In this document: positions 1 to 64,000 of the stretch, in pieces
How positions within the stretch are numbered: position 1 is the first letter of the stretch
Layout: every line of letters starts with the position of its first letter
Assembly (NCBI GenBank): GCA_028289585.1
Contig: JANQPI010000010.1
Span: 372,001 to 436,000, forward strand
Length of the DNA stretch: 64,000 nucleotides
Direction of reading: 5' to 3'
From: Candidatus Zixiibacteriota bacterium
GTDB lineage: Bacteria; Zixibacteria; MSB-5A5; GN15; FEB-12
The notes under the pieces: model-generated
The model's database searches: none
What the model was told of the DNA's origin: nothing
Seen by the model: only the letters and a program-made list of their open reading frames with translations
Program-made: the position numbers and the translations under genes

Positions 1-1
1 G

Positions 2-259
2 GAGTCGCTGCCTATGATCATCTCGTTGGCTGCCATCCACATGGGCCTGACCGCCGCCGAGTCACTGGCGTGCACAACGGTGAATGCCGCTGTCGCCGTT
101 GGGCGGGAAACAACACATGGGCAGCTCGTTGCCGGTCGGGCCGCTGATCTTGTCGTTTGGGATATGGCCGATTACCGCGAACTACCGTATCACTATGGAG
201 TCAACCTCGTACGACAGGTTATCAAGAATGGCAAAGTGGTGATCGGAGAAGTGAAATAG
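2..259 (+). CDS. hutI: imidazolonepropionase, C-terminal fragment (runs off the window start)
   Basis: The last 85 codons of HutI, which hydrolyses imidazolonepropionate to formiminoglutamate in histidine breakdown. The visible part is the end of the amidohydrolase barrel and the closing small beta domain. It holds the family's typical tail: a T-x-N-A-A motif, then G-x-L-x-x-G-R-x-A-D-L-V-V-W-D and a Y-R-x-L-P-Y-H-x-G-V-N segment, ending in an I-K-N-G-K-V-V strand. The frame is open to base 2, so the start lies outside the window. No other hut gene follows; the next gene is lptE. The family call rests on the tail alone but the motifs are distinctive. Confidence 0.85.
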   Translation, partial: ESLPMIISLAAIHMGLTAAESLACTTVNAAVAVGRETTHGQLVAGRAADLVVWDMADYRELPYHYGVNLVRQVIKNGKVVIGEVK

Positions 260-777
260 CAGCGGTCAGTGTCACCAGTCCTTCTCGAGTCCGAATCCTA
301 GGTATCGGACTGCTGAGCCTCTGTGGATCCCTGTTCGTCGGCTGCCCCTACTCGTTTACGCCGGGCGGAGGGCAAACGATTGAGTCGCTGGCCATCGAAC
401 CGATTGCCAACCGTACCGATGAGCTGGGTGTTGCCGAGCAATTGACGACCCTGTTGACCGATGCTTTTATCGCCGATGGTTCAGTGGCAATTGTCGATCT
501 CCAATCCGCTCAGGCAGTGTTGTCCGGTTCCTTGAATGCCTATGAACGGGCAGTGGAAACTTTTGATGCCAATGATCAGGTCGAGCAGTACAAGATCATC
601 CTGCGACTAACAATTACGTTGGTCGATCAGTCGATCGATTCAACGCTGTGGGAACTCCCGACCGTGGTCGAGGGAGTCTACGACGCCGATACTGAGGCGG
701 AAGAAGACGGATTGGTCGAAGCAGCTGATCGACTTGTGGAAACCGTACTCGCCAAAACGACTCGCGGGGGCTGGTAA
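256..777 (+). CDS. lptE: LptE-like LPS-assembly lipoprotein
   Basis: Outer-membrane lipoprotein that would plug the LptD barrel during LPS insertion. A hydrophobic signal (I-L-G-I-G-L-L-S-L-C) leads to a lipobox F-V-G-C; mature C-P-Y-S-F is followed by the family's S-L-A-I-E-P-I-A-N-R-T segment, in which peripheral beta strands are preceded by an 'N-R-T' turn. About 173 residues, normal for LptE. The start is unclear: there is no in-frame ATG, GTG or TTG between the signal and an ATG at 157 inside hutI, whose extension would be an out-of-frame reading of hutI. I place it at ATA 256, five bases after a GGAGAAG ribosome site at 244-250. It overlaps the hutI stop. Confidence 0.75.
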   Translation: MAAVSVTSPSRVRILGIGLLSLCGSLFVGCPYSFTPGGGQTIESLAIEPIANRTDELGVAEQLTTLLTDAFIADGSVAIVDLQSAQAVLSGSLNAYERAVETFDANDQVEQYKIILRLTITLVDQSIDSTLWELPTVVEGVYDADTEAEEDGLVEAADRLVETVLAKTTRGGW

Positions 778-828
778 GCGACCCGATTGAGCGGTTGACC
801 GGGAAATGTGAAAGGGACTATCCTGCTC

Positions 829-1779
829 ATGATGCGACATCATCTGCTCCGTATCCTGATCCTGGCGATCACCCTTGCGTCAATTGCCGTGCCCGCGACT
901 TACGCAGTGAATGACCAAGTTGGTACGACCAGCTTCCCATTTCTTAAGCTCGACATTGGCTCTCGCCAGTCCGGATTGGGGGGAGCGTTTACCGGCTTAT
1001 CCGACGACGTGGTGTCACTCTTCTATAACCCGGCTGGTATCGCCGGTCTGGAGAATCGCCAGTATATGGCGATGTACCACAACTACTTTGCCGACATCCA
1101 GGTCGGTGCGCTTGCCTATTCCCAGCGTCTCGGACAGCAGGCGGCCGGCGGCGTTTTTATTCAGTATCTGAATTATGGTGATCTCACCCAAACCGACCTT
1201 CAGGGCAATCGCCTCGGAGAGTTCTCGGGTGGCGATCTGATGCTCGGCTTTGCGTACGCCAGCCAGGTCAATCGCTATATTTCCTATGGGGCCGCAGCAA
1301 AGTTTCTCTACCAGTCGATTGATGAGTTCACGGCGACCGGGATCGCATTTGACATTGGTGTGCGATACGTTTCGGATCGAGAGCGCTCGTTCGCCGGGTT
1401 ATCTGTCCAGCATATCGGCACGCAGCTCAGCTCTCTTGGAGATGAAACAGATCGGCTCCCGACGACCGTTCGTCTTGGTGGTGGTTTGCGCCCCCGTCAG
1501 ATTCCGGTAATTGGTGTCGTCGATCTGATTTATCGTATCGATACCGGACCAGGAGTCGCAGCCGGGGTCGAATACTACGAATTGTCACCGCTGATCGTAC
1601 GCGGGGGATGGAGTAGTTTCGGATCGAACAATCGGACCGAGGACTCCGACGATAGTTTCGCTGGTTTCGGGGTTGGAATTGGACTGAAGGTTCGCAAGAA
1701 CCTCGAATTGAGTTATTCGTTCTCACCGGCCGCGGAGCTGGGCGAATCACACCGTATCACCTTTTCTGGAAGTTGGTAG
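829..1779 (+). CDS. PorV/PorQ-family outer-membrane barrel protein
   Basis: Secreted beta-barrel protein of about 316 residues. It has a signal peptide (hydrophobic L-R-I-L-I-L-A-I-T-L, cleavage near A-T-Y-A). The mature N-terminus carries the typical PorV-like pattern: F-L-K-L-D-I-G-S-R, then G-G-A-F-T-G-L-S-D-D and F-Y-N-P-A-G-I-A-G-L. Alternating strands rich in G, Y and S follow to a C-terminal aromatic W. PorV is a type IX secretion shuttle in Bacteroidota; related barrels are widespread in FCB phyla, so a role in export of the tail-bearing surface proteins elsewhere in this window is only inferred. ATG 829 has AAAGGGA 11 bases upstream; a GTG at 808 is an alternative start. Confidence 0.75.
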   Translation: MMRHHLLRILILAITLASIAVPATYAVNDQVGTTSFPFLKLDIGSRQSGLGGAFTGLSDDVVSLFYNPAGIAGLENRQYMAMYHNYFADIQVGALAYSQRLGQQAAGGVFIQYLNYGDLTQTDLQGNRLGEFSGGDLMLGFAYASQVNRYISYGAAAKFLYQSIDEFTATGIAFDIGVRYVSDRERSFAGLSVQHIGTQLSSLGDETDRLPTTVRLGGGLRPRQIPVIGVVDLIYRIDTGPGVAAGVEYYELSPLIVRGGWSSFGSNNRTEDSDDSFAGFGVGIGLKVRKNLELSYSFSPAAELGESHRITFSGSW

Positions 1780-1781
1780 CG

Positions 1782-2231
1782 ATGAAGGCATTTGGACTGC
1801 TGATACTCATCACCATCGTGGTCGCCGGTTGTTCGGGAAGCGGCAGCCAGGGAGATCCGCGGGATACCGTGATTGCGATGTTCGGTGCCATGGAGCGAAA
1901 CGATGAGGCCCTGCTCGTTCGGCTCCTTGATATTCCCGAATTGATGCGACAGACCGATGTCGATTATGCTCTCGGGGCGGGTGACGGTCGCACGTTTCGC
2001 TCGCCCACGGAGATCGTCGCCGACCTGACCGGTGATGGCCTGACGAAACAGCGTTGGTTTGCTCACCAACGAATCGTTGGTGCGACAGAGTTCACCGCGG
2101 AGGATCAGGCGACGGTGGAGGTGACGTTTATCGACGACAATCAACGCGCCTACCTGACCAAGTTCGGGCTCCAGATGAAGAATGATCGATGGCAGATCTA
2201 CACGTTTCGATCGGCGGGTGCGGGAAGCTAA
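1782..2231 (+). CDS. putative lipoprotein, NTF2-like/DUF4878-style
   Basis: Lipoprotein of about 149 residues with a signal peptide ending in a good lipobox, V-V-A-G-C-S. After a short G/S linker comes D-P-R-D-T-V-I-A-M-F-G-A-M-E-R-N-D-E, the helix typical of NTF2-like or DUF4878 lipoproteins. The C-terminal half has alternating strands ending W-Q-I-Y-T-F. The function is not known. ATG 1782 is two bases after the stop of the PorV-like gene, so they are probably co-transcribed. A TTG at 1773 is in frame but would overlap the previous stop and give a worse signal peptide. Confidence 0.6.
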   Translation: MKAFGLLILITIVVAGCSGSGSQGDPRDTVIAMFGAMERNDEALLVRLLDIPELMRQTDVDYALGAGDGRTFRSPTEIVADLTGDGLTKQRWFAHQRIVGATEFTAEDQATVEVTFIDDNQRAYLTKFGLQMKNDRWQIYTFRSAGAGS

Positions 2232-2635
2232 CGTTTGGCGTCGCGGTGCTCCTCCTGGTAGCCTGCGGCCATGATACGATGAACCGCGATACCCAACCGA
2301 TACCGACAATCACGGTCGCCGAGCTCTACCGGCAGCATGAGGCCGGGGAGTGCTTCTGTCTCCTGGATGTCCGCACCGACCCCGAGTACGATAACGCGCA
2401 TCTTCCGTTCACGGACTTGCTGATTCCGTACGACGAGGTCCCGAATCACATTGATCAGCTTCCCGACGATACTTCGATGCCAATCTACTCGTTTTGTCGT
2501 TCCGGCCGCCGCAGTGGGATAGTTACGGAGTATCTTGTCGCTCGGGGCTACCGGCGGGCGCGAAACGTATCCGGCGGGATTATCGCATGGGTAGAAGCGG
2601 ATTTACCGATCGAATCTGGACCGTTTGAGAAATAA
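2189..2635 (+). CDS. rhodanese-domain lipoprotein
   Basis: A single rhodanese domain of about 100 residues behind a lipoprotein-type leader (V-A-V-L-L-L-V-A-C-G). The domain shows L-L-D-V-R-T-D-P-E-Y near its start and the active-site loop C-R-S-G-R-R-S, where Cys is the persulfide carrier. V-S-G-G-I-I-A-W is the normal end of the fold. It could move sulfane sulfur or act as a periplasmic redox or phosphatase-like protein; the substrate cannot be read from the sequence. It overlaps the end of the previous lipoprotein gene by 43 bases in another frame, which suggests translational coupling. This is the last gene before the terminator at 2757-2781. Confidence 0.75.
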   Translation: MADLHVSIGGCGKLTFGVAVLLLVACGHDTMNRDTQPIPTITVAELYRQHEAGECFCLLDVRTDPEYDNAHLPFTDLLIPYDEVPNHIDQLPDDTSMPIYSFCRSGRRSGIVTEYLVARGYRRARNVSGGIIAWVEADLPIESGPFEK

Positions 2636-2638
2636 GTG

Positions 2639-2667
2639 TTGCGTTAACAGAGTTTAGTGACTATTTT
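2639..2667 (+). promoter_or_regulatory. candidate sigma70 promoter for a small RNA
   Basis: TTGCGT at 2639-2644, 17 bases, TATTTT at 2662-2667. It begins just after the rhodanese stop. Predicted start of transcription is near 2674. Neither box is a strong match. Confidence 0.3.
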
Positions 2668-2673
2668 CACAAT

Positions 2674-2781
2674 GTCGACGATACCCTGAGGAGGCCCTCT
2701 GGCCGAGGGGTGTCAGAAAAGGATCTGCCGCGACCCCATCTGGGTCCGGATTCTAACCCTCGCGAGACGGCGAGGGTTTTT
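2674..2781 (+). ncRNA. candidate small RNA with three hairpins
   Basis: A non-coding stretch of about 108 bases. It contains three consecutive perfect short stems: CCCTC/GAGGG (2695-2699 with 2705-2709), GACCC/GGGTC (2732-2736 with 2742-2746) and the terminator stem CCCTCGC/GCGAGGG (2757-2763 with 2770-2776) followed by five T. A promoter-like pair lies just upstream. I do not recognise it as SRP, 6S, tmRNA, RNase P or a known riboswitch. It could instead be only the 3' UTR of the rhodanese operon. Confidence 0.35.
2757..2781 (+). terminator. rho-independent terminator
   Basis: Stem CCCTCGC / GCGAGGG (7 bp, loop GAGACG) directly followed by TTTTT. It ends either the lptE-rhodanese operon or the candidate small RNA. 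Confidence 0.8.
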
Positions 2782-2846
2782 ATTTGGCTCCGATTTGCAC
2801 GTTGCTGAGCGTTGCCACGTCTCTCCGACGGACCGGGATTTTCCGG

Positions 2847-2875
2847 TTGTGCGGGAGAAATCGCGTTTCTATATT
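2847..2875 (+). promoter_or_regulatory. sigma70-type promoter of the 2904 lipoprotein gene
   Basis: TTGTGC at 2847-2852, a 17-base spacer and TATATT at 2870-2875 (five of six -10 matches). Transcription would start near 2882, leaving about 22 bases of leader with a GAAGGGGA ribosome site at 2888-2895. Confidence 0.5.
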
Positions 2876-2903
2876 CGCGGCTCGGTTGAAGGGGATAGTT
2901 AGA

Positions 2904-3395
2904 ATGCGTAAGTCGCTCAAGAAGTTAGTACCACTGACCGGACTTCTATTGGTCGCCACGGCAACCATCATGTGGGGTTGTCGGGAAGACGTTTTTGTGG
3001 AACCGCCGCCGTCACTGATCGGTGAATACCAGGGAATCTATACGTTCCAGCTTCGTGACGGTCTGACAGTTGTCGAAAGCAAGGTCCAGGGAATCAACTG
3101 GGTCTTTACCACTTCGACCTATCGGATGCGCTGGGATACAACAGTCGTGCAGGCGGGCGTGTCGATCGAACGGCAATTCTGCGATGTCGATGGATTCTAC
3201 GAGCTGGTTTCCGGTGTGGAACTGGAAGTCGATGATCCCAATGTCACCCAGGTCGTGTGCACCGAGGGAGACAATCCCAGCGGTTTCTTCACGCTTATCC
3301 AACAGGGTGATTCAGTGCGTCTCGTTCAGGAGTTGCTCAATGAGACAACGGGTATCACGACGGTTCGTCGCCTCGCCATCGTACCGATTCCGTAA
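2904..3395 (+). CDS. hypothetical lipoprotein, single-gene unit
   Basis: Lipoprotein of 163 residues. N-terminus R-K-S-L-K-K is followed by a hydrophobic core and lipobox I-M-W-G-C. The mature part is acidic and strand-rich: E-Y-Q-G-I-Y-T-F resembles lipocalin-like or DUF4923-style small barrels that bind ligands, but I recognise no family. Three cysteines remain in the mature protein (the lipid-bearing one, F-C-D-V and V-V-C-T), so one disulfide is possible. The start at ATG 2904 is set by GAAGGGGA eight bases upstream. It is framed by its own promoter and a strong terminator, so it is expressed independently. Confidence 0.6.
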   Translation: MRKSLKKLVPLTGLLLVATATIMWGCREDVFVEPPPSLIGEYQGIYTFQLRDGLTVVESKVQGINWVFTTSTYRMRWDTTVVQAGVSIERQFCDVDGFYELVSGVELEVDDPNVTQVVCTEGDNPSGFFTLIQQGDSVRLVQELLNETTGITTVRRLAIVPIP

Positions 3396-3419
3396 CTCGA
3401 TGTTACCAGGCTTTTGTGA

Positions 3420-3449
3420 CCCGGTCGGGGTTTCCGACCGGGTTTTTTT
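3420..3449 (+). terminator. strong rho-independent terminator
   Basis: Perfect 9-bp stem CCCGGTCGG / CCGACCGGG with loop GGTTT, followed by seven T (3443-3449). It ends the single-gene lipoprotein unit. Confidence 0.92.
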
Positions 3450-3536
3450 ATGCCGCTGTCAATACTCTGACCGCGCTTGTCACACCTCGCAGCCATGCTG
3501 TCGCATCAGAATCCGTCAGTATGAAAGCGAGGAGCG

Positions 3537-5075
3537 ATGCTCTCCAAAGTTATTTCGGCAGCCACGATTGGGGTCGACGCGTACCGGGTAGAGGTTGAAG
3601 CGGACATTCAACAGCAGTTACCGGCGTTTGTCACCGTTGGTCTGCCCGACGGAGCAGTGCGGGAATCGAAAGAACGGGTCACCGCTGCGATCAAGAACTC
3701 TGACTTCGTGTTCCCTTCGAAGAAGGTAACGATCAACCTTGCCCCAGCGGATATTCGCAAAGAAGGGTCGGCGTTTGATCTGCCGATTGCGATTGGCATT
3801 CTGTCGGCAACCGGTCAGATTCTTCGGGAGCGATGTGATGATTTTGTCCTGATCGGAGAGTTGTCGCTCGACGGGGCGTTGCGGCCGGTCCCGGGGGTGC
3901 TGCCGATGGCAATGCATTTCGCTCGTAACAGTTCGATTCGCGGTCTCATTGTACCGAAGGAGAATGCCCGCGAGGCAGCGATGGCTGACACTCTCGCTGT
4001 GTATCCGGTGGGATCATTGCAGGAGACCGTCACGTTTCTTGAGGACGAGTCAACCCTTTCGCCGCATCGCATCGATATCCGCGAGGTCTTTTCGGAGGCG
4101 GCCACCCATCAGATCGATTTCTCTGATGTTAAAGGGCAGGAAGCCGCCAAACGGGCGCTTGAGATTGCGGCTGCGGGAGGACACAACCTGATCATGATCG
4201 GTCCGCCCGGATCGGGAAAGACGATGCTTGCCCGACGGATGCCAACTATTCTCCCGGATATGACTGTAACCGAAGCGTTGGAGACAACCAAGATCCACTC
4301 GGTCGCGGGCCATCTTGCCGCTGATCGAGCGTTGGTCGCGACCCGTCCCTTTCGCTCGCCGCATCACACAATCAGCTATGCCGGACTCGTGGGCGGCGGG
4401 ACGATTCCCAAGCCCGGCGAGGTGTCACTCGCCCACCATGGGGTACTCTTCCTCGATGAATTGCCGGAGTTTAAAAAGGACCTCCTGGAGATGCTTCGTC
4501 AACCGATGGAAGATAAGTCGGTGACCATTTCCCGAGCCATTACGACCGTGTCATATCCTGCAACGTTCATGTTGGTGGCATCGATGAATCCTTGCCCGTG
4601 TGGCTACCATGGTGACCTCAACAATACCTGTAGTTGCACGTCGGGTGAAATCCAACGCTACATGTCGAAGATTTCAGGACCGTTGCTGGATCGCATCGAC
4701 ATTCACGTCACCTGCCCGTCGGTTAAGTTCAAAGAACTTGCGTCTGATGCCGGAGGTGAGCCGAGCAGGAGTATTCGAGAACGCGTCAACACATCCCGAG
4801 AGCGGCAACTCGCGCGTTTCGCCGACGAACCGGGGATCTATTGCAATGCGCATATGGAACCTCGGGACATTCGATCGTTTTGTCGAATATCCGACAAGGC
4901 GCAATCACTTCTGGGTCACGCAATTAAGCAGCAGGGCTTGTCGGCCCGCGCTTATGACCGGATTCTGAAAGTTGCCCGGACGATCGCTGACTTAGCCGAT
5001 GCACCCGATATCGACATCGGGCACGTTGCCGAGGCGGTGCACTATCGAACATTGGATCGTAATCTGTGGCTCTAA
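3537..5075 (+). CDS. comM: YifB/ComM-family Mg-chelatase-like AAA+ ATPase
   Basis: 512-residue protein of the YifB/ComM family, hexameric helicases that help branch migration when foreign DNA is integrated. The N-terminal Lon-S16-like domain starts L-S-K-V-I-S-A-A-T-I-G and has A-P-A-D-I-R-K-E-G-S-A-F-D-L-P. The central AAA+ module has Walker A G-P-P-G-S-G-K-T and Walker B L-F-L-D-E-L-P-E. A cysteine cluster N-P-C-P-C-G-Y followed by C-S-C-T fits the family's zinc-binding insert. The C-terminal Mg-chelatase helical domain shows S-A-R-A-Y-D-R-I-L-K-V-A-R-T. Start: ATG 3537 with GAGGAG just upstream. Length is normal for ComM. Confidence 0.93.
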   Translation: MLSKVISAATIGVDAYRVEVEADIQQQLPAFVTVGLPDGAVRESKERVTAAIKNSDFVFPSKKVTINLAPADIRKEGSAFDLPIAIGILSATGQILRERCDDFVLIGELSLDGALRPVPGVLPMAMHFARNSSIRGLIVPKENAREAAMADTLAVYPVGSLQETVTFLEDESTLSPHRIDIREVFSEAATHQIDFSDVKGQEAAKRALEIAAAGGHNLIMIGPPGSGKTMLARRMPTILPDMTVTEALETTKIHSVAGHLAADRALVATRPFRSPHHTISYAGLVGGGTIPKPGEVSLAHHGVLFLDELPEFKKDLLEMLRQPMEDKSVTISRAITTVSYPATFMLVASMNPCPCGYHGDLNNTCSCTSGEIQRYMSKISGPLLDRIDIHVTCPSVKFKELASDAGGEPSRSIRERVNTSRERQLARFADEPGIYCNAHMEPRDIRSFCRISDKAQSLLGHAIKQQGLSARAYDRILKVARTIADLADAPDIDIGHVAEAVHYRTLDRNLWL

Positions 5076-5156
5076 GGTGACAGGATCAGCTAGCCTCGGC
5101 GCTTACGTGTCGACAATTCCGTTTGCTTGAGCCCGGACAGCACCTAGCTTCCCGCC

Positions 5157-6905
5157 GTGGCCACGCTTTCACAACAGACTCGAACCGAAAAGCTGCTCCT
5201 CGAAGCAGCGCGGCTCTTCAACTCGACGCTCGACTACGAGGAGCTGATTGCATCGGTTTTGCGATTGGTGACAACTGCGGTCGATGCCGAGGCAGCGATG
5301 CTCTTTCGCATCGATCACTTTCGCACGGACATCAAAGTGCGTGCGTTGATCGACAATCCTGAAGGCATGGTCGTGTTTCACCACGATATTGGTCAGGATG
5401 TTGGCCGGTGGGGGAAACCCTTTCTTGAAGGCGGTGTTGTCGACGACTTGACCAGCGACCCCCGATTCGTGAAAGGTATTGCTGAAGAGATAGGCACCGA
5501 AATACGATCGATGCTTTCGGTCCCATTGATCGGTAAGGGGCACATGATCGGTGTCGTTCAGGCGTTCAATCATCGGCACGGGGTCTTCTCCAACGCCGAC
5601 TTCGACATTCTTACCGGTTTGAACAATCAGATCGCGGTGGCGATCGACAACGCACATCTCTATCGCGAGGTGAAGCGGGAGGCGCTTGAAAAGGACCTCC
5701 TCTACACGATTGGCAAGAAGCTGGCCGGTAAACTCGATCTCAAGGAAGTTATGGACGAAATCCTTGTATCGCTTCGTCAAGTCGTGTCATTCAACTCGGG
5801 AGGTGTGTTTCTCCTTGATCCCGAACATGGTGAGGTGAACTCGCTCTATACGGTCGGCTACGAATCACGGCACCAGGATCGTCTTAAGCTGAAAATCGGA
5901 CAGGGACTGGTTGGCCACGTTGCCAAGAGCGGGAAACCGGTCATTGTTCCGGATGTCAAAGCGGATCCTCGCTATGTTGAGGCGAATGAGCTGACGCAGA
6001 GCGAAATCGTGGTTCCGATCTGGCTCGATGCTCGACAGATTGGCGTTCTGACGCTGGAGTCTCATAATAAGAACGCTTACGATCATCGTTCACTATCGTT
6101 GATTTCGGCGTTTGCAACGCAGGCGGCGATTGCCATCGAGCGAGCCCGTCTGCACGAAGACACGCTGACGCGCCAGCGACTTGAATCTCAACTGGGCGTC
6201 GCCCGACAGATTCAGCAGACGTTTCTGCCGCGGGCCAAACCGGTTGTTGCCAATTACGATCTCGCCGGCAGCAATCGGTCGTCGGGAGAGGTGGGCGGCG
6301 ACTATTACGACTTCATCCCTATTGTCGAAAGTCAAATGGGGATTGCGATCGGGGATGTCTCAGGCAAAGGCATGCCAGCGGCATTGATCATGGCGTCGTT
6401 TCGCGCGTCGTTGATCGCTGAGATTCGGAACAACTATGCAATTCGAACCATTTGTGCCAAGGTCAATAACTTGCTGCTCGAATCAATCGAGCCCGGCAAT
6501 TATGTCACTGCCGTTTACGGCGTGCTCGACACGCGTAACCATATTTTCACCTACGCTAACTGCGGACATAACCTGCCGATACTGGTGCGGGCTGATGGTT
6601 CCGTGAGCCACCTGGAGGTGGGGGGAGCGGTCCTCGGTGTTACTCCGGAGGCGGAGTTTGCCGAGGAGGCACTCTTTCTGCAACCGGGTGATATGGTGTT
6701 TCTCTATACGGATGGGGTCACCGAAGTCTTCTCGGAGGATGGCACCGAATTCGGAATGGTGCGTTTGGAGCAACTCCTGATCGAGCATCGCTCGCGCTCT
6801 GCCGACCGTATTCGGGCCGAGGTCGAATCGGCCGTGCGCACGTTCGCCGGTGCCGACCATATGTTCGACGATCTCACGATGGTCGTCCTAAAACGATCCC
6901 GCTAG
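5157..6905 (+). CDS. two-GAF SpoIIE-type serine phosphatase
   Basis: 582 residues: GAF 1 (about 20-165), GAF 2 (about 185-330), a short coiled helix R-Q-R-L-E-S-Q-L-G-V-A-R-Q-I-Q-Q, then a PP2C/SpoIIE phosphatase domain (about 360-580). Metal-binding motifs are intact: G-G-D-Y-Y-D, G-D-V-S-G-K-G-M, T-D-G-V-T-E and F-D-D-L-T-M-V-V. Such RsbU-like proteins sense small ligands through GAF domains and dephosphorylate an anti-sigma-factor antagonist. No anti-sigma or STAS partner gene is adjacent, so the target is unknown. The start is GTG 5157; a weak TTGCTT/TAGCTT pair sits just upstream with its -10 six bases from the GTG. Confidence 0.9.
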   Translation: MATLSQQTRTEKLLLEAARLFNSTLDYEELIASVLRLVTTAVDAEAAMLFRIDHFRTDIKVRALIDNPEGMVVFHHDIGQDVGRWGKPFLEGGVVDDLTSDPRFVKGIAEEIGTEIRSMLSVPLIGKGHMIGVVQAFNHRHGVFSNADFDILTGLNNQIAVAIDNAHLYREVKREALEKDLLYTIGKKLAGKLDLKEVMDEILVSLRQVVSFNSGGVFLLDPEHGEVNSLYTVGYESRHQDRLKLKIGQGLVGHVAKSGKPVIVPDVKADPRYVEANELTQSEIVVPIWLDARQIGVLTLESHNKNAYDHRSLSLISAFATQAAIAIERARLHEDTLTRQRLESQLGVARQIQQTFLPRAKPVVANYDLAGSNRSSGEVGGDYYDFIPIVESQMGIAIGDVSGKGMPAALIMASFRASLIAEIRNNYAIRTICAKVNNLLLESIEPGNYVTAVYGVLDTRNHIFTYANCGHNLPILVRADGSVSHLEVGGAVLGVTPEAEFAEEALFLQPGDMVFLYTDGVTEVFSEDGTEFGMVRLEQLLIEHRSRSADRIRAEVESAVRTFAGADHMFDDLTMVVLKRSR

Positions 6906-6917
6906 CCTCGACATCAA

Positions 6918-6946
6918 TTGACAAGGACCACTTCGGGTCCGTTACT
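6918..6946 (+). promoter_or_regulatory. possible promoter upstream of lepA
   Basis: Perfect -35 TTGACA at 6918-6923, then 17 bases to a poor -10 GTTACT at 6941-6946. The spacer itself is an inverted repeat, GGACC / GGTCC (6925-6929 and 6936-6940), which could be a repressor site or chance. Confidence 0.35.
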
Positions 6947-6990
6947 CCGCCGGTGAACGTGTTCCCATTTCTAACGGTTATCGGATTGTA

Positions 6991-8829
6991 ATGGCCGAGA
7001 CAAACGTACAGCCGGGTCAGAACGCGCCGGGTGTGGATCTCTCCCACATCCGGAACTTTTCCATTATTGCGCATATCGACCACGGGAAGTCGACCCTTGC
7101 CGATCGGCTGCTGCAGATCACCCGAACAATTTCTGATCGCAAGATGAAAGCCCAGGTGCTCGACTCGATGGACCTTGAGCAGGAGCGCGGCATTACGATC
7201 AAGGCGCATGCCATTCGGCTCGATTATCGGGCGAACGACGGTCGCGATTACCAGTTCAACCTCATCGATACACCCGGCCATGTCGATTTCACGTACGAAG
7301 TCTCCCGGTCCCTGGCGGCCTGCGAGGGGGCGATTCTGGTGGTCGATGCCGCTCAGGGGATCGAGGCGCAGACGTTGTCCAATCTCTACCTTGCCATCGA
7401 CGCCGGTTTGGAGATCCTGCCTGTTGTCAACAAGATCGATCTCCCTGCAGCCGACCCGGAGCGCGTCAAACAGGAGATTGTCGATCTGATCGGCTGTTCG
7501 CCGGATGATGTCCTTCTGGTTTCCGCGAAGGCGGGGACCGGTGTTCCGGAACTACTTGAGGCAATCGTTCGGATTATTCCCCCGCCTCAGGGCGATCCTC
7601 ATGCGCCGTTGCAGGCGATGGTCTTCGACTCGGTCTTCGATATCTATCGTGGCGCCAAGCCGTACGTGCGGCTCGTCAACGGAACGCTGCGCAAGGGAGA
7701 CGCGATTCGATTCTTTTCGACCGACAAGAATCACGAAGTTGATGAGGTCGGCTATATGCGGCTCTCGCCAGTGGCGCAGGAGGAATTGTCGGCCGGTCAG
7801 GTTGGCTACATCTACGCTTCGATCAAGGAGGTTGCTGACACCCGGATCGGCGATACACTGACGACAGTCAAGAATTCGGCCGAAACGGCATTGCCGGGTT
7901 TTGTCAACGTTAAGCCGATGGTCTTCTCAGGAATCTACCCTGCGGTTGCCGAAGACTACGGCGAGTTGCGAGATGCGCTCGATAAACTCAAACTCAACGA
8001 CTGGTCGCTCACGTTCGAGCCCGAAACATCAACCGCGCTTGGGTTTGGCTTCCGCGTCGGTTTTCTCGGGCTCCTTCACATGGAGATTATTACCGAACGG
8101 CTTGAACGGGAGTTTGGCCAGACGACAATCAACACCGTCCCGAACGTGGAATATCACGTCTATCTTGAGTCAGGCGATCTCATCGTGGTCGATAACCCGG
8201 CGAAGTTTCCGCAGGCGAACAAGATTGATCGAATCGAGGAGCCGTTTGTCAACGCGCAGATCATTGTGCCATCGGAATACATCGGGGCGGTGATGAAGCT
8301 CGCGACCGATCGACGTGGAGAATACAAAACGACCGAGTATTTGTCCGAAACGCGCTGCAATGTCCATTTCGATTTTCCTCTATCAGAGGTGATCTTCGAT
8401 TTCTACGATCGCTTGAAATCGATCTCTCGAGGTTACGCGTCGTTTGATTACGGTATGCCGTTCTACCGCCGCTCGGACCTGGTGAAGCTTGACATTCTCG
8501 TCAATGGTGATCCACTCGATGCCCTCTCGACCATTATTCACCGAGAAAAGGCCTATCACTGGGGTCAAAATCTCAATACGAAGCTTCAGGGGCTGATTCC
8601 CCGCCAGATGTTCGAGGTCGTGCTGCAGGCCGCGATCGGCAATCGCATCATTTCTCGTGCCTCCATCAAGCCGCTCCGTAAGAATGTCACTGCCAAGTGC
8701 TACGGCGGGGACATCACTCGTAAGCGGAAACTGCTGGAGCGGCAGAAAGAGGGGAAAAAGCGCATGAAGCAGGTCGGCCGCGTCGAAATCCCCCAGGAAG
8801 CGTTTCTCGCGGCCCTCAAAATCGACTGA
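6991..8829 (+). CDS. lepA: elongation factor 4 (back-translocating GTPase LepA)
   Basis: 612-residue translational GTPase that acts on the ribosome during elongation stress or assembly. G1 is [10 protein letters not shown]2 R-G-I-T-I-K, G3 D-T-P-G-H-V-D-F, and G4 N-K-I-D-L-P. The EF-G-like domains follow, then the LepA-specific C-terminal domain with [17 protein letters not shown] and E-G-K-K-R-M-K. This tail separates it from EF-G and BipA. It has a 15-residue N-terminal extension before the G domain. Followed directly by lepB, as in the lepA-lepB operon of many Gram-negatives. Confidence 0.97.
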
Positions 8830-8904
8830 TTTCGCCGGTCTTCGCGAATTCCGACTTCGCCCAATCCTCAAGGCAATCTCCTATCCGACCGATACTGTCC
8901 ACGT

Positions 8905-9633
8905 ATGGAACAAGACCTGCTCATCCGCGAACACAAGCAGATCGAGACGCAGAAGGCGACTCGTGATTTTCTCAAGCGTAAAACGGTCAAACCGCTCTGG
9001 CGGGAATACCTGGAAACCGCCCTCATCGCGCTGGTCGCGGCCGTGCTCTTGCGGGTCTTTGTCGTCTCCGCGTATCGGGTCAACTCCGGGTCGATGGAAG
9101 ATTCTCTGCTGGTGGGTGACTATATCTTTGTCAACAAGCTCGCCTACGACTACGGCGGCGAGCCTCAGCACGGTGACATCGTCGTTTTCAAATATCCGAA
9201 CAATCCTGATAAGGATTACATCAAGCGGATCATCGGCGTCGGTGGCGACCAGATCGAGATTTTCGACAAGGTGCTCTATGTCAACGGTGCCGTTGCTCAG
9301 ATTCCACCTCACTCCAAGCATGTCGATCAGCGCGTGATTCCGGCCGATCTGTCGTTCCGCGATAACTTCGGTCCGGTCGTGGTTCCCGAGGGTGAAGTGT
9401 TTGTCATGGGCGATAACCGTGACGATTCGAAAGACTCGAGATTTTGGGGTACCGTGCCGTCCGACAACATCCGTGGCAAAGCTGTGCTTGTGTACTGGTC
9501 GTGGGAACCGCACCCCAACCCACCCGGCTGGGGCTTTCCGTGGGTGCTCGACGCGGTGCAGTGGATCGGCCATGGCGTCGTCCATACACCCAGCAATGTG
9601 CGCTGGGAACGTCTCCTCACTCCGATCGACTAG
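8905..9633 (+). CDS. lepB: signal peptidase I
   Basis: 242-residue membrane-bound serine/lysine protease that cleaves Sec and Tat signal peptides on the periplasmic side. A cytoplasmic basic N-terminus precedes one membrane segment (about 36-56). Box B has the nucleophile Ser63 in S-G-S-M-E-D-S-L; box D has the general base Lys107 in D-Y-I-K-R-I-I-G. Box E is G-D-N-R-D-D-S-K-D-S-R-F-W-G. The start ATG 8905 has no ribosome site; GATACT ends eight bases before it, so a leaderless or very short-leader message is possible. Confidence 0.95.
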   Translation: MEQDLLIREHKQIETQKATRDFLKRKTVKPLWREYLETALIALVAAVLLRVFVVSAYRVNSGSMEDSLLVGDYIFVNKLAYDYGGEPQHGDIVVFKYPNNPDKDYIKRIIGVGGDQIEIFDKVLYVNGAVAQIPPHSKHVDQRVIPADLSFRDNFGPVVVPEGEVFVMGDNRDDSKDSRFWGTVPSDNIRGKAVLVYWSWEPHPNPPGWGFPWVLDAVQWIGHGVVHTPSNVRWERLLTPID

Positions 9634-9695
9634 ATCCCTTCACTCGCCATTACGTCGCTTCCCGCCGTCGGCAGGTCGGGCTATACTCACATCTG

Positions 9696-10898
9696 ATGGA
9701 TACGTCGTATCGCCAGCCTCGGGAGGAGTACCTCGCCGGCTCGGATCGAATGGGGATCGGACCGTTTGGGCTCTATCTTCACTTTCCCTTCTGTCCCTAC
9801 AAGTGCACGTACTGCGACTTCTATAAGCTGATCTTCAATCAGCAGCGTCAGGCAGCGTTCTTTGATGCTCTCGCGGTCGAAACGGAGCTTGCCGCGACGG
9901 CCTACGCCGAAACGGGGCTGCGAATCGCCACGATCTTCGTTGGGGGTGGCACTCCCTCGATGCTCAACATTGATCGCTTTGCCGCCTGGCTTGAGCAGGT
10001 GAAGCAGCTGTTCACGGTCCCGGTAGGTCTTGAGTTCTCGTTTGAATGCAATCCGGACTCGGTCAGTGTAGACCTCTTTCAGGCGCTCAAAGATCTGGGG
10101 GTAACCCGTCCAACCGTTGGTATTCAGTCATTCCAGCCGGAGCTGCTGGCCCCGCTTGGCCGACCGCACCAACCAGCCGACTCTCAACGCGCGATCTATC
10201 TGGCCAATGCGATCGGTTTCTACTCGTTCGGCGTCGATCTGATCTTTGGGCTGCCCAATCAGACCACGGCTCAGCTGTCGGTCGATCTTGATCAACTTGT
10301 CGATTTGCGGCCGCCGCATATCTCGTACTACCAGCTGACGGTTGAGCCGGAGACACCGATGGAGCGCCATGTTGCCGAGGGGCGGTTTCGGCTCCCCGAT
10401 GAATCGCTCTCGCTGGCGATGTATCAAGCGGGGGTCGAGCGGTTTCAAGAGGCGGGCTACACTCGCTACGAGGTGTCATCATTCTCGCTGACCGGGCACC
10501 AGTGCCGTCACAATCTCGGCTACTGGCGGGGACGGGACTATCTTGGCCTCGGTCCGTCGGCCCATTCGTTCATGCGGGGACGGCGCTACGCCAATGTGGC
10601 CGATCTCGACGCCTATATTGATGCCCTCACTAAGGGGAAACGCCCTCTCGCTGTCGACGAATCAGGCCATCTCGAACGGATGACCGAGGCGTTGATGCTC
10701 GGTCTGCGGACATCGCGGGGGATTCGCCGCGAGGAGTTCCAGCGCCGCTTCGGCTTGCCGGTCGACAGTCGGATTGACCTCGACCAGCAGGCGGTTCTGG
10801 TCGACGCCGGCTACCTGACCGTCAGCGACTCAGCGCTACGGCTTACCGACCTGGGCATGGCGATGGCCGATGAGGTTACCCGTCGACTCCTTCGCTGA
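9696..10898 (+). CDS. hemW: HemW-family radical SAM protein
   Basis: About 400 residues with the radical-SAM motif C-P-Y-K-C-T-Y-C-D-F-Y; the fourth residue pattern C-x-D-F-Y is typical of HemW/HemN relatives. It has G-G-G-T-P-S-M for SAM binding and N-P-D-S-V in the barrel. The C-terminal HemN domain includes L-G-L-G-P-S-A-H-S-F. HemW delivers heme to respiratory enzymes rather than acting as coproporphyrinogen dehydrogenase; I choose HemW because of the short N-terminus. The start is ATG 9696 (TATACT ends eight bases upstream) or ATG 9750. The stop abuts an antisense dockerin remnant. Confidence 0.88.
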   Translation: MDTSYRQPREEYLAGSDRMGIGPFGLYLHFPFCPYKCTYCDFYKLIFNQQRQAAFFDALAVETELAATAYAETGLRIATIFVGGGTPSMLNIDRFAAWLEQVKQLFTVPVGLEFSFECNPDSVSVDLFQALKDLGVTRPTVGIQSFQPELLAPLGRPHQPADSQRAIYLANAIGFYSFGVDLIFGLPNQTTAQLSVDLDQLVDLRPPHISYYQLTVEPETPMERHVAEGRFRLPDESLSLAMYQAGVERFQEAGYTRYEVSSFSLTGHQCRHNLGYWRGRDYLGLGPSAHSFMRGRRYANVADLDAYIDALTKGKRPLAVDESGHLERMTEALMLGLRTSRGIRREEFQRRFGLPVDSRIDLDQQAVLVDAGYLTVSDSALRLTDLGMAMADEVTRRLLR

Positions 10899-11027
10899 TT
10901 ACGGACAGGCCGGTAACGGCTGGAACGTAATGAACAAGTGATCGACCAGCGCGGACCAGTCGGGCGAACCGTTAACCCAAGGCAGACGTTTTCTGACATT
11001 TTTGTGACCAGACAAAGTGATAGTCAT
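10899..11027 (-). pseudogene. dockerin C-terminal remnant, 42-codon reading frame
   Basis: On the minus strand, from an in-frame ATG (11025-11027) to TAA (10899-10901), the sequence encodes a tail ending L-V-D-H-L-F-I-T-F-Q-P-L-P-A-C-P. The large dockerin protein at 46465-49995 ends L-V-D-H-L-F-I-T-F-T-P-L-A-A-C-P, with P-D-x-S-x just before in both. The calcium-loop aspartates of the dockerin repeat are lost and nothing upstream looks like a secreted protein. I read it as the residue of a lost dockerin gene. Its stop codon directly abuts the hemW stop on the other strand. A real small gene is less likely because there is no signal peptide. Confidence 0.65.
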
Positions 11028-11067
11028 GTACTAGACAGCTCGCTGTCGTCGTAGCTTATTACCGCGT

Positions 11068-12420
11068 ATGGATTTATTCGGCGATCATCCCGACCAAGCC
11101 GACCCTGAGATCGGACGTGACGCTCCGCTCGGCGAGCGGATACGCCCACAAAATCTCGATGAGGTCGTTGGCCAGAAACACCTCCTCGCGCCCGGCCAGC
11201 CGCTGCGAGTCGCGATCGATGCTGACCGCGTCGGATCGATCGTCTTCTGGGGACCACCTGGAACTGGCAAAACGACTTTGGCGCGGTTAATCGCACGGAG
11301 TACCAAGGGGCGCTTTGTACCGTTCTCCGCGGTCACCTCGGGTATTAAGGAGGTGAAAGAGGTCCTGTCCAACTCCGCCAAGCATCGGACCCTGACTGGT
11401 CAACGTACGTACGTCTTCATCGATGAAATCCACCGTTTCAACAAAGCACAACAGGACGCCTTTCTGCCGTTTGTCGAATCGGGAGAGATCAGACTGATCG
11501 GTGCAACAACTGAAAACCCATCATTTGAGATTAATGGTGCCCTGCTCTCCCGCGTTCGTGTCTATACGCTCAATCGACTCGAAAGCGACGAACTCAGGCA
11601 GTTGATTCAACGGGCGGCTACCGATACTGAGCGCGGCGTTGCCCGTGATCTTGATGACAACGCGGTGTCGGCAGTTGTCGCGGCCGCTGACGGCGACGCG
11701 CGTCGCGCTCTGACGCTTCTCGAAGCCGCAGCGAACCATGTCGATGCAGAACACCCGATCTCCGCCGAGGATATCGCAACGGTGCACCAGCAAGGTCACC
11801 TTCTTTACGACAAAGCGGGGGAGGAGCACTTCAACCTGATCTCGGCACTCCACAAGACGATGCGCGGGGGTGATCCCGATGCTGCCCTGTACTATCTCGC
11901 GCGCATGCTCGCCGCCGGCGAGGATCCGCTCTGGGTGGCTCGTCGTCTGATTCGCCACGCGATCGAAGACGTTGGCCTGGCCGACACCAATGCGCTGACC
12001 GTCGCCCGAAACGCTCGCGAGACGTATCACCTGCTCGGGTCACCCGAGGGTGAGTTAGCCCTCGCCGCGGCGGTTGTCTACCTGGCGACCGCCCCTAAAT
12101 CCAACGCGACTTACACCGCCTGGAAAGCGGCCGTGGTTCGAGTTCGGGAAACTGGATCTTTGCCGGTCCCACTCGGTTTGCGCAACGCGCCAACCGGGTT
12201 GATGAAAGGGCTCGGTTACGGAGCGGATTACGAGTATGCTCACGACGCCACCGACGCGATCACAGCCCAGGAGTACTTCCCCGACAAGTTACACGGGACG
12301 CGGCTCTATCACCCAACCGACCGTGGTGCCGAGCGGGAGATTTCCGAGTACCTGAAGCACTATCGGGAGCTTCGGAGTCGCCGCATGGCAGAAAGTCGCG
12401 AAAAATCGAACGAGCACTGA
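11068..12420 (+). CDS. rarA: replication-associated recombination ATPase RarA/MgsA
   Basis: 450-residue AAA+ clamp-loader-like ATPase that acts at stalled replication forks. [11 protein letters not shown] is the family's entry motif. Walker A is G-P-P-G-T-G-K-T (62-69), Walker [10 protein letters not shown], and sensor 1 G-A-T-T-E-N-P-S-F. The C-terminal part has the MgsA tetramerisation region with [12 protein letters not shown]. The N-terminus M-D-L-F fits the start at ATG 11068. TATTAC ends five bases before the ATG, so the message may be leaderless; the matching -35 (TAGACA at 11032-11037) is 19 bases away and weak. Confidence 0.95.
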
Positions 12421-12452
12421 ACATTGCCCCCGTCTCCGCGTGTAGGAGGAGT

Positions 12453-13721
12453 ATGAAACGAACTAGCTTACTGATCCTCGCTGCCGTGGCGATTGGTCTC
12501 ACCGGTTCGGTACGGGCCGCCTCGATCCTCATCCCGATGGACAACACGCAGACCGACCATCTCAAGGCGTACGGCGTCATCTACCAGGCGCTGGCCGATG
12601 GCTACCGCGGAGAATGGCTGCTCAATTATCGTGGCGGCTCGTTCCTGGTGGGTCAATCGACGGACATCGCCAATCTCTGTCTCGTTCGCGGCGTGACGTT
12701 TGAGCGAGTGACCTCCGCACAGGTCTCGGATATCTACGCCCGAATTGAAGTCGAAAACATGGAGCGTATCGAACTTGAGAAAGCGCCCCATATCGCGGTG
12801 TACACACCACCCAATGTCCAGCCGTGGGATGACGCCGTTACACTCGCTTTAACGTATGCCGAGATTCCCTACGATCAGATCTGGGACGAAGAGGTACTCG
12901 ACGGGCGCCTTGAGGACTACGACTGGCTGCACTGCCATCATGAGGATTTCACCGGTCAGTACGGTAAATTCTATGCCGCCTTCCGGAACGAGCTTTGGTA
13001 TCAGGCCGATGTCCGTACCAACGAGGAGATGGCTCGTCGGATGGGGTTTCGTAAAGTCTCCCAGATGAAGGGGGCTGTAGCGCGAACGATTCAGGAGTAC
13101 GTCAGCCGCGGCGGCTTTTTCTTCACGATGTGTTCGGCCCCCGAGACGATCGATATTGCGCTCGCTGCTCAGGGAGTGGATATCGTGCCAGCCGAATTTG
13201 ACGGTGATCCAATTGATCCGGTGGCCGATGCCAAACTCGATTTCTCGCAAACCTTTGCTTTCGAGAATTTTCGCATCGTCTACAATCCGCTCGTTTATCA
13301 GCGGTCGAACATCGATACCAACCGTGATCGTGTCGTTCGCTTCCCGAGTCTGGAGAGTGACTTCTTCTATCTTTTCGATTTCTCAGCCAAGCTCGATCCG
13401 GTTCCCACAATGCTGACCCAGTGCCATACCAACACGGTGAATGGCTTCATGGGGCAGGTGACGGGTTTCCGGAAGTCGTTGGTCAAAAAACATATCACCA
13501 TCTTGGGTCAGCCGGACAATTATGACGAAGTTCGCTACCTGCACGGGAACTTTGGCCGCGGTACGTTTACGTTTTATGCCGGTCACGACCCCGAAGACTA
13601 TCAGCACATGATCCACGATCCGCCGACCGACCTCGCGCTGCACCGGAATTCTCCTGGGTATCGACTCATTCTCAACAACGTGCTCTTTCCCGCGGCCAAG
13701 AAGAAGGAACGCAAGACCTGA
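12453..13721 (+). CDS. secreted protein of the family often labelled 'asparagine synthetase B' (function unknown)
   Basis: 422 residues with a clean signal peptide (L-L-I-L-A-A-V-A-I-G-L, cleavage near V-R-A-A). From memory, the pattern I-P-M-D-x-x-Q-T-D-H-L-K-A-Y-G, N-Y-R-G-G-S-F and H-H-E-D-F-T-G-Q-Y-G-K-F-Y belongs to a Bacteroidota-type family that databases call asparagine synthetase B. I see neither the N-terminal amidotransferase cysteine nor an ATP-pyrophosphatase motif of a real AsnB, and the protein is exported, so that name is probably wrong. G-G-F-F-F-T-M-C-S-A resembles a class-I glutamine-amidotransferase-like nucleophile elbow. Start is ATG 12453 with AGGAGG close upstream. Confidence 0.6.
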   Translation: MKRTSLLILAAVAIGLTGSVRAASILIPMDNTQTDHLKAYGVIYQALADGYRGEWLLNYRGGSFLVGQSTDIANLCLVRGVTFERVTSAQVSDIYARIEVENMERIELEKAPHIAVYTPPNVQPWDDAVTLALTYAEIPYDQIWDEEVLDGRLEDYDWLHCHHEDFTGQYGKFYAAFRNELWYQADVRTNEEMARRMGFRKVSQMKGAVARTIQEYVSRGGFFFTMCSAPETIDIALAAQGVDIVPAEFDGDPIDPVADAKLDFSQTFAFENFRIVYNPLVYQRSNIDTNRDRVVRFPSLESDFFYLFDFSAKLDPVPTMLTQCHTNTVNGFMGQVTGFRKSLVKKHITILGQPDNYDEVRYLHGNFGRGTFTFYAGHDPEDYQHMIHDPPTDLALHRNSPGYRLILNNVLFPAAKKKERKT

Positions 13722-13782
13722 CCGGAGTTCGTCGCTGGTTTAAGGTGACAGCGGACCTGGTCCGGCGTACCTCTTCGCGATA

Positions 13783-14202
13783 ATGAATCGGGAGTACCTC
13801 GCTATCGATTACGGCCGACGACGAATCGGCGTAGCCAAGTCTGATCCCCTGGGCATGGTTGCCTCGCCTCTTACGACGCTGACCGTTCGCTCACGGGCGG
13901 ATGCGGTTGAGCAAATGCGCAAGCTGCTGGACGAATACAGCCCCAATGGCCTTGTGGTTGGTTATCCACGCCATGCCTCCGGCGAACCCGGAGAGATTGC
14001 TCACGAGGTCGACCGGTTCCTGCGCGAACTTCAGTACGCCGGAGATGTTTTTCGGGTGGATGAATCGTACAGCTCCCAGGAAGCCACCGCCATTGTCCAT
14101 GCCCATGGGAAACGGGTCGGCGTTGATAAAGGACGGGTCGATCGCTTGGCCGCGGTGATTCTCCTCCAACGTTTTCTCGATGACCTGCCATCCGATGCGT
14201 GA
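13783..14202 (+). CDS. ruvX: YqgF/RuvX RNase H-fold nuclease
   Basis: 139-residue protein of the YqgF family, implicated in 16S rRNA 5'-end maturation and proposed as a Holliday-junction resolvase. It begins L-A-I-D-Y-G-R-R-R-I-G-V-A-K-S-D, with the first catalytic Asp, and has V-V-G-Y-P-R-H-A-S-G-E. The second acidic motif is V-D-E-S-Y-S-S-Q-E-A, followed by D-R-L-A-A-V-I-L-L-Q. Length is normal. It overlaps the start of mltG, so the two are translationally coupled, a pairing common across bacteria. Confidence 0.9.
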   Translation: MNREYLAIDYGRRRIGVAKSDPLGMVASPLTTLTVRSRADAVEQMRKLLDEYSPNGLVVGYPRHASGEPGEIAHEVDRFLRELQYAGDVFRVDESYSSQEATAIVHAHGKRVGVDKGRVDRLAAVILLQRFLDDLPSDA

Positions 14203-15313
14203 GGTTGGATCCCTACTACTCTATGTTCTTGTCACCGCTATCCTGCTCACACTTGCCACGCTCCAATTCCTGTTCGATCTCGTCCTCGCAGGAGTTCGTC
14301 GTCTCATGAGTCTACCACGTGCAGTGACTATACCCTTGGCCCTGGCCGTGATTGTTCTGCTTGGCCTCGTGGCGGTAGCCGGATGGGGCTACTACGGTAC
14401 ACGGAATCTAGCGGGGGAAACAGTGACGATCATGATTGAGACCGGGACGCCTTTTTCTCGAGTCGCAGATGCTTTGGTCGAGCGTGGTGTTGTGAATTCT
14501 CGCCTGGCATTAGACGTTGCTGCTCGGCTGCGGAAGATTGATCGTCAGTTAACGGTGGGCCGTTACGATTTTGGGGGAGAGAATTCGGTCTATTCGGTGC
14601 TCAACCGTCTGGAGTCAGCCGATTTCTATACCGTCCGGATCACCGTATGGGAAGGATTGCCGATCTGGCGGACCGCCGGGTTGCTGGGCACGTCTCTGCG
14701 AGTCGATTCTGCCGACATCATGGCGGCTGCCAACGACTCAGGCCTCCTTGAGGAGTTACGCCTCCCGTACCTGGAGGGCTACCTCTATCCCGAAACGTAC
14801 TACTTCCCCTGGCATATCGGTGCCAAGGATATCGTGCGGACGATGGTCGCTATGCATCGATCGGAGCTATCCGGTATCAATCTGTCGAATGCGCCCAATG
14901 GTCTGGCACCAGACGAGGTTATTACGATGGCATCGATTATTGAGGCCGAAGCATTTCTCGACGCGGAGAAACCGGTCATTGCGTCGGTCTATCATAACCG
15001 GCTGACTGAGGGGTGGAGGCTTGATGCCGACCCCACGGTTATCTACGGACTCGGTGGTCTCGACCGGCCACTCTACCGACGCGATATCAGAAAAGACGGT
15101 CCGTACAATACCTACCGACGCCGCGGGCTTCCACCTACGCCGATCAATTCACCCGGTAAGGCAGCAGTCCTCGCCGCGCTGCAGCCGGATACGACGGATT
15201 TCATGTTCTTTGTTGCCGATGGTACGGGTGGGCATCGATTCAGCCGCACCCTGGGAGATCACAATCGGGCCATTCGAGAAATCCGGCGACAGCGAACGAC
15301 CGACGGATCCTAG
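14180..15313 (+). CDS. mltG: endolytic murein transglycosylase MltG (YceG)
   Basis: 377-residue YceG-family enzyme that cuts nascent glycan strands in the periplasm. The catalytic glutamate lies in M-A-S-I-I-E-A-E-A. Other family marks are E-G-Y-L-Y-P-E-T-Y-Y-F, V-Y-H-N-R-L, L-D-A-D-P-T-V-I-Y-G-L and P-T-P-I-N-S-P-G. Here the N-terminus has two hydrophobic segments (about 9-32 and 46-68) where the family usually has one; a start at ATG 14306-14308 region (M-S-L-P-R) would give the usual single anchor. ATG 14195 is another candidate. The 3' end faces the regulator gene with a 3-base gap. Confidence 0.9.
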   Translation: MTCHPMREVGSLLLYVLVTAILLTLATLQFLFDLVLAGVRRLMSLPRAVTIPLALAVIVLLGLVAVAGWGYYGTRNLAGETVTIMIETGTPFSRVADALVERGVVNSRLALDVAARLRKIDRQLTVGRYDFGGENSVYSVLNRLESADFYTVRITVWEGLPIWRTAGLLGTSLRVDSADIMAAANDSGLLEELRLPYLEGYLYPETYYFPWHIGAKDIVRTMVAMHRSELSGINLSNAPNGLAPDEVITMASIIEAEAFLDAEKPVIASVYHNRLTEGWRLDADPTVIYGLGGLDRPLYRRDIRKDGPYNTYRRRGLPPTPINSPGKAAVLAALQPDTTDFMFFVADGTGGHRFSRTLGDHNRAIREIRRQRTTDGS

Positions 15314-15316
15314 TCG

Positions 15317-16669
15317 CTACTCAGCCGGGCTCAGATCGAGCTTTTTCATCTTCCGCCACAGCGTCGTCCGACCAATACCCAGATCGCGGGCGGTCTTCGT
15401 ATAGTTCCACTCGTTCCTGGTGAGTGCTTTCAGAATCAGCGAGCGTTGCTCAGTATTGGTTCGGGCGTTCGCCGGTGATGGCGACGGTTCCACGGTCGCA
15501 AGTGCATCACTACCCGAAAAAAGATGTATCGGGCGAATCATGCCATCGGTGGTCAAGAGAGCAGCGCGGCGCAGCATCGATTCGAGTTCGCGGACATTGC
15601 CGACCCACTGATGCCGTTGCAGTTTTACGATAGCGTCCGGATCCAATGTCAACTCGGTACGACCGGTCTCCCGACATAGGCGTCGGATCAGATAATCCGC
15701 GAGAACGCCGATGTCTTCACTTCGCTCCGCAAGGGGTGGCAGGCTCAAGGTCACAATGCTGATCTGATGCCATAATGTCTCCAGGAACGTGCCGGCTCGC
15801 ACCGCATCGGTGAGCGAACGCTGACTCGTAGCGATAAGTCTGACACGAGCGGAGCGGTCGCTGTTGGCACTCGACCGTCGGTAGGTCTGCTCCTGGGTTA
15901 CGCGGATCAGTTGTGTCTGGGCGTTAATGGGAAGATTGCCGATTTCTTCGATGAGTAAGGTCCCACCGCTGGCTTCTTCAACCGCTCCTCGATGGAATCC
16001 GGATGCGGAATCAGTCTCACTCCCGAAGAGGGCTTGGTCGAGGTGCTCCGACGGCAACGCGGCGGCGTCGAAATGGACCAGACGTTGCTGCCGGTGTGCT
16101 GAATGCAGGTGGATCATTCGGGCCAACAGTTCCTTCCCGACCCCTGGTGGACCAGTGATCAGCACGGGGAGGTCGGTTGGCGCAATACTCGCCGCTTTCT
16201 CCTTAATCGTCCGTATCGCATCAGAGGTGCCGACCAGATTGTCAAAACCGAACGTCATTGCCAGTTGTCCGCGCAGTTGGTCGACCTCTTGTTGTCGGTG
16301 GAAGTGCGCAAGCGCTGTCTCCACCTGACGTCGGACATTGCGGGCTGAGGCAGTCACGACGATTAGTCCGTCGACAGTGATTCGTGTTTCGCTCTCCGCC
16401 GACTCGAGTTTCTCGATGTCCCCGGCGGGGACGTATTCCAGTACCGCCGCATTGCTCAATTGAGGACCGAGGGATTCGATGAGACTCTCGACGAGGTCAC
16501 TGGCGACGAGAATGCCGACGAGGGAGTCGATGGTCTGGTGCGAGATGTCCGCGATCGATGAAATCGTCTCGACGTGGTATGCAGACGTTTCCAGCGCGCG
16601 GGAGAGCGCCGAGCGTTGCGCCTGATCAGTATCGAGAATGAGTAATCGAGTCGGTGCGGTATCGGACAT
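15317..16669 (-). CDS. degenerate NtrC-like regulator (AAA+ with Fis-type HTH)
   Basis: 450 residues: receiver-like domain (1-120), AAA+ domain (about 140-385), Fis-type helix-turn-helix (about 415-445, T-A-R-D-L-G-I-G-R-T-T-L-W-R-K). Walker A is G-P-P-G-V-G-K-E (173-180). Key features are altered: the phospho-acceptor region reads V-G-I-L-V-A-S-D-L without the usual L-L-D; the sigma-54 contact loop G-A-F-T-G-A is replaced by S-G-F-H-R-G-A-V (223-230); Walker B reads L-L-I-E-E instead of F-L-D-E. So it may not activate sigma-54 and may act as an ordinary DNA-binding regulator. A GAGGAG ribosome site precedes the ATG. It is divergent from gatC. Confidence 0.85.
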   Translation of the reverse strand: MSDTAPTRLLILDTDQAQRSALSRALETSAYHVETISSIADISHQTIDSLVGILVASDLVESLIESLGPQLSNAAVLEYVPAGDIEKLESAESETRITVDGLIVVTASARNVRRQVETALAHFHRQQEVDQLRGQLAMTFGFDNLVGTSDAIRTIKEKAASIAPTDLPVLITGPPGVGKELLARMIHLHSAHRQQRLVHFDAAALPSEHLDQALFGSETDSASGFHRGAVEEASGGTLLIEEIGNLPINAQTQLIRVTQEQTYRRSSANSDRSARVRLIATSQRSLTDAVRAGTFLETLWHQISIVTLSLPPLAERSEDIGVLADYLIRRLCRETGRTELTLDPDAIVKLQRHQWVGNVRELESMLRRAALLTTDGMIRPIHLFSGSDALATVEPSPSPANARTNTEQRSLILKALTRNEWNYTKTARDLGIGRTTLWRKMKKLDLSPAE

Positions 16670-16791
16670 GGATCTCCTCGATGCATCTCTTGACCATCCG
16701 GTTGCGAGGCTGCGTCACCTCGCCGATCGGGACTGGCAGTTATTTCGGATATCGGAGGATTCGCGAGCGGCTTTAGGGAGCGAACCTCTGG

Positions 16792-16820
16792 TTGACCGAC
16801 AGTCGCCCAACGGCTATCCT
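16792..16820 (+). promoter_or_regulatory. gatC promoter, likely leaderless
   Basis: TTGACC (16792-16797), 17 bases, TATCCT (16815-16820). The -10 box ends five bases before the gatC ATG at 16826, so transcription should begin at or beside the start codon. No ribosome-binding site fits. Confidence 0.6.
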
Positions 16821-16825
16821 CTGCC

Positions 16826-17112
16826 ATGCCTGTTTCCCGCGACGAGGTTGCGCATGTCGCCCGTTTGGCCCGGCTGACATTGAACGATGACGAGACCGAT
16901 AAGTTTACGTCACAGCTGTCGGTCATCCTCGACTACATCGATCAACTTCGAGAGGTCGATACCTCCTCGGTTCATGCCGCCAGCAGTGCCGGGGGTGGGG
17001 CAACGCCGTTGCGCGAGGATGTGGCGGGACTAACATTCGACCGGTCGGTCGCGCTTGGCAATGCTCCCGACACTGATGGCACGTTCTTCAGAGTGCCGAA
17101 GGTCATCGACGG

Positions 17113-17116
<4 letters not shown>
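16826..17116 (+). CDS. gatC: Asp/Glu-tRNA amidotransferase subunit C
   Basis: 96-residue GatC, the small subunit that wraps GatA and GatB in the enzyme making Asn-tRNA or Gln-tRNA from mischarged Asp/Glu-tRNA. It begins V-S-R-D-E-V-A-H-V-A-R-L-A-R-L and has L-S-V-I-L-D-Y-I-D-Q-L-R-E-V-D-T; the tail F-F-R-V-P-K-V-I-D-G is diagnostic. gatA and gatB are not in the window. Its stop overlaps the kdsB start (ATGA). Confidence 0.93.
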
Positions 17117-19535
<2,419 letters not shown>

Positions 19536-19558
19536 CATTTTCGCCGTTGACCTTACCA

Positions 19559-19588
19559 TTGACTCCCCCCGTCACGGTTAACTATCCT
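19559..19588 (+). promoter_or_regulatory. promoter of the polysaccharide cluster, likely leaderless
   Basis: TTGACT (19559-19564), 18 bases, TATCCT (19583-19588). The -10 ends six bases before the ATG at 19595. Confidence 0.55.
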
Positions 19589-19594
19589 CGACCG

Positions 19595-20875
19595 ATGAAG
19601 ACGTGGAGCGCGTTTGCCGCGCTGATCCTGATTACCGGGCTGACGACCGGTTTCGCTCAGGTCGCCATCGAGTCCGTTGCTCGCCCCATCCCTTTCTCGG
19701 AACCGATCGATCCGGATACCTATATCATTCGACCCGGCGAACGCCTCCGCCTGACACTTCTTGGAACACAGAGGCCCGTGCAGGAGATCGTTCTCGATGC
19801 GGAGGGGCGAATGGTTGATCCGGAAGTCGGTGTTATTCTCCTTGCCGGATTGTCGCTGAGTGAAGCCCGCGAGCAACTGGTAGCGGTACTCGCCGACAGC
19901 TATTCCGGGGAGGGGATCGCGATCGGCATCGCTGAACCACCACGCGTATCGGTGACAATTTCGGGCGAAGTTGAAACTCCCGGCAGCTATCGGTTGTGGG
20001 CGTCCCAGACGGTGGCCGAGGCTATCGACTCTGCAGGTGGATTCACTGCCAATGCCGATCAGCGCTGGGTTGCCGTTACCGGTGCGAGGGGCGTTGATAC
20101 GATTGATCTCCTTACCTCCCAGCGATTAGAACGTCTGAACCGAAACACGTATGTTTATGAGGTCACCGCCATCACGGCGATGGCTCCGCGTCAAGTTGTC
20201 ACGGTTGCCGGTGATGTGCGTTGGCCAGGTCGTTATTCAATCGGCGACCACGAGACGGTTAGTGACATTGTTAGGCTTGCCCGACCTCGCTCGGCCGGAT
20301 TTCTCATTCAGCGGAATGGCGAGCCAGCAGATGGCTCAATGCAACTGGCAGCGTTCGATCGGCTGACCGTCGTTGCCGGCGATGCTGCCAGGGCGGGTAT
20401 AACGATAGCCGGAGCCGTTGCGCAGCCCGGGTTGTATGATCGATCGGCCGCTACGCTCGGCGCTCTGCTTGCGCTTGCCGGAGGGATGACGAATGATGCC
20501 AATCGGGACCGCATTGTTGTCTGGCGTCCCGTCGATCATGTGTACGCCGGAGTGGACGAGCCCCCCCTCCGAATCCCGGTGCAGGTCGGAGAGAGCGGAG
20601 AGGACTTCGCACTCGTCGCGCAGGATTCGGTTGTTGTGCCGCGACTGCTTCCCGTCGCCGAAATCCGCGGTCTGATTGCTCAACCCGGCTGGTATCCCTG
20701 GCGTCCGGGAATGTCGATCGCAGAGCTGATTGCCTCCGGTGGCGGAGTGGCGTCGGTGTCAGAACCACGGTTATTGCATACCGATCGTTTGACCGGGGCG
20801 ACACGGATCGTGTCAGCCAGTGCCATCATTGCCGATGGTGATCGCATTGACGTCATTGAGAGGACCGGTGAGTGA
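19595..20875 (+). CDS. polysaccharide export protein (Poly_export/SLBB)
   Basis: 426-residue secreted protein with a signal peptide (A-A-L-I-L-I-T-G-L, cleavage after F-A-Q). The mature part starts with a Poly_export domain, Y-I-I-R-P-G-E-R-L-R-L-T-L-L-G, and continues as a chain of SLBB repeats with V-S-G-E-V-x-x-P-G-S-Y, V-A-G-D-V-R-W-P-G-R-Y, I-A-G-A-V-A-Q-P-G-L-Y and L-I-A-Q-P-G-W-Y at regular spacing. This is the Wza-like periplasmic/outer-membrane part of a Wzx/Wzy export system. It lacks a lipobox, unlike Wza. It heads an operon with a Wzz-type gene overlapping its stop. Confidence 0.85.
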   Translation: MKTWSAFAALILITGLTTGFAQVAIESVARPIPFSEPIDPDTYIIRPGERLRLTLLGTQRPVQEIVLDAEGRMVDPEVGVILLAGLSLSEAREQLVAVLADSYSGEGIAIGIAEPPRVSVTISGEVETPGSYRLWASQTVAEAIDSAGGFTANADQRWVAVTGARGVDTIDLLTSQRLERLNRNTYVYEVTAITAMAPRQVVTVAGDVRWPGRYSIGDHETVSDIVRLARPRSAGFLIQRNGEPADGSMQLAAFDRLTVVAGDAARAGITIAGAVAQPGLYDRSAATLGALLALAGGMTNDANRDRIVVWRPVDHVYAGVDEPPLRIPVQVGESGEDFALVAQDSVVVPRLLPVAEIRGLIAQPGWYPWRPGMSIAELIASGGGVASVSEPRLLHTDRLTGATRIVSASAIIADGDRIDVIERTGE

Positions 20876-22095
20876 CGAACGATCAGTCAACATACAACGA
20901 TGGCAACCTGTTCGTGCTCCTGGAAGTATTGGCACGCTACCGGACGTTCATTCTGGGGATCGTTGGTCTAACGGCTGTGGTCTCTGTCATTGTCGCCTTT
21001 CTCCTGCCGAAATGGTACGAGGCCGAGACACTCCTGTTGCCGGTTGCTACCGATACCATGCCGATTGGGAAGTACGGAGAACTTTCGCGGATGACATCGT
21101 TTACGACCGGATTGGAATTGGCTCCGCTCGTAACGCCCGCCGATGTGCACGCTCGCATCTTGACTAGCAATGTCATTCGTGATCGAATCATTGATCAGTT
21201 TAATCTCTTCGAACGCTACGATGTCGACAAGTGGGCCGACGTGTACGAAGAGCTTGCGGGTAAAACAGATGTAACGGTGACCGAAGAAGGCTTACTGACC
21301 GTCGCCGTCGAAGATCGCTCTCCCGACACGGCGGCGCTGATGGCGAACGCGTTTGTTCTGGAACTCAATCGCGTTGCTCGATCGATCGTATCTGGCAAGG
21401 CCCGGGAGACTCGCGAGTTCATCGAGGAACGCGTCCGCGAGATTACGGCGGCATTGGACTCTTCACGAGCCGAACTGGAATCGTTCCAGTTAGAGAATCG
21501 CACGGTTGACTTCAGTGAGCAAACGAAGCTGGCAATTGATCAGGCGATAACCGCTAAGACATCGCTTGCGGAACTTGATCTGGAAATCGCCCAGGATCGG
21601 CGCGTGTATGGTCCTGATCATCCGGAGCTACAGACCAAGATGGAGCGCCGCCGCATTCTGCTGGAGCAGTTAGATCGACTGGAACACGGTTCCGACGATA
21701 CGAGTTTCTTTGCGCTGCCGCTGGCGTCGGTACCCACGCTGAGGGGCCAATTCGAGTTTCTGGCCAGTCGCGTCGAAGTCAACCGCGGACTCCACGAGAT
21801 TCTTCTCGAACAGTTAGAGCAGGCAAAGATCGCCGAGAACGAGCAATCGCCTACCGTGTCGGTCATTGATCCGGCAACCCCGCCCGACCAGCGATCACGG
21901 CCAAAACGTGCCATTCTGGTTTCCGTTGCAACCGGATTGGCCGCAGTCGTATCGATTCTTATCGCTCTTTTCCTCGGTTATGTTGATCGCATGCGGGCAT
22001 CTGGTTCTGCCGATTACGTCCGTTTACAGACGTTTTTGGGAGCTTTCTTTGGCTGGGTTCCGGGACTGCGATCCGGTGGACGAGGCGAGGTCTGA
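20872..22095 (+). CDS. Wzz-type chain-length determinant / polysaccharide co-polymerase
   Basis: 407 residues with two membrane segments, near 22-44 and near 345-367, flanking a periplasmic coiled-coil region rich in E, L and R. The start L-E-V-L-A-R-Y-R-T-F-I-L-G-I-V-G and the W-Y-E-A-E-T-L-L-L-P motif after the first segment are typical of Wzz domains; D-P-A-T-P-P-D-Q-R-S-R-P-K-R precedes the second segment. No C-terminal BY-kinase is fused. It sets chain length of the polymer exported by the SLBB protein. The start is GTG in a GTGA overlap. Confidence 0.85.
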   Translation: MTNDQSTYNDGNLFVLLEVLARYRTFILGIVGLTAVVSVIVAFLLPKWYEAETLLLPVATDTMPIGKYGELSRMTSFTTGLELAPLVTPADVHARILTSNVIRDRIIDQFNLFERYDVDKWADVYEELAGKTDVTVTEEGLLTVAVEDRSPDTAALMANAFVLELNRVARSIVSGKARETREFIEERVREITAALDSSRAELESFQLENRTVDFSEQTKLAIDQAITAKTSLAELDLEIAQDRRVYGPDHPELQTKMERRRILLEQLDRLEHGSDDTSFFALPLASVPTLRGQFEFLASRVEVNRGLHEILLEQLEQAKIAENEQSPTVSVIDPATPPDQRSRPKRAILVSVATGLAAVVSILIALFLGYVDRMRASGSADYVRLQTFLGAFFGWVPGLRSGGRGEV

Positions 22096-22097
22096 CA

Positions 22098-22862
22098 ATG
22101 GCTGAGAAATCCGGCATCTCCGCAACAGCCACGATTGGCAGTGGAACAGTGATCGGCGATCACCCGAGTATTGGTGATCGGGTCGTCATTGGAGCCAACT
22201 GTGAGATTGGCGCGCACGTTATCATCCACGCTGACACCACCATTGGTGACGCCGTTCGTATCGACGATGGTACCGTCATTGGCAAGCGACCGATGCGCGC
22301 GGCCAATTCGGCGGTTACCAAGGACCACGATCTTTCCCCAGCGCATCTCGGTTCCCGGTGTATCATTGGAACCTCGACTGTCATCTATCGTGGTTGCACC
22401 CTGGGCGAGAAAGTTCTCGTTGCGGACCTTGCAACGGTGCGGGAGAACGTGACCGTCGGCGATTTCACGATTATTGGTCGCAATGTGGCAATCGAGAACG
22501 AATGCGCGATTGGGCGGTACGTTAAGTTAGAGACCAATGTGTATATCACAGCGTATTCAACGGTGGAAGACCGATGTTTCATCGCTCCCTGCGTTGCAAC
22601 CTCGAACGACAACTTCGTTGGTCGTACGGAGGAGCGATTCCAACACTTCAAAGGAATCATCGCCCGCCGCGGAGCCCGCATTGGCGTGAACGCGACGATA
22701 TTACCAGGCGTTGAGATCGGGGCCGATGCACTCGTTGCCGCTGGAGCACTGGTTACTAAAGATGTTCCCGCGGGTAAGATTGTTGCCGGTGTGCCGGCCA
22801 AGGTCTTTCGAGATGTTCCCGAGGAGCAGTTGCTCGTGAATCAAGGGTGGAAGGACGATTGA
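22098..22862 (+). CDS. left-handed beta-helix acyltransferase (WbpD/WlbB-like)
   Basis: 254 residues made largely of hexapeptide repeats ([I/V/L]-G-x-x-x-x), e.g. I-G-S-G-T-V-I-G-D-H and I-G-A-N-C-E-I-G-A-H. The C-terminal turn G-V-N-A-T-I-L-P-G-V-E-I-G and V-P-A-G-K-I-V-A-G-V-P-A-K-V fit N-acetyltransferases that acetylate the amino group of a nucleotide sugar. With the PLP aminotransferases downstream, a route from UDP-keto-sugar through amino-sugar to N-acetylated sugar is likely; the exact sugar is unknown. It starts two bases after the Wzz stop. Confidence 0.82.
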   Translation: MAEKSGISATATIGSGTVIGDHPSIGDRVVIGANCEIGAHVIIHADTTIGDAVRIDDGTVIGKRPMRAANSAVTKDHDLSPAHLGSRCIIGTSTVIYRGCTLGEKVLVADLATVRENVTVGDFTIIGRNVAIENECAIGRYVKLETNVYITAYSTVEDRCFIAPCVATSNDNFVGRTEERFQHFKGIIARRGARIGVNATILPGVEIGADALVAAGALVTKDVPAGKIVAGVPAKVFRDVPEEQLLVNQGWKDD

Positions 22863-22863
22863 T

Positions 22864-23970
22864 ATGGCGATTCCGATTATTGACCTCGGTCGTCAGTACG
22901 CACAGCTGAAGACCGAACTCGACGCTGCCGTACTTGGTGTGTACGATCACGGGCGGTTCATCCTCGGTCCGGAAGTCGGTTGCTTAGAAGCCGGTATTGC
23001 TCAGCTCAGCGGGGTCGAATACGGCATCGGCGTCGCTTCGGGGACCGACGCTTTGCTCCTGGCCCTTCATGCGTGTGGCGTTGGCCCCGGTGATGAAGTG
23101 ATCACCGCGAACTTCTCTTTTTTCGCATCAGCCGGTGTTGTTACGCGACTCGGCGCCCGTCCCGTCTTTGTCGACACCGAGGAAGACTCTTTCAATCTGG
23201 ATCCGACTCTGCTGGAAGCAGCGATTACCGAAAAAACCAAAGCGATTGTACCGGTTCATCTTTTCGGCCAGCTCGCCGACATGGATCCGATCATGGAGAT
23301 CGCCCGGCGGCACAACATCCGAGTTGTCGAGGATGCCGCGCAGTCGGTTGGAGCCGAGTATAAAGGGCGCCCGGCCGGGTCGATTGGCGACCTCGGTTGT
23401 TTCTCGTTCTTTCCAACTAAGAACCTGGGAGGTTCGGGGGACGGGGGTATGATTGTGACCGCCGACAAGGAGTTGTACGAGCTTTGCAAGATGCTCCGGA
23501 CACATGGGGAGAAGCCGAAGTACTACCATCGCATCGTCGGTTACAATTCGCGACTCGATACCCTTCAGGCAGCTACGCTGCTGGTCAAACTACCGCACCT
23601 TCGGGAGTGGTCTGAGGCTCGTGTACGACATGCACAGCGATACGACCGTGAACTTGCCGATCTGCCGCATCTTACCGTCCCGAAAGTCATGCCGGGATCA
23701 ACGTTCCATATCTACAACCAGTACACCCTCCGCTCGCGCAAACGTGAGGAGATCATTGCTGGACTTCGTGAGCGTGAGATCGGTGTCATGATCTACTACC
23801 CGGTGCCGTTTCACCAGCAGGAGTGCTTTGCGGATCTCGGGTATGCCGCCGACGCTTTTCCCGTGTCTACCGCACAGGCGGAGACGGTGTTCTCGATTCC
23901 GGTCTATCCGGAGTTGACCGATGACGAACAAGGTCAGGTGATCGCCGCTCTGCGCGAACTAGCCGCGTGA
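22864..23970 (+). CDS. DegT/DnrJ/EryC1 sugar aminotransferase
   Basis: 368-residue PLP-dependent enzyme that aminates a keto-sugar nucleotide. It begins P-I-I-D-L-G-R-Q-Y, has G-V-A-S-G-T-D-A-L-L-L-A-L and E-D-A-A-Q-S-V-G-A for cofactor binding, and the PLP lysine in F-F-P-T-K-N-L-G-G. The C-terminal Y-Y-P-V-P-F-H-Q-Q-E motif is typical of WbpE/FdtB-like members. It starts 1 base after the acyltransferase stop and overlaps the following glycosyltransferase by 4 bases; the trio forms a compact amino-sugar module. Confidence 0.88.
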   Translation: MAIPIIDLGRQYAQLKTELDAAVLGVYDHGRFILGPEVGCLEAGIAQLSGVEYGIGVASGTDALLLALHACGVGPGDEVITANFSFFASAGVVTRLGARPVFVDTEEDSFNLDPTLLEAAITEKTKAIVPVHLFGQLADMDPIMEIARRHNIRVVEDAAQSVGAEYKGRPAGSIGDLGCFSFFPTKNLGGSGDGGMIVTADKELYELCKMLRTHGEKPKYYHRIVGYNSRLDTLQAATLLVKLPHLREWSEARVRHAQRYDRELADLPHLTVPKVMPGSTFHIYNQYTLRSRKREEIIAGLREREIGVMIYYPVPFHQQECFADLGYAADAFPVSTAQAETVFSIPVYPELTDDEQGQVIAALRELAA

Positions 23971-25064
23971 GCGCTTCTCAGACGGAGTTGCCTGCGACCT
24001 CCACCGCGGACGCGGGATCGGTCCGTGTCGTAATGCTCGGCGACGCCTCTCATCCGCAGGTTCGTCGGTGGCAGGCAGGGATGACAGCGCGGGGTTGGCC
24101 GACTCGTCTGATCTCGCTCGGCGGACAATCTGATTCGACAGCGATATCGTATCCGCGAAGTGGGAAGGCCGCCTACATTCGGTATTGGTTGCGCGTGCGC
24201 ACTGAAATTGAACGGTGCAACCCGGCCGTCGTTCACGTTCAGTCCGTGTCCGGTTATGGCCTCTGGTCGCACGCGGCTGGACGCCGTCCTCGCATTCTTT
24301 CCGCCTGGGGATCCGATATCGATCGCTTCGGTCAATCCGTGATTGGTCGGGTGGTGGTGCAACGAGCTCTGAACCGAGCGGCGGTTGTGACCGCGACCAG
24401 TGCATATCTGGCCAAGCGGACAGGGCAGCTGCTCCCTCGGATTGCGAAGCACATTCAGGTCGTGCCGTTTGGTGTCGAACCAGCACTCTCCGTGGACCCG
24501 ATGCCACCATCTCCACCGCTTCGCGTTCTGGCACTCAAGGGGGATAGAGAGATTAACGGTATCGATGTTCTGATTCGCGCCGCCGCCCAGGTTGTCGCCG
24601 ACGGAACCGAGATACTGATTACATTAACACGTGCCGAACCACTCGCAGCGGCGCATCGCCGACTTGCACAGGAGCTTGGCATTGGGAGCCGGTTGACGAT
24701 TCTGCCACGACAGCCGCATGAGCAGATTCCGGGTTTGTTGGCATCGCATCATCTGCTTGTGATGCCGTCGCGTCTGGAGTCGTTTGGTGTTGCGTCTCTC
24801 GAAGCGCAGGCGCACGGACGACCGGTCATCGCTACCGATATCGGCGGTTTGCCAGAGACGATCAACGCCGACCATACTGGTCTGGTCGTTCCGGCTGATG
24901 ATAGTGATGCGCTAGCCAGGGTACTGCGCCAACTTGCAAATGACCGTCGCAAACTCGAGCAGCTCGGTGCCGCCGGACCAACTTGGGTTGCCGATAACTA
25001 TGCATGGTCAACGTCGCTCGATCAGATGGTGCAGATTTACGAGCAGGTGATTGCCAATGCCTGA
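23967..25064 (+). CDS. family 4 glycosyltransferase
   Basis: 365-residue GT-B glycosyltransferase. The N-terminal domain has V-V-M-L-G-D-A-S-H-P-Q-V-R-R-W and H-V-Q-S-V-S-G-Y-G. The C-terminal nucleotide-sugar domain carries P-S-R-L-E-S-F-G-V-A-S-L-E-A-Q-A-H-G-R-P, the GT4 E-x7-E motif, and I-G-G-L-P-E. No membrane segment; probably works at the inner leaflet on a lipid-linked glycan. The start is set by the GTGA overlap with the DegT gene. Sugar and linkage cannot be read. Confidence 0.85.
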   Translation: MSASQTELPATSTADAGSVRVVMLGDASHPQVRRWQAGMTARGWPTRLISLGGQSDSTAISYPRSGKAAYIRYWLRVRTEIERCNPAVVHVQSVSGYGLWSHAAGRRPRILSAWGSDIDRFGQSVIGRVVVQRALNRAAVVTATSAYLAKRTGQLLPRIAKHIQVVPFGVEPALSVDPMPPSPPLRVLALKGDREINGIDVLIRAAAQVVADGTEILITLTRAEPLAAAHRRLAQELGIGSRLTILPRQPHEQIPGLLASHHLLVMPSRLESFGVASLEAQAHGRPVIATDIGGLPETINADHTGLVVPADDSDALARVLRQLANDRRKLEQLGAAGPTWVADNYAWSTSLDQMVQIYEQVIANA

Positions 25065-26223
25065 TCGCCCGATCCCGCTCTATGACCTCGTTATTTCTCC
25101 GGCGGCCAAACGTCGCGTTCGCGATGTTTTGCAATCCGGCTGGATATCGTCCGGACCAGTCGTCGACGAACTCGAAACGACCTTGTCGATGTCGCTCGAC
25201 CTGGCCCATGTCGCAGCAGTCAGTTCGGCCACAGCCGGTCTTGAGCTGGCTCTCCGCGCCTGTGGAATCGGCCGTGGTGATGAGGTCATCGCACCGGCGC
25301 TGACATTCGTCGCCACAGTCGAAGCGATCCGGCGGACAGGAGCGACTCCCGTCCTCGTCGATGTCAATCCGGATACCTGGACGATCTGTCCGGAGGAGGT
25401 GGGGCGGGCAGTTACTGATTCGACGCGAGCGATACTGTCCGTCGACTACGCCGGCATGCCTGCCGACTACAGCGAGTTGCGACGGTTAGCCCGGCAGCAT
25501 CGGCTGCGGATCATTGCCGATGCGTCACACGCCATTGGCGCTTTGTGGAATGACAAGTCACTGGTTCATGCTGTCGACGTAGCGGTGTTCTCGCTTCATG
25601 CGACCAAAAACCTCACGGCCGGAGAGGGGGGGGTGGTGGCATCCCGCCAACCGCGACTGATCAACGCGGTTCGCATCCTTGCCCGTCACGGCATGACAAC
25701 GACGGCGCATCAACGTCGTCGTGGAGCTGGGGCGTACGACATCCCTGAGGCGGGTCTCAAAGCGAATCTCAGCGACCTCTTGGCGGCTCTGGCGCTCGGT
25801 CAGCTGGAGCGTTTCTCAACTGACCAAAACAATCGTCGGCGTCTGGTCGAACGTTATCGTATGGGGCTTGCCGCGCAGGCGAGGCCGATCATCATGCAGG
25901 CGGCGACACCGCACGCGCTTTCCGGCGATCACCTGATGGTCGTGAGGCTTGTCGATGCCAGGCGCGCCCAACGCGATCGCGTGCGCGAGCGATTACGCGG
26001 GGAGGGGATAGAAACCGGACTGCACTATCGTCCGGTCCATACCTTTGGGGCCTATCGACCGCTGGCGCACGACCGTCTCCGGCATACCGCATTGCTGGCC
26101 GATCAGTTCATCACTTTGCCCCTCTATTCCGGTCTCAGTGGGCGAGCGGTTGACCGGGTTGTGGCATCGCTGGGACGTGCCTACGAGAGGTATTGTCCCG
26201 CCGGGCATCACAGGTCATCTTAG
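25057..26223 (+). CDS. second DegT/DnrJ/EryC1 aminotransferase
   Basis: 388-residue PLP aminotransferase of the ArnB/PseC-like group: I-P-L-Y-D-L-V-I-S-P start, S-G-P-V-V-D-E-L-E, S-S-A-T-A-G-L-E-L-A-L-R-A and I-I-A-D-A-S-H-A-I-G-A. The PLP lysine is in S-L-H-A-T-K-N-L-T-A-G-E-G-G. It is clearly different from the upstream DegT enzyme, so the cluster would install two amino groups or use two different sugars. I start it at ATG 25057, overlapping the glycosyltransferase by eight bases. Confidence 0.87.
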   Translation: MPDRPIPLYDLVISPAAKRRVRDVLQSGWISSGPVVDELETTLSMSLDLAHVAAVSSATAGLELALRACGIGRGDEVIAPALTFVATVEAIRRTGATPVLVDVNPDTWTICPEEVGRAVTDSTRAILSVDYAGMPADYSELRRLARQHRLRIIADASHAIGALWNDKSLVHAVDVAVFSLHATKNLTAGEGGVVASRQPRLINAVRILARHGMTTTAHQRRRGAGAYDIPEAGLKANLSDLLAALALGQLERFSTDQNNRRRLVERYRMGLAAQARPIIMQAATPHALSGDHLMVVRLVDARRAQRDRVRERLRGEGIETGLHYRPVHTFGAYRPLAHDRLRHTALLADQFITLPLYSGLSGRAVDRVVASLGRAYERYCPAGHHRSS

Positions 26224-26227
26224 GTCT

Positions 26228-27220
26228 ATGCCGACGAACGTTCCTCCCCAGTATGTTGAACTAGAGCAGCAGTACAAGGCTGAGCGGGATCTCCACGAGA
26301 AGCTTCGTATCGCGCAGGAGTTGTTGCGCATTATGCCGAAGCACAAGGGGACCGACCGACTCCAGGCCGACATGAAAACGCGGATTGCGAAACTCAGAAA
26401 AGAGATCGATTCGCAGGCGCGTTCGGGTGGGAAGTCCGGAGCCCACCAGTGGGATCATATTCCCCGCGAAGGGGCGGGTCAGATCATCTTGATTGGGCCG
26501 CCCAATAGTGGGAAGTCATCGCTGCTTGACGTTGGGACGAACGCCGAACCCGTCATAGCCGACTACCCCATGTCGACTCGGGAGCCACTGGCCGGAATGT
26601 GGCCGTTTGAGACCGTTCAGTTGCAGTTCATCGATACGCCACCGCTCGCACCCGACCATATCGAGGGGTATCTCTTCAACCTGATCCGTCAGGCCAACCT
26701 TGTAGCGCTGGTTGCCGATCTCGGCCAGCCAAACGGCGTTACGGAGCTGACGTGGATAGCCGAGCTCCTGGCAGAGAAGCGGATTCATTTGGTGACGACA
26801 CCCAGCGACGACAACGCACTGCACCATCAGGTGCGAACGGTCATTATTGGTCACAAGTCTGATGAGCCATCGGCCGCTGACGTTTCACGTGCTCTGACGG
26901 TGACTTTTCCCGATCTGCCGATGATAACAACGTCGCTGCTCGACGATGCCTCAATTGAGGCGTTGCCGCGTTGGCTCTTTGAGCAGCTACGTGTGATTCG
27001 TGTGTACACCAAAGAGCCTGGGCATCCGGTCGAACTTGTTGATCCGGTCGTTTTACCGGTCGGAGGGACAGTTACCGATGCCGCCACTGCGATTCATCGT
27101 GACATCGCCGCCAACCTGCAGTATGCGCGGGCTTGGGGAGGCTCATTTCACGATGGTCAACGGGTGCAGCGTGACCAGGTACTGTCCGATGGTGACATTG
27201 TGGAGTTTCATGCCCGTTGA
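26228..27220 (+). CDS. DRG/Obg-like GTPase with TGS domain
   Basis: 330 residues. A coiled N-terminal helix (about 10-63) precedes a small GTPase domain and a C-terminal TGS domain (about 257-330, ending D-G-D-I-V-E-F). G1 is G-P-P-N-S-G-K-S (90-97), G3 D-T-P-P (136-139) where most have D-T-P-G, and the G4 position reads G-H-K-S-D (208-212) rather than N-K-x-D, so guanine binding may be weak or altered. DRG-type proteins bind ribosomes or RNA; the role here is unknown. It sits 4 bases after the aminotransferase gene, an odd end to a sugar operon. ATG 26228 is chosen over an ATG inside the previous gene. Confidence 0.75.
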   Translation: MPTNVPPQYVELEQQYKAERDLHEKLRIAQELLRIMPKHKGTDRLQADMKTRIAKLRKEIDSQARSGGKSGAHQWDHIPREGAGQIILIGPPNSGKSSLLDVGTNAEPVIADYPMSTREPLAGMWPFETVQLQFIDTPPLAPDHIEGYLFNLIRQANLVALVADLGQPNGVTELTWIAELLAEKRIHLVTTPSDDNALHHQVRTVIIGHKSDEPSAADVSRALTVTFPDLPMITTSLLDDASIEALPRWLFEQLRVIRVYTKEPGHPVELVDPVVLPVGGTVTDAATAIHRDIAANLQYARAWGGSFHDGQRVQRDQVLSDGDIVEFHAR

Positions 27221-27264
27221 GTTGTTGACTTGACCCGCGACCACCGGTGTCGCCAATTCCGACT

Positions 27265-28401
27265 ATGAGTGCCGCCACCTTCGAGCGCCGATTTCTTCGC
27301 GCGATCCTGAACGCTCCTGTTGGAGCGCTCTCACCCAAGCAGATCACGTTGGCAACGGTCGGTCTTACCGTTGGCTATCTGGTCTGGTGGAGCATCGGTT
27401 ATGTGGCGTTGCTTGTCGATGGACAGCCGATTGGTCCCGCGTGGCGAGTCTTCGGCTGGTTACCCTACGCTCCGACTGTGCTCACCCATGGCTACGCCCA
27501 GCTTGTGTGGGGAATCGGTGTGGTGGCGGGAGTCATCTGTGTGATGACGGGGCAGACCGGCGTTGCTGTGGTTCAAGCTGAGCTGCTGCGAGGCAATCCG
27601 TTCTGCTCGCTACGGCAGGCTGGTCGTTTCGCGCTTGGTCGGTTTTGGGTCAATGCGGGGTTGGTTATCAGCTTGGGGCTGTTTCTCGCGGTGATGGCAG
27701 TAATCTATGCGCTCTTCGGTCTCCTCGTCCGCCTACCGTGGATAGGCGACTGGCTCTTTGCCCTGGTGCTCTTCCTGCCGCTGACGATCGTCGCGGTTCT
27801 TCTCCTGGCCGTTACCGGGATCACTGTGAAGGCGACACTGGTTGGGCCGGTCGTGATTGCCGCTGATCGTGACGGTTCGGTTTTTGCCGCGATCGTCGAG
27901 TCGTTTGCATCGGTTCTGCGGCGACCACTGCGCTGGGGAGTGACAACGATCTACCTGCTGCTCGCCGGTAAGCTCGCTGCTTATGTGTATGCGGTCGTTC
28001 TGTTGGTGGCGGTCTGGGGCATGAGTGAGGTGATGGGGATTGGCGATGGTGGGCGTGTGTCCTACCTCCTGTCAACGGCGCTGTCGGCAGTGCCGTCCGA
28101 GCACGTCATCGTCCGCTTCTGGTTGACTCCGCTTCCCGGTCTTCCGGGAGAGGTTCCGCTGGCTGCCGCCCCGGTGGTTGCGGCTAGTACCGTGACACCG
28201 GTGGTCGTCGTTGCTCTGGCGATCCTGTTTGGCTCGGTCGTCGGTTACGCGCTAAGCGTGGTCACGGTCGGACAGACATGGCTGATGGCAGCGATCACCA
28301 AAGACGCGATCGATCGGGATCTCAGTTCGGAACCGTCGTACTTCGCGTCAGAGGTCACTGGCAGTGGTTCTGACAATGACGCGGTAGAACGCGATGGTTA
28401 G
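27265..28401 (+). CDS. multi-pass membrane protein of unknown function
   Basis: 378 residues with about six to seven hydrophobic segments: near 31-50, 75-98, 130-155, 160-185, 215-245 and 310-340. The N-terminal part F-L-R-A-I-L-N-A-P-V-G-A-L and A-D-R-D-G-S-V-F-A-A-I-V-E-S-F-A resemble large YIP1- or DUF975-like membrane proteins, but I cannot assign a family. ATG 27265 or an in-frame GTG at 27247 could start it. It overlaps the panC start by eight bases, so it belongs to the pantothenate operon by position only. Confidence 0.6.
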   Translation: MSAATFERRFLRAILNAPVGALSPKQITLATVGLTVGYLVWWSIGYVALLVDGQPIGPAWRVFGWLPYAPTVLTHGYAQLVWGIGVVAGVICVMTGQTGVAVVQAELLRGNPFCSLRQAGRFALGRFWVNAGLVISLGLFLAVMAVIYALFGLLVRLPWIGDWLFALVLFLPLTIVAVLLLAVTGITVKATLVGPVVIAADRDGSVFAAIVESFASVLRRPLRWGVTTIYLLLAGKLAAYVYAVVLLVAVWGMSEVMGIGDGGRVSYLLSTALSAVPSEHVIVRFWLTPLPGLPGEVPLAAAPVVAASTVTPVVVVALAILFGSVVGYALSVVTVGQTWLMAAITKDAIDRDLSSEPSYFASEVTGSGSDNDAVERDG

Positions 28402-29251
28402 CTCGATCCAGCGAGTCCGATCGATCCGAACGATGCAGCGGCTCGCTCGGGAAGCTGTCGCTCGGGGTCAGACGATCGGCCTGGTTCCGACGATGGGCTA
28501 CTTGCACGAGGGGCATCTGTCGTTGGTTCGGCGACTTCGCAGCCACTGTGATCTTGTCGTCGTATCTCTATTTGTCAATCCAGCGCAATTCGGACCTCGT
28601 GAGGATCTCGCTCGGTATCCACGCGATGCCGCTGGGGATCGGAAGAAGATCGCGGCCGCGGGGGGCGATCTGGTTTTTATGCCATCGACCGAGACTGTCT
28701 ATCCGAAGTCGTTCGAAACGTACGTTACGGTGGAACGGTTGACTACCGTGCTGGAGGGAGCGGCACGTCCGGACCACTTTCGTGGTGTCACGACGGTAGT
28801 TGCGATGCTGTACAATATTGTACGACCGGATCACGTGATTTTCGGGATGAAAGACTTCCAGCAGGCGGTCGTACTGAAGCGGATGACGGCGGACTTGCAT
28901 TACCCGATTCGCTATCACATCGGGGCGACAGTGCGCGAGGCCGACGGCCTGGCGATGTCGTCGCGGAACAGCTACTTCACATCCGAGCAACGACTCGAGG
29001 CCGTGGCACTCTACCGCTCGCTGCAGACCGCCCGGGCGATGGCCGCCTCGGGGACTGTGCGTACGACCGCGATTGAACGTGAGATGCGCGCCGCGCTGCT
29101 GGCAACCTGTCCCACCGCCAAGATCGAGTATGTGGCATTCAATGATTTCACGACCCTTGAGCCGGTTCGTTCTCTACGCCCGAATGTGGTCGTTTCCCTG
29201 GCGGCTGTTGTTCACGGCGTGCGACTCATTGACAATCTCAAGCTCAGCTAG
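28394..29251 (+). CDS. panC: pantothenate synthetase
   Basis: 285-residue enzyme that joins pantoate and beta-alanine at the cost of ATP, the last step to vitamin B5. It shows P-T-M-G-Y-L-H-E-G-H-L-S-L with the HIGH-like motif, V-S-L-F-V-N-P-A-Q-F-G, F-G-x-K-D-F-Q-Q and M-S-S-R-N-S-Y, the KMSKS-like loop. Length is normal. The enzyme that makes its beta-alanine, PanD, is encoded two genes on. Confidence 0.96.
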   Translation: MVSSIQRVRSIRTMQRLAREAVARGQTIGLVPTMGYLHEGHLSLVRRLRSHCDLVVVSLFVNPAQFGPREDLARYPRDAAGDRKKIAAAGGDLVFMPSTETVYPKSFETYVTVERLTTVLEGAARPDHFRGVTTVVAMLYNIVRPDHVIFGMKDFQQAVVLKRMTADLHYPIRYHIGATVREADGLAMSSRNSYFTSEQRLEAVALYRSLQTARAMAASGTVRTTAIEREMRAALLATCPTAKIEYVAFNDFTTLEPVRSLRPNVVVSLAAVVHGVRLIDNLKLS

Positions 29252-29257
29252 TCGATC

Positions 29258-29740
29258 GTGACTCAAGACCGCCACAACTCCTTCCCCGTGCTTGCCCCGG
29301 CAGTGAATGTTGCCGTGGTCCGCCGCGTACAGGGGAAATGGGAGGTTCTGTTGCTGAGGCGGTCCGCTCAGGAATCGCACGCCGGAAAATGGGGACTCGT
29401 CGCGGGCTCGCGGGAAGATGGAGAGTCGGCGGTGGAAACCGCCCGCCGGGAGGTCATCGAGGAGACCGGGTATACCCCCTCGCAACTCTTTGCCACCGAA
29501 CAATTGATCCATTTCTACGACGTGGATTCCGATTCGATCTGGCTGTCACCGGTGTTTGTGGCGCTGGTGGAGGTTAACAGGGAACCCCGCCTCTCGTCGG
29601 AAAATGTTGACTGGCAATGGCTTAGCTTGGTCAGGGCGGTGTCGGTCGTGAGTTGGCGGTCGCTGGTGTCAGTCTTGCGGGAGTTGCACGACGATTTAAT
29701 GGTGTATCCACCTGGCACGTGGACAGCCGTGGAACCCTGA
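29258..29740 (+). CDS. NUDIX hydrolase
   Basis: 160 residues with a complete NUDIX box: G then S-R-E-D-G then E-S-A-V-E-T-A-R-R-E-V-I-E-E-T-G-Y (G-x5-E-x7-R-E-U-x-E-E-x-G-U). The N-terminal strand V-A-V-V-R-R-V-Q-G-K-W-E-V-L-L-L-R-R fits dihydroneopterin-triphosphate or general (d)NTP hydrolases. It starts at GTG 29258, six bases after panC, and could be a house-cleaning enzyme; the substrate is unknown. Confidence 0.85.
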   Translation: MTQDRHNSFPVLAPAVNVAVVRRVQGKWEVLLLRRSAQESHAGKWGLVAGSREDGESAVETARREVIEETGYTPSQLFATEQLIHFYDVDSDSIWLSPVFVALVEVNREPRLSSENVDWQWLSLVRAVSVVSWRSLVSVLRELHDDLMVYPPGTWTAVEP

Positions 29741-29748
29741 GGCAGGCC

Positions 29749-29776
29749 TTGCGCTTATGGGTAAAGACGCTATCAT
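29749..29776 (+). promoter_or_regulatory. panD promoter
   Basis: TTGCGC (29749-29754), 16 bases, TATCAT (29771-29776, five of six matches). It starts just after the NUDIX stop, giving a leader of about 13 bases to panD at 29797. Confidence 0.5.
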
Positions 29777-29796
29777 GGCCGCGGAAATGAGCTCGT

Positions 29797-30189
29797 ATGA
29801 GAATATCTGTCTGTAAATCGAAGATTCACCGGGCGACGGTGACCCAGGCTGACCTTAACTATGTTGGCTCCATTACGATTGACGCCGACCTGGTCAAAGC
29901 TGCCGACCTGATTGAGTACGAGAAGGTTCAGGTCATTAACATCAACACCGGTGCCCGCTTCGAGACGTATGTCATCGCCGGTGAGCCGGGATCCGGTGTG
30001 ATTGGCCTCAACGGAGCCGCAGCTCGACTCGGACTCCCCGGGGACCTGGTCATCATTATCGCCTATGGCCAAATCGAGAAAGCTGAGGCGGCATCGTTTA
30101 CACCGGCCCTGGTCTTCGTCGATGGCGACAATCGACCGCTTGATCACGATCCCCAGCCGGAGCGCGGCTCCACAGTCGTCCGCACATGA
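29797..30189 (+). CDS. panD: aspartate 1-decarboxylase precursor
   Basis: 130-residue pyruvoyl enzyme that makes beta-alanine from aspartate. The precursor cleaves itself between Gly24 and Ser25 in L-N-Y-V-G-S-I-T, turning Ser25 into the pyruvoyl group, exactly at the E. coli positions. Also present are K-I-H-R-A-T-V-T-Q and [13 protein letters not shown]. It overlaps the next gene by four bases. Confidence 0.95.
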
Positions 30190-30944
30190 GCCCCCACCGG
30201 ATGCCGGCGCAGAAGGCGGCCATAATCCTCGCTGCCGGCAAGGGGAAGCGGATGAAGTCCGACCTCCCCAAGGTGCTGCACCCGATCGGTGGGAAACCGA
30301 TGATTGAGATGTTGCTCGATCGCCTCCAACCACTCGGCTTTACCAAGACCGTTGTCGTGATCGGGCATCAGGGGGAAGAGGTGCGGGACGCCCTCGCCGG
30401 CTATGCCGTCGAGTTCGCCTGGCAACGTGAGCAACTGGGTACCGGCCACGCCGTGATGATGGCTCGGGAAGCGTTGGAAGAATTCTCTGGACCGATACTT
30501 GTCGCTGCCGGTGATGTCCCGTTTCTCTCCATCGATTCGATGGCACGCCTGTTTGCCGCCCATGCTGAGGCTGAGGCGGCAGCGACCTGCCTTTCGGCGC
30601 ATTTCGATGACCCGACCGGGTACGGACGGATTATTCGAGACGATACCGGGTCGCTGCTTCGGGCGATCGTTGAGCACAAGGATGCCTCTCCCGATATCCT
30701 GGAGATTTCCGAGATCAACTCGGGGACGTTTCTTTTCGATGCCGGTAAACTCTTCGCGACACTCGCTCAGTTGACGACCGATAACGCCCAGGGGGAATAC
30801 TATCTCACTGACGTCGTCAAGATTCTTCACGAGTCGGGGGATAAAGTCGCGGTCGTGGCTGCCGAAAATCCGGATGAGGTGCGCGGGGTAAATTCTCCGG
30901 AGCAGCTGGTGGATTTGGCGCGACGACTGGGGTTGGACGCCTGA
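30186..30944 (+). CDS. GlmU-type UDP-N-acetylglucosamine pyrophosphorylase domain only
   Basis: 252 residues covering only the GlmU uridylyltransferase half. It has the loop [33 protein letters not shown] and [17 protein letters not shown] and E-Y-Y-L-T-D-V-V match GlmU. The C-terminal left-handed beta-helix acetyltransferase (about 200 residues) is absent, and the gene ends cleanly. It may make UDP-GlcNAc when acetylation is done elsewhere, or serve another sugar. Confidence 0.85.
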
Positions 30945-31040
30945 TTTTTCTGAGCGAATTGCCGAGTCGGTGCGTATAGATACTACCGGGCTTTCTGGTT
31001 GACGCACACGACTTGAAACCGCTACTTACGAGAGTTCCTC

Positions 31041-31550
31041 ATGAAACGACTACTTGCCTATATGCTTGCCGCGGCGCTGTTGCTGGGAGCCGCCAATACC
31101 CCTGTCCATGCTCAGTCGGCCGATGTTGAGGCGCTGAATGAGTTGCAGCGGGGATCAAGCTTGGGCGTGCAGCCGATGTCATCGCCGACCGGTTGGTTGG
31201 ACCTCTCGCGGGCGACCTTTAGCCACAGTTACTCGCTGACCTATTTCAGCGGCGGCGGTACGTCGGGATCGCTCGGGTTGTGGACCTCGGCGATGCGCTA
31301 TGAATTCTCGGACCATCTGCGTCTGACGTTGAACTTGGGTGTTTTGCACGACGGTGGTGCCATTTTTGGATCGGACTTCAGATCGGATCGGAACACGACG
31401 TTCTTGCCGGGTTTCCGACTCGAGTATCAACCTTCTGACAAGGTCTATATGTCGGTGTCGTTCCAGCGGTACGCTGGTGGTTACGGCCCGTACGGGTATC
31501 AGCCGTTTGGCTATCGGGATTGGCGGTATCCCGGTAACTACCGCTATTAG
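31041..31550 (+). CDS. small secreted, probably outer-membrane protein
   Basis: 169 residues with a signal peptide (L-L-A-Y-M-L-A-A-A-L-L-L-G, cleavage after V-H-A-Q). The mature part alternates polar and aromatic residues, such as L-S-R-A-T-F-S-H-S-Y-S-L-T-Y-F, and ends in a Y/G/P-rich tail. It looks like a half-size beta barrel, but no family is recognised. The start is ATG 31041; the ribosome site is weak. Confidence 0.55.
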   Translation: MKRLLAYMLAAALLLGAANTPVHAQSADVEALNELQRGSSLGVQPMSSPTGWLDLSRATFSHSYSLTYFSGGGTSGSLGLWTSAMRYEFSDHLRLTLNLGVLHDGGAIFGSDFRSDRNTTFLPGFRLEYQPSDKVYMSVSFQRYAGGYGPYGYQPFGYRDWRYPGNYRY

Positions 31551-31569
31551 ACGCGTAACAGTGTGGTGA

Positions 31570-32118
31570 GTGCCGGCAGGGAATGCCGGGGAGGATGTAG
31601 TTCGCGGCTTGATTAACGAACGCTGGTCAGCGTTGTCGCTGGCCGTTCGCAACCGATTTACCCACCTCGCCGACCGGTGGTTTTGGCCGGCGGCCCTCGT
31701 CCTCAGTATTATTGCTTCATCGTATCTTGCCTTTGTCGGTCTTCGTTTGGTCGATGCGGCAGAGGTTGAGCTGACGTTACCGTCCCATGTGGTTCGTCTC
31801 GAGGTGATCACCGCGGTCGAAAGTGACTCGCTCCGTGTGATTGCTGATCGTCTCGACGGACTCCGCGATGAGGTCGTTGATGTGGTGGTGGTCACACGAA
31901 CGGTGCGTCCGGACAATCGGCCGGAGCAATCGTTTGTGATGTCGCGGACGGAGACAACCGCTGGGGCCGAACATGTGGCCATGCTTCTTGGCGTAGATCC
32001 GGAGCGGGTATTCTATCGAGAACGAGAGTATAATCGCGACCACGTCACGGCAACGTTGGTCGTGGGCGACGATTGGCGGTCGCTGCTCGCAGCGCTGCCG
32101 GGAGAGAGCAACAACTGA
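31570..32118 (+). CDS. membrane-anchored LytR_C-domain protein
   Basis: 182 residues with one membrane segment (about 39-60) and a periplasmic domain resembling LytR_C (the C-terminal domain of LytR-CpsA-Psr proteins), with V-R-L-E-V-I-T-A-V and V-V-V-V-T-R-T-V-R. The catalytic LytR phosphotransferase domain is missing. The role is unknown; such stand-alone domains often sit next to rsfS. The start could be GTG 31570 or TTG 31609, the latter preceded by GGGGAGGA. It ends in a CTGA overlap with rsfS. Confidence 0.55.
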   Translation: MPAGNAGEDVVRGLINERWSALSLAVRNRFTHLADRWFWPAALVLSIIASSYLAFVGLRLVDAAEVELTLPSHVVRLEVITAVESDSLRVIADRLDGLRDEVVDVVVVTRTVRPDNRPEQSFVMSRTETTAGAEHVAMLLGVDPERVFYREREYNRDHVTATLVVGDDWRSLLAALPGESNN

Positions 32119-32489
32119 CCGCAACGACAACGACTGAGATAACGGCCCGCGAAGTAGCAGTTCGTGCCGGCCAACTGGCCCTGACCAAAAAAGGGTACGA
32201 TATCCACATTCTGAATATCACCGGGCTCTCGTCGGTTTCCGATTACCTCGTCCTGGTTTCCGGATCCGCCGATGTTCAGGTGAAAGCGATCGCCGCAGCT
32301 ATTGAGGAGGGGTTACGCGATGAGGGGATCACACCATTATACCGAGAGGGTGTAAAAGAAGGGAATTGGGCACTGCTTGACTTTGTCGATGTCGTTGTCC
32401 ATGTTTTCTACGAGCCGACGCGGCACTTTTACGCTCTCGAGAAGCTCTGGGCCGATGCGCCCGTTGAAGTCCTGACTGACGACAACTAG
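32115..32489 (+). CDS. rsfS: ribosomal silencing factor RsfS
   Basis: About 124 residues. RsfS binds L14 on the large subunit and blocks joining under starvation. Family signs: [35 protein letters not shown] and [15 protein letters not shown] place the start at CTG 32115, eight bases after GGGAGAG (32100-32106) and overlapping the previous stop as CTGA. No ATG, GTG or TTG is available between TTG 32073, inside the previous gene, and the conserved core. Confidence 0.88.
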
Positions 32490-32532
32490 CTCGCCGGCTC
32501 CTGCCGCATCACAGACCGCAAACCGCCATGCT

Positions 32533-33792
32533 ATGGATAATCCCGTGGAACTTGTTGAACTGAAATCAAAGACTATTGCCGAGCTTCTGAAAATTGCCGA
32601 AGACCTCGACATACCCGGCGTCTCTGGCCTTCGTAAGTCCGAGCTCATTTACAAGGTCATGGAGCAGCAATCGGCCAACAACAGCGCCATTCTCGCCGAA
32701 GGTGTCCTGGAGATTATGGAGGAGGGCTACGGCTTTCTCCGATCCCCTGATTACAATTACCTGCCCGGACCGGATGATATCTACGTCTCGCCGTCACAGA
32801 TCAAACGATTCGATCTCCGCACCGGCGATACGATCTCGGGTCAGGTTCGCCAGCCCAAAGATAACGAACGATACTTCGCACTGCTCAAGATCGAGGCGAT
32901 CAATTACGATTCGCCCGAGGTTGCCAAGCAGAAAACAACGTTTGACAATCTGACTCCGCTCTATCCGGATGTTCCCTTTACCCTCGAACTCACGGATAAG
33001 GAACTGACGACGCGAATCATCGACCTCATGTGCCCGATCGGCAAAGGGCAGCGTGCCCTGATTACCTCACCACCCAAGGCCGGAAAGACGATCATCCTTC
33101 AAAAGATTGCGCAGGCCATTACCGCCAATCACAAGGAAGTGCGCCTGATCGTGCTTCTCATTGACGAGCGTCCGGAAGAAGTCACGGATATGCGACGGTC
33201 GGTGCGGGGTGAGGTCGTTGCATCGACGTTCGATGAGCCGGCCGAACGACACGTGCAGGTGGCCAAGATGGTTCTGGAGAAGGCCAAGCGTCTCGTCGAA
33301 CATGGTCATCATGTCGTGATTCTGCTCGACTCGATCACCCGGCTGGCGCGGGCGCACAACGCGGTTGTCCCACACTCTGGCAAGATTCTGTCTGGTGGTG
33401 TCGACTCCAACGCCCTGCACAAGCCCAAGCGGTTCTTTGGTGCCGCCCGCAATATCGAACGAGGCGGCTCACTGACGATTATCGCCACGGCGCTCATCGA
33501 AACCGGATCTCGCATGGACGAAGTTATCTTCGAGGAGTTCAAAGGGACCGGTAACATGGAGATGGTGCTCGATCGCCGGTTGGCTGACCGAAGGATTTTC
33601 CCCGCGATGGACATCAACCGTTCGTCGACTCGCAAGGAAGAGCTGTTGCAGAGTGCCGAGACACTCAACAAGGTCTGGATTTTGCGGAAGTTCCTGGCCG
33701 AGATGAATTCGATCGAGGCAATGGAGTTTCTTGGCGACCGGATGCGCAAGACCAAATCGAACGAGCAGTTCCTGCAGTCGATGAAAGACTGA
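32533..33792 (+). CDS. rho: transcription termination factor Rho
   Basis: 419-residue hexameric RNA helicase. The N-terminal Rho_N part opens [15 protein letters not shown]. The cold-shock-like RNA-binding domain has [12 protein letters not shown]. The ATPase core has S-P-P-K-A-G-K-T and [22 protein letters not shown] and G-K-I-L-S complete the Q/R loop region. Normal length. Its stop directly abuts the stop of the convergent YCF48-like gene, and intrinsic terminators are rare in the window, so Rho probably handles most termination here. Confidence 0.97.
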
Positions 33793-34764
33793 TCAGCGCG
33801 GTCGGACAAAGATCGCGCCGTGCGACCCAACGATCCACACGGCTGTCGACGTTAGCGCAATGTCGAACAGATTGGCCGACGTGGGCAGTGAGTAGCGGGC
33901 AAACGAGGCACCACCGTCTACCGACTCGAAGACGGTCCCGCCCGTCGCCGTAATCAGCGCGGTATCCCCTCCGACAAACTGAGTCGCGACAAAGTGCGCT
34001 TCAATTGACAGCTCAATCGGCTTCCAGGATTGTCCACCATCCACGGACCGCGCGGCCATCGCCGCGTTGCCAACCAGAATCCCCAACGAATCCGATAGAG
34101 CCAGGGCTCGTCCCGGCCGCTCCAGATTGTGTGGCTGGGTTGTCCACGTTGTGCCTCGATCGGTGCTTCGGAGGATTCCATTAAACGAGGGGATCAGGAC
34201 AGTGCCATCGGTTAGTACCGTGATGTCCCCGAGGCCGGTGCCGGGATTGTTGACCCGTTGCCAATTCTGACCGGCGTCGGTTGTTCGGTAGACAATACCT
34301 CGAAATGGTGCCTGGGGATCGCGCGTCATTCCTACCACAATACCTGTATCTGCAGTCCAGAAGTGGATGCTGAGAAACCAGTAGGCCGTATCCGCATCCG
34401 CCGGTGAGCGGTCGTACCATGATGCCCCGCTATCGGTGGTGAGGAAGACCATGCCTTGGCGGCCGCAGACATATCCGACTTGGGCATTGAGGAAGCAGAG
34501 ATCTTCCAACGGCGGTTGTGTCGAAACCGGATAGACTTTCCAGAAGCGACCGGTCGATGTTGTTACGAGCAGTTTTCCGGAGCTGGTAACGATGTAGCCG
34601 GTAGAATCGTTGGTGAAATCGACGCCGGTGAAGTGATTCGTGACCGGAGGCGTGACTGCCGACCAGGTTTGAGAAGACGCCGGCGCCGAGAACAGCGTTC
34701 CGGCGACCGCGATGGCCAGCGCAGTTTTAATTGAGAACCGATGCATAGCTCGTATACCGTTCAT
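33793..34764 (-). CDS. secreted YCF48/BNR-repeat beta-propeller protein
   Basis: 323 residues with a signal peptide (A-L-A-I-A-V-A-G-T-L-F-S-A-P-A-S-S). The mature protein is a chain of YCF48/Asp-box-like propeller blades with repeated S-x-D-G-G-x-S-W or T-x-D-x-G-x-x-W motifs (T-D-S-G-A-S-W, T-D-A-G-Q-N-W, T-D-R-G-T-T-W, V-D-G-G-Q-S-W, V-D-G-G-A-S-F). There is no sorting tail or anchor, so it may be free in the periplasm or secreted. The start is ATG 34764 (promoter geometry favours this) or 34746. It abuts rho at the 3' end. Confidence 0.8.
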   Translation of the reverse strand: MNGIRAMHRFSIKTALAIAVAGTLFSAPASSQTWSAVTPPVTNHFTGVDFTNDSTGYIVTSSGKLLVTTSTGRFWKVYPVSTQPPLEDLCFLNAQVGYVCGRQGMVFLTTDSGASWYDRSPADADTAYWFLSIHFWTADTGIVVGMTRDPQAPFRGIVYRTTDAGQNWQRVNNPGTGLGDITVLTDGTVLIPSFNGILRSTDRGTTWTTQPHNLERPGRALALSDSLGILVGNAAMAARSVDGGQSWKPIELSIEAHFVATQFVGGDTALITATGGTVFESVDGGASFARYSLPTSANLFDIALTSTAVWIVGSHGAIFVRPR

Positions 34765-34773
34765 CTGTGCTAG

Positions 34774-34802
34774 AGTCTAGGTTTCCTACCGTAGATCGGC
34801 AA
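34774..34802 (-). promoter_or_regulatory. promoter of the YCF48-like gene, short or no leader
   Basis: On the minus strand TTGCCG (34802-34797), 17 bases, TAGACT (34779-34774), ending nine bases before ATG 34764. Confidence 0.45.
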
Positions 34803-34848
34803 ACTTTGTCGTTGTCTGTGTCCAAAATGCACCGCCGCGGTGGTGACT

Positions 34849-35511
34849 ATGGATGCTAATGCCCTTGACCTGCATCAGGTTACCTATACTACCGACCGCG
34901 GCGACACCCTCTTCCGGAATCTTGATCTGACCCTCCGCCAAGGGGAATCACTGGTCATTGTAGGTGCGGCGGGCACCGGAAAGACACGCCTTCTCGATAT
35001 CCTGATCGGCCGCACTTTCGCCGACAGCGGTTCCGTTGAGGTTCTCGGCGAGGAACTGCGGAAGCGTCGTTGGGGGGCGGTTCGACGTGTCCGCCGCCGG
35101 ATTGGTGGCGTTGGTGGGCCATTTGACCTGATTCCGTCGTTTACGGTGGCTAAGAATCTATCAATTCCCATGATCCTCGCTGGCGAGAGTCGCAAAGTCC
35201 GCCATGAACGGCTCTTCACGACCCTTGCCGATATGTCACTCTTGAATCTGGCAAAGACCTATCCGTTTCAGTTAACGCGTGTAGAGCGGACGATGGTCCA
35301 GCTGGCACGGGCAACAATCGCCAATCAGCCGTTGGTGTTGATTGATGAACCGGCGGCGGGTGTTGATCCGGCTACCTACGAGCGGGTTTTCGGGTACCTG
35401 ACGAAATTGATCCTGTCCGGGCGATCGTTACTCATCGTTTCTGCCGAGCCGCCGCAGCAAGACCTGCCGCACACCACCGTCAGATTCTTCCACGAGGGCA
35501 CGCTGGTATGA
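34849..35511 (+). CDS. ftsE: FtsE-like ABC protein lacking ATPase-cycle motifs
   Basis: About 220 residues, FtsE by position before ftsX and by alignment. Walker A is intact, G-A-A-G-T-G-K-T (39-46), as is Walker B L-V-L-I-D-E-P (162-168). Three other motifs are lost: the Q-loop site reads I-G-G-V-G-G-P-F (85-92) without Gln; the signature L-S-G-G-E-Q is L-T-R-V-E-R (142-147); the H-loop A-T-H-D is V-S-A-E (197-200). Binding without normal hydrolysis is likely. FtsEX normally activates amidases through EnvC, whose homolog follows. ATG 34849 is preceded in frame by GTG 34840/34843. Confidence 0.85.
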   Translation: MDANALDLHQVTYTTDRGDTLFRNLDLTLRQGESLVIVGAAGTGKTRLLDILIGRTFADSGSVEVLGEELRKRRWGAVRRVRRRIGGVGGPFDLIPSFTVAKNLSIPMILAGESRKVRHERLFTTLADMSLLNLAKTYPFQLTRVERTMVQLARATIANQPLVLIDEPAAGVDPATYERVFGYLTKLILSGRSLLIVSAEPPQQDLPHTTVRFFHEGTLV

Positions 35512-36374
35512 GTAAGCTGACCCACGTCCTTGGCGAACTCGGCCGCAACGTTGTCCGCCATCCACTTGCCTCAGTCGCATCCCTTTTGTCGCTCGCGCTG
35601 CTCTTGTTACTGTTCGATCTCTTCTGGATAGCGGCTCAGACGAGTAATCGCTTCTACCAGGACTTGCTCAGTGAGGTGGAGATGGAACTGTTCGTCAGTG
35701 AGTCGCTTTCCGACTCCGCGGCAACTGGTATTCAGCGAGATCTGGAGATCTACCCTGAGATCGCATCGGTGCGTTATCTGTCGAAAGACGATGCCCGGCG
35801 TGAACTTGAATCTCTGGTCGGTGTCGATCTGTTGGTGGGCTACGATACGATCAATCCGTTACCGCGTTCGTATCTGCTCTCGTTTACGCCAGCCGTTCTC
35901 AGCACGCACGTTCTCGACTCGCTGCAGACGGCTCTCGTAACCGATGACCGGATTGATGCGGTCGAGTACGGACGAGAGTGGTTAGCGAAAGCAGAATCGA
36001 CCCGCAATCTCATCCGCGACGTGGGCATCGGTCTGGGTGCTCTGATCCTCCTGGCAGCATTGATCAACGCTACTAACTCGCTGCGCCTCCTGGCGCGTAC
36101 ACGAGCCGAAGGAATCACGCAGATGTTGCTGCTCGGGTCCGGCCGACTCTTCGTCGCAGCGCCGTTTATTCTGGAAGGAATGCTGATTGGCGGCGTATCG
36201 GCAGCAGTCGGTTGGCTGGCAATACGGTTTGCCGCCTCCCGTGTCGATATCACTCAGGTGGAGATCATCATGCCGACGGTTGAGCAGATTGTCGGTTATT
36301 GCCTTGTGCTCGCGTTTCTGGGAGGCCTGGCCGGGTGGCTGGGTGTAAGCAAGTTCTTGAGGTACAGTCGATGA
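35508..36374 (+). CDS. ftsX: FtsX cell-division permease-like protein
   Basis: 288 residues with four membrane segments: near 23-44, 172-195, 216-238 and 258-282. A periplasmic domain of about 120 residues between the first two, with Y-L-S-K-D-D-A-R-R-E-L, is the site that binds EnvC-like partners. F-x-E-G-M-L-I-G-G-V-S-A-A is the typical coupling region. It overlaps ftsE and the EnvC-like gene by four bases each (ATGA type), showing tight coupling of three subunits. Confidence 0.92.
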   Translation: MSKLTHVLGELGRNVVRHPLASVASLLSLALLLLLFDLFWIAAQTSNRFYQDLLSEVEMELFVSESLSDSAATGIQRDLEIYPEIASVRYLSKDDARRELESLVGVDLLVGYDTINPLPRSYLLSFTPAVLSTHVLDSLQTALVTDDRIDAVEYGREWLAKAESTRNLIRDVGIGLGALILLAALINATNSLRLLARTRAEGITQMLLLGSGRLFVAAPFILEGMLIGGVSAAVGWLAIRFAASRVDITQVEIIMPTVEQIVGYCLVLAFLGGLAGWLGVSKFLRYSR

Positions 36375-37534
36375 CTCGAATACCACGCATCGCGATGTTC
36401 GTAGGAATCCTGGTCACAGCGCTCGGAATAACCGCTGACGCGGACGACATCGCCGACCAGAAATCGGAGTTGGAAGAGATTCGTGGTGAGGTGGTAACAT
36501 CGCAGCAGCGTCTGGATTCATTGCAACAAGCTCAGTCGGATGTTCAGAAGGCGATCGCTAACTACGAGCAGAAGATGCAATCGGACAATAAGCTGATCCG
36601 GCGTCTCCGGCAGCAACTGCGCGAGTTGAATGCCGATATCTCAACGACCGAGGATGCGCTGGCCCAGCGAACGATTGACCTGGAACGTCAGCAACGCCGC
36701 TACCTCGGGTCGCTCCGGCAGTTCTATCTCTCAGCACGAACCCCGGCGGTGGAACTCCTCGTCTCACCAGCATCGGAGCTCCGACTCCATCGACAGAAAC
36801 ACTATCTCGCCGCGGTGGCCGGCATGAGTTCCGGTCAGATCGCGACGGCGGAAGAGTTACTTTCCCAAACCCGTGACCAACTTGAAGATCTCTCCGAGCA
36901 ATCCGGAGTTGTCAGTCAACTCAAGCAGAAGCGGGAGACATCACTGACTCTCGGCCAGAGCCGCAAGGCACAAAAAGAGAAGCAGCTAACGCAAATTCGC
37001 CAGGTCAGCCGTGATGAGGCGGAGCGGATCATGATGCTGCAAACCGCAGCCGAGGAGATGACGTCGATTATCGCGCGACTCGAATCGGAGCGGCGAGCCC
37101 GCGATACCGATCGCCGATTGGTCAACTGGGGGACCGCGTTCGCCGAACTCAAAGGACATCTGCCGGCGCCGTTCCGCGGTCGTGTGACCGTTCCCTACGG
37201 CCCTGCCGTCGACCCCATCACCAACCTCCGATCATTCTCACCCGGGATCTCGATCAAAGGTCGGGCCGGCGACCCAATCCGCGCCGTTGCGGAGGGAATC
37301 GTTGTCTACTCCGGCAATTTGCGTGGCTACGGCGCCTTTGTTATCCTTCAGCACGAAGGGGATTATTACACGACCTACGCCGGTCTCAGTGGAGTTGCGG
37401 TCGAGCGGGATCAACGCGTGCTGGCCGAAGCACGGTTGGGATCGGCAGGGGACGACGGACTTGTGAAGTTTGAACTCCGGAATGGGCGAGAAACGCTCGA
37501 TCCGGTCACGTGGATTCGATTTGACGCCTTTTGA
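36371..37534 (+). CDS. EnvC-like murein hydrolase activator (degenerate LytM)
   Basis: 387 residues: signal peptide (1-24), a long coiled coil (about 27-270) and a C-terminal LytM/M23 fold (about 275-385). The metal ligands are missing: the first H-x(n)-D position reads S-P-G-I-S-I-K-G, and the H-x-H position reads V-K-F-E-L-R. Inactive LytM domains are the rule for EnvC, which activates amidases instead of cutting. So this is probably the periplasmic effector of the FtsEX unit before it. It overlaps the next gene. Confidence 0.88.
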   Translation: MTRIPRIAMFVGILVTALGITADADDIADQKSELEEIRGEVVTSQQRLDSLQQAQSDVQKAIANYEQKMQSDNKLIRRLRQQLRELNADISTTEDALAQRTIDLERQQRRYLGSLRQFYLSARTPAVELLVSPASELRLHRQKHYLAAVAGMSSGQIATAEELLSQTRDQLEDLSEQSGVVSQLKQKRETSLTLGQSRKAQKEKQLTQIRQVSRDEAERIMMLQTAAEEMTSIIARLESERRARDTDRRLVNWGTAFAELKGHLPAPFRGRVTVPYGPAVDPITNLRSFSPGISIKGRAGDPIRAVAEGIVVYSGNLRGYGAFVILQHEGDYYTTYAGLSGVAVERDQRVLAEARLGSAGDDGLVKFELRNGRETLDPVTWIRFDAF

Positions 37535-38642
37535 TCTGACCCGACTGCAGCCAGACGCGACCGCCTTGGTTCAACGCGCCGTTGCGCGCAATCGCCTCGG
37601 TAGCACCTACCTCGTCTATGGCGAACCCGGTACCGGTCACTGGCCGTTTTCCCTCTGGCTCGCCGCGCTTGTCAATGACGCCACAGCCGGCGAGGACGGT
37701 TTACCAGCCCCGAATGTCGAATCACCACGTATCCGCCAGATCCTCAATGCGAATTCAGAATTAGTCATGCCAATTGTGCCTATCGCCAAGCATACGTCGC
37801 TTGACGAAGCAGGGGAACTCATGGTGGCTGAGTTGGAACGCCGCCGCGCCGAGCCGTGGGCGCTGCCGGATTCGTCGGAGAGTGTTTCGGTGTCCATTGC
37901 TATGGCTCGCGAGGTTAAGCGACGACTGGCGATGACCGGTGATGCTGAGACTACGCGCGTGGCGATCTTCGACCAACTGGAACTGATGCGTCTACAGTCG
38001 GCTGATGCTCTGTTAAAACTGATCGAGGAACCTCCGCCGCGGACGCTGATTGTCCTCCTGACGCACAACGTCGACGCTCTGCTCCCCACGATTCGATCCC
38101 GTGCGCAGCGGATACGACTTCGCCCGATACCATCGGTGCGTGTGACCGAATATCTTGAGGCACGCGGTATCGATGCGACGGAAGCTCGTCTGGCTGCACG
38201 TCTGGCCGGAGGGTCAATTGGCCGAGCCCTTCGGTTTGCGACCGAGTCGGATAAGCTTCAGGAGCGGATCGATGCTTTTCAGGTGTATCGGGCGATCATG
38301 TCCGACTCAGCCCCGGCTGCCGTGGCTGCGGTAGAGGCACATGTTGACAGCAAAGATGTTGGCGCAGCTGCGCGATACTTGCAGTACTGGCAAACGTACC
38401 TCCATGATCAACTCCAACTGAGTGTGGGAGGCGATGAGGAGATTACCAACGTCGATCTGGTCGATCACCTGCGCCCCTTCGCGTCCGTTACCTACCCAGC
38501 CGAGTCATTGGCCGAGTTCGCGGGGCTCGTCAAGAACTGCCTTGCCGACCTGCGGCTGAATGTTCATATTCACGGCTCACTGACGCGATTGGCGCTTGAG
38601 GCTCACCGCGTCCTTCACCAAGCACCCGGCCGGGAGATCTGA
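37482..38642 (+). CDS. holB: DNA polymerase III delta-prime-like subunit
   Basis: About 386 residues of clamp-loader type. The P-loop reads G-E-P-G-T-G-H-W, with His in place of the essential Lys, in line with the non-hydrolysing delta-prime subunit. The helical core has Q-S-A-D-A-L-L-K-L-I-E-E-P-P-P-R-T and I-R-S-R-A-Q-R-I (SRC motif as SRA). The start is unsure: ATG 37482, overlapping EnvC by 53 bases, or TTG 37521 with little overlap. It lies 10 bases before ricT, the common holB-ricT order. Confidence 0.87.
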   Translation: MGEKRSIRSRGFDLTPFDLTRLQPDATALVQRAVARNRLGSTYLVYGEPGTGHWPFSLWLAALVNDATAGEDGLPAPNVESPRIRQILNANSELVMPIVPIAKHTSLDEAGELMVAELERRRAEPWALPDSSESVSVSIAMAREVKRRLAMTGDAETTRVAIFDQLELMRLQSADALLKLIEEPPPRTLIVLLTHNVDALLPTIRSRAQRIRLRPIPSVRVTEYLEARGIDATEARLAARLAGGSIGRALRFATESDKLQERIDAFQVYRAIMSDSAPAAVAAVEAHVDSKDVGAAARYLQYWQTYLHDQLQLSVGGDEEITNVDLVDHLRPFASVTYPAESLAEFAGLVKNCLADLRLNVHIHGSLTRLALEAHRVLHQAPGREI

Positions 38643-38652
38643 CGTAACAAGC

Positions 38653-39816
38653 GTGGCTGATCTGTTTCAGGTAGAATTCAAAGGTTCGCGTCGCGAAGTC
38701 TATCAGAATACGTACCATCATTCTCTCATGCCGAATGAGCTGGTTATGGTTCAGGCGGATCAGGGTGAAGACGCCGGGATGCTCGTTCGATCCGTTCCGG
38801 ATTCATTTCTGGGCGGACGGAAGCCGCGCTCTATCCTGCGTCCGCTTACCCCCGAAGAACGGGATCAGATTTCGTCCCTTCGGGAGCAGGAGTTAGCCTG
38901 CAAGCGAGAGGTTGTCGCTCTGGTTCGTCGACACGGCTTAATCATGAAGATTGTCGATGTCGAATCGCAATTCGACGGCAGCAAAATGACATTTTATTTC
39001 ACTGCTGATCATCGTGTTGACTTCCGGTCACTGGTCCGTGATCTGGCGAGCAAGTATCGCACGCGGATTGAGCTGCGCCAGATTGGCGTGCGCGATGAAG
39101 CCCGACGAATCGACGGCTACGGGATCTGTGGACGGCGGCAGTGTTGCAACGGACACATCGGCGACTTCAAACCGATCACGACTCAGCATGCGCGGGTTCA
39201 GGATCTCTCGCTCAACCCCAGCAAGATCTCAGGCAACTGTGGTCGGCTGCTCTGTTGTTTGCGCTATGAGGTCGACATGTATGCCGGCGTGAAACAACAA
39301 TTCCCACCGATTGGATCGGTCGTCTATTCCACAGTCGGAAAGGGTGTCATCGAGCGCATCGATTACTTTCGTGAGGTCGCGCACATCAAAATTACCCGGC
39401 CCGATGACATTGTCTCAGTACCGGCAACGGCCGACCAGATCAAGGGCGTGGTTCACCTGGCGAAAGACCGTCTGAAAATGGTCGATCGTCAGCGTTTCAC
39501 GGCGTTCCATGATCTCAGCAAGGAGGAACAGGACGAGCTCGAAGCTGTCGCGATGGGCATCCCCGAGGAGGCTCCGCCGGAGCCAATCGTCGAACCCGTT
39601 CCACCCGCTGAGTCGCAGCTGACAGCCAATCTGTTCACCGAGGTCGCGGACGACGCTGAGAGCCCTGATGAGCCCAACGAGGGTGAGGAGAAGTCGCCAT
39701 CCGGCGAGTCCCGCCGCGATCCGAATGAAGGGGACAGGCCCCGACGCCGTCGCGGGGGGCGCCGTCGCGGCAACCGCCGTCGGGGATCACGGGGCGGATC
39801 GTCGCCGTCGTCATAG
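38653..39816 (+). CDS. ricT: RicT/YaaT-family PSP1-domain protein with an Arg-Gly-rich tail
   Basis: About 387 residues. The PSP1 domain (about 85-170) is followed by cysteine motifs C-G-R-R-Q-C-C and C-G-R-L-L-C-C that hold iron-sulfur clusters in Bacillus RicT. RicT works with RicA and RicF in RNA maturation with RNase Y. The C-terminal 110 residues are unusual: acidic/proline-rich with P-E-E-A-P-P-E-P and then a basic block R-P-R-R-R-R-G-G-R-R-R-G-N-R-R-R-G. Such RG tails bind RNA. The start is GTG 38653, ten bases after holB. Confidence 0.85.
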   Translation: MADLFQVEFKGSRREVYQNTYHHSLMPNELVMVQADQGEDAGMLVRSVPDSFLGGRKPRSILRPLTPEERDQISSLREQELACKREVVALVRRHGLIMKIVDVESQFDGSKMTFYFTADHRVDFRSLVRDLASKYRTRIELRQIGVRDEARRIDGYGICGRRQCCNGHIGDFKPITTQHARVQDLSLNPSKISGNCGRLLCCLRYEVDMYAGVKQQFPPIGSVVYSTVGKGVIERIDYFREVAHIKITRPDDIVSVPATADQIKGVVHLAKDRLKMVDRQRFTAFHDLSKEEQDELEAVAMGIPEEAPPEPIVEPVPPAESQLTANLFTEVADDAESPDEPNEGEEKSPSGESRRDPNEGDRPRRRRGGRRRGNRRRGSRGGSSPSS

Positions 39817-39837
39817 GATACGCAACGCAACAGCGCT

Positions 39838-41763
39838 ATGGCTAAACCGATCTACATTACCACGCCGATCTATTACGTCAATGCCCAACCGCATATCGGG
39901 CACGCCTATACGACTATTGCGGCCGACCTGATGGCTCGTTGGCACAAACTTGCTGGTCGGGATGTCTTCTTTCTGACGGGTACTGACGAACACGGAAACA
40001 AGATCGCCGAGGCAGCTGCAGCTCAGAAGATCAGTCCTCAGGAACTCACTGATCGGGTCGCGATGCAGTTCGAGGCGGCTTGGCGCGCCCTCGATATCGA
40101 TCATGACTATTTTATCCGGACGACCTCAGAACGACATGCCCAGGCCGTGCGAAAGATTCTTGATGCGATGCGTAACGCACGCACGCCGGATGGACAGGAA
40201 GTCATCTATTCGGGTTACTACGAGGGGCTCTATTGCACTGGCTGCGAGAAGTTCCTGACGGAGAAGGATCTTGTTGACGGTAAGTGTCCTGATCATGGGA
40301 CAGTTCCGGAAGCGCTGAAAGAGAAGAACTACTTCTTCCGCCTCTCGGCGTATCTCCCACAGGTGAAGGAAGCGATTCTTTCGGGTCGTGTTCAAATCCT
40401 CCCTGAAGAGAAGCGGAATGAGGTGTTGGGGCTGATCGATCAGGAACTGACTGACTTCTCCCTATCTCGGGAACGGGTATCCTGGGGCATCCCCCTGTCG
40501 TTTGATCCGTCGCAGGTTGCCTACGTCTGGATCGATGCACTGTCTAATTACATCTCGGGCATCGGCTATGCCGACGACGAGACGCACTTCCGCAAGTGGT
40601 GGACCGACGGACACGTCATCCACCTTCTGGGTAAGGAGATTCTCAAGTTTCATTGCATCTGGTGGCCCGCCATGTTGCTCGCCGCGGGTGAGCGGATGCC
40701 CGATGAGATGTTTCTCCACGGTTGGTTTACAGTCGACGGCCAGAAGATGTCAAAGTCGCTAGGCAATGCGATCGATCCGCACGATATGGTTGGTCAGTTC
40801 GGTGCCGACGGAACTCGCTATTTATTGATGACCCAGTACCCGTTCGGCATCGACGGCGACATTCAGGCGTCGCGTTTTGTCACTCAATACAATGCCGACC
40901 TGGCCAATGATCTCGGTAATCTGGTATCGCGAGTGATTAAACTTCTCGCTGCAAATCTTGAAGGAGTAATTCCCGCCGTCGCGAAAGGCATTGACGGGCA
41001 GGCCGAACTTCAGGCTCAGGCGGTGAAGACTGCCGACAGTGCATACGAGCACATCATCGGTTACCGGCCGCAGGCAGCCATCGCTGAGGGTATTGCCTTG
41101 GTCCGTGCGACCAATCGATTCTTCAACGACACGACGCCGTGGAAGAGCGCTAAGGCGGGAGAGATGGAGCGTCTCGGCGGAATCCTTCGCGTCTGCCTTG
41201 AGGCATTACGCATCGTTTCGATCACTCTCTATCCGATTCTCCCGTCCAAGATGACCGCGCTGCGTACGATGCTCGGCTGTGATGACTCAACCTTAACCTT
41301 GGAGCATGCCCGCGCCTTCTGGGGATTGCAGGAGGGAACGGTGTTGACCGTGCCGGAGCCGCTTTTTCCTCGTTTGGAAACCAAGCGCAAAGCGGAAGAG
41401 GCGGCCCCGAAAGCGTCCCCGGAGTCATCCGAGTCCGACGGGCTGATTGATATCAGTCATTTCGGCAAGGTGCAGTTGCGGGTCGCGGAGGTCGTTGCGG
41501 CAGAGTCGGTACCGAAAGCAGACAAGTTGCTGCGCCTTCAGGTCGCCCTCGGCAGTGAACAGCGACAGATTGTCGCTGGAATCGCTCAGCACTACTCGCC
41601 CGACGATCTCATTGGCAAACGCGTCGTCATCGTTGCCAATCTCAAGCCTGCGACGATACGTGGAGTAGAATCGCATGGAATGTTGCTCGCTGCGAAAGCG
41701 GGCAAGAGACTGGTTGTAGTGACGGTCGATGGCGATCTCGATTCTGGTGCGTCTGTCTCCTGA
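39838..41763 (+). CDS. metG: methionyl-tRNA synthetase
   Basis: 641 residues. The class I HIGH site is H-I-G-H (19-22) and the KMSKS loop is at 303-307. The zinc knuckle C-x2-C with C-P-D-H-G fits the MetG1 type. After the anticodon-binding helices comes a C-terminal Trbp111-like tRNA-binding domain from about residue 535 (I-D-I-S-H-F-G-K-V-Q-L-R-V-A-E-V). The start is ATG 39838. It overlaps tatD by one base (TGATG), a common metG-tatD-rsmA arrangement. Confidence 0.97.
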   Translation: MAKPIYITTPIYYVNAQPHIGHAYTTIAADLMARWHKLAGRDVFFLTGTDEHGNKIAEAAAAQKISPQELTDRVAMQFEAAWRALDIDHDYFIRTTSERHAQAVRKILDAMRNARTPDGQEVIYSGYYEGLYCTGCEKFLTEKDLVDGKCPDHGTVPEALKEKNYFFRLSAYLPQVKEAILSGRVQILPEEKRNEVLGLIDQELTDFSLSRERVSWGIPLSFDPSQVAYVWIDALSNYISGIGYADDETHFRKWWTDGHVIHLLGKEILKFHCIWWPAMLLAAGERMPDEMFLHGWFTVDGQKMSKSLGNAIDPHDMVGQFGADGTRYLLMTQYPFGIDGDIQASRFVTQYNADLANDLGNLVSRVIKLLAANLEGVIPAVAKGIDGQAELQAQAVKTADSAYEHIIGYRPQAAIAEGIALVRATNRFFNDTTPWKSAKAGEMERLGGILRVCLEALRIVSITLYPILPSKMTALRTMLGCDDSTLTLEHARAFWGLQEGTVLTVPEPLFPRLETKRKAEEAAPKASPESSESDGLIDISHFGKVQLRVAEVVAAESVPKADKLLRLQVALGSEQRQIVAGIAQHYSPDDLIGKRVVIVANLKPATIRGVESHGMLLAAKAGKRLVVVTVDGDLDSGASVS

Positions 41764-42536
41764 TGATCGACACTCACTGTCATCTTAACTTCGATACCTA
41801 CCGGGGGCGTGAGGAAGCTGTACTTACGGCTGCGGCCGAGGCTGGCGTGCACACGGTCGTTGCAATTGGTATCGATCGCAAAACCTGTACTGAGGTCGTC
41901 GAACTCGCCGATCGCTTTGATTCGGTATATGCCACCGTCGGTGTTCATCCGCACGAAGCGGCGACGCTTGATGATTCACTCATGGCCGACCTGGAGCGTT
42001 GGAGTGAGTATGCCAAGGTTGTCGCGATTGGCGAGATCGGTCTCGATTATTATCGCGACCGATCGCCGCGCGACGTTCAGCGAATGGCGTTTGAGCGCCA
42101 GTTGGAACTTGCTGTGCGCCTGGGACTGCCCATCGTGATTCATATGCGAGAATCGTTCGATGATACGCTAGCGGTCGTCCGTGACTATGCCCCTCACCTG
42201 GCAGGGGGCGTGTTTCATTGCTTCCCGGGAACGCCAGATGATGCGGCGCGTGTCATCGAAATGGGCTTCGTGATTTCGGTGGGCGGTGTTGTCACCTACC
42301 GGAACGCACAAATGGCAGAGACGGCCCGGGAGATTCCCCTCGAGTACATCATGCTTGAAACCGACGCGCCATTCTTGACTCCCGTGCCGCATCGGGGCAC
42401 GAGCAATGAACCGGCCTATGTGGCGCTCGTATGTCAGAAGGTGGCCGAGTTGCGCGGTAGTTCGCCAGCCGAGGTCGAACGTGTGACCGACGCGACAGCG
42501 CAGCGTTTGTTTCGCCTTCCCTCATATCCGCGGTGA
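41763..42536 (+). CDS. tatD: TatD-family metal-dependent deoxyribonuclease
   Basis: 257-residue TIM-barrel hydrolase. Metal ligands are in D-T-H-C-H-L, G-E-I-G-L-D-Y-Y, V-I-H-M-R, V-F-H-C-F and E-T-D-A-P-F-L-T-P. TatD proteins are 3'-5' exonucleases or D-aminoacyl-tRNA deacylases in DNA repair and quality control. It overlaps rsmA by four bases. Confidence 0.93.
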   Translation: MIDTHCHLNFDTYRGREEAVLTAAAEAGVHTVVAIGIDRKTCTEVVELADRFDSVYATVGVHPHEAATLDDSLMADLERWSEYAKVVAIGEIGLDYYRDRSPRDVQRMAFERQLELAVRLGLPIVIHMRESFDDTLAVVRDYAPHLAGGVFHCFPGTPDDAARVIEMGFVISVGGVVTYRNAQMAETAREIPLEYIMLETDAPFLTPVPHRGTSNEPAYVALVCQKVAELRGSSPAEVERVTDATAQRLFRLPSYPR

Positions 42537-43336
42537 TGTTTCCAGCTCGTAAGCGGTTTGGGCAACACTGGCTGACCGACGATCGTGTTCTATCAGAAAT
42601 CGTTAATATGCTTCGGCCTCCATACGGGGATTCGATCCTTGAAATCGGTCCGGGCCGCGGAGCCTTAACCGAACGGCTGGCGGGTGTCGGCGTTCCCATT
42701 GTGGCCGTCGAATTCGACACTGATCTCATCTCGTATCTACTGGAGCACTTCGGAGTTACCGGATCAGTCAGAATTGTGAACGCGGATATCTTGAGCTTCT
42801 CTCCGAGTGATGCCGATCTGGGGTCGTTTTCAGTCGTCGGCAATCTCCCCTACAACATAACGTCGCCAATTCTTGATCGACTTATCGCGTGGCGCCCCAA
42901 TCTGGTTCAGGTTGTGATCATGGTGCAGGAGGAGATTGGGCGTCGCATAACCGGATCACCAGGGGGACGTGACTGGTCTCCGCTCGGCATTCTTATCCAG
43001 GAAGAATTTGATGTCTCTTATGCGTTCACTGTTCCTCCGGAGGCGTTCCAACCACCACCTCGTGTAAACTCAGCGATCGTTCGCATGACGGCACGCGAAG
43101 ACGCGCTGCCGGTAGATTTCGACTTTGCAACTTTGGTGCGAACAGCGTTTCGTCAGCGACGTAAGACCCTACTAAACAACCTGGTCGGAATGCCGGGGTG
43201 GCCCACCACGGGCATTGTCGCCGAAGACTTGAATCGACTGGCATTGACCCGAGACATCCGCGCCGAACAGATGCCGACTGCAACATTTCGGGCGCTCTAC
43301 GACTGCTGGCGCGATCGTCAGGAATCGGACGCCTGA
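42533..43336 (+). CDS. rsmA: 16S rRNA dimethyladenosine methyltransferase
   Basis: 267 residues. RsmA/KsgA dimethylates two adjacent adenines in the 3' hairpin of 16S rRNA. R-F-G-Q-H-W-L, the SAM loop E-I-G-P-G-R-G-A-L-T, and catalytic N-L-P-Y-N-I-T-S-P-I are all present; near the end comes F-R-Q-R-R-K-T-L-L-N-N-L. It starts at GTG 42533 or ATG 42536 in the tatD stop. Confidence 0.95.
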   Translation: MMFPARKRFGQHWLTDDRVLSEIVNMLRPPYGDSILEIGPGRGALTERLAGVGVPIVAVEFDTDLISYLLEHFGVTGSVRIVNADILSFSPSDADLGSFSVVGNLPYNITSPILDRLIAWRPNLVQVVIMVQEEIGRRITGSPGGRDWSPLGILIQEEFDVSYAFTVPPEAFQPPPRVNSAIVRMTAREDALPVDFDFATLVRTAFRQRRKTLLNNLVGMPGWPTTGIVAEDLNRLALTRDIRAEQMPTATFRALYDCWRDRQESDA

Positions 43337-43357
43337 GGGAAGTACCGAACGGAAACA

Positions 43358-44098
43358 ATGAATCCGCAACTTATTGTCTCTCTTGATCCGGTGGGCGTGC
43401 TCCGCGAGCCGCGTCGTGGCCGACAACCCGATCCCAGTCAGGTGGCAGTCCTGGCCGAGGTGGGTGGTGCCGATGGTATCGCTGTCCAGATTCGCCGTGA
43501 TAATCGCTTCATTCGGGAACGCGATCTCTATTTGCTTCGAGAAACGGTCAACAGTCGTCTCATTGTCGAAAGCCCACCACTCGATGAGGCTATCGCTCGC
43601 CTGATCGAGGTCAAACCGGCACAGGTGACGCTGGTTGCAGATGCCATTGCGACTGAGACGATAGTCACGCCGATCGACTTGGTGACCGGTGGAGCAGACT
43701 TCCGCGAAATGATTGGCCGGCTCCGAGCGGCCAACATAGCGGTCGGTTGTCTGCTCGACTCGGCTGCCGAGCAAGTACGAGCGGCGGCGAAAGCTGGTGC
43801 CGATGCGGTTCTCCTTGATGGTCACAAGTACGGAGAAGCTCGGTCGATGCGGGAGGCTCAAGACGAACTCGATCGTATTGATCAGGCCGCTCAGGTTGGT
43901 CGGAAGCAGAATGTCACTGTCGCGATCGGTCGCGGTTTGACCTATAACAACATTGGACCAATCATCGAGCTTGGGCTGATTGATGAGTACTCGATCGGTC
44001 ACGCCATCGCCGCTCGGGCTTTGATGGTAGGGTACGAGCAGGCTGTTCGCGACATGCGTGCCCTCATTCGGGGCGGCGTTGGAGCGACGGCCAGCTAG
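43358..44098 (+). CDS. PdxJ-like TIM-barrel protein with altered active site
   Basis: 246 residues resembling pyridoxine-5'-phosphate synthase along their whole length: V-S-L-D-P-V-G-V-L-R-E in place of N-I-D-H-V-A-T-L-R-N, and G-R-G-L-T-Y-N-N plus S-I-G-H-A-I-A-A-R at the end. Key PdxJ residues differ: His45 is Gln44, His193 is Arg192 and the His after D10 is Pro11; Glu72 is kept as Glu71. So it may have another substrate or have lost activity. It sits between rsmA and an RluD-like gene, not with pdxA. Confidence 0.75.
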   Translation: MNPQLIVSLDPVGVLREPRRGRQPDPSQVAVLAEVGGADGIAVQIRRDNRFIRERDLYLLRETVNSRLIVESPPLDEAIARLIEVKPAQVTLVADAIATETIVTPIDLVTGGADFREMIGRLRAANIAVGCLLDSAAEQVRAAAKAGADAVLLDGHKYGEARSMREAQDELDRIDQAAQVGRKQNVTVAIGRGLTYNNIGPIIELGLIDEYSIGHAIAARALMVGYEQAVRDMRALIRGGVGATAS

Positions 44099-44102
44099 CC
44101 GC

Positions 44103-45089
44103 ATGCCCAATCCGAACGCCCGCCCGCACCGTGAGTTAGTCGTCCCCGACGATGTTTCTGGGGAACGGTTGGACCGGTGGTTGGCCTCGCTCGACGAACC
44201 CGACCTGACTCGATCACAGTGGAAGAAGGTACTCGACGCGGGTGATGTTACCTGCAAGGGAGAACCGGTTCCTGCCCGGTACTCAGTTAAGTCGGGCGAC
44301 GTACTGATGGTCACACTCCCTGTGACGGAACCAATAGACATCATTCCTGAGGACGTTCCGCATCGCGTTGTCTACTCCGACGACGATCTCATTGTTGTCG
44401 ACAAACCGGCGGGAGTGGTAACGCATCCGGCAATTGGCAATCGAACCGGAACGCTTGTGCATGGATTGCTCCATCGTTTTGGAGCGCTTGCCGAGAGTGG
44501 TGACCCAACCCGCCCCGGGCTTGTGCACCGCCTCGACAAAGAAACGACCGGATTGCTGGTCGTTGCCCGTTCCGCGCGGGCGCTTCGACCGCTTCAGCGA
44601 GCCATGGCGGCACGTGAGATCACCCGCATCTACCGTGCTCTTGTGTGGGGCCACATTAGCGATGATGAAGGTGAAATTGACCTGCCGATTGGCCGTTCTC
44701 GTCGCGATCCAACGCGGATGGCGGTTCGATCAGATGGTCGGCCGTCGGTGACGCGGTACGTACTGCACGAGCGCTTCCGTTTCTGCGATCTGTTGAATGT
44801 GAGTCTGCTCACTGGGCGCACACATCAGATTCGTGTTCATTGCGCACATCTTAATCATGCCGTGGTCGGCGATCCGGATTATGGCGGGCGAGAATCGCAG
44901 CTGCGCGGCGTTTTCGGACCGGATCGCCCGCTGGCCCGCGACATTCTCAAACTGCTTACGAGACAAGCACTCCACGCCGCCGAGCTACGCTTCCACCATC
45001 CCTTTTCCGGGGAAGCGCTCGCCTTTGAATCACCGCTTCCGTCGGACTTTGCCGCCGTGCTTGCCCAACTGATGGCATCCGGTCGGTAG
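44103..45089 (+). CDS. RluD-family 23S rRNA pseudouridine synthase
   Basis: About 328 residues. An N-terminal S4 domain (about 15-75) precedes the RluA/C/D catalytic domain with D-D-D-L-I-V-V-D-K-P-A-G-V-V and H-R-L-D-K-E-T-T-G-L-L, containing the catalytic Asp. L-L-T-G-R-T-H-Q-I-R-V-H is the third family motif. RluD isomerises uridines in helix 69 of 23S rRNA. I start at ATG 44103, after the pdxJ-like stop, rather than an ATG inside it. Confidence 0.92.
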   Translation: MPNPNARPHRELVVPDDVSGERLDRWLASLDEPDLTRSQWKKVLDAGDVTCKGEPVPARYSVKSGDVLMVTLPVTEPIDIIPEDVPHRVVYSDDDLIVVDKPAGVVTHPAIGNRTGTLVHGLLHRFGALAESGDPTRPGLVHRLDKETTGLLVVARSARALRPLQRAMAAREITRIYRALVWGHISDDEGEIDLPIGRSRRDPTRMAVRSDGRPSVTRYVLHERFRFCDLLNVSLLTGRTHQIRVHCAHLNHAVVGDPDYGGRESQLRGVFGPDRPLARDILKLLTRQALHAAELRFHHPFSGEALAFESPLPSDFAAVLAQLMASGR

Positions 45090-45099
45090 TACGCTTTTG

Positions 45100-45129
45100 T
45101 TGCGGTGTCGCTGTCGGATGCGATATGTT
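45100..45129 (+). promoter_or_regulatory. possible promoter of the antiporter gene
   Basis: TTGCGG (45100-45105), 18 bases, TATGTT (45124-45129), about 46 bases before the ATG at 45176. Weak. Confidence 0.3.
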
Positions 45130-45175
45130 GCCGCACCATGCCCAGCCGAATACGACAGCCTGAGATGATGGTCTG

Positions 45176-46468
45176 ATGGACGTCTCACTTGCCATCCTCT
45201 TCATCGGGGTTCTGATCTTTTTGGCACATGTCTTCTCAGGCATTTTCCACCGCACCCAGATTCCTGACGTACTGCCACTCATCGGCATTGGGATCGTGAT
45301 CGGACCACTTCTTGGTGTGGTCGGAACCGACGACTTCGGGGCGGTCGGCCCCATCTTCACCACCGTTGCACTCGTCCTGATTCTCTTCGAAGGTGGGTTA
45401 GAGTTGCGACTCGATCTGCTCCGCGCCTCGATGCGCGGAACAACGCTGATCGCGCTCCTCGGCTTCGCGGTTACTGTCGTTGCGGTCGCTGCTTTCGGTT
45501 ACTATGCGATTGGTCTTGATGTCTTAACGGCGTTGATTCTTGGATCGATTCTGGGAGCGATTTCGCCTGCGGTCGTGTTGCCGTTGTCTCGAAAACTCGG
45601 GCTGATTGACGAAACCCGTGCGATCCTCTTTCTGGAATCGGCCGTCACCGACGTGCTTTGCATCGTGTTGACGCTAGGTCTGGTCGATGCTGCGTTAGTG
45701 GGGGATTTTGCGGTTGGCGGTCTCGTTGGAGATATCGTCGCTAAAGTTGTCTTTGCGATCCTCCTGGGCGGACTGGGTGCCGTGATCTGGTCGATCTTCC
45801 TCTCTCGAATTCGCACGATTGAGAACACCAATTTCATTACCCTGGCATCGGTATTTGTCGTTTTCGGACTGGTCGAGTGGATGCACTTTTCTGGGCCAAT
45901 TGCCGCGCTCGTCTTTGGATTTACTCTGGGGAACGTCGAGCAGCTAGGTCTACCCGTTCTGGCGAAGTATCTTCCTCGAAAGCCGATCGGTCTGAATCGA
46001 TTTGAGACGATGTTGCTGTCGGAAGTTGTCTTTTGGCTCAAGACGTTTTTCTTCGTGTACATCGGGCTATCGATTCTCTTCACGAATCAGACGTGGCTGC
46101 TCTATGCTCTCGCGATTTCAGCGATCATCTTTGTCGTGCGGTTGCCCATTGTCCGACTAGGCGCCGGGAGTGCAACACCCAAGTTCGATGCATCGATTAT
46201 GGCGGTGATGGTGCCAAAAGGATTAGCGTCGGCGGTCATGGCAGCGGTTGTCCTTCAGGCGGAGTTGCCGTTTGCCGATCTGATTTTGTCTGTAACCAAC
46301 TCGGTTATTCTGATCACGATTGTACTGACTGCCGGGCTTGCGTTTCTTATCTCCCGAACACCGATCGGGCAGGTGTACAAGCTGATGTTTACCGGATTTG
46401 GCCGACAATCGGCGGCCGAAGCCGCCGGTGCCGAATCGGATTCAGATACCGAGCCGGCCAGCCGCTAG
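45176..46468 (+). CDS. CPA-family cation:proton antiporter
   Basis: 430 residues with about 12 membrane segments covering nearly the whole length. Typical motifs: L-F-E-G-G-L-E-L-R-L, G-S-I-L-G-A-I-S-P-A-V-V-L-P and F-L-E-S-A-V-T-D-V-L. The last gives T-D rather than N-D at the ion site, so its ion preference is unclear. No C-terminal TrkA-N or RCK domain. It would control pH or sodium. Its TAG stop shares CTAG with the convergent dockerin gene's stop. Confidence 0.88.
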   Translation: MDVSLAILFIGVLIFLAHVFSGIFHRTQIPDVLPLIGIGIVIGPLLGVVGTDDFGAVGPIFTTVALVLILFEGGLELRLDLLRASMRGTTLIALLGFAVTVVAVAAFGYYAIGLDVLTALILGSILGAISPAVVLPLSRKLGLIDETRAILFLESAVTDVLCIVLTLGLVDAALVGDFAVGGLVGDIVAKVVFAILLGGLGAVIWSIFLSRIRTIENTNFITLASVFVVFGLVEWMHFSGPIAALVFGFTLGNVEQLGLPVLAKYLPRKPIGLNRFETMLLSEVVFWLKTFFFVYIGLSILFTNQTWLLYALAISAIIFVVRLPIVRLGAGSATPKFDASIMAVMVPKGLASAVMAAVVLQAELPFADLILSVTNSVILITIVLTAGLAFLISRTPIGQVYKLMFTGFGRQSAAEAAGAESDSDTEPASR

Positions 46469-49400
46469 GGGCATGCAGCCAGCGGCGTAAAGGTGATGAA
46501 GAGATGATCGACCAGGCTTGAAATGTCCGGCAACCCAACCTGACCGTTGGCATCGATATCGCTTTCGTCGGCACAACAGAGCGGCGTCAAAGAGATGAAC
46601 AGGTGGTCGATGAGGGCTGATAGATCGGGCAGGCCTACCGCATCATCGCAGTTGACATCACCTACCGACCCGACACAACAGCCGCACGTACTGCACCCCG
46701 GACGCAGATTTGCTGAGTACCAAGCGCAGGCACCCGCGAGAGCGGCCCGGAGATCGGTTGTCGTACCGTTCTTTACCGTCGCGTAAGCCTGATCAACGAC
46801 GAGCGTGTCTCCCGTTGCTAGTGTGAATCCGGTAGTGAGTTCAGCAGGATCGGCTGTCCCAAACACCGTGGTGATATGCTGGAAGGCCGGCGTGGTATCG
46901 AAGGCGCGACTCAAGCCGGTTGCCGCAATATTGGTGAGCAGTGAATCGACATTCCCGTTACCAAACGCTCCGGTTTCGATCTCACCGAACGTGATCCGTG
47001 AATATTGTCCGATTTCCTGGTTGCTTACGCAGCTATCGGATTGAAACGCCTGGGACGAATACCAGCTGAGTACGGTCGATGCGGCGAGGCGAGACACTCG
47101 TGAAGGACAGCCCGGGTTGGGAAGCAGACTGTCAACTGCAGTAAGGTAGACGATATCTCCGGTCTGTCCGCCACGATTGAGTCTGCCATAGTTCGAGCTG
47201 TTCTCACCCACCCGTACCGAGAGGTGCCAGTCGACTATCTCGCCGATTAGGATGTTCGGTAGCGGCATGCCGGTGAGGTTGAAGTACCTTGTCCGCGAAA
47301 CCACGAACTGGGCGGAATTGCTCGTCTGCCCGGTTGCATCGGGGGCGTACCATTCTCTCAGCATTCCGATAGTCGAGTCCTGATTGACAAAGATACCCGT
47401 GATGTATCCGTCATAGGTTTCGCCCGCGATCGATGCCGGAGAGCTTCCGGGAATACGATAAAACGTCGTCTCACCGGAGATCGACTGGTTGTACAGCGCG
47501 GTCGAGTAGCTCGGTGTTCCCGTGACGTTGGTAATGATGAACGGACCCGCATCGAGGACGTAGCGAACGGCTGTCGGGTCACAATCGGAAGCTACCGGTG
47601 CGTTCACGTAATCGAGATGCACACCGCCGGATGTCACGTTCCGAAGTCCGAATCCGCCAATTGACGAAACGAGCAGCTCGGTGTTGGCAGCAGTGATCGT
47701 ATCGAATTCGATTTCGATGACCGTGTCGGCAATCACACTGCGAAACTCGATTGGCACTAACGAATCATTCTCGGAATTGTTGGGCAGCGTGAGCGTTCCG
47801 GTAAGATCGACAACCGTTCCCGGAGAGTTGATAATACCGCCGGGATTGACCTGGATGGTCAAGCTTCCGGTATTCAATCCCGGACGGTAATCGACCGTGA
47901 GTCCCGAGGGCTGATCCGTGCCGACAGCGTTCGCGGGGGTCAAGCCGGACGGCACGAAGACTGGTGGAGAAATCACCAGCGGCGTGTTTCCGATATTCAG
48001 AATCGAAATCGGAATGTCGATCTGTTCGCCATGCCGGACAAAGTCCGGAAGTTCGAAATTTGTCGGCGGTATCGATACGATCGGAGACAAGACCGGATCT
48101 ACACAAGCCAAACGCACCCACCGCATCTCGTTGAGCGTCACCGGACCGCGGCCAAACTGACCTTCGCCGGGATAGAAGTCGAGAAGATACATGATGTGTA
48201 AGTTGTGAGAGCCGGTGTAACTGCCCGTCGGGTCAAGTTCTGCGGCAGCGGCGATCGGATCGGTAAAGTTAAGGCCGGTGATATCCTGCCCGTATCGGGA
48301 CATGGTAGCCTTCTTCTCACTCAAACAAATGCCACCGAATCCAACTGAGTCGCAGCCGGGTGTGTACGTTTGCGACAGATTACGCGCCTGATCCCAAGCG
48401 AGCCCGTCGAGCGTTGTCGAGACCGACATCCAGAGCTCATGATTGGCGCGGAAGATGTCGTCATTGACTCCACTGGTATTCGAACCGGGTGGTAATCCTG
48501 AGGCGCAGTCGTCAAGGATGTTGGCTGGATCACTCGTGTTGCCACGATTGACAACCTCATGTGTTTGCGACCAGATCGCATACAAATTCCCGTCGCATTC
48601 GGAGATCGAGAAGAACGAGACATACAGCGCGTTTGTTCCGCCGAATCCGCAGACCGGGATGCTGAACTGCAGCCCCCAGTCTGCATCCACCACATAACTC
48701 TTAGTCATCGTCCCGGAACTCCAATGGTAGATCGATGCACTGAAGTCACTCGGCGGTTGAGAGGTACTATCATACACGCCCGGGGGATACCGAATGGCGT
48801 TCCACAGGAGATGAAACTGATCATCTGACGAATAAAGCGAATGGGTCTCAATGAATGGTGCTGCGTTGTCAATCGTGTTCGGCGACTGGCGGTCGTAGTT
48901 TGTTACGTTGAGTTTCGGCTCCCAGGTAACTCCGCCATCGAGCGACTCGATAAACCACACGTCCTGATCGGCGGGATTATCCTCGGCGAATCCCTCAGCG
49001 GTAGGTCTTAGCCAGGCGATGCCAACTTTGGCGGAAACCTGCGAAGCAGAGAGGGTTCCGCGATATCCCATCGTATCAATTGTCACCGGACCGCTCCAAC
49101 ACGCTGTATCGCCTCCGTTGTCGCCCCAGCTACCGCATCCGATGCTGCCATCGAGAACACGACGGAAGTACAGGCCGATCGTCTCAGATCCGCTCAAATT
49201 CGTGAAATGGTTGCTGAAGTTGGTGTGAGCCAGCACGTGGATGACGGTATCGTTGCCCACCACGTTGATGTCGATTTGGGGATGCTGCATTGTCGAGGCG
49301 ATCGGGTCACCGAGTTCGTACTGCGACGGTGGAATTGACTGTCCTACCCCCCACGATGTACTGCCGTCACCATCCTGGAAATGCAGCTTGTTCTGAAAAA

Positions 49401-49995
49401 AAGCGGTTGCAGAGTTTCCAAACGGCGGGAGGTTATCTGAACCATACATCACAACCTGGCCATTGTTAGGATTGAATGCAGCATTCGGCCAGAGACCGAT
49501 CGAGCCGGGTGGCTGCACATTGTGTCCCGATCCGGTACCTATACCCAGCGGCCAGATGCCGTTGGTCGCATCGTAGTAGTTGTACCAGTAACGCCCATCA
49601 GACGTTGCCGTTGTGGTTGTCTTGTTCGATGCCACGAAATGGATACGCGTGATCCCGTCGTTGCCGATGGTCCATTCGACCGAGCGGCCTTTCTGCGAAT
49701 AGAACCAATCTTCGTAGGTGGGAAGTAGAGTTGCGCCGATCGACGCCGCACCGGTGCTCGCTTGAACTCGACCGAGTGGCCGGCCAATACTGGTTTCCGA
49801 TTGACCGCTACCAAGGCGGGATTCGTCGATCGTGTGAATCGGTCGCAGGTTCCGAGTATCGTGATGCTGATTTGTGACTGTGAATTGCCGTGATTCTTTG
49901 GCCTGCTGAATCTCTGTGCGGGTCGAGGCATTGGCTGGTTCGGCCAATGCCAAAAAACCTACAGCTCCCCCCATGAGAAGATAGCTGAGTCGCAT
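46465..49995 (-). CDS. large secreted dockerin-bearing protein
   Basis: 1176 residues. After a signal peptide (M-R-L-S-Y-L-L-M-G-G-A-V-G-F-L, cleavage near A-N-A) comes a region of about 550 residues with BNR/sialidase-like blade motifs (S-L-D-G-G-V-T-W, T-T-L-D-G-L-A-W), then Ig-like or Abfb-like beta domains. The last 65 residues hold a type I dockerin: two calcium repeats, G-D-V-N-C-D-D-A-V-G-L-P-D and S-D-I-D-A-N-G-Q-V-G-L-P-D, each followed by a helix (L-I-D-H-L-F-I / L-V-D-H-L-F-I). Start: the ATG at 49995 has GAGAAGGG eight bases upstream. No cohesin is visible. The stop overlaps the antiporter's. Confidence 0.82.
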   Translation of the reverse strand: MRLSYLLMGGAVGFLALAEPANASTRTEIQQAKESRQFTVTNQHHDTRNLRPIHTIDESRLGSGQSETSIGRPLGRVQASTGAASIGATLLPTYEDWFYSQKGRSVEWTIGNDGITRIHFVASNKTTTTATSDGRYWYNYYDATNGIWPLGIGTGSGHNVQPPGSIGLWPNAAFNPNNGQVVMYGSDNLPPFGNSATAFFQNKLHFQDGDGSTSWGVGQSIPPSQYELGDPIASTMQHPQIDINVVGNDTVIHVLAHTNFSNHFTNLSGSETIGLYFRRVLDGSIGCGSWGDNGGDTACWSGPVTIDTMGYRGTLSASQVSAKVGIAWLRPTAEGFAEDNPADQDVWFIESLDGGVTWEPKLNVTNYDRQSPNTIDNAAPFIETHSLYSSDDQFHLLWNAIRYPPGVYDSTSQPPSDFSASIYHWSSGTMTKSYVVDADWGLQFSIPVCGFGGTNALYVSFFSISECDGNLYAIWSQTHEVVNRGNTSDPANILDDCASGLPPGSNTSGVNDDIFRANHELWMSVSTTLDGLAWDQARNLSQTYTPGCDSVGFGGICLSEKKATMSRYGQDITGLNFTDPIAAAAELDPTGSYTGSHNLHIMYLLDFYPGEGQFGRGPVTLNEMRWVRLACVDPVLSPIVSIPPTNFELPDFVRHGEQIDIPISILNIGNTPLVISPPVFVPSGLTPANAVGTDQPSGLTVDYRPGLNTGSLTIQVNPGGIINSPGTVVDLTGTLTLPNNSENDSLVPIEFRSVIADTVIEIEFDTITAANTELLVSSIGGFGLRNVTSGGVHLDYVNAPVASDCDPTAVRYVLDAGPFIITNVTGTPSYSTALYNQSISGETTFYRIPGSSPASIAGETYDGYITGIFVNQDSTIGMLREWYAPDATGQTSNSAQFVVSRTRYFNLTGMPLPNILIGEIVDWHLSVRVGENSSNYGRLNRGGQTGDIVYLTAVDSLLPNPGCPSRVSRLAASTVLSWYSSQAFQSDSCVSNQEIGQYSRITFGEIETGAFGNGNVDSLLTNIAATGLSRAFDTTPAFQHITTVFGTADPAELTTGFTLATGDTLVVDQAYATVKNGTTTDLRAALAGACAWYSANLRPGCSTCGCCVGSVGDVNCDDAVGLPDLSALIDHLFISLTPLCCADESDIDANGQVGLPDISSLVDHLFITFTPLAACP

Positions 49996-50030
49996 ATCCA
50001 TGCCCTTCTCGATGGCTGGCGGTGTTATCA

Positions 50031-50059
50031 AGAATAGTCAGATTGCGACAGTTCGTCAA
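50031..50059 (-). promoter_or_regulatory. promoter of the dockerin gene
   Basis: On the minus strand TTGACG (50059-50054), 17 bases, TATTCT (50036-50031). Start of transcription near 50024 leaves about 29 bases with the GAGAAGGG ribosome site. Confidence 0.65.
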
Positions 50060-50101
50060 GGGAGCGGTAGCCGGTTGGCTAAACGTTTGACTGACGATTG
50101 T

Positions 50102-50866
50102 TTAGGCGAAGTGCCGTACGACCTCGTCGTGTACGTGTCCATTGCTGGCGGCGATTGTTCGGATTTCACGCGTAACCGGTAAGCCATCGAGTGTCGTTAC
50201 CCGACCTCCGGCCGCCTCAACAATGCACGTCAGGGCAGCGATATCCCAGATGCGAATCTCCGCCTCAATCACCGCTTCCATCCGGCCCGAGGCAACGAGG
50301 TGGTAGGCATAGGCATCGCCAATACCCCGGTCCCGGCGACAGGCCGTGGCTACCTTGAGCGCCGCCTCCCCGTAACTCAAAGCGGCAAACGCCGCCAGAC
50401 CACCATTGGTGACCTGTCCATCGCATAGCTGGCGGACATCGGAGACGCGGATCGGCTGGTCGTTCCGCCACGCCCCAACGTCGCGAATCCCGGTGAGCAG
50501 TTCGTTCATCCCGGGACAATGCGATACACCAACCACGATGGTATCACCGCGCATGAGAGCGATTTCCGTGGCGAACAGCGGGATCTGGTGAATGAAATTC
50601 ATCGTACCGTCGATCGGATCGATCACCCATACGAACTCGCGATCGCCGCGATCCTCGCCCCCCTCCTCGCCAAGAAAGCCGTGGTCGGGGAATGCAGTCG
50701 ACAGCTCCTGGCGAATGAGCTCCTCGGCTTCCCGGTCGGCGACCGTCACAGGCGTCTTATCAGCTTTGGTCTCCACCGAGACGTTGGCGGCGTAGTAGCG
50801 CATGATCAATTCGCCGGAAACTCGGGCGGCTCGCACAGCGGCATCAAGGTACGGTTGATAGTTCAT
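50102..50866 (-). CDS. suhB: inositol-monophosphatase-family phosphatase
   Basis: 254-residue Mg-dependent phosphatase of the IMPase superfamily. The metal site is complete: G-E-E-G-G-E-D, V-I-D-P-I-D-G-T-M-N-F and I-W-D-I-A-A-L. This family includes SuhB (also a ribosomal-RNA antitermination factor) and histidinol-phosphate phosphatase HisN, so the substrate is open. Divergent from purM, sharing an 80-base intergenic region with back-to-back promoters. Confidence 0.88.
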   Translation of the reverse strand: MNYQPYLDAAVRAARVSGELIMRYYAANVSVETKADKTPVTVADREAEELIRQELSTAFPDHGFLGEEGGEDRGDREFVWVIDPIDGTMNFIHQIPLFATEIALMRGDTIVVGVSHCPGMNELLTGIRDVGAWRNDQPIRVSDVRQLCDGQVTNGGLAAFAALSYGEAALKVATACRRDRGIGDAYAYHLVASGRMEAVIEAEIRIWDIAALTCIVEAAGGRVTTLDGLPVTREIRTIAASNGHVHDEVVRHFA

Positions 50867-50872
50867 GACGAG

Positions 50873-50901
50873 AGTGTGTGGGGATTACCGATCACACGCA
50901 A
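50873..50901 (-). promoter_or_regulatory. possible suhB promoter, leaderless
   Basis: On the minus strand TTGCGT (50901-50896), 17 bases, CACACT (50878-50873), ending six bases before ATG 50866. Weak boxes but the same geometry as the purM promoter on the other strand. Confidence 0.35.
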
Positions 50902-50911
50902 GCGGCTGTTG

Positions 50912-50940
50912 TTGACGGTCGTTCGCGAAGCCGCTAGACT
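50912..50940 (+). promoter_or_regulatory. purM promoter, leaderless
   Basis: TTGACG (50912-50917), 17 bases, TAGACT (50935-50940), ending six bases before the purM ATG (50947). No ribosome site. This is the clearest leaderless layout in the window. Confidence 0.65.
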
Positions 50941-50946
50941 GCCCTC

Positions 50947-51990
50947 ATGAATGATCATCGTGACCGGCTTTCCTATGCCGCCGCCGGAGTTGATATCGAT
51001 GCCGGCGAACTGGCTGTCGATCGTATCCGCCGTGCTGCCCGGGAGACATTTACGCCCAATGTGCTCTCCGATATCGGAGCGTTCGGCGGGATGTACCGGC
51101 TCGACGCTGAGCGGCCGGGGGAGACCGTACTAGTCGCCTCGGCCGATGGTGTCGGGACGAAGCTGAAACTCGCCTTCATGACCGGTCGCCACGACACGGT
51201 CGGTGAAGATCTTGTCAATCACTGTGTGAACGATATCCTCGTTCAGGGTGCCCGACCGCTCTTCTTCCTCGACTACATAGCGACCGGCAAGCTCACGCCG
51301 CAGGTGGTTGCCGATCTTGTTACCGGTATGGCCCGTGGCTGTCGTCTGGCCGGGATGCCGCTCCTGGGAGGAGAAACCGCCGAGATGCCGGATTTCTACG
51401 CGCTTGGGGAGTACGATGTCGCCGGATTCATTGTCGGCCAGGTCGCCCGCGATCACATCGTTACTGGAGAGACGATTCAGGAGGGCGATGTCATTCTTGG
51501 TTTGGCCTCGTCGGGCCTCCATACCAACGGGTACTCACTGGCGCGTCGGATCGCCTTCGATGTCGCTAACTATTCGGCCGACGATACTCCGGATGGACTC
51601 GATCAGCCACTGGGTGACATCCTCTTGACGACCCACCGCTCGTATGCACCGGCACTCTTGCCAATACTCGGCAGCGGACTGATCCACGGTATGGCCCACA
51701 TCACTGGCGGAGGGATTCCCGGCAATCTCAGTCGCATCATTCCCGACAATTTGGGCGCGACAATCGATACGACGACCTGGGTTGTGCCACCGATCTTTGA
51801 GTGGCTTGCCCGCACAGGCTCAGTCGACAGCAAGGAGATGTTCCGTGTCTTCAATATGGGCGTCGGATACATCTGCGTTGTGGCTGCACAGGAAGCCGAG
51901 CAGGTAGCGACACAGCTTCGGAATGCCGGGGAGACAGTCTGGACTATCGGAACGATTACCCCGAGTCAGCAGAAAGTTACACTCACCTGA
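50947..51990 (+). CDS. purM: phosphoribosylformylglycinamidine cyclo-ligase (AIR synthetase)
   Basis: 347 residues. PurM forms the imidazole ring of AIR in purine synthesis. The ATP/substrate motifs S-Y-A-A-A-G-V-D-I-D-A-G, A-S-A-D-G-V-G-T-K-L-K-L-A and N-H-C-V-N-D-I-L-V-Q-G-A are intact, and so are G-G-E-T-A-E-M-P and H-I-T-G-G-G-I-P-G-N. Length matches the family. Other pur genes are not in the window. Confidence 0.96.
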   Translation: MNDHRDRLSYAAAGVDIDAGELAVDRIRRAARETFTPNVLSDIGAFGGMYRLDAERPGETVLVASADGVGTKLKLAFMTGRHDTVGEDLVNHCVNDILVQGARPLFFLDYIATGKLTPQVVADLVTGMARGCRLAGMPLLGGETAEMPDFYALGEYDVAGFIVGQVARDHIVTGETIQEGDVILGLASSGLHTNGYSLARRIAFDVANYSADDTPDGLDQPLGDILLTTHRSYAPALLPILGSGLIHGMAHITGGGIPGNLSRIIPDNLGATIDTTTWVVPPIFEWLARTGSVDSKEMFRVFNMGVGYICVVAAQEAEQVATQLRNAGETVWTIGTITPSQQKVTLT

Positions 51991-51991
51991 T

Positions 51992-53536
51992 ATGATGGTC
52001 CTCTTGTGTATCCTGGATGGGTTCGGCCTTCGCGAACCAACGCCGGATAACGCTGTCGCCGCCGCTCATAAACCGGTCTTTGACAGCCTTATGGCTCGCT
52101 ACCGTAATGGGACGCTCGATGGTTCCGGAGAGGCAGTGGGCTTGCCAGATGGTCAAATGGGGAATTCCGAGGTTGGTCATCTTAATCTCGGTGCCGGCCG
52201 GGTCATCTATCAGGATGTGACACGAATCGACAAGGCGATCCGTGAGGGGGAGTTCTTTACTAACTCTGCATTCCTTAATCTCATGGCCAACATTCGTGAG
52301 CAAGGTCGATCGCTTCACTTATTCGGACTCTGCTCTGACGGCAAAGTGCATTCGTCGCTTGATCACCTGTACGCACTCCTGAAGCTGGCAAAAAACCAGC
52401 GACTGGAGCACGTCTGGGTGCATGTCCACACCGACGGTCGCGATACGCCACCTGAGTCCGGCCAGGGGTATGTTGCTGAGATTGAGAAGCAACTGTCGTC
52501 AATCGGTATTGGCCGTATTGCCACCGTGGGTGGACGTTACTACGGAATGGATCGCGATAAGCGTTGGGAGCGAACAACGCGACACTATCGAGCGATGGTG
52601 TTTCGCGATGCACCGTTATTTCCGAACGCTAGCGAGGGAATCCGCACATCGTACGCCTCGGGTGTGACCGACGAGTTTATCGAACCGTTTTGTGTCCGGC
52701 AGAATGATGATACTGCGGCGCGGATTGTCGATGGTGATGGCGTTATCTGCTTCAACTTTCGAGCCGACCGTGTTCGGCAACCAAGTTACCTGTTACTCAA
52801 GCATGATATCGATGGTGTTAACATTGCCGATCAGCCGACCGTTTCGCTCGTTACGATGACACAGTACGCAACGAATCTCATCGGAGCTGTAGTCGCCTTT
52901 CCACCGCAGCACCATCAGAATATTCTGGGTGAAGTCCTCGCAGCTCACGGACGCAGGCAGTTGCGGACAGCCGAGACCGAAAAGTATCCCCATGTAACGT
53001 TCTTCTTCAACGGCGGAGTCGAGCAGCCATTCGATGGAGAGGAACGAATTCTGGTACCGTCGCCAAAGGTTGCGACATACGACCTGCAACCGGAGATGTC
53101 CTCGGTTGAGGTCACCGATCGAGCTGTCGCGGCGATCGACAGCGGCGCATATGATTTCGTGCTGCTTAACTATGCCAATCCGGATATGGTCGGGCATACG
53201 GGTGTTTTCGAGGCCGCAAAGTCGGCTATCGAGGCGGTTGATATTGGACTCGGCCGCCTACTGGCGGCCGTGGAGAGGCAGAACGGAGTCGCGATCGTCA
53301 CGGCTGACCACGGGAATGCCGAGATGATGATCGACCCGAACACGGGGGGACCATGGACCGCGCATACGACAAACCTGGTCCCGTACGTGGTCGTTGATCC
53401 TCATGGTCACTTAGGGGATTCGGTATCGGTGCGGCCGGCGGGAATCCTTGCCGACGTTGCCCCCACGGTTCTGGATCTGCTCGGTCTTCCGCAACCTCCG
53501 GATATGACCGGCACGACGTTGCTGGTCCGCGCGTAG
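51992..53536 (+). CDS. gpmI: 2,3-bisphosphoglycerate-independent phosphoglycerate mutase
   Basis: About 514 residues of the alkaline-phosphatase superfamily. The serine nucleophile is in D-G-Q-M-G-N-S-E-V-G-H-L-N-L-G-A-G-R. Metal ligands lie in I-L-D-G-F-G near the start and in N-Y-A-N-P-D-M-V-G-H-T-G and T-A-D-H-G-N-A-E-M-M near the end. It starts at ATG 51992, right after purM. Confidence 0.96.
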   Translation: MMVLLCILDGFGLREPTPDNAVAAAHKPVFDSLMARYRNGTLDGSGEAVGLPDGQMGNSEVGHLNLGAGRVIYQDVTRIDKAIREGEFFTNSAFLNLMANIREQGRSLHLFGLCSDGKVHSSLDHLYALLKLAKNQRLEHVWVHVHTDGRDTPPESGQGYVAEIEKQLSSIGIGRIATVGGRYYGMDRDKRWERTTRHYRAMVFRDAPLFPNASEGIRTSYASGVTDEFIEPFCVRQNDDTAARIVDGDGVICFNFRADRVRQPSYLLLKHDIDGVNIADQPTVSLVTMTQYATNLIGAVVAFPPQHHQNILGEVLAAHGRRQLRTAETEKYPHVTFFFNGGVEQPFDGEERILVPSPKVATYDLQPEMSSVEVTDRAVAAIDSGAYDFVLLNYANPDMVGHTGVFEAAKSAIEAVDIGLGRLLAAVERQNGVAIVTADHGNAEMMIDPNTGGPWTAHTTNLVPYVVVDPHGHLGDSVSVRPAGILADVAPTVLDLLGLPQPPDMTGTTLLVRA

Positions 53537-53537
53537 T

Positions 53538-55136
53538 TTGGCCGGAATCCTCACACGGGCCTGGAACGCAATCGTTCCACCCGATCCTGTTGTTAGATAT
53601 CGACGCCTGGAACTTATCTTCTGGGGCGCGATCCTCTCCTTCACGCAATACCCGGGGTGGTTTGGTGCTGTCGCATGGGTTGCTCTCGCCCGACCGCTGG
53701 CTCTTCTTATGTCACTTTCCGGGCGAGCGGCGTTTACGAGCGGATATCTGTTCGCGTTCACCTATACTCTGGGTACGATCTATTGGGTTGCCCAGGTCAC
53801 GCCGCCGGGAATGATCGCCGCGGTTGCCATCGTAGCGATCTACTACGCTCTGGCGTTCCGCATGATGAATCGTTTGTACCAGTGGAACCGGCTGCTTGGC
53901 CTGATCGCCATCCCGATCCTGTTCACCGGGGTTGAGCACTTTCGAACGCTGTCGCAATTTGCCTTTCCCTGGTCAGATCTCGGCTATACCCAGGTTGGTT
54001 TTCTTGCCGTTCTACAATGGGTATCACTGATCTCGGTCCACGGACTCACGTTGCTTATCGTCGCCGTCAACGTTCTCGTTTGGCAGGTTTTCCGTCGTGG
54101 CTGCCTTCCGGAGACGCGACTGACGTTCGGTCTGAGCGCCGGTGCGGTGGTTACCCTGCTCGTTGCCTTCGGCTGGGTCATGTTACCCCGATTCCCGGAG
54201 CCTGGCACGCAGCCAGTCGCGATGTTGCAGGGGAACGTTCCACTCGATATGAAGTGGGACGATGCCAACTTGATTTCGAATTTCGCTCGCTATGACTCCC
54301 TGGCACAACAAGCTGCCGACAGCACGCCGTTATTGATCGTCTGGCCCGAGACCGCCGTTCCGTGCTGGCCCGAATACCAAAGCGATTGCCTTGAATCGTT
54401 GCGAGAAATTGTCATAGCGACCGGGGCCGCTCATACCGTCGGTGGTCTATCAGGTTATCGAGAGGAGAGCGGAACCTGGCGATCGCACAACTCGGTCTTT
54501 CATCTTCAACCGAATGGACTGCTGGGGGGGCGACATGACAAGGTGAAGCTCGTCCCGTTTGCCGAGGCGGTTCCGTATGAAGACTATCTGCCGTTCCTTC
54601 GCCGCGATGCTCTCACCGGGTTCCTGACATTTATCGAAACCCACGACATCCAGTGGTGGTCAGATTATCGACCGGGTGACTCGATTGTTCTCTTCGATCT
54701 ACCGGAAGCAACGTATGGCGTTCTCATCTGCTTCGAATCGGCGTTTCCCAATTTCGCTCGGGACATGGTTCGTCAAGGGTCCGATTTTCTTGTCGGAATC
54801 ACCAATGACACCTGGTTCGAAGGGACGGTCGGAATGAGTATGCACACCCGAATCTTCATCACGCGCATCGTGGAGAATCGTATCTGGGGTGTCCGTGCGG
54901 CCAATTCGGGGGATACGTTTGTCGTCGATCCCTACGGCCGCATCCATAGCTCCTTGCCGCGGGATACGATCGCCGCGCTGATTGGTAAGATACGAATGCG
55001 CAAGGGCGAATCGCTCTTCGCATCAACCGGCGATGTCGCCGGGCAGGGGAGCCTGTTGCTTACGCTCCTTGCCGCGGGTATATTGGTCGGCCGATGGATC
55101 GCCGGTTCACGACACTCCTCGTCTTCCTCTGTCTAA
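53538..55136 (+). CDS. lnt: apolipoprotein N-acyltransferase
   Basis: 532 residues with an N-terminal block of membrane segments (up to about 215) and one C-terminal one, and a periplasmic nitrilase domain between. The Glu-Lys-Cys triad is there: V-W-P-E-T-A-V-P (Glu271), H-D-K-V-K-L-V-P-F (Lys335) and L-I-C-F-E-S (Cys398). Lnt adds the third acyl chain to outer-membrane lipoproteins, so the lipoproteins above are triacylated. The start is TTG 53538, 1 base after gpmI. It overlaps the next gene by 43 bases. Confidence 0.92.
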   Translation: MAGILTRAWNAIVPPDPVVRYRRLELIFWGAILSFTQYPGWFGAVAWVALARPLALLMSLSGRAAFTSGYLFAFTYTLGTIYWVAQVTPPGMIAAVAIVAIYYALAFRMMNRLYQWNRLLGLIAIPILFTGVEHFRTLSQFAFPWSDLGYTQVGFLAVLQWVSLISVHGLTLLIVAVNVLVWQVFRRGCLPETRLTFGLSAGAVVTLLVAFGWVMLPRFPEPGTQPVAMLQGNVPLDMKWDDANLISNFARYDSLAQQAADSTPLLIVWPETAVPCWPEYQSDCLESLREIVIATGAAHTVGGLSGYREESGTWRSHNSVFHLQPNGLLGGRHDKVKLVPFAEAVPYEDYLPFLRRDALTGFLTFIETHDIQWWSDYRPGDSIVLFDLPEATYGVLICFESAFPNFARDMVRQGSDFLVGITNDTWFEGTVGMSMHTRIFITRIVENRIWGVRAANSGDTFVVDPYGRIHSSLPRDTIAALIGKIRMRKGESLFASTGDVAGQGSLLLTLLAAGILVGRWIAGSRHSSSSSV

Positions 55137-57310
55137 TCTGCTCGGGCACGGTTCTTCCGGCCGATGCGCAGATGATGGCTGATTGGGAGACCATCGCCTC
55201 GCAGCGCACGATCCGCATGTTGACCGCGACCCCTGACACCGTCTGGGCGGTAAGCTCCGGTGGTCTGGTGGCAATCAGCGATCCCGCCCAACCACCGACA
55301 CTGTTTACCAACACCGATGGTCTCGGGGCTACCGACCTCTATGATTTCCTGATCGATGCCAATGGCGACCGGTGGGTCGCTGCAGGCGGGCGGCTCCTCC
55401 GGCAACGTAACGGACTTTGGACCGAGTATGCCTTTCGTGACACTGACAACGAGCGATTCGACGCATTGTCGTTGGCTGATGATGGCGAGTTTATCTGGGT
55501 TGGTTCGAGCCTGGGTCTGGTCCGATTCGCCAAAGAGATTGATGGTGGACAGATTCAGGCGGTCTATGATCAGTTTGGCGATCTCAATCCGAGCGTTGCC
55601 GTCAATGACGTCCAGTTGATACGCGATACGTTATGGCTGGGCACGGCAGACGGCCTTGCCTACGCACCGGCATCTAATCCGATCGCTCTTTTTGCTCCAA
55701 CGACCTGGTCATCGATCTCGCGTCGGCAATTTACAGCTCTCGGTGCCGACACCATCCGCGCTATTGGCGTTACTGACAACGGTGTCTACCTCGGGCTTCC
55801 GTCGGGGTTATTCCAATATCTCCTCCGTGGCATCGATTCGATACTGACACCTGTGGCGGGACTTGGTGGAGGCGTGTTCACTGTTGTCGTTGCGGGAGAC
55901 TCAGCCCTCGTTGGCTCTTCGACCGGACTATCGATTGTTCGTGGGACGACGGCGAACCCGCTTACGATTACGGGTCTCAACGGTGGTGTTCGTGCAGTGC
56001 TGGAGAGTGGTTCGCTGCTATGGCTGGCGACTACTGACGGTCAGCTCCTGTGGACGTTCAGTGGAACTACGACTGATTACCCGTGGCTCGGTCTTCCCAG
56101 CAATGATCTGACCGATGTCGCTCTTCTCGCCAATGGCGAGCTGCGTCCACTCGATCGCCTGGCGGGTGTCGCGCGTCCACAGGGAGAACCGAATCGTTGG
56201 GAGACGATCAGTTTCTTTCGATCTCAACAAACGAATCGATTACTTGCTACTGACGACAATCTGTTGTGGGTGGGAACGTTCGGAGCCGGTCTCATCCGTA
56301 TCGACGGTACCACCGTGACACGGTATGACTCAACCGGAACGACCCTTCGTGGGAACACCGACGGTGGCCCGAACAACTTCGTGGTGATCTTCGACCTGGT
56401 TGCCGATAACCAGTTTCTCTACACTGCCTGCTATCGTTCGTTCAATAATCACGCGATAGCGTTCGTTAACCGCTCCGACATTGATAATCCTGCGAACTGG
56501 GACTCACTCGGGACAAACAGCGGTTTGGGGGACACGTTCATTAGGTCACTCGACGTCTTTGGACCGTTCCTTGCCGTGGGGACCGAGGCGAATGGTGTCT
56601 ACATCTGCAATCTGGGTCCGGACCCGACCGATCCGTCGGACGATATTTGTCAACAATTGACAGTTGAAAACTCAGGGCTCATTTCCGATGAGGTACGCAT
56701 TCTGCGCTTCGCCGAGTCGGGCGAGCTGTGGGTAGGCACGAATTTCGGTCTATCCCGAATTGATCCCACGATCGGCGAACGGTTCTTCTCGACAGTCACG
56801 CTGCCCACTGGCTTCGGACCGGATATCACTGACATTGACATCGATAGCCGCGGCAACCTCTGGCTCGGCTCGGTCAATGGCTTGCTGCGCTTCCATCAGG
56901 AGTCGGGGACCACTGATCTTTTTACCACCGAATCATCCCCGCTGGTTTCGGATGATATCCGAGGCGTGACACTCGACGCGCTGACAGGAGATCTCTACAT
57001 AGCAACCGGGGCCGGCCTGTCGGTCCGCCGTGGTAATCTCGGTCCATTAACGACCAGTGGAGATTCACTAGTCGCTATTCCCAATCCGTACAACCCTCGC
57101 CGTGATCCACCACTCCAGTTCAATTTCGCAGGGAGTGGATCTCTCAGCATCTTTACCGTGGCGGGCGAACGGGTGTTCGGATCATCGACGTTGCAATGGG
57201 ATGGGCGAAACGAAGCGGGACGTGACGTTGTATCGGGAGTTTACATCTTTGTTATAGAGAACGAAGATGGTGTCGTTGGTCGTGGCAAAGTGCTCCTCGT
57301 ACGAGATTAA
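55094..57310 (+). CDS. secreted two-component-regulator-type beta propeller with C-terminal sorting tail
   Basis: 738 residues: signal peptide (L-L-V-F-L-C-L-I-C-S-G, cleavage after D-A-Q), then many propeller repeats of the kind W-V-G-T-x-x-G-L-x-R (e.g. W-V-G-S-S-L-G-L-V-R, W-L-G-T-A-D-G-L, W-V-G-T-N-F-G-L-S-R, W-L-G-S-V-N-G-L-L-R). Such proteins are sometimes extracellular sensors. The last 90 residues are a FlgD-like tail: I-P-N-P-Y-N-P, W-D-G-R-N-E-A-G-R-D-V-x-S-G-V-Y, ending K-V-L-L-V-R. It could go through a type IX-like path. Confidence 0.82.
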   Translation: MDRRFTTLLVFLCLICSGTVLPADAQMMADWETIASQRTIRMLTATPDTVWAVSSGGLVAISDPAQPPTLFTNTDGLGATDLYDFLIDANGDRWVAAGGRLLRQRNGLWTEYAFRDTDNERFDALSLADDGEFIWVGSSLGLVRFAKEIDGGQIQAVYDQFGDLNPSVAVNDVQLIRDTLWLGTADGLAYAPASNPIALFAPTTWSSISRRQFTALGADTIRAIGVTDNGVYLGLPSGLFQYLLRGIDSILTPVAGLGGGVFTVVVAGDSALVGSSTGLSIVRGTTANPLTITGLNGGVRAVLESGSLLWLATTDGQLLWTFSGTTTDYPWLGLPSNDLTDVALLANGELRPLDRLAGVARPQGEPNRWETISFFRSQQTNRLLATDDNLLWVGTFGAGLIRIDGTTVTRYDSTGTTLRGNTDGGPNNFVVIFDLVADNQFLYTACYRSFNNHAIAFVNRSDIDNPANWDSLGTNSGLGDTFIRSLDVFGPFLAVGTEANGVYICNLGPDPTDPSDDICQQLTVENSGLISDEVRILRFAESGELWVGTNFGLSRIDPTIGERFFSTVTLPTGFGPDITDIDIDSRGNLWLGSVNGLLRFHQESGTTDLFTTESSPLVSDDIRGVTLDALTGDLYIATGAGLSVRRGNLGPLTTSGDSLVAIPNPYNPRRDPPLQFNFAGSGSLSIFTVAGERVFGSSTLQWDGRNEAGRDVVSGVYIFVIENEDGVVGRGKVLLVRD

Positions 57311-58188
57311 TGGATCGTCAGTCACAGCCGCCTCAGCGAACGGAAGCGCCATTGGTCGAATCTCCTGGGTTCCTGTCACTTTGGAAACGCCTTGGGGGTG
57401 GAGTGATTAGCGTTCAGACAGACGGCCTCGTTGGGTCGCCGTTGACGGGTGTCAGGTTCGGAACGGGTCCGATCTCGCGGATCCAGATCGGTCCGGAAGG
57501 ACTACCCGGTGATGCCGAAGAACGACGATCCTTCGAGGACCGCCGGCGGCTTATTGAGCAGCTTAAGAGCATGTCGGCCGCGCACGTTGTGTTGTCTGAC
57601 CTCTCCGTGTGGCCAGTCGACGAACAGTGGAAGCAGCGCACAGTTGAGCAGCTTACCGTTACTCTTGATCGTTCCGATTGGGAGCCGTTCGACGCAACAC
57701 TGCGCTCCGAATGGCGACGATCTGAACGAGAAGGGGTCACGTGCGAACGGATAACCGCAGACGAAAACGACGCTGAGTGGCTTTCCTGTATTGTGAAATG
57801 GGAACGTGCGGAACGCAAAAAGCGATATCCTATCGAACTGTGGCGAGGTCTGGGTGAGCTGTCCACGGTGGACGATCGCGTGCTTCTGACGGTAGCGCGT
57901 CATCGAGATGCTATCTGTGCTGTGCACATTTACCTATTGCTTACCGATCAATTGGCCCTGCACTGGCACGGTTGGATGGATCGTGGTGCCCGCGCCGTGA
58001 AACCAGTAGTAGCGCTCCATGTTTTCAGTAACCGATTGCTTCACCAGCGGGGTTGTACGCGCGTAAGTCTTGGTGCGTCTCCGGAATCTGCGGATGGTCT
58101 CAAATCGTTCAAGGCGAAATGGGCGGATGGTACTTTGACGCAGTACATCTATCGTCTTCGTCAAGGTCTGGGTCGACTGTGGGAGTAA
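57310..58188 (+). CDS. FemAB-like/GNAT-fold acyl or aminoacyl transferase
   Basis: 292 residues with the C-terminal GNAT fold seen in FemAB relatives and Acetyltransf_6: A-V-H-I-Y-L-L-L-T-D-Q-L-A-L-H-W-H-G-W and later S-L-G-A-S-P-E-S-A-D-G-L-K-S-F-K-A-K-W. The motif G-L-x-x-F-K-x-x-W is strong for FemAB-type enzymes, which add amino acids to peptidoglycan, or amino-acyl groups to exopolysaccharide. With two glycosyltransferases after it, a sugar-decorating role is likely. It starts in TAATG after the propeller gene. Confidence 0.75.
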   Translation: MDRQSQPPQRTEAPLVESPGFLSLWKRLGGGVISVQTDGLVGSPLTGVRFGTGPISRIQIGPEGLPGDAEERRSFEDRRRLIEQLKSMSAAHVVLSDLSVWPVDEQWKQRTVEQLTVTLDRSDWEPFDATLRSEWRRSEREGVTCERITADENDAEWLSCIVKWERAERKKRYPIELWRGLGELSTVDDRVLLTVARHRDAICAVHIYLLLTDQLALHWHGWMDRGARAVKPVVALHVFSNRLLHQRGCTRVSLGASPESADGLKSFKAKWADGTLTQYIYRLRQGLGRLWE

Positions 58189-59261
58189 GTCGCGGCCTCC
58201 GAGTCTTGGTTCTGGCCGACAGCCGGGCCTACCATACTGAACGCTACGTTGAGGCCATGGCCCGCCAAGAGTGTGAGGTCCATCTCGCCTCGCTGGAGCG
58301 TGGTGAAGTTAAGCACGTGCCGCTGCCACGCCGAGGTCCGATCCGCAGTCTGCATTACTCGTTGGCAGGTCTTGATGTCCGTCGTCTCGTTGCCGAGTTG
58401 GAACCCGATGTTGTCAATCCACACTTTGCGTCGGGGTATGGCTTCACTGCCGCACTCGGTCTGGTCGGAACCACGCCACCGATCTTTCTGCATCTGTGGG
58501 GATCGGACATCCTCGTCGTACCGGAAAAGTCACGTCTTCACCGACTCAAGACACAGCGTGCCCTAGCTCGGGCCGATGCTGTGACTGCCGATTCTCGTCA
58601 TCTTTTCAACGCTGCCCGGCGGCTCTATCCATCGTTACGTGGGGAGATTATTCCCTGGGGGTTCGAACGCGAATTCTTGGATTTGCATAAGTCATCGTAT
58701 GCGCTCACTGTGCCGCTTCGCCTCATCGTTCCCCGACGGCATGAACCGATCTATAACAATATGTTCCTGTTGCGTGCTCTGGCGACGTTGCTCAACGAGG
58801 GAGCGATTCGATTGACGGTACCCAACTTCGGAACCCTGCTTGAGGATTTTCGTCGCAACGCGGAATCGATGGGCGTCAACGATCATATCGCGTACTACGA
58901 TCCGTTGCCGCGCGCGGAGTTCCTGCAGCTGATGGCTGAACACGACTGCTACCTCTCGTCAGCACGGTCCGATTCGTCCCCCGCATCGTTAATCGAAGCA
59001 ATGGCCCTGGGTTTGGTTCCAATCACCGCGGATATCCCCGGTGTGAGGGAATGGATGACTGCCGAAACGGGTTTCGTATACGAACCGTACGTCGGCGACT
59101 CGTTACGGCAGGTAATTCGCCGCCTCCTGACACGAGCCGACGATCTCGCGCCGCTGCGCCGTCATAACCTGGAGCGCGTGCGACAGGAAGCGATATTCGA
59201 GGACAACATTGCGAGCATGATCGCGATCATGCAGTCACTGGTTACCGATCCATCGCGATGA
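58179..59261 (+). CDS. family 4 glycosyltransferase
   Basis: About 360 residues, GT-B. Start L-R-V-L-V-L-A-D-S-R-A-Y-H-T-E-R-Y is typical; F-L-H-L-W-G-S-D-I and N-A-A-R-R-L-Y mark the acceptor domain. The nucleotide-sugar domain has S-A-R-S-D-S-S-P-A-S-L-I-E-A-M-A-L-G, a P-A-S-L-I-E motif in place of the usual E-x7-E. The start is GTG 58179, overlapping the FemAB-like gene by ten bases. It resembles the GT at 23967, so the two clusters may share a pathway. Confidence 0.82.
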   Translation: MGVSRGLRVLVLADSRAYHTERYVEAMARQECEVHLASLERGEVKHVPLPRRGPIRSLHYSLAGLDVRRLVAELEPDVVNPHFASGYGFTAALGLVGTTPPIFLHLWGSDILVVPEKSRLHRLKTQRALARADAVTADSRHLFNAARRLYPSLRGEIIPWGFEREFLDLHKSSYALTVPLRLIVPRRHEPIYNNMFLLRALATLLNEGAIRLTVPNFGTLLEDFRRNAESMGVNDHIAYYDPLPRAEFLQLMAEHDCYLSSARSDSSPASLIEAMALGLVPITADIPGVREWMTAETGFVYEPYVGDSLRQVIRRLLTRADDLAPLRRHNLERVRQEAIFEDNIASMIAIMQSLVTDPSR

Positions 59262-60499
59262 ATCGTGTCCTCTTGGTTACCTATTATTTTCCCCCATTGG
59301 GGATGGCCGGGATCAACCGTCCGCTTGCGCTTGCCAAATACCTTCCTCGCTATGGCTACTCGGTCGATGTTCTGACGGTCAAACCGGTTGCCTACTGGCA
59401 CTTTGAACCGGAGCTACAGGCGGAGATTGAGGCCAATGCGATTCATCGGGCTGGTTCACGCGACCCTGCGCGTTGGCTGCGCTTGATCGGCCTGACGAAG
59501 CTCTCGATGCAACGGTACGGTAAACAACGACGTACACCGATGCCGGATTCGAAGTCGGGATGGTACCGTCCGGCGGTGCGTCTGGGCCAGCGTGTTATCG
59601 ACCGCATTAATCCGGTGGCAATAATCTCGACCTCGCCACCGGTAACGGCGCATCGCATTGCCCGCGCGTTGTCGACGCAAAACCGACTTCTCTGGATTGC
59701 TGATTGGCGCGATCTCTGGGGTACACGATCAATTGACCAGACGTTTTCGAATGAACGTGACCGCAAGGCAGCGCTCGCCATTAAGCATGGAATCAACACT
59801 ACGGCGAGTGCGCAGACGGCGATCAATCAGACGATTGCCTCCTACCACGGGCCAGCCACTACGGTCATCACGAATTCGTGGGATGATGATCTCGGCGCTC
59901 GGTGGCGTCCGCCATCACGAAACCAGCCCGTGCGAATTGGGCTCCTCGGCACACTGGTATCCCCGATGACCGTGGAGCCACTCTGGCGGATGTTGAGGAC
60001 TATTCGTGATCAGTATCCGCAAGCATATGGTAACCTGCGGATCGATCAGGTTGGGAGTGATGCCGGAGGCCGTGCTCGCAATCAGGCGGAGCATTACGGA
60101 ATCGCCGATGTCGTGGACTGGCACGGGCAACTGACGCGTGCTGCAACGATTGATCTTCTCAGTGAGACTCACGGAACGTATATCGGTGTCGAAGAACGTC
60201 ATGGTGACGGATTTCTCACGGCTCGCACCTTCGATCTGATGGCGTCTGGGCGGCCACTCCTGCTTCATGCATCGGCAACGTCGGAACTCGCCCAACTGCT
60301 TGACCCGTTAGCGCGAACAACACGATTCGACAGTGAATCGGAGGCAGTTGCCGTCGATTGGTTGACCTCGCTCGCGGCACAGTCACCGACCATCGTTCCT
60401 TGTCCCGATGATGCACAGCCGTATGCCTCGTCGAAAATCGCCGGTACGTTTGCCGATATTCTTGATCGAATCGTCGACCCGACACCGTCGTTTGATTAG
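59258..60499 (+). CDS. family 4-like glycosyltransferase
   Basis: 413 residues, GT-B. The N-terminus V-L-L-V-T-Y-Y-F-P-P-L-G-M-A-G-I-N-R and H-F-E-P-E-L are typical of WbuB-like GT4 enzymes; W-I-A-D-W-R-D-L-W-G is a second mark. The C-terminal half is shorter in motifs (R-T-F-D-L-M-A-S-G-R-P-L). ATGA overlap with the previous GT. The stop overlaps that of the convergent C25 peptidase gene. Confidence 0.8.
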   Translation: MNRVLLVTYYFPPLGMAGINRPLALAKYLPRYGYSVDVLTVKPVAYWHFEPELQAEIEANAIHRAGSRDPARWLRLIGLTKLSMQRYGKQRRTPMPDSKSGWYRPAVRLGQRVIDRINPVAIISTSPPVTAHRIARALSTQNRLLWIADWRDLWGTRSIDQTFSNERDRKAALAIKHGINTTASAQTAINQTIASYHGPATTVITNSWDDDLGARWRPPSRNQPVRIGLLGTLVSPMTVEPLWRMLRTIRDQYPQAYGNLRIDQVGSDAGGRARNQAEHYGIADVVDWHGQLTRAATIDLLSETHGTYIGVEERHGDGFLTARTFDLMASGRPLLLHASATSELAQLLDPLARTTRFDSESEAVAVDWLTSLAAQSPTIVPCPDDAQPYASSKIAGTFADILDRIVDPTPSFD

Positions 60500-62742
60500 C
60501 GGATCAGAAGCATCTTATGATGCTTGCGTCCACTGATTGTTTCAAGGGTGGTGAAATAGATCCCGGTAGCAACAGGGCTTCCGCTCTCATCACGGCCGTC
60601 CCAATGGACATCATGATGACCTGCCGTCAAGCGCCGATCGACGAGAGTCCGTACTCGCTGACCAAGAAGATTGGTGACTACAAGTTCAACCGGCGTCGAC
60701 CTATCGAGAGAGAACGAGATCGTTGTCGTCGGATTGAATGGATTGGGGTAGTTACCGATGAGCGCAAAAACTGTTGGCCGGGTGGCGTCGTTGTCGACGT
60801 CAGTTGCAATGTCGGGGCGGAAGCGAGCGTAGTGTGGAGCGAATTCATCGGTGGAAACAAGAATATCTAACTCGCCTCCAGGCTCGATCGATACGGGCAA
60901 CGAGCCGCCAGCGGCCCCGATGACGAAGCTTTGGATTGGTTGATCCGCCGTCGCTATGGAAACCGTGAGTGAGCTCGACACTGTTGCGGATGACAATGGA
61001 TTGATGTGAATTGTCGCATTCTCAACCGTCACCTGGATTGGTAGTGCCTGCGGTCGATCGGTCCAGACCGAAACAGAGGGATCTCCGAAGTAGTTCTGGC
61101 CATAGATCAGATCCCGGCTGGTCGCTACGACACCGTGTGACCGATACATTGCCTCGATTGCCGGTCGGCCTGGATGGGCGAAGAGCGAGTCGATACAGGC
61201 GCGTTGAAGATGCCATGAGAGCGAGACCCAGCCCCAGCGAGAGTAGCCCACCATACCGACAAGCTGACCGCGTCCAAGCATTCGCTCGGCGATCGACGGT
61301 CCGGCACTGCCGAAGTAGTCATCGAGTTCATAGCCGCCATTGTCGCAGGCCAGCGAATAGAGCCAGCCCGGTTGATCATCAGACCCAACGGAATCGACCG
61401 AGCCGTGTTCGTGGCTGACGGTGCCCGTGATCAGGTAGGACTTGGGCCATGCGTTGATGCCTGACGACCAGACAGTAAAGGCATCAGGACGACCGTGAGC
61501 CAGAACATGAAAGATTCCGGCAGCGAGGCGATGCCCCTGGGTCAACTGGCGGGCACTAAGGTTTGTCGGTTGCGGATCGGTGCCACTTGCCTGCTCAACG
61601 GTCAACGCGGTGTCCACTCGCCAAGCCGCGGGAAACGACTGCGCAATCAGGTCGTGTTGTCCATCGCCGGGCCCATCTCGCATCTGATCCGAGGCGAAGA
61701 AGACGGTCGACTGCAGATAGTCGAGGTCTGCGAGCGCGGCGCATTCATAGCGGCGTACCGCCTCCAGGTAACGAGTGACACTGGCGCTGTCGTCCGTGGG
61801 TAGACGTCCGACCAGTAGCTGCGGAGTCAGGATCGGTTGATCGTCGTACGGCTCTCCCCAGGAGCCATCATTGTCCGCATCCCACTCTCCAAACGGTGCT
61901 GCGTAGTAGAAATCGCCGGGGATGAGATCGACAGTGTCACCGACGACGATCCGGTTGGCGTGGCTGAGCAATCGAGTTGGTACTTCGTTTTGATCCCCGA
62001 TCAAAAAAACGTATCGACCACCAGCGTGGACGTAGTCTCGCATCCGATGTTGCAGTCGTTCGGCATCATCACGGCCGGCATAGTCGGTAATCGCATCGTC
62101 GACCGTTTCGACCCTCACGGCAAAACCACCAAGCTCACGGTACCGGGCATAGGTCTTAGCGGCTTCTAACAAACGAGGCGAGGTCACGATGAGAACCTCT
62201 CGCGAGTCAGACGTGAACGGGGAGCTTAAGGCTGTTCCGGTTGCCCGCTGTCGTTCGAACTGCCGAAGGTCGACAGTGGTATCGCCAACCATGAAATCAA
62301 CCCGTTCCACCAGCCGGAACCGGGATTCAATGACGACGACCGGGAAGAGTGACAGCCTGACGTCAAGGCTATCAGGGTGTTCGGCAAGAATATGCCAGCG
62401 CCACGGCTGGGTCGGTTGATCAGGCTGGATATGGTTGTAGCGATTTTCGGAAGATGTCGCGGTTGGCGGAGGCAGTGGGATGTCCGTCAGGGGAACGGTC
62501 CTGGCTCCGGCCTGGAGAGCATCGAACAGATCCCGCGACAGGCGCAGGTAGCGGTGGTCGACTGGTATCGCCCAGCCGTTTGCCTGTGGTGCGATCTCCA
62601 GATCGGCTAGCCGGATTTCCCGCCGCTGCTCGTCGATCGTCACGATCGAGGCATCAAAGTCGCCGATCGGTCGATTCTCCGCTGTCAAGGAGGCGGTCAG
62701 GCTGAGTATCAGCCAGAATCCGCCAACGTACGTTTTCACCAT
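60496..62742 (-). CDS. gingipain-type C25 cysteine peptidase with sorting tail
   Basis: 748 residues: signal peptide (1-21), propeptide and then a C25 domain. The catalytic His416 is in F-H-V-L-A-H-G-R and Cys466 in Y-S-L-A-C-D-N-G-G. The nearby Y-F-G-D-P-S-V-S-V-W is also typical. The last 90 residues carry N-Y-P-N-P-F-N-P-T-T-T-I-S-F and a FlgD-like W-D-G-R-D-E-S-G-S-P-V-A-T-G-I-Y, ending M-L-L-I-R. PorU, the type IX sortase, also has a C25 domain, but this one has a sorting tail and so looks like a cargo protease. Its stop overlaps the convergent GT's stop. Confidence 0.85.
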   Translation of the reverse strand: MVKTYVGGFWLILSLTASLTAENRPIGDFDASIVTIDEQRREIRLADLEIAPQANGWAIPVDHRYLRLSRDLFDALQAGARTVPLTDIPLPPPTATSSENRYNHIQPDQPTQPWRWHILAEHPDSLDVRLSLFPVVVIESRFRLVERVDFMVGDTTVDLRQFERQRATGTALSSPFTSDSREVLIVTSPRLLEAAKTYARYRELGGFAVRVETVDDAITDYAGRDDAERLQHRMRDYVHAGGRYVFLIGDQNEVPTRLLSHANRIVVGDTVDLIPGDFYYAAPFGEWDADNDGSWGEPYDDQPILTPQLLVGRLPTDDSASVTRYLEAVRRYECAALADLDYLQSTVFFASDQMRDGPGDGQHDLIAQSFPAAWRVDTALTVEQASGTDPQPTNLSARQLTQGHRLAAGIFHVLAHGRPDAFTVWSSGINAWPKSYLITGTVSHEHGSVDSVGSDDQPGWLYSLACDNGGYELDDYFGSAGPSIAERMLGRGQLVGMVGYSRWGWVSLSWHLQRACIDSLFAHPGRPAIEAMYRSHGVVATSRDLIYGQNYFGDPSVSVWTDRPQALPIQVTVENATIHINPLSSATVSSSLTVSIATADQPIQSFVIGAAGGSLPVSIEPGGELDILVSTDEFAPHYARFRPDIATDVDNDATRPTVFALIGNYPNPFNPTTTISFSLDRSTPVELVVTNLLGQRVRTLVDRRLTAGHHDVHWDGRDESGSPVATGIYFTTLETISGRKHHKMLLIR

Positions 62743-63050
62743 GTCTGTGACCCCGTTTCACGCCGTTCCAGCGGAGCTAGTGCAACCCGGTCGCCGGCCA
62801 TGAACGATGGCCTAAATGATTGTTATTGAGTCGCTTAGAGGTTTAGTCGGGCTACGGGTGAGAGCCGGACTGTCGGGGCTGTCCATCGCGACAGGGGTGT
62901 GTCGGGCCTCGCTGGAAAGGGGAAAAACATTCCTTCGTATTCCGACCATCACTTCAGGTTAGCTCGTTTTCACATTTCATCTCTTGGTTCTTCCTTGTCT
63001 CGTAATCACTTACCGCGACGCTCAAGTCACGGCTCGAGAGCAAAAAACAC
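62743..63050. other. long intergenic region before the dcw cluster
   Basis: About 310 bases without a gene. It contains a perfect 6-bp inverted repeat GGCCAT gaacg ATGGCC at 62796-62812 and G-rich stretches, and must hold the start signals of the C25 gene to the left. I see no known RNA family or clear tRNA. A run from about 62840 to 62960 is rich in short stems but has no terminator. Confidence 0.4.
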
Positions 63051-63079
63051 TTGACCGGTTCGGCAAAAAATGTGATTGT
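63051..63079 (+). promoter_or_regulatory. possible dcw promoter before mraZ
   Basis: TTGACC (63051-63056), 17 bases, GATTGT (63074-63079). It sits directly before the MraZ repeats, as in known dcw promoters. Confidence 0.4.
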
Positions 63080-63080
63080 C

Positions 63081-63115
63081 TGGCTAAAATTGGGTCAAAG
63101 CGGGGGCTATTGGGT
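63081..63115 (+). promoter_or_regulatory. MraZ-binding repeats (autoregulatory operator)
   Basis: Repeats of the TGGGN type at exact 10-base steps: TGGCT (63081), TGGGT (63091), CGGGG (63101), TGGGT (63111), each separated by five bases. This is the known layout of MraZ operators. The last one ends six bases before the mraZ GTG, so MraZ would block its own transcription or initiation. Confidence 0.7.
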
Positions 63116-63121
63116 CAGTTT

Positions 63122-63595
63122 GTGACTGGATTCGTTGGCCAATACCACACGGCAATCGACGATAGCGGACGATTGCAGATTCCGTCCAAACTCCGCCAAG
63201 TGGTGGGGGAGGACGGAAAAGCGCTGCTATCGGGGCAGGTTGTCGTGACGAAGGGATTAGAGGGATGTGTTTCCCTCTTTCCGGCGGCGGAGTGGAGCCA
63301 GCTTCAGGCACGATTCGATCAGTTGAATTTCACCCAGAAAGACTATCGCTACTTCGCGCGTCGGTTCTATGCGACCGCCGGATTAGCCACCCTCGATAAG
63401 GGGGGACGAATTGTTGTTCCCGCGCAATTGCTGGCGGAGGCACGGTTGGAGAAAGAGGTCCTGATTGTCGGTGTTAACCGGTCGATCGAGCTCTGGAATG
63501 AGCAACTCTTCTCGTACTACCTCCAGCAGTTCTCGGGCAACTACGAGGAAGTAGCCGAACGGCTGTTTTCGGGAGAAGGCAACGCCCATTCCTGA
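63122..63595 (+). CDS. mraZ: transcriptional regulator MraZ
   Basis: About 157 residues with two SpoVT/AbrB-like repeats: G-Q-Y-H-T-A-I-D-D-S-G-R-L-Q-I-P-S-K-L and A-T-L-D-K-G-G-R-I-V-V-P-A-Q-L-L. MraZ represses the division/cell-wall cluster. I set the start at GTG 63122, because the conserved domain begins at once (T-G-F-V-G-Q-Y) and the repeats lie just upstream; an ATG at 62984 would put the operator inside the coding region. rsmH follows. Confidence 0.92.
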   Translation: MTGFVGQYHTAIDDSGRLQIPSKLRQVVGEDGKALLSGQVVVTKGLEGCVSLFPAAEWSQLQARFDQLNFTQKDYRYFARRFYATAGLATLDKGGRIVVPAQLLAEARLEKEVLIVGVNRSIELWNEQLFSYYLQQFSGNYEEVAERLFSGEGNAHS

Positions 63596-64000
63596 GTCGG
63601 GTCACCAGCCGGTCATGGTCGACAGGATCGTCGATCTCGTGCTGACTGACCCCACCGGGTGTTATCTCGATCTGACCGCGGGTGGTGGTGGCCACGGAGA
63701 GGCAATCGCCACTCGCCTGGTCGGGCGGGGTCGCCTGATCGCGCTGGACAAGGATTCCCACGCGGTCGAACGGGTTGCTACACGACTGGCACGTTTCGGC
63801 GAACGGGTCAGCGTGGTACAGGCTAGTTTTAGCCGGGTAGCAGAGATTGCCGAGCGCGAACAGATTACTCAGGTCACCGGGATTCTTCTCGATCTCGGTC
63901 TGTCGTCTGATCAGCTCGACACTCCGGAACGAGGATTCGCTTTTCGCGACGAGGGACCGCTGGATATGCGATTCGATTTGTCACAGGATGTGACAGCCGC
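63588..64000 (+). CDS. rsmH: 16S rRNA (C1402-N4)-methyltransferase, N-terminal part (runs off the window end)
   Basis: The first 137 codons of RsmH. It shows G-H-Q-P-V-M-V-D-R-I-V-D-L, the SAM site D-L-T-A-G-G-G-G-H-G-E-A, L-D-K-D, and G-I-L-L-D-L-G-L-S-S-D-Q-L-D with R-G-F-A-F-R-D-E-G-P-L-D-M-R-F. The start is unusual: no ATG, GTG or TTG lies in frame before the conserved H-x-P-V-M except ATT 63588, eight bases after GGGAGAAGG, overlapping mraZ. ATG 63615 would remove the conserved His. The 3' part is outside the window. Confidence 0.88.
   Translation, partial: MPESGHQPVMVDRIVDLVLTDPTGCYLDLTAGGGGHGEAIATRLVGRGRLIALDKDSHAVERVATRLARFGERVSVVQASFSRVAEIAEREQITQVTGILLDLGLSSDQLDTPERGFAFRDEGPLDMRFDLSQDVTA

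Follow-up and report, generated by a model that had tools for sequence, protein, structure and literature searches.

Functional type I dockerin domains (Pfam PF00404) contain two 22-residue repeats with the calcium ligands D1, N/D3, D/N5 and D12. Bacterial pseudogene remnants in intergenic spacers are fragments of known families that have lost their body, carry damage at conserved residues, and lie between two intact genes. The window analyzed here is a stretch of 64,000 nucleotides from the genome of a Candidatus Zixiibacteriota bacterium. In it, a short minus-strand sequence between hemW and rarA differs in nothing essential from such remnants; what survives is a short, highly repeated C-terminal tail. 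This tail comes from the end of the second repeat in a dockerin pair of the family variant GLPDLSxLIDHLFITFTPLPPCP-stop. Whereas a functional type I dockerin has both repeats and all four ligands, the sequence after hemW has one partial repeat with D12 only. It also lacks the protein body and signal peptide, and invariant Leu positions have become Ser and Trp. None of the papers searched connected dockerins to Zixibacteria, or to pseudogenes and gene loss. The features of the locus are as follows.

9696-10898, plus strand: hemW, intact (NCBIfam TIGR00539 above cut-off; its stop codon adjoins that of the remnant)
10899-10970, minus strand: dockerin gene remnant (3' end), GSPDWSALVDHLFITFQPLPACP followed by a stop codon (tblastn, profile and DNA match to paralogs)
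10899-11027, minus strand: 42-codon ATG-to-stop frame around the remnant, not a convincing gene (translation; no family match; neither a Shine-Dalgarno-like sequence nor a hydrophobic signal stretch seen on inspection)
10971-11067, no strand: spacer without detectable dockerin similarity, taking in the rarA upstream (promoter) region (DNA search; upstream regions of rarA in relatives)
11068-12420, plus strand: rarA (MgsA-type AAA ATPase), intact (PF12002 and AAA domains in Pfam; 53 relatives have genes of 52-66% identity)
46465-50031, minus strand: intact paralog whose C terminus carries a complete dockerin repeat pair (46468-46677) (sequence; profile match of 118.7 bits)

The minus strand reads ...VNGSPDWSALVDHLFITFQPLPACP* across the remnant. 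Its stop codon (10899-10901, TTA on the plus strand) touches the stop codon of hemW (10896-10898). Comparison with intact C termini showed that only the last 24 codons are present, 72 bp directly after hemW, corresponding to the C-terminal half of the second repeat. An earlier note on this DNA had reported an antisense dockerin remnant directly after hemW, which the profile, DNA, and positional data bear out, and had extended it over 10899-11027. That interval contains the remnant, but protein similarity to dockerin tails is confined to 10902-10970 (tblastn). A DNA search of 10899-11067 found similarity to paralogs at 10899-10965 and nothing resembling dockerin in 10971-11067. About 97 bp of the 169-bp gap between hemW and rarA thus lie between the remnant and rarA. 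The same note had all calcium-loop aspartates and upstream domains gone; this holds for loop positions 1, 3, and 5 and for the body, but the position-12 Asp (10959-10961) is kept.

The similarity to dockerin tails is far above background. Against a profile built from 32 intact dockerin C termini of the same genome, with the remnant excluded, the remnant scored 45.8 bits (E = 4e-13 within the window); only the intact gene at 46465 scored higher. The next unrelated stretch reached 6.7 bits, and none of 20 Markov-random windows exceeded 11.9 bits. In tblastn against its own genome the 23-residue tail gave 76 matches (75 places besides the remnant itself). Similarity to paralogs at the nucleotide level, whose absence would have counted against the reading of the earlier note, is present (E = 4e-5). 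The best local DNA matches, 81% over 47 bp and 77% over 53 bp, are to two repeats of one gene, and the best paralog over the whole tail is 68% identical, with none near-identical.

Around 45 intact genes in this genome carry the dockerin-like repeat pair, for example GDVNCDGSVGLPDLSTLIDHLFITFTPLCCxEEADVNADGSVGLPDLSTLIDNLFITFTPLPPCP-stop, and the loops of intact copies follow the dockerin pattern D1, N/D3, D/N5, D12. The repeat variant is distant from PF00404, which finds only 25 places in the genome at E = 0.01 and has no match in the 46465 protein in a Pfam search. The near identity of the remnant to the end of the 46465 protein, claimed previously, is correct insofar as this protein is its best paralog (78%, E = 5e-7, tblastn against the same genome), but it is not specific. 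Other paralog tails are nearly as close (70-79%, tblastn), and hence the remnant matches the paralog family as a whole. Specific descent from the 46465 gene was considered and rejected; other paralogs resemble the remnant about equally well at the protein level and better at the DNA level. The genome also encodes cohesin domains, two of which exceed the Pfam cut-off (C23:269697-270047 and C21:419343-419666) while five are weaker, a possible partner system for the ~45 dockerin genes.

Several properties of the remnant are those of a decayed sequence. It has 24 codons left, whereas nearly every other copy lies in a frame of >200 codons. Only the conserved tail of dockerin genes is recognizable by our searches, however, so the survival of the tail alone partly reflects how they work. 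Two of 10 near-invariant positions are broken, a Leu (32/32 intact tails) having become Ser and a Leu/Ile (32/32) having become Trp, and the residues now found there occur in none of the 32 intact tails. Treated in the same way by leave-one-out, the intact tails show 0 to 2 such deviations, with two tails having two each. The count of two thus falls at the limit for intact copies and does not by itself settle the matter. By codon position, mean identity to the intact tails is low at the first (2/32 intact tails lower) and the second (1/32 lower) and high at the third (29/32 lower). This is the pattern expected under relaxed protein constraint, but with 25 codons compared it is suggestive only.

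The remnant is not the only one of its kind. A search with a two-repeat profile found 52 dockerin places in the genome, all but three of them in frames of >200 codons, and the three short-frame places all lie inside long contigs. One is the sequence after hemW, scored in this search as a 43-codon frame. Another, C21:461226-461351, comprises 41 codons directly after the stop codon of nth (identified by TIGR01083), and its loop Asp 12 has become Gly. The third, C23:182542-182715 (L132, C23:182542-182943), is a decayed repeat pair in tandem behind the stop codon of an intact dockerin gene. The tail behind nth (L211, 1427-1552) is in frame with nth, with one TAG between them.

We consider it likely that the sequence after hemW is a pseudogene remnant of a gene for a secreted dockerin-tailed protein, left by a deletion and without function today. 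An eroded gene, as the earlier note had proposed, is the best account because a dockerin tail is present without its body and is damaged at positions that are otherwise invariant; we infer that the gene was once complete at this site, that it was removed by deletion, and that it has no present function. In this reading, the parent gene ran toward hemW and would once have ended at this site. A deletion would then have taken everything from the promoter and signal peptide through the body and the first repeat to most of the second loop. The final 24 codons would have stayed behind, between the stop codon of hemW and the rarA upstream region, and would now drift without function.

The main competing explanation, which we regard as unlikely, is that no whole gene was ever present and that a dockerin 3' fragment was copied or inserted at the end of hemW, for example by illegitimate recombination among dockerin tails. 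The remnant does begin directly at the hemW stop codon, as another adjoins that of nth, the ~45 similar tails of the genome are possible donors, and four junctions in the family have no dockerin at all. However, the lack of a near-identical DNA paralog (68% over the tail, 81% over 47 bp) means that no recent donor is visible, and an old event of this type would be indistinguishable from erosion.

The hemW-rarA junction was compared among relatives, all from other genera (a contig scan gave no hemW that was more than 55% identical). Counting this one, six genomes of the family were found with the two genes near each other on a single contig. An intact gene at the junction, which the earlier note had suggested looking for, was found once. 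In a genome of another genus (G014) a convergent dockerin gene occupies the 2.4 kb between hemW and rarA. Its 706-codon minus-strand frame ends ...GVDISDITRLIDYLFINFMPLPQLP-stop and matches the dockerin profile with 88.4 bits. From a plausible ATG the protein has 663 residues. Its body has weak Pfam matches only (thrombospondin type 3 repeat and DUF5122 beta-propeller), and its ectodomain has no match in the genome of the remnant at E = 1e-8. Dockerin is absent from the junctions of G028 (~60 bp), G025 (~92-93 bp), G009 (~141 bp), and G018 (564 bp). In a tree of HemW and RarA the genome studied here pairs with G017, while G014 groups with G013 and G025, and a single shared gene would therefore need several losses. 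Independent arrival of the G014 gene is thus as likely as a shared ancestral gene with several losses, and orthology between that gene and the parent of the remnant is not favored by the tree. Coincidence is possible because dockerin genes are dense (67 profile matches in the 2.6 Mb of G014); by a rough estimate, the chance of one dockerin neighbor among the junctions read is 5-10%. Three genomes from another family of the order (G048, G055, and G059; L193, L195, and L192) have plus-strand dockerin genes of a different type between hemW and rarA.

It is conceivable, but in our view very unlikely, that dockerin genes repeatedly arrive at, and are lost from, the hemW-rarA junction or, more generally, the stop codons of housekeeping genes, and that such remnants could serve as homology for exchange of paralog 3' ends. 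This idea draws on the junction genes of G014, G048, G055, and G059 and on the remnants after hemW and nth.

That the 42-codon frame is a real small gene making a short dockerin-tail peptide is hardly credible. It is open from the ATG at 11027 to the stop codon, but its sequence has neither a signal peptide nor a Shine-Dalgarno-like sequence, it matches no family, its calcium loop is mostly missing, and its invariant residues are broken. No small frame of this type was found at the junctions read in relatives. It should not be called a gene by annotators. The frame also overlaps the rarA upstream region. In the family this region has a conserved element, TTGTGATT between positions -40 and -45 relative to the ATG together with a TATATT-like hexamer at -11 to -16, present in 17/19 other family loci (among L012-L038, L189, and L190). 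This suggests a leaderless rarA transcript. The rarA gene studied here does not have the element at that distance and instead has TTGTGA at -66 and CTTATT at -13 (10990-11067).

Retention of the DNA as an RNA or terminator element, for which its position between two genes is the only argument, has a next to negligible probability, given no terminator-like site, no Rfam match, and folding no better than that of shuffled sequences (z = -0.58, 0.65, and -0.01).

As a pseudogene remnant, the sequence after hemW is a small, ordinary marker of gene loss and decay, not a new system. Three decayed tails beside ~45 intact genes indicate turnover of a large family of secreted dockerin proteins. Six short-frame matches were also retrieved from G017 and G009. 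Five of these are located at the end of a contig or next to it; as they may be assembly cuts, they were left out of the count of remnants. The sixth (G009:C13:20031-20225) lies in a 103-residue frame, internal to its contig. Contigs C53, C3, C74, and C71 of G017 and C8 of G009 (L215-L219) end in or close beside a dockerin repeat, as if these repeats were breaking the assemblies of the relatives.
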